Origin: Rhodospirillales bacterium
GTDB lineage: Bacteria; Pseudomonadota; Alphaproteobacteria; Acetobacterales; Acetobacteraceae
Direction of reading: 5' to 3'
Assembly (NCBI GenBank): GCA_025352915.1
Contig: JANXSA010000227.1
Location: 1-13,023 of the forward strand
Length of the DNA: 13,023 nt
Shown: positions 1-13,023 of the stretch, in pieces
Position numbering within the stretch: the stretch's first letter is position 1
Layout of the letters: every line of letters begins with the position of its first letter
Translations under genes and position numbers: made by a program
Notes under the pieces: generated by a model
What the model saw: only the letters and a program-made list of their open reading frames with translations
Databases searched by the model: none
Told to the model about the DNA's origin: nothing

Positions 1-1690
1 GTCCGTTCGCGAGGGTGATGTCGAGCTGCTTCGCGGGATCGCTGGGGAACAGGTGAGCCACCTCGCCATCGCCGGTGAAGTAGGAGACGTAGGCATGGCC
101 GGCATAGTTCGGCATTACAAAGCGCGGCACGATGCTTTCCAGGTCGCGCAGTTTTCGCAGGCCGGACTTGAGCGTCAGTTGGACGTCCGATCCCTCGGCC
201 TCGAAGTGGCGGGTGACCGGGCGCAACAAGTCGAGAGTGCGGCAATAGGGGCCCTTGATGACGACCGGCTGCCAGTTGACCGTCGCGCCACGGGCAGTGC
301 CCTCGACAAGGCGACGATGCACGGCGTTGTAGTCATCGCCGATGAGTCCGCGGACGGTGACCTGGCCGCTTTCCGAGACGCTGCCTTCGATCAATGCGCA
401 AGGCAGGCCCTGCGCAACTTCCTGAAGCGTGGTGCGCAGTTGCGCGGGTGAAGGCGGCGCAGGTGGAGGGGGCGGCGTTGGGACGACGACTGGCGGCGAT
501 GCCACGGGTGGGCTCGCTGCCGGCGGGATTGGCGCAGTGGACGGCGGTGTGGTTGTGGAGGCTGGCCCGGCGGTCAGCGGCGGGTCCGGCGCCGCGGCGG
601 GGGGCGACAAAACGGTCGTGGGCGGCGGGACCGGGATTGGCGCTGGCGCGATGTCGGCGGTCACGGTCGGGGCAGGCGTGCGGCCGGCGAACCAGTACCA
701 GCCGCCGCCGCCTGCCGCGAGCACCAGGGCCGAAACCCCGGCGAGCAGGGGCACGAGATTGCGCTTTGCCGGCGCCGGGGCGGACGAGAGTGGTGGACGC
801 GGGGCCGCGCGCGCCGCCGGCGGGGGGGCGACCATCGTCGCGTCGGCGTCGTCGGCCGGTGCGGCAGCGGTTTGGCCCTGGGCCGCGGCACGCAGGGCCT
901 GGGCGAATTCGGCCGCGGTGGCGTAACGCTGCTCCGGGCGCTTGGCCATGGCGCGCGCGACCACGCCATCCAGCATCTGCGGCGCGGTCACCGACAATTC
1001 CGACGGGTTGGGCGGGGCGACGTTCAGCACCTTGTGCATGATCGCCGTCATGCTGCCCTCGAACGGCCGCTCGCCGGTGAGCATCTGATAGAGCAGCACA
1101 CCGGAGGAATAAATATCGGTGCGGGCGTCAACCGTCTGGCCCATGAACTGCTCGGGCGACATATAGGCGGGCGTGCCCATGATGGTGCCCGCCTGGGTCA
1201 TGCTGCTGCTCTCGATCCGGGCGATGCCGAAATCGGCGATCTTTACCTGGCCGTCGCGGGTGAGCATGATGTTGGCGGGCTTGATGTCGCGATGGACCAC
1301 GCCGCGTTCGTGGCTGAACTGCAGCCCGGCGAGCAGCGCCTCCATGATCCGCACCGTCTCGCCGGTCGGGAAGCGCTCGTTCTTGTCGAGCAGCGACTTC
1401 AGCGACGGGCCGTCGACGAACTCCATGACGATATAGGCAAGCTTGGCGGTTTCGCCGTAGTCGAAGACGCCGACGATATTGGGGTGGGTCAGCCGGCCGG
1501 CGGCCTGGGCCTCGCGCTTGAAGCGGGCCAGTTCCTCCTGCGTCTCGGTGTCGCCGGCATCGGGCAGGGTGAGGGTCTTGATCGCCACGCGCCGGTCGAT
1601 GATGGGATCGTGGGCATCATAGACGGTTCCCATGGCACCCTTGCCCAGGATGCCCGCGATCACGTACTTGCCGAGCCTGCCGTCCTCCAT
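1..1690 (-). CDS. Transmembrane Ser/Thr protein kinase with periplasmic C-terminal region (3' end beyond window)
   Basis: This is a Hanks-type Ser/Thr kinase of the PknB/PrkC kind, of which 563 residues are visible. Catalytic domain, about residues 9-265: glycine loop LGKGAMGTVY (15-24), VAIK lysine K38, HRDIKPAN with catalytic D135 and RD-type R134, DFG at D153-G155, and GTPAYMSPEQ (172-181). The activation loop is rich in Ser/Thr (161-173), so autophosphorylation is plausible. An Ala/Pro linker follows, then one membrane span (about 311-334), a very Pro-rich stretch (about 336-415) and a periplasmic region with two cysteines (C431, C483). The last visible part, around FVMPNYAGHAYVSYF and HLFPSD, resembles DUF4384-type domains; that match is from memory and weak. 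The ATG at 1690 is chosen because GGAAGGG precedes it by six bases and the kinase homology starts eight residues later. The gene lies 53 bases after the CHAT gene on the same strand. Its substrate is unknown; neighbouring envelope proteins or their regulators are guesses. Kinase identity is very secure. Confidence 0.95.
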   Translation of the reverse strand, partial: MEDGRLGKYVIAGILGKGAMGTVYDAHDPIIDRRVAIKTLTLPDAGDTETQEELARFKREAQAAGRLTHPNIVGVFDYGETAKLAYIVMEFVDGPSLKSLLDKNERFPTGETVRIMEALLAGLQFSHERGVVHRDIKPANIMLTRDGQVKIADFGIARIESSSMTQAGTIMGTPAYMSPEQFMGQTVDARTDIYSSGVLLYQMLTGERPFEGSMTAIMHKVLNVAPPNPSELSVTAPQMLDGVVARAMAKRPEQRYATAAEFAQALRAAAQGQTAAAPADDADATMVAPPPAARAAPRPPLSSAPAPAKRNLVPLLAGVSALVLAAGGGGWYWFAGRTPAPTVTADIAPAPIPVPPPTTVLSPPAAAPDPPLTAGPASTTTPPSTAPIPPAASPPVASPPVVVPTPPPPPAPPSPAQLRTTLQEVAQGLPCALIEGSVSESGQVTVRGLIGDDYNAVHRRLVEGTARGATVNWQPVVIKGPYCRTLDLLRPVTRHFEAEGSDVQLTLKSGLRKLRDLESIVPRFVMPNYAGHAYVSYFTGDGEVAHLFPSDPAKQLDITLANG

Positions 1691-1739
1691 CCGTATCCCT
1701 TCCGCGCCGTCGTCGGGAACAATCAGCCCCGCATACGGA
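1690..1739 (-). promoter_or_regulatory. Inverted repeat bracketing the kinase ribosome binding site
   Basis: A perfect 7-base inverted repeat (TCCGTAT at 1690-1696, ATACGGA at 1733-1739) encloses most of the 53-base gap between the CHAT and kinase genes. In the transcript the downstream arm ends on the A of the start codon, and the ribosome binding site lies in the loop. The loop is about 36 bases and there is no U-tract, so this is not a terminator. It could modulate initiation or be chance. Confidence 0.2.
1697..1703 (-). promoter_or_regulatory. Ribosome binding site of the kinase gene
   Basis: On the minus strand the bases read GGAAGGG, six bases before the ATG at 1690. It is a good purine-rich Shine-Dalgarno match and supports that start over any other in-frame codon in the short gap. 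Confidence 0.7.
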
Positions 1740-1743
1740 AGCG

Positions 1744-4700
1744 TTATAGACCGGTCGGGCGGGTAACAGAAACAGCAGCCTGCTGCCCGGTGCGCCGCGC
1801 GCCACCCTCGCCGATGGTGGCGAAGGGTGCCCAGTAGAACGGATGCGCCACTTCGGCCACCAGGCCCTTGCCGGCTTCGTCGAGCATGCCGAGTTGGGCG
1901 GCGCGCATCGCGCCGGAGATGCCGATGCCGGGGCTGGCGCCGAGGCGGCGCAGCGAGTCGGCGACGAGATAGGCGGCGATCTGGTCATTGACCGACCAGT
2001 GGGTGACCAGCAGCGAGCGGGCCCCGGCATAGAAGAACGAGCGCGCCAGGCCCGACAGGCTTTCGCCCGCCGTGGTGCCGCCGGGGCCACCGGAATTGCA
2101 CGCCGAGAGAATGACAGTGTCGGCATCGAGATCGAGTTCGAGAATCGCCGAGGCGGTCAACAGCGAGCCCGCGGCATCGGCAGCACCTGCAGGGGCCGAG
2201 GTGACGATCGCCGGCTCGGCCTGGCAGCGCAGTTCGGCGGGCAACAGGGCGTGGGTGGCGAAGTGCAGGATGCGGAAATCCTTCAGCCCGGCGCGCCGCA
2301 CCCCGGCGGCGGTGAAGGCCGGACCGAGCAGCGTCTCGGCGGGCGCCGCGCCGAGCAGCCGGCGGGATGCGTCAAGCTCAGCCCGGGCAAAGGGCAGCGG
2401 CGGCAGCCCGGCATAGAGCCGCGCGCTGTCGGCACACTCGGCCCCGAAGCTGCGGGTCGCCTGGGCGAGGGTCACCGGTCGGAAATCACCGAACCCGAAC
2501 CAGGGGCGGGTGGCACGCGAGTTGCCGGCGATCTTGCGCAGCGAGACGAAGTTCGCCGCCGCCGGCACGTGCGCGATCGTCGCCCGGCGGAGCAGCCAGG
2601 GTGCCGTGGCCAGGGCGTCCGGAGTGGCCGGACCGGTTAACAGGAGTTCAAACGGCAGCGACAACAGCGGACCAGCCGGCACGATGACCATCGAGTCCGC
2701 ACCTTGCAGCGCCGGTTCCAGCCCTGCGAGGGTGGCGCGATAGAGCGCTTGCGCTGCCTCGATGTCGAAGGGCGGCGGGGTGCCGGTGGTGTTCTCGATG
2801 CTGGCACGCACCCGGCGGACGAGCTTGCCGATCTCCGGCAGGCCGCCGGGGATGGGTGCGACGTCGACGCGGCCGTTGCGCAGCGCGAAGGCCCAGCCGC
2901 CGGTATCGCCGAGGGTGATCGAGACGAAAGCCTCGCCGGGCGCGAGGGCTGCCAAAACCTCGGCCGCGGGCGCCACTTGCTGCACCAGCTGGCCGTAATT
3001 CGGCGACGCGGCCTGGAGCGTCGATTCGGCTTCGGCGGCATCCTCTTGCGCCTTGGCAATACGGGCGTCCAGCGCCGGTGACCCGGACGGCGCGTTGGCA
3101 CCCGTGGTGGAGGGTTCAAGCTGATCGCGCTCGCGATAAAGATCGGCCAGGCGGGCGCGGATGTCCTCGCGGGCGCGGATGGCGGCGGCAACCTTGGGGT
3201 CGCGGGCGTTTTCGGACAGGCGGGCGGTGGCCTGGGCGATCTGTTGGCTGGTGACGCCGCCCTGGGCGAGCTGGGCCGCCTCGAACATCTCGACCAGCCA
3301 TTTCTGGCTTTCGCCGGAGCGGGCGCGCGCGGCGGCAGCGAAGGCGTCCAGGCATGGGGCGAGAAGCTGCGGATCGGCGCCGATGCGCAACTGGCGCAAC
3401 AGCCGCACGGCGCGCAGGCAAACATCATCCGCGGCGGCGGCTTGTCCGGCGCGCGCCATCTGGCCGGCCCGCAGTAGCAGGGTCTCGGCGACCGGCCGGC
3501 TGTCGGGCAACGCCTGGGCGAACACAGCAGCGGCGCGGGCATACTCGCCGGCCCCGGCATCGGCGCCGGCGGTGTCGGCGATGATCCCGGCGCCGGTGCG
3601 CGCCATGCGGGCGCTGATGACCGGCTGGCGCAGGCCATTGCCGGTGACCAGGTCGTTGGCGTGGCGCATGGCCACCGCGCTCTCCTCCAGTCGGCCGGCG
3701 CGCCGCAACAGGGCGGCTTCGCGGCGGCGAACCTCGATCAGGCCAAGCAACGCGGTACGGGTGGCAGGTGCCGACAGCATTTCGCGATTCGGCAGCAATT
3801 CAGCCATGCCGGAGCCGGCGCCGGTGCTGCCGATGCGCGCGGCGGCGCGCGGGCGCGCGTTGCGTACTTCATCGGGCAGCAGGTTGGCATAGCCAAGTCC
3901 GGCGCGGGCGAGCAGCGGCAGCGCCTTGTCGGTGTTGCCCTGGTTGGCGGCGTGCAGCGCCTGATAGTGCACCAGGCGGACGGACTGGACCGGATCGTCG
4001 GCGGCACGAACAAGCTGTTCGGCGCGGGCGAAGATCGAATCCGCCTCGGCATATCGCCGCTGGTTCGAGACTTGCAACCCAAGCGAGATCAAGCTGACCA
4101 CGGTGTTCGGGTTGTCGGCGCCGAGCGCTTTTTGCTGGAGCAGCAATGCCGCCCGCATGTTCTTCTCGGCGCCTGAGAAATCCTCGGTCCGATTGGCGTC
4201 ATCGGCGACGCGCACCAGCCTGTCATATTCGCCGACATCGCCGGAGCTGAAGGCGCGGGCGGCAGAGCGTTCGGCGATCAGGCGCTGGGCAGCGCCGCCC
4301 TGGGCCTCGCTGGCGGCGGCGGTGGCAGGCAGGCGGCCGGACAGCACGCCGATGGCGCGTTCCATCACCGGCAACGAGGGCTGCACCCCATCGGCGAGCC
4401 AGGTCCGGCCACCAACCGTGGCGACCAGGGCGATATGCGCCCAGCCACCGACACGGCGGGTGCATTGCAGCAGGAGTGCCGGCTCGCTGCCGAGAATCGT
4501 CGTCGCAGCCGGCGGTTGGCAGGCATAGCGCTGGTCCAGCCCGATGCGCCATGGGCCATTGACGGCCACCTCGGCGGCCGAGGCAGGCGAACCCGGGGGC
4601 GGGCGGCGGACGCGCGCGCTGGGTTGCAGCCAGGTGCCGCAATAGACGTCGGCACCCTCGCCGAGGTTCTGCTGGGTGCAATCCTCGCCCGATGCATTCT

Positions 4701-4836
4701 TGCCGACCGCCAGTCCACCCTCGGCCCGGCTGGACTGGCCGCCGCTGACATAGGCGGTCTCGGGCGGCGCCGTGCAGGCCGCGGCCAGGGTCGTGGCGAA
4801 CAGCACGGTGACGAGGCTGTGGCGGATCGGCCGCAT
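1744..4836 (-). CDS. Exported lipoprotein with TPR-like repeats and a CHAT caspase-like protease domain
   Basis: This protein has 1,030 residues. It begins with a lipoprotein signal peptide: basic start, hydrophobic run, then LAAAC with C21 as the lipidated cysteine. Thr at +2 suggests the outer membrane. Residues 40-170 form an unrecognised region with four cysteines (53, 66, 106, 125), plausible as disulfides. Helical TPR-like repeats follow (clearest 204-310, continuing to about 500), then a charged helix (about 545-605). The CHAT domain spans about 630-1020. It shows VIVPAGPLLSLPFELL, HFATHA with H858 and H862, LSACNSGG with C913, GESLSGLARSFFYAGARSLL, and THWSVND then FYWAPFATIGE near the end. 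The caspase/gingipain-like dyad H862/C913 is intact, so it is probably an active cysteine peptidase; no substrate can be read from sequence. The ATG at 4836 is preferred to the one at 4860, which adds eight polar residues before the signal peptide and lacks a ribosome binding site. The start lies one base after the exoprotein stop, so the two are probably translationally coupled. Confidence 0.93.
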   Translation of the reverse strand: MRPIRHSLVTVLFATTLAAACTAPPETAYVSGGQSSRAEGGLAVGKNASGEDCTQQNLGEGADVYCGTWLQPSARVRRPPPGSPASAAEVAVNGPWRIGLDQRYACQPPAATTILGSEPALLLQCTRRVGGWAHIALVATVGGRTWLADGVQPSLPVMERAIGVLSGRLPATAAASEAQGGAAQRLIAERSAARAFSSGDVGEYDRLVRVADDANRTEDFSGAEKNMRAALLLQQKALGADNPNTVVSLISLGLQVSNQRRYAEADSIFARAEQLVRAADDPVQSVRLVHYQALHAANQGNTDKALPLLARAGLGYANLLPDEVRNARPRAAARIGSTGAGSGMAELLPNREMLSAPATRTALLGLIEVRRREAALLRRAGRLEESAVAMRHANDLVTGNGLRQPVISARMARTGAGIIADTAGADAGAGEYARAAAVFAQALPDSRPVAETLLLRAGQMARAGQAAAADDVCLRAVRLLRQLRIGADPQLLAPCLDAFAAAARARSGESQKWLVEMFEAAQLAQGGVTSQQIAQATARLSENARDPKVAAAIRAREDIRARLADLYRERDQLEPSTTGANAPSGSPALDARIAKAQEDAAEAESTLQAASPNYGQLVQQVAPAAEVLAALAPGEAFVSITLGDTGGWAFALRNGRVDVAPIPGGLPEIGKLVRRVRASIENTTGTPPPFDIEAAQALYRATLAGLEPALQGADSMVIVPAGPLLSLPFELLLTGPATPDALATAPWLLRRATIAHVPAAANFVSLRKIAGNSRATRPWFGFGDFRPVTLAQATRSFGAECADSARLYAGLPPLPFARAELDASRRLLGAAPAETLLGPAFTAAGVRRAGLKDFRILHFATHALLPAELRCQAEPAIVTSAPAGAADAAGSLLTASAILELDLDADTVILSACNSGGPGGTTAGESLSGLARSFFYAGARSLLVTHWSVNDQIAAYLVADSLRRLGASPGIGISGAMRAAQLGMLDEAGKGLVAEVAHPFYWAPFATIGEGGARRTGQQAAVSVTRPTGL

Positions 4837-4837
4837 G

Positions 4838-5030
4838 TCAGTAGTCCTCGTCCGAGACATTGGGCAGTTGCACGTCGGCGTCGTCCTGAGTCGGACGGTC
4901 GCGGATGATCGGCACGTCGCGCAGCGGGCTGATCGGCGGGATGGTCTGCACCGGCAGCAGCACGCAATTGATCGAGGTGATCGGGCAGGCGTTGAAGCGG
5001 TAATTCGCGTTGGGCAGGGCGAGGATGCCG
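4838..5030 (-). other. Exoprotein C-terminal tail with Cys-x6-Cys pair
   Basis: After the last beta-rich segment the chain reads NANYRFNACPITSINCVLLP, followed by a proline-containing stretch and an acidic end. The cysteine codons are at 4985-4987 and 4964-4966, 48 and 41 residues before the C-terminal end of the protein. No other cysteine occurs in the visible 2,727 residues. The pair is a candidate disulfide loop for anchoring or for stalling export. Confidence 0.7.
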
Positions 5031-8000
5031 GCCTTGTTGGCGGCAGCCTGGCCGTCGAGCCCGCCGATGGTGCCGAACAGGTCGGCCTTGCCGCCGCTGC
5101 CGAGTACCAGCAGGCCGGCGACGTCGACGGTGCCGGTGGCGATGCCGTTCTGCCGCGTCACCAGGATCAGGTCGGTCGCCTTGCCGACCAGCTGGCCGAT
5201 GCTGATCGTTCCGGCATCTGGCTGCGGCAGGACGAAGTCGATCGTCGCCTTGCTGGCGCTGAACGGCGCCACGGTGATGTTGCCGGTGCTGATCTTGCCC
5301 GGCCCACCGCCGCCGGCGATGGCAAGGAAGCTGCCGAGCTGGCTGGTGGTCAGCGCGGCGATCTGCGGATCGGTCAGCTTGACGTCGATCTTCTGGGCGC
5401 TTCGATCCAGCCCGTCGGTGGTGAACGCAACGCCATCGCCGACGGTGATACTGCCGGCGGCGGTGATGCCGAACAATCGGGCGGTCACCGGGCCGGAGAT
5501 CGCCAACGGCGCCGTGTTGTTCAGGGTGAATGTGCCGTCGGCAAGGCTGGCGCCGACCAGCGTGGCGATGGCATTGGCACCGGTCAGCGCGATGTTGCCG
5601 GCGCTGCTGGCCGATGCGGCAAGCTTGCTGGCGACCAGCGTTCCGGGCGCGGTGACACCCGTCGATGTGCCAAGGCTCAACAATCCACCCGGAGCCGCGA
5701 CCTGGCCGCCGATTGCAACCGTGATGGCGCCATTCGGGGTCGCCAGTGTGGTCGCCTTTCCTGGGCCGCTGACAACGCTGCCGGCGACGTTGATCGCGGC
5801 GGGTCCGCTCGCCAGCCCGGTAATGGTGACGGCGCCCTGTGCGGCGCCGAGCGGGCCGCTGATGGTCAGCGGGATGGCATTGACGATGGAAATATCGCCG
5901 GCACCGACCGCGAAGCTGCCGATGCTGGCGATGGCGTTGCTTGCCTGGGCAAGGCTGGCCTGGCCATTCAGCCCGGCGCTCGTCAGCAATCCAAGCGTCA
6001 GCATGCCGCCCGTCTGGGTGACACCGGCGCTGCCGGCCGCGAGGTCGAGCGTTGCGGCCTTGAGGACGTTGCCGAGCAGGATGCCGCCAGCCGGTGCCGT
6101 CGCCGCCAGTTTGGTTGTGCCGGAGACGGTAACGGCGCCGGTCACCGCGATCGCGCCGGCGCTTGCAGCACTATTGGTGATCGTCAGGTTGCCGGCGGCG
6201 ATGGTCACCGGGCCGGCGACGGTCAGCGCCAGGGTGTCGGTGATGCTCAAATTGCCGGCTGACAGGTTGAGCGGTCCCAGCGCCGAGATGGCGTTGCCGG
6301 CCTGGTCGAGGGTCGCCGCGCCGGCGATGCCGCCGCTGCTTTGCAGCGTCCCGGCGGTGATGCTGCCGCCAGACTGGGTGATGCCGGCGCTGCCGACGGT
6401 GAGGTCCACCAGGCCCGATGCCGTGGCGTCGATGACACCGTTCGATGCGATGCCGCCACTCCCCGGGGCGTTGAGAACGATCGAGCCGGCGGCACCGCTG
6501 CGCAGAGTGCCCGTGATGCCGATGGCCGAAGGTGCGCCGGAGTTGCCGGTCAGGGCGATACTGTCGGCCGAAAGGGTGCCGGCAACCGTCAGCGTCGATT
6601 TGCTCGCAAGCGCAAAGGCGCCACCCGACACGGCGATATCACCGATGGTACCGACACTGTTATTCGTCCACGTCAGGTTGACCGGGCCCGCGATGCCGCC
6701 CGAACTGCGCAGCGTGCCCGCGATAACGCCGCCATCGGTCTGCTGCACGCCGCCGGTTCCGGCGGTCAGGTCGATGGTTCCGGACGGGGTGGCGTTCAGC
6801 ACGTGGCCTAATGGAGCGTTGCCGAACACGATGCCGCCATTTGGCGCGATCGCCTCCAGCCGGATAAGCCCGCCCGGGCTGGTGGAGATGCCGTCGAATG
6901 CCGCGGAGATGGTGCCGGTCAGCGCGCGCAGCGCCACGTTGTCCGCCGACACATGCCATGCCGTGACTCCGGTGCTGTTGACCAGGGTGAAGTCGCCGCC
7001 GGACACCGCCACGGAGACGATGGTGGCGAAGGCATTGGCCGGCGCATTCAGGACCACGTCGCCGCCGACGGCGCCGCCCGTGAGATTCAGGGCGGAAAGA
7101 CTGCCGGCGGTCTGGACGACGCCGCCGCTGCCGGAATAGAGGCCCAAACTGTTGGCGGCGGTCACGGTGCCGGACAGCGTCATTCCGGCGGTCTTGTCGG
7201 ACGCCCCCAGAAATACGCTCTGGGTGGCCGTGATCGTTCCGCTGACACTCAGCGCGGCGGCCCCGGGCGCGAAGGACTGGATGGAGACACCGTTTGCGCT
7301 GATCGTCCCGGCAATGGACAGCGGGGTGCGTGTGATCAGTTCGACTCCGCCGCCGGGAAGGAAGACATCGCCCAATGTCGATATGGCGTTGAGGCCGGCG
7401 GCCAACTGCACCCCCGAGCCGGTGCCGCCGGACATAAGCAGCGTTCCGGCCGTGATCGCGCCCGCGAACTGGACGATGCCGGCGGTGCCGGGGGTGAGAT
7501 CGAGCGTGGCGGCCGTGATGGTGCCGTACAACGCCATGCCATCGCTGGCCGCCAGCTTCATTGTGCTGGTGGCCGAGACACTGCCGGTGATGGTCAGCGC
7601 ACTGGGGCCGACCGCGGTGTTGGTGAGGGTGATGTTGGCCGCGCTGAACGCGCCTGCGAGGTCCAGCGGCACGGAGCTGGTCAGCGTGGCATCGCTGCCA
7701 ACGGCCAAGGTGGTGATCCGGCCGACGGCATTGCCGGCTTGGTCGAGCACAAGGTTGCCGCCGATCCCGCCGGTGCTGCGCAACGTGCCGGCGGTGATGC
7801 TGCCGCCGCTCTGGCTGACGTTGCCGCCGGCCGACAGGTCGAGAATGCCGGTCTTGGAGGCGTTGACATTGCCGCCCAGGTCGATCGCGCCGCCAAGATC
7901 GCTCGCCGTCAGCGTGACGGTGCCGCCGGGGATGGTGCTCAAGCTGCCAGTGATGGAAATCGCCGTGCCTGCGGCGCTGTCAGTCAAGGTCACGGCATCG

Positions 8001-11000
8001 GCCGCGACCGCACCCGATACGGTCAGCGCCACGCTGTCCAGCAGCGTCAGGCTGCCGCCGGTGATCGTGCTGTTGCCGAGGGCGACGACGCTGTTGCCGG
8101 CCTGGCCCAGCGTTGCATTGCCACCGGCAACCGCGATCGTCAGCGTGCTCGCGGTCAGGCTGCCGCTGGGCTGGGCGATGCCGCCGCTGCCGGCGATGAG
8201 GTCCACGGCACCGCCGGCAATCGTACCAGCGAGCAACAGGCCGCCTGCGACATTGCTGGCCTGAAGCCCAAGCGCGCCGCCGCCGGCGTCCAGCGTGCCA
8301 TTCACCGCAATCGCGGTGCCACTGGCGGAATCGACCAGCGTGATGCCGGTGGCCTTGACCGTGCCGGCGACATTGAGCGCCGCTGCATCGGTCAAGGCAA
8401 AGCTGTTGCCGGTGACAGTAAAATTATCGAGCCGCCCGATGGCGTTGGACGCCTGGGTGAGGGCCACCGCGCCGGTCGCCCCGCCCGTGCTGCGCAGGCT
8501 GCCCGCGGTGATGCCGCCGCCGGTCTGACCGATCCCGCCAGTGCCGGCGGACAGATCAACCGCGCCGGTGACGCTGGCATCAAGCGCGCCCGACAGGGCG
8601 ATGCCACCCGCCGCATTGGTCGCCGCCAGCGTGAGCGTGCCGCCGGCGCCGGTCTTGATGCTGCCGGAAACGTCGATCGCCTTGCTGGCCGCCGCATCGC
8701 CGCGCAGCGTGACGTTGGCCGCGCTGAGCGCGCCGCTGACGGTCAATGCGGCGCTGTCGATCAGGGTGAAATCGCCGCCCGTGACCGCAAAGCCGCCAAG
8801 TGCCGCGACGCTGTTCGCGGTTTCGCCGAGCGCCACGGTGCCCGCGCTGCCGCCGGTGCTCTGCAATGTCGCCGCGGTGATGCTGCCGGCGGCCTGGGCG
8901 ATGCCGCCGCTGCCGGCGGTCATGTCCAGCGTGCCGGCCTTGAGGGTCCCGGAAAGCGCAATGCCCGCCGCCTTGTCGGTAACCTCGAGCAAGGTGGTGC
9001 CGGTGCTGGTGACGCTGCCGCTGACCGTCAGCGCGGTCCCGCTGGCGCTGTCGCGAATGGTGACGGCGGTGCCCGAAACCGCCCCGGCAATGTCCAGCGC
9101 GAGGCTGTCGCGCAGCACCAATGCGGCCCCGGTGACGGCAAAATTCCCCAATGTGCTGATCGCATTGCCGGCCTGGTCGAGCAGAACCGCCCCGGTGGCC
9201 CCGCTGCCGCTCCGCAGCGTTCCCGCGGTGATGCTCCCGGCACTCTGGTTGATGCCGCCGCTGCCCGCCGCAAGGTCAACCGTGCCGGTGGCGCTGGCGT
9301 CCAGCTTGCCGGACAGCGCGATGCCACCCGCGCCATTGGCGGCCACCAGCGTGATCGTGCCGCCAGCCGCGGTGTTGAGCACACCGCTGATGTCCAGCGC
9401 CTTGGACGATGCGGCAAAGCTGCGCAGGGTGATGCTGCTGGCCGACAATGTGCCGCCGACAGCTAGCGCGCCATCGCTTGCCAAGGCGAGATCGCCAGCC
9501 ACCGCAAATGGACCCAACGCGCCAATGGTGTTGCCGCCTTGGGCAATACCCAGCGCTGCGGCGGTGGCGGTGAGCACCGGGATGCTGAGCCCGCCGGTCG
9601 ATTGGCTGATGGTGCCGCTGCTGATCAGGTCCAGCGTGGTCGCGTTCGGCGCCACCGTGCCGGACAGCGCGATGCTGGCCGCCTTGTTGCTGTTGCCGGC
9701 GCTGCTGGCTTGGCCGATGCGTACCAGCGTCGCCGTGATGTTGGTGAGGTCGCCCAAGGCGAAACCGCCCGCCGCACCCCCCAGCCCGAAGCTCGCGGTG
9801 GCGTTGTTCGGGCCGATTTCGATGGTCCCGCCGGTGGCTGTGAGCGCCCCGGTGCCGGTGAAGCTCATGCCCGCGGCGGAGAGCGAAAGCGTGGTGCCGT
9901 TACCCGCGCTGACCGGGGCATCGACGGTCAGACTCGTGGTGCTGGCCAGCGTGATGGCGCCGTTCACCGCCAGCGGGCCGAGGCCGCTGATGACATTGGC
10001 CTGCGCGAGCAACAGCGCCCCGCCAATGCCGCCGGTGCTGCGCAGCGTGCCGGTGGTGACGCTGCCGGCGCTCTGGTTGACGCCCGCCGAACCTGCGCTC
10101 AGGTCGAGCACCCCGGTGACGCTGCTGTCGAGCTTGCCGGTCAGCACGATCCCGCCCGCGCCATTGCTCGCCGCGAGTGCGATTGTCCCGCCAGCGGCAA
10201 CCGAGAAGTCGGCCGAGGAAATGGCGATCGCACTGGCCGACGCGGCGCTGCTGCGCAGGGTCGCGTTGGCCGCCGAAACGGTGGCCGCCGCCGACAATGC
10301 CTGGGTGGTGGCCAGGGTGAGGTCGCCGGTCGCGGCGAATTTCCCCAGCGTGGCGATGGCGTTGCTGGCCTGGCCGAGATCGGCGCCGCCAATACTGCCG
10401 GTCGTGGCCAGCGTGCCGGCGGTGATCTTGCCCGCCGTTTGGCTGACCGTGCCGATACCGGCCAGTTGCAGTGTCCCCCCGGCGCCAGCATCGATCGTGC
10501 CGGCCAGCGCCGTGCTGCCGGTGGCGGCACTGGTGGTGAGCGTGATCGTGCCAGGCGCGCCGAGGACGAGCGCGCCAGTCGCGGCAAGATTGAGCGCCGC
10601 CCCCGCGGCACTCCCGGTCAGCGCGATGCCGGTCGCCTTGACGGTGCCGGTCACGTCCAGCAAGGCCGCACTGGTGATCGAGATGGCGCCCGTGGTGGCG
10701 AGGTCGCCGATGCCGGCGATGGTATTGGCGGCGTTGTCCAGCGTGACCGGCCCGGTGATGCCGCCGGCGCCGGAGACCAGATTCTTGGCGGCGAGCACCC
10801 CGCCGGTCTGGGTCGCGCCATTGGCGGCGGTGACGAGTTCCAGCCCGCCCGTGGTCAGCGTGCCCGCGGTGAGCACAACCCCGGTCGCCGCGTTCAGCCG
10901 CAGCAACGGCGTCGCGGCACTGGTGTCGAGATCGGCGCGCAGGGTGATGCCGGCGGCCTTGGAGGTGAGGTTGATCCGGTCGGCCGTGAACGCCGCGAAG

Positions 11001-13023
11001 TCGGTCTGTAGCACCGCAAGGTCGCCGCCATTCACCGCCCCCAGGCTGATCGCCGCGGTTGGCGCCAGCAACTCGATGGTGCCGCCCGCGGCATTGAGGC
11101 TGCCGGTGGTGATCGTGGTCGCGTCAGCCTCAAGCCGGATGGTGCGCCCGGCACCCACCGTCACGGCGCCGGCAATGGTCAGCGTGCTGCCGGTCTGGTT
11201 GCCCAGGATGATGTCGCCGCCCGTCGCCGTGATGGCGCCAATCTGCGCGATGGCGTTGTCGCCGGTGGCCTTCAGTGTGCCGGTGATACCGAGGCTGCTG
11301 CGCAACATGCCGGCGGTGATGACGCCGCTGCTGGTGACCCCGCTGCCCGCGCTGGTGGAAATATCGAAGGTCCCGGCGCCAACATTGACCGGCCCGCTGA
11401 TCGCCAGCCCGCCTGCGTTGACCAGGACGAGATCGCCGGCCGACACCGTCATGCTGCCCAGCGTGGTGACCGCGTTGGTGGCGGAGGTCAGCTTGACCGT
11501 GCCGTCGGCGCCAAAGCCGCTGCGGAGCGTGCCGGTGGTCAGCCCGCCAGCAGTCTGGGTGATGCCGCCGGTGCCGGCCGAAAGGTCGACAATACCCGTG
11601 CTTCCGGCATCGACATTCGCGCCCAGCACCACGGCGCCCGCCGCGTCGCTGGCGCGCAGCGTGATGGTCCGCCCGGCGCCGGTGGTCAACGGCGCCGCAA
11701 CCTCCAACGTACCGGCGGTGGTGACGACCAGGCTGATATTGCCCGCACCGGTCCCGACGGCGCCGCTGACCTGAAGCCCCGCGGCGTTGGTGAGGCTGAA
11801 ATTGCCGATCCCCGTCAGCGCAAAGCCGCCGAGGCTGGCAATCTTGTTGCCGCCGGCATCGAGCGCCACCGCGCCAGCGACATTGCCGGTGCTGCGCAGG
11901 TTGGCGGCCAGGATCGCGCCGGTCGTCTGCGTCACCCCGCCGGTGCCCGCCGAAAGATCGACCGTGCCCGCCGTGGCATCGACGGTACCGGACAGCGCGA
12001 TGCCGCCACTTGCCGTACTTGCGGCCAGTGCGATTGTTGGGATGGCGCCAGTGCCGGTGAGGGTGCCGGTGGCATTGATGGCCGTCGCGCTGGCCGAACT
12101 GCTGGTGATCGCGATCGAATCGGCGGTCAACTTGCCGTCGATGGTGACCGCGCTGCTGGTGTTCAATGTGAACGCGCCGATGGTGGTGAGATTGCCAACC
12201 CCGGCGACGGCATTGCCGGCCTGGCCGAGCGTCACCGCGCCAAGCACGCCGCCCGACGACACCAGCGACCCCGCCACGACCGATCCGCCGGACTGGACCA
12301 CACCATCGGCACCAGCATTGATATCCAGCTTGCCGGTGCTGCTGACGTCCACATTGCCGCCAAACGTGATGCCACCCTTGGCCGCGTTGGTGGCAATCAG
12401 CACCGCCGTGCCGCCCGCCACCGTGGTCAGGCTGCCGTTCACCGCGATCGCCGTCCCGGCCGCCGCATCGCCGATCAACACGATGATGTTGGCGCTCACC
12501 TTGCCGGCGACATCGAGTGCCAGGCCGGTGCGCAACCCGAGCAGCCCGGTCGTCACCGCCATGTCGCCAATTGTGCCGATCGCATGGATGTCGTTGGACA
12601 ACGTCACATCGCCGGTGATGCCGGCGCTGCTCTGCACCCGGTTGGCAGTCACCAGCGCGCCGGAGATCGCATTGACGCCGCTGCCGGCAGCGTTCAGGTC
12701 GAGCGTGTTGGCCTTCAGCGGCACATCGTTGATGGTGATGCCGCTCGCCCCGGCATCCAGGCGCAATACCGCCGTGGCGGCGACCGAGGCGTCAAACGCG
12801 TCGCGCACCACCAGGCTATCGGCAACCGCCGCCGTCGCCGCCGAACCGCCAAGCCGCAGCGTGGCACTGCTGATCTTGCCAAGATCGGCCGCGGTGATCG
12901 TCAGTTCCGCCGCCGCCGCCTTGCCCAGGCTCATCGAGCCGCCGCCCAGAGGCGCGATCTCGACCGTGCCGCCGGCGGCCGACAGCGCGCCGGTGGCGAG
13001 CTTGAACGCCGGCAGCGCGAGCG
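4838..13023 (-). CDS. C-terminal part of a giant filamentous-haemagglutinin-like beta-repeat exoprotein (5' end beyond window)
   Basis: There are 2,727 codons with no stop or frameshift, open to the right edge, so the true start is not visible. The ATG at 12934 lies mid-repeat and is not a start. Composition is dominated by Gly, Ala, Thr, Ser, Val, Ile and Leu, as expected of a right-handed beta-helix. About 20 degenerate units of 115-125 residues carry recurring motifs: DLSAGTGG, SITAGTLRSTGG, QAGNAI, ALTVSG and AGGIALSG. A second module type (GGTIEI…SLG…DxxxITAxxxRIG) occurs three times and is common, as I recall, in filamentous-haemagglutinin-family proteins. The C-terminus has no autotransporter barrel, sortase signal or PEP-CTERM. 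It is a short tail with a Cys-x6-Cys pair, a proline-rich stretch and an acidic end (SDEDY). This fits two-partner secretion, but the N-terminal TPS domain and the TpsB pore gene lie outside the window, so the secretion route is inferred. Likely role: surface adhesin or matrix fibre. Binding partner unknown. Confidence 0.88.
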   Translation of the reverse strand, partial: LALPAFKLATGALSAAGGTVEIAPLGGGSMSLGKAAAAELTITAADLGKISSATLRLGGSAATAAVADSLVVRDAFDASVAATAVLRLDAGASGITINDVPLKANTLDLNAAGSGVNAISGALVTANRVQSSAGITGDVTLSNDIHAIGTIGDMAVTTGLLGLRTGLALDVAGKVSANIIVLIGDAAAGTAIAVNGSLTTVAGGTAVLIATNAAKGGITFGGNVDVSSTGKLDINAGADGVVQSGGSVVAGSLVSSGGVLGAVTLGQAGNAVAGVGNLTTIGAFTLNTSSAVTIDGKLTADSIAITSSSASATAINATGTLTGTGAIPTIALAASTASGGIALSGTVDATAGTVDLSAGTGGVTQTTGAILAANLRSTGNVAGAVALDAGGNKIASLGGFALTGIGNFSLTNAAGLQVSGAVGTGAGNISLVVTTAGTLEVAAPLTTGAGRTITLRASDAAGAVVLGANVDAGSTGIVDLSAGTGGITQTAGGLTTGTLRSGFGADGTVKLTSATNAVTTLGSMTVSAGDLVLVNAGGLAISGPVNVGAGTFDISTSAGSGVTSSGVITAGMLRSSLGITGTLKATGDNAIAQIGAITATGGDIILGNQTGSTLTIAGAVTVGAGRTIRLEADATTITTGSLNAAGGTIELLAPTAAISLGAVNGGDLAVLQTDFAAFTADRINLTSKAAGITLRADLDTSAATPLLRLNAATGVVLTAGTLTTGGLELVTAANGATQTGGVLAAKNLVSGAGGITGPVTLDNAANTIAGIGDLATTGAISITSAALLDVTGTVKATGIALTGSAAGAALNLAATGALVLGAPGTITLTTSAATGSTALAGTIDAGAGGTLQLAGIGTVSQTAGKITAGTLATTGSIGGADLGQASNAIATLGKFAATGDLTLATTQALSAAATVSAANATLRSSAASASAIAISSADFSVAAGGTIALAASNGAGGIVLTGKLDSSVTGVLDLSAGSAGVNQSAGSVTTGTLRSTGGIGGALLLAQANVISGLGPLAVNGAITLASTTSLTVDAPVSAGNGTTLSLSAAGMSFTGTGALTATGGTIEIGPNNATASFGLGGAAGGFALGDLTNITATLVRIGQASSAGNSNKAASIALSGTVAPNATTLDLISSGTISQSTGGLSIPVLTATAAALGIAQGGNTIGALGPFAVAGDLALASDGALAVGGTLSASSITLRSFAASSKALDISGVLNTAAGGTITLVAANGAGGIALSGKLDASATGTVDLAAGSGGINQSAGSITAGTLRSGSGATGAVLLDQAGNAISTLGNFAVTGAALVLRDSLALDIAGAVSGTAVTIRDSASGTALTVSGSVTSTGTTLLEVTDKAAGIALSGTLKAGTLDMTAGSGGIAQAAGSITAATLQSTGGSAGTVALGETANSVAALGGFAVTGGDFTLIDSAALTVSGALSAANVTLRGDAAASKAIDVSGSIKTGAGGTLTLAATNAAGGIALSGALDASVTGAVDLSAGTGGIGQTGGGITAGSLRSTGGATGAVALTQASNAIGRLDNFTVTGNSFALTDAAALNVAGTVKATGITLVDSASGTAIAVNGTLDAGGGALGLQASNVAGGLLLAGTIAGGAVDLIAGSGGIAQPSGSLTASTLTIAVAGGNATLGQAGNSVVALGNSTITGGSLTLLDSVALTVSGAVAADAVTLTDSAAGTAISITGSLSTIPGGTVTLTASDLGGAIDLGGNVNASKTGILDLSAGGNVSQSGGSITAGTLRSTGGIGGNLVLDQAGNAVGRITTLAVGSDATLTSSVPLDLAGAFSAANITLTNTAVGPSALTITGSVSATSTMKLAASDGMALYGTITAATLDLTPGTAGIVQFAGAITAGTLLMSGGTGSGVQLAAGLNAISTLGDVFLPGGGVELITRTPLSIAGTISANGVSIQSFAPGAAALSVSGTITATQSVFLGASDKTAGMTLSGTVTAANSLGLYSGSGGVVQTAGSLSALNLTGGAVGGDVVLNAPANAFATIVSVAVSGGDFTLVNSTGVTAWHVSADNVALRALTGTISAAFDGISTSPGGLIRLEAIAPNGGIVFGNAPLGHVLNATPSGTIDLTAGTGGVQQTDGGVIAGTLRSSGGIAGPVNLTWTNNSVGTIGDIAVSGGAFALASKSTLTVAGTLSADSIALTGNSGAPSAIGITGTLRSGAAGSIVLNAPGSGGIASNGVIDATASGLVDLTVGSAGITQSGGSITAGTLQSSGGIAGAATLDQAGNAISALGPLNLSAGNLSITDTLALTVAGPVTIAAGNLTITNSAASAGAIAVTGAVTVSGTTKLAATAPAGGILLGNVLKAATLDLAAGSAGVTQTGGMLTLGLLTSAGLNGQASLAQASNAIASIGSFAVGAGDISIVNAIPLTISGPLGAAQGAVTITGLASGPAAINVAGSVVSGPGKATTLATPNGAITVAIGGQVAAPGGLLSLGTSTGVTAPGTLVASKLAASASSAGNIALTGANAIATLVGASLADGTFTLNNTAPLAISGPVTARLFGITAAGSITVGDGVAFTTDGLDRSAQKIDVKLTDPQIAALTTSQLGSFLAIAGGGGPGKISTGNITVAPFSASKATIDFVLPQPDAGTISIGQLVGKATDLILVTRQNGIATGTVDVAGLLVLGSGGKADLFGTIGGLDGQAAANKAGILALPNANYRFNACPITSINCVLLPVQTIPPISPLRDVPIIRDRPTQDDADVQLPNVSDEDY
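4845..4849 (-). promoter_or_regulatory. Ribosome binding site of the CHAT gene, inside the exoprotein gene
   Basis: GAGGA lies within the last codons of the upstream gene (…DEDY-stop), eight bases before the ATG at 4836. The stop and start read TGACATG. This arrangement supports termination-reinitiation coupling and decides the start codon in favour of 4836. Confidence 0.65.
9701..9832 (-). repeat. C-type module, copy 3, within the exoprotein
   Basis: It encodes GGTIEIGPNN, then SFGLGG, then DLTNITATLVRIG. It aligns with two other copies at 10955-11090 and 12838-12973 and differs from the A/B units. It accounts for the long spacing between the A/B motifs near 9570 and 10038. Confidence 0.7.
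10955..11090 (-). repeat. C-type module, copy 2, within the exoprotein
   Basis: It encodes GGTIELLAP, then ISLGAVNGGDLAVLQ, then DFAAFTADRINL. It has the same order of motifs as the copies at 9701-9832 and 12838-12973, and it interrupts the A/B spacing between about 10780 and 11295. Confidence 0.65.
12838..12973 (-). repeat. C-type module, copy 1, at the right edge of the window
   Basis: It encodes GGTVEIAPLGG, then MSLGKAAAAEL, then DLGKISSATLRLGG. It matches the other two copies in motif order. The ATG at 12934 falls inside this module, which shows that it is an internal methionine. Confidence 0.7.

Follow-up and report, generated by a model that had tools for sequence, protein, structure and literature searches.

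A preliminary description had proposed that an exported CHAT protease is coupled to a two-partner-secretion (TPS) fibre, and this is strongly supported: the exoprotein gene lies immediately upstream of the CHAT gene at 68 of 69 Acetobacteraceae loci, the two occur together in 58 genomes of that family, and the association recurs in 14 other families of the class. The window, that is, the whole stretch of DNA analysed, is 13,023 nt long and represents one complete contig (G000:C345) of a 3.84 Mb draft genome of 749 contigs, with Acetobacteraceae as its near relatives. Its minus strand carries three genes in the order exoprotein (13021-4838, open), CHAT lipoprotein (4836-1744) and kinase (1690-2, open). 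The coordinates confirmed the gaps of 1 and 53 bases in this same-strand trio, so that the array of three genes is genuine, and it is conserved. The envelope features ascribed to the trio were all recovered, namely a repeat exoprotein, a lipobox on the CHAT protein and a membrane span (by hydropathy) in the kinase, the periplasmic kinase tail being a proposal.

Since the window is a whole contig, both the exoprotein and the kinase are truncated, and since its ends are contig ends, three parts fall outside: the TPS domain, the pore protein TpsB and the larger part of the DUF4384-type kinase tail. These parts were located in a close relative whose CHAT protein is 97% identical to that of the window: TpsB and the TPS domain at L159, and the kinase tail at L160, where the exoprotein end, CHAT, kinase and kinase tail face convergent genes for an HExxH protein (here called X) and an OmpA protein. 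The TPS domain at L159 was recognized by TIGR01901 with 48 bits against a cut-off of 29. In relatives (L066), Pfam matched POTRA and ShlB for TpsB and PF05860 for the TPS domain, OmpA was also matched among relatives, and the exoprotein fragment of the window matched no Pfam family. TpsB of the window's own genome was found on a separate contig, at 97% identity.

The CHAT gene (1744..4836, minus strand) encodes a predicted exported TPR-CHAT lipoprotein of 1030 residues. Its signal peptide and lipobox (4774..4836, minus) include the lipid-bearing Cys21, which none of the 59 aligned sequences lacks; the window lipobox reads L-A-A-A-C with Leu at -4, while relatives have the usual L-x-[AGS]-C. 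An N-terminal Cys-containing domain (residues about 42-175, with C53, C66, C106 and C125; 4312..4713, minus) consists mostly of strands in the structural model and is typical of TPS-linked CHATs. The separase-like CHAT peptidase domain (1807..2757, minus) was matched by PF12770 of clan CD over residues 694-1010 (E 4e-46; 158 bits against a curated cut-off of 24), next to a weak Pfam TPR match. The fold search returned Csx29, the TPR-CHAT protein of Craspase, and separase, and the lipoprotein is predicted to be a protease of the separase/Craspase lineage. The same search returned DdvA, known by its PDB title alone as a transmembrane anti-sigma factor, with no mention of it among the papers listed for it. 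His862 (codon 2251..2253, minus) and Cys913 (codon 2098..2100, minus), which we take to be the His-Cys dyad from the CHAT motif, are invariant in all 59 aligned CHATs, as are eight non-catalytic cysteines. Nineteen of 77 CHAT frames were excluded from this alignment because the lipobox/start pattern failed or the frame was cut; a lipobox-like cysteine is visible by eye in at least 7 of the 19, and one lipobox accepted by the pattern (L089) is a false call.

The TPS exoprotein (TpsA) is present as 2727 residues (4838..13021, minus), its N-terminus having been lost at the contig end, with repeat anchors spaced about 117-124 residues apart. Only two cysteines were found in this fragment of 2,727 residues, both within the pair CPITSINC (residues 2679-2686; 4964..4987, minus) in the C-terminal region, which is likely a cysteine hook. 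Behind the pair lies a 41-residue tail with invariant prolines (4841..4963, minus), proposed to be periplasmic, and the protein ends in PNVSDEDY-COOH (4841..4864, minus), an instance of the motif P-x-[IVA]-xxx-D-[YF]. In 66 of 68 Acetobacteraceae exoproteins the last 130 residues include a Cys pair, almost always at a spacing of 7, and the remaining 117,168 residues of the exoproteins of this family hold 17 cysteines in all. The terminal motif is carried by 64 of the 68 exoproteins beside CHAT, and its specificity is high: among 3,087 frames of at least 150 residues in 78 loci, the 64 matches were the 64 exoproteins and no others. In other families, 17 of 21 exoproteins beside such CHATs have the Cys pair (absent in L146, L147, L149 and L155), and their tails differ from the Acetobacteraceae tail.

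Whether the motif accompanies the protease can be judged from exoproteins with a related C-terminus and a complete end that have no adjacent CHAT gene, 15 of which were read. The motif was found in 9 of 11 such orphans from genomes with CHAT and in 0 of 4 from genomes without it (Fisher p 0.011), in a small test where three of the nine are paralogues within a single genome, sister genomes account for two, and one contig (L291) stops just behind the exoprotein, so that its CHAT may be off the contig. Another orphan (L294), its end cut by the contig, was left out of this count. In the CHAT-less genomes the Cys pair was kept in 3 of 4 exoproteins despite the absence of the motif. On this pattern the tail, rather than the hook, tracks CHAT.

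Conservation within Acetobacteraceae was assessed by a scan of the contigs of the family's genomes, which gave 78 CHAT loci, and each count was taken where the sequence was present. About 10 kb of upstream sequence is present in only 31 of these loci, with a TPS domain in 17 and TpsB in 14; most of the other upstream stretches end inside the giant gene. An exoprotein end followed by CHAT within 0.9 kb was found in 61 of 77 cases, and of the 74 CHAT places in the family sample 13, several of them at contig ends, are not immediately preceded by such an end. Among 160 genomes of the family, CHAT and the exoprotein C-terminus were both present in 58 and both absent in 95, while 4 have the exoprotein without CHAT and 3 have CHAT without the exoprotein. 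These 7 discordant genomes correspond to a Fisher p of 9e-35 with relatedness ignored; the genomes are related and not independent, so the Fisher values are descriptive.

Beyond the family, a CHAT match (E 1e-30) was found in 62 of 386 genomes of a class-wide sample, and all 79 regions around the matches were read, the window excepted. TPS genes or an exoprotein were nearby for 25 of 33 CHATs with the shared N-terminal part, compared with 1 of 46 without it (Fisher p 1e-12). The 25 consist of 23 flagged by profiles or composition and two (L152 and L194) recognised on reading their exoproteins, and the other eight regions show no recognised TPS gene (L145, which is contig-cut, L156, L176, L177, L179, L182, L191 and L230). 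The 25 TPS-linked regions are spread over 13 families besides Acetobacteraceae, one of which (f122, L154) counts solely by a divergent TpsB. In a sample of the phylum, CHAT was found in 44 of 397 genomes, with 59 places listed, 20 of which were hand-picked and fetched; TPS genes accompany all four CHATs that have the N-terminal part but only 1 of the 16 that lack it, which adds a fourteenth family (L280). All five of these TPS-linked places belong to the window's class. Outside it, 14 of the 15 listed places were read, and no TPS link was seen there by the profiles used, which were built from Acetobacteraceae and, together with composition, may miss remote TPS genes. The expectation of a neighbourhood conserved across distant genomes thus stands for CHAT with TPS genes, in 14 other families of the class, but fails for the kinase, which is mostly absent there; the finding is more general than first noted for CHAT and the TPS fibre, and narrower for the kinase.

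Export seems to be a widespread trait of these proteins. By a crude, home-made signal-peptide rule, run with truncated or short frames omitted on 33 of the 37 other-family loci whose CHAT has the shared N-terminal part (TPS-type) and on 48 of the 62 whose CHAT is of the other type, a signal peptide was called in 27 of 33 TPS-type CHATs from other families, in 38 of 48 CHATs of the other type and in 140 of 641 control frames. The figure for the other type becomes 32 of 42 when six giant frames are removed, each of which has many candidate start sites for such a rule. The earlier premise that CHAT proteases are mostly cytoplasmic looks like study bias, as most CHATs without TPS neighbours are also positive by this crude rule.

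The third gene of the array encodes a transmembrane Ser/Thr kinase (2..1690, minus), its C-terminus cut at the contig end. Pfam Pkinase matched residues 10-256 (E 6e-55), and at least 98% of 60 relatives keep K38, HRD and DFG. By hydropathy, a membrane span covers residues 311-330 (701..760, minus), followed by a part proposed to be periplasmic (2..700, minus) which contains both cysteines (431 and 483) and the start of a DUF4384-like region. DUF4384 was matched in three full-length relatives (E 7e-4 to 2e-6), two below the curated cut-off and one above. The equivalog model of PASTA-type PknB covered only residues 7-298 and missed its threshold (351 bits against 450), the tail being DUF4384-like instead. 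The same tail was found in 47 of 47 kinase loci with more than 5.5 kb of downstream sequence. The kinase follows CHAT at 58 of 68 Acetobacteraceae loci, in one case 4 kb off, but was found near only 1 of 37 loci of TPS-type CHAT from other families (L139) within the region read, and it has to be dropped from the conserved unit that had been envisaged.

Around CHAT, the neighbours recognised are TPS genes and genes for the kinase, the HExxH protein and OmpA. Protein X has one membrane span and an HExxH motif with a Glu, as at L038:15185-16333 (minus), L160:9373-10425 (minus) and L143:2003-2932 (plus), and its residues H239, E240, H243 and E292 are invariant in 12 of 12 sequences. It lies downstream of the array in 31 of 53 Acetobacteraceae loci, always convergent, with OmpA in 34 of 53; X occurs in none of six Acetobacteraceae loci without the kinase, and in 4 of 6 class-sample places it stands immediately ahead of TpsB. 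Searches with X gave no match in Pfam (E 0.01) or NCBIfam, nothing better than E 0.1 against solved structures by sequence, no Foldseek match at E 0.001, the fold match being weak, and no similarity to the kinase tail on profile comparison. X is probably an undescribed family of membrane zinc peptidases, as judged from its motif and span. It shares HExxH and a downstream Glu with the PPEP-1/M34 zinc metallopeptidases and differs in being membrane-anchored and in having no sequence match to them.

CHASE2-cyclases were considered as a dedicated substitute for the kinase. Pfam confirmed them in four loci, yet they are equally common beside the other CHAT type: the loci with such genes nearby, L146, L151, L154 and L155 included, amount to 10 of 37 for TPS-type CHAT and 16 of 62 for the other type, so they are not fibre-specific, and the idea was rejected.

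The closest known likeness is the CdrA/CdrB-LapG-LapD system. LapG is a cysteine protease unrelated to CHAT; the window protease gave CHAT and TPR matches only, and the LapG family PF06035 was not matched. Furthermore, of 160 genomes of the family a single one has PF06035 (G831, which has no TPS-type CHAT), the window's genome being negative and a control genome positive; with LapG missing from 159 of 160, LapG is not at hand to cut the hook-and-tail fibres of these Acetobacteraceae genomes. In Pseudomonas aeruginosa, a cysteine hook at the C-terminus keeps the TPS adhesin CdrA anchored in its pore (PMC7616799, PMC11898600), periplasmic LapG cuts the C-terminal tail of CdrA and frees the adhesin under c-di-GMP control (PMC5422565), and LapD is a transmembrane receptor (PMC5231407). 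The likeness consists of a C-terminal Cys pair and a tail on a TPS exoprotein, the tail being of presumed location here, whereas the CHAT lipoprotein gene stands directly after the adhesin gene, with a Ser/Thr kinase as the signalling protein. According to PMC5422565, genes for TPS maturation proteases appear to sit outside TPS operons, and the subtilisin autotransporter SphB1, which matures and releases FhaB in Bordetella, is encoded away from the fha locus. FhaB/SphB1 resembles the present pair in having a dedicated surface protease for a TPS fibre; it differs in that SphB1 is a subtilisin with its gene elsewhere. In the fold search the window protein resembles separase and Csx29 of Craspase, a TPR-CHAT protein. 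Csx29 and separase are cytoplasmic or nuclear enzymes controlled by RNA or securin, whereas the window CHAT is predicted to be a lipoprotein and has in addition an N-terminal Cys-containing domain, along with eight more cysteines that are invariant.

A mechanism is proposed in which the CHAT lipoprotein trims the periplasmic tail of the fibre and thereby sets its retention or release, with an action like that of LapG by an unrelated enzyme; on balance this seems somewhat probable. The two-partner-secreted fibre would leave through TpsB and stall with its C-terminus in the periplasm, because the disulphide-closed Cys pair could not get through the pore. The terminal motif, on the tail that follows the pair, would serve for recognition, and the CHAT lipoprotein, lipid-tethered in the periplasm and, presumably by the +2 rule, at the outer membrane, would grip this tail with its TPR superhelix. 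The His862/Cys913 dyad would then cut the tail, so that the fibre, once trimmed, is let go or completed. The kinase of Acetobacteraceae, in the inner membrane and with a tail in the periplasm, may have been added as a signalling partner, comparable to LapD for LapG. The proposal draws on the order of the genes, the export signals, the invariance of the catalytic residues, where the cysteines lie, and the tail motif with its co-occurrence with CHAT. From these we infer the tail's location, its cleavage and cut site, the release, and control of the protease by the kinase. Maturation or release of the fibre, as suggested initially, thus gains anatomical support from the Cys pair and the C-terminal tail, but cleavage itself is conjectural. 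Weighing against the proposal are the other-family exoproteins without the Cys pair (4 of 21) and the different tails in those families, the eight of 33 class-sample CHATs with no recognised TPS gene nearby, the 13 of 74 family-sample CHAT places that no exoprotein end precedes, and the small size of the orphan test; X, as a second candidate protease, could also make the cut.

The same anatomy can be read in other ways. CHAT might serve assembly or quality control, guiding or degrading fibres stalled in the periplasm, with the motif as a chaperone or degradation tag and no release switch; the long TPR-like helical part and the lipid anchor would suit such a role, while a short, exact motif that tracks CHAT suggests specific recognition, though it is compatible with a tag, and this alternative appears rather unlikely. 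Sensing is a further explanation, in which CHAT or the kinase tail detects contact or stalling of the fibre, the kinase reports inward and proteolysis is a signalling step. The conserved catalytic residues of the kinase, the Cys-containing part behind its span and the fold match to DdvA by its title are consistent with it, as is the presence of CHASE2-cyclases, also transmembrane sensors, near other-family loci; but these cyclases occur no less often beside the other CHAT type, and the kinase is missing from 10 of 68 Acetobacteraceae loci and most other-family loci, which makes sensing quite improbable.

The remaining alternatives shift the weight to another protein or another process. X could be the releasing protease, leaving CHAT merely to mature or display the fibre; its invariant HExxH residues notwithstanding, X gave a weak fold match and is missing from the other class-sample genomes with TPS-linked CHAT, while CHAT is constant, so this is very unlikely. 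A role of CHAT in immunity or cell suicide, as an anti-phage effector like that of type III-E CRISPR with the fibre as an incidental neighbour, is suggested by the Craspase fold match and by the match of the kinase domain to PADLOC PD-T4-6 models, which any generic kinase domain would give. The fixed link of CHAT to the TPS fibre, the signal peptides called by the crude rule in most other-family members, and the lack of PADLOC matches for CHAT and the HExxH protein all speak against it, and it has scarcely any probability. Trimming of the tail by CHAT is the preferred reading.

A search of the literature on the CHAT domain with two-partner secretion, hemagglutinin or adhesin found no CHAT-TPS link. 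What has emerged is a predicted protease of separase/Craspase lineage encoded directly after a fibre gene across Acetobacteraceae and beyond. The protease and the C-terminal motif form a concrete, testable pair for retention versus shedding of giant fibres where LapG is almost absent, and attention to CHAT proteases shifts from cytoplasmic immunity toward the cell envelope.

The motif may also be used to predict substrates in trans. In one genome, three motif-bearing exoproteins (L303, L305 and L306) are encoded away from that genome's CHAT genes, a placement that suggests action of CHAT in trans. A broader and more tentative reading, possible though doubtful, is that of a genome-wide tag-and-protease system: several giant fibres, encoded beside CHAT or elsewhere, would carry P-x-[IVA]-xxx-D-[YF]-COOH as a tag, which CHAT would read in cis and in trans to fix their fate at the outer membrane, replacing the missing LapG, with a plug-in kinase and, as a second peptidase, an undescribed membrane zinc enzyme. 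If it were true, alphaproteobacterial CHAT proteases would be mainly envelope enzymes.

Fusions of CHAT with an exoprotein were looked for in six gammaproteobacteria-like giant frames and discarded, these being not exoprotein-like and having no TPS domain by the profiles used. These six frames (L271-L276), of 2,614-2,856 residues and from other classes of the phylum, end in a CHAT domain, and five of the six regions contain a second frame of 1,070-1,195 residues.
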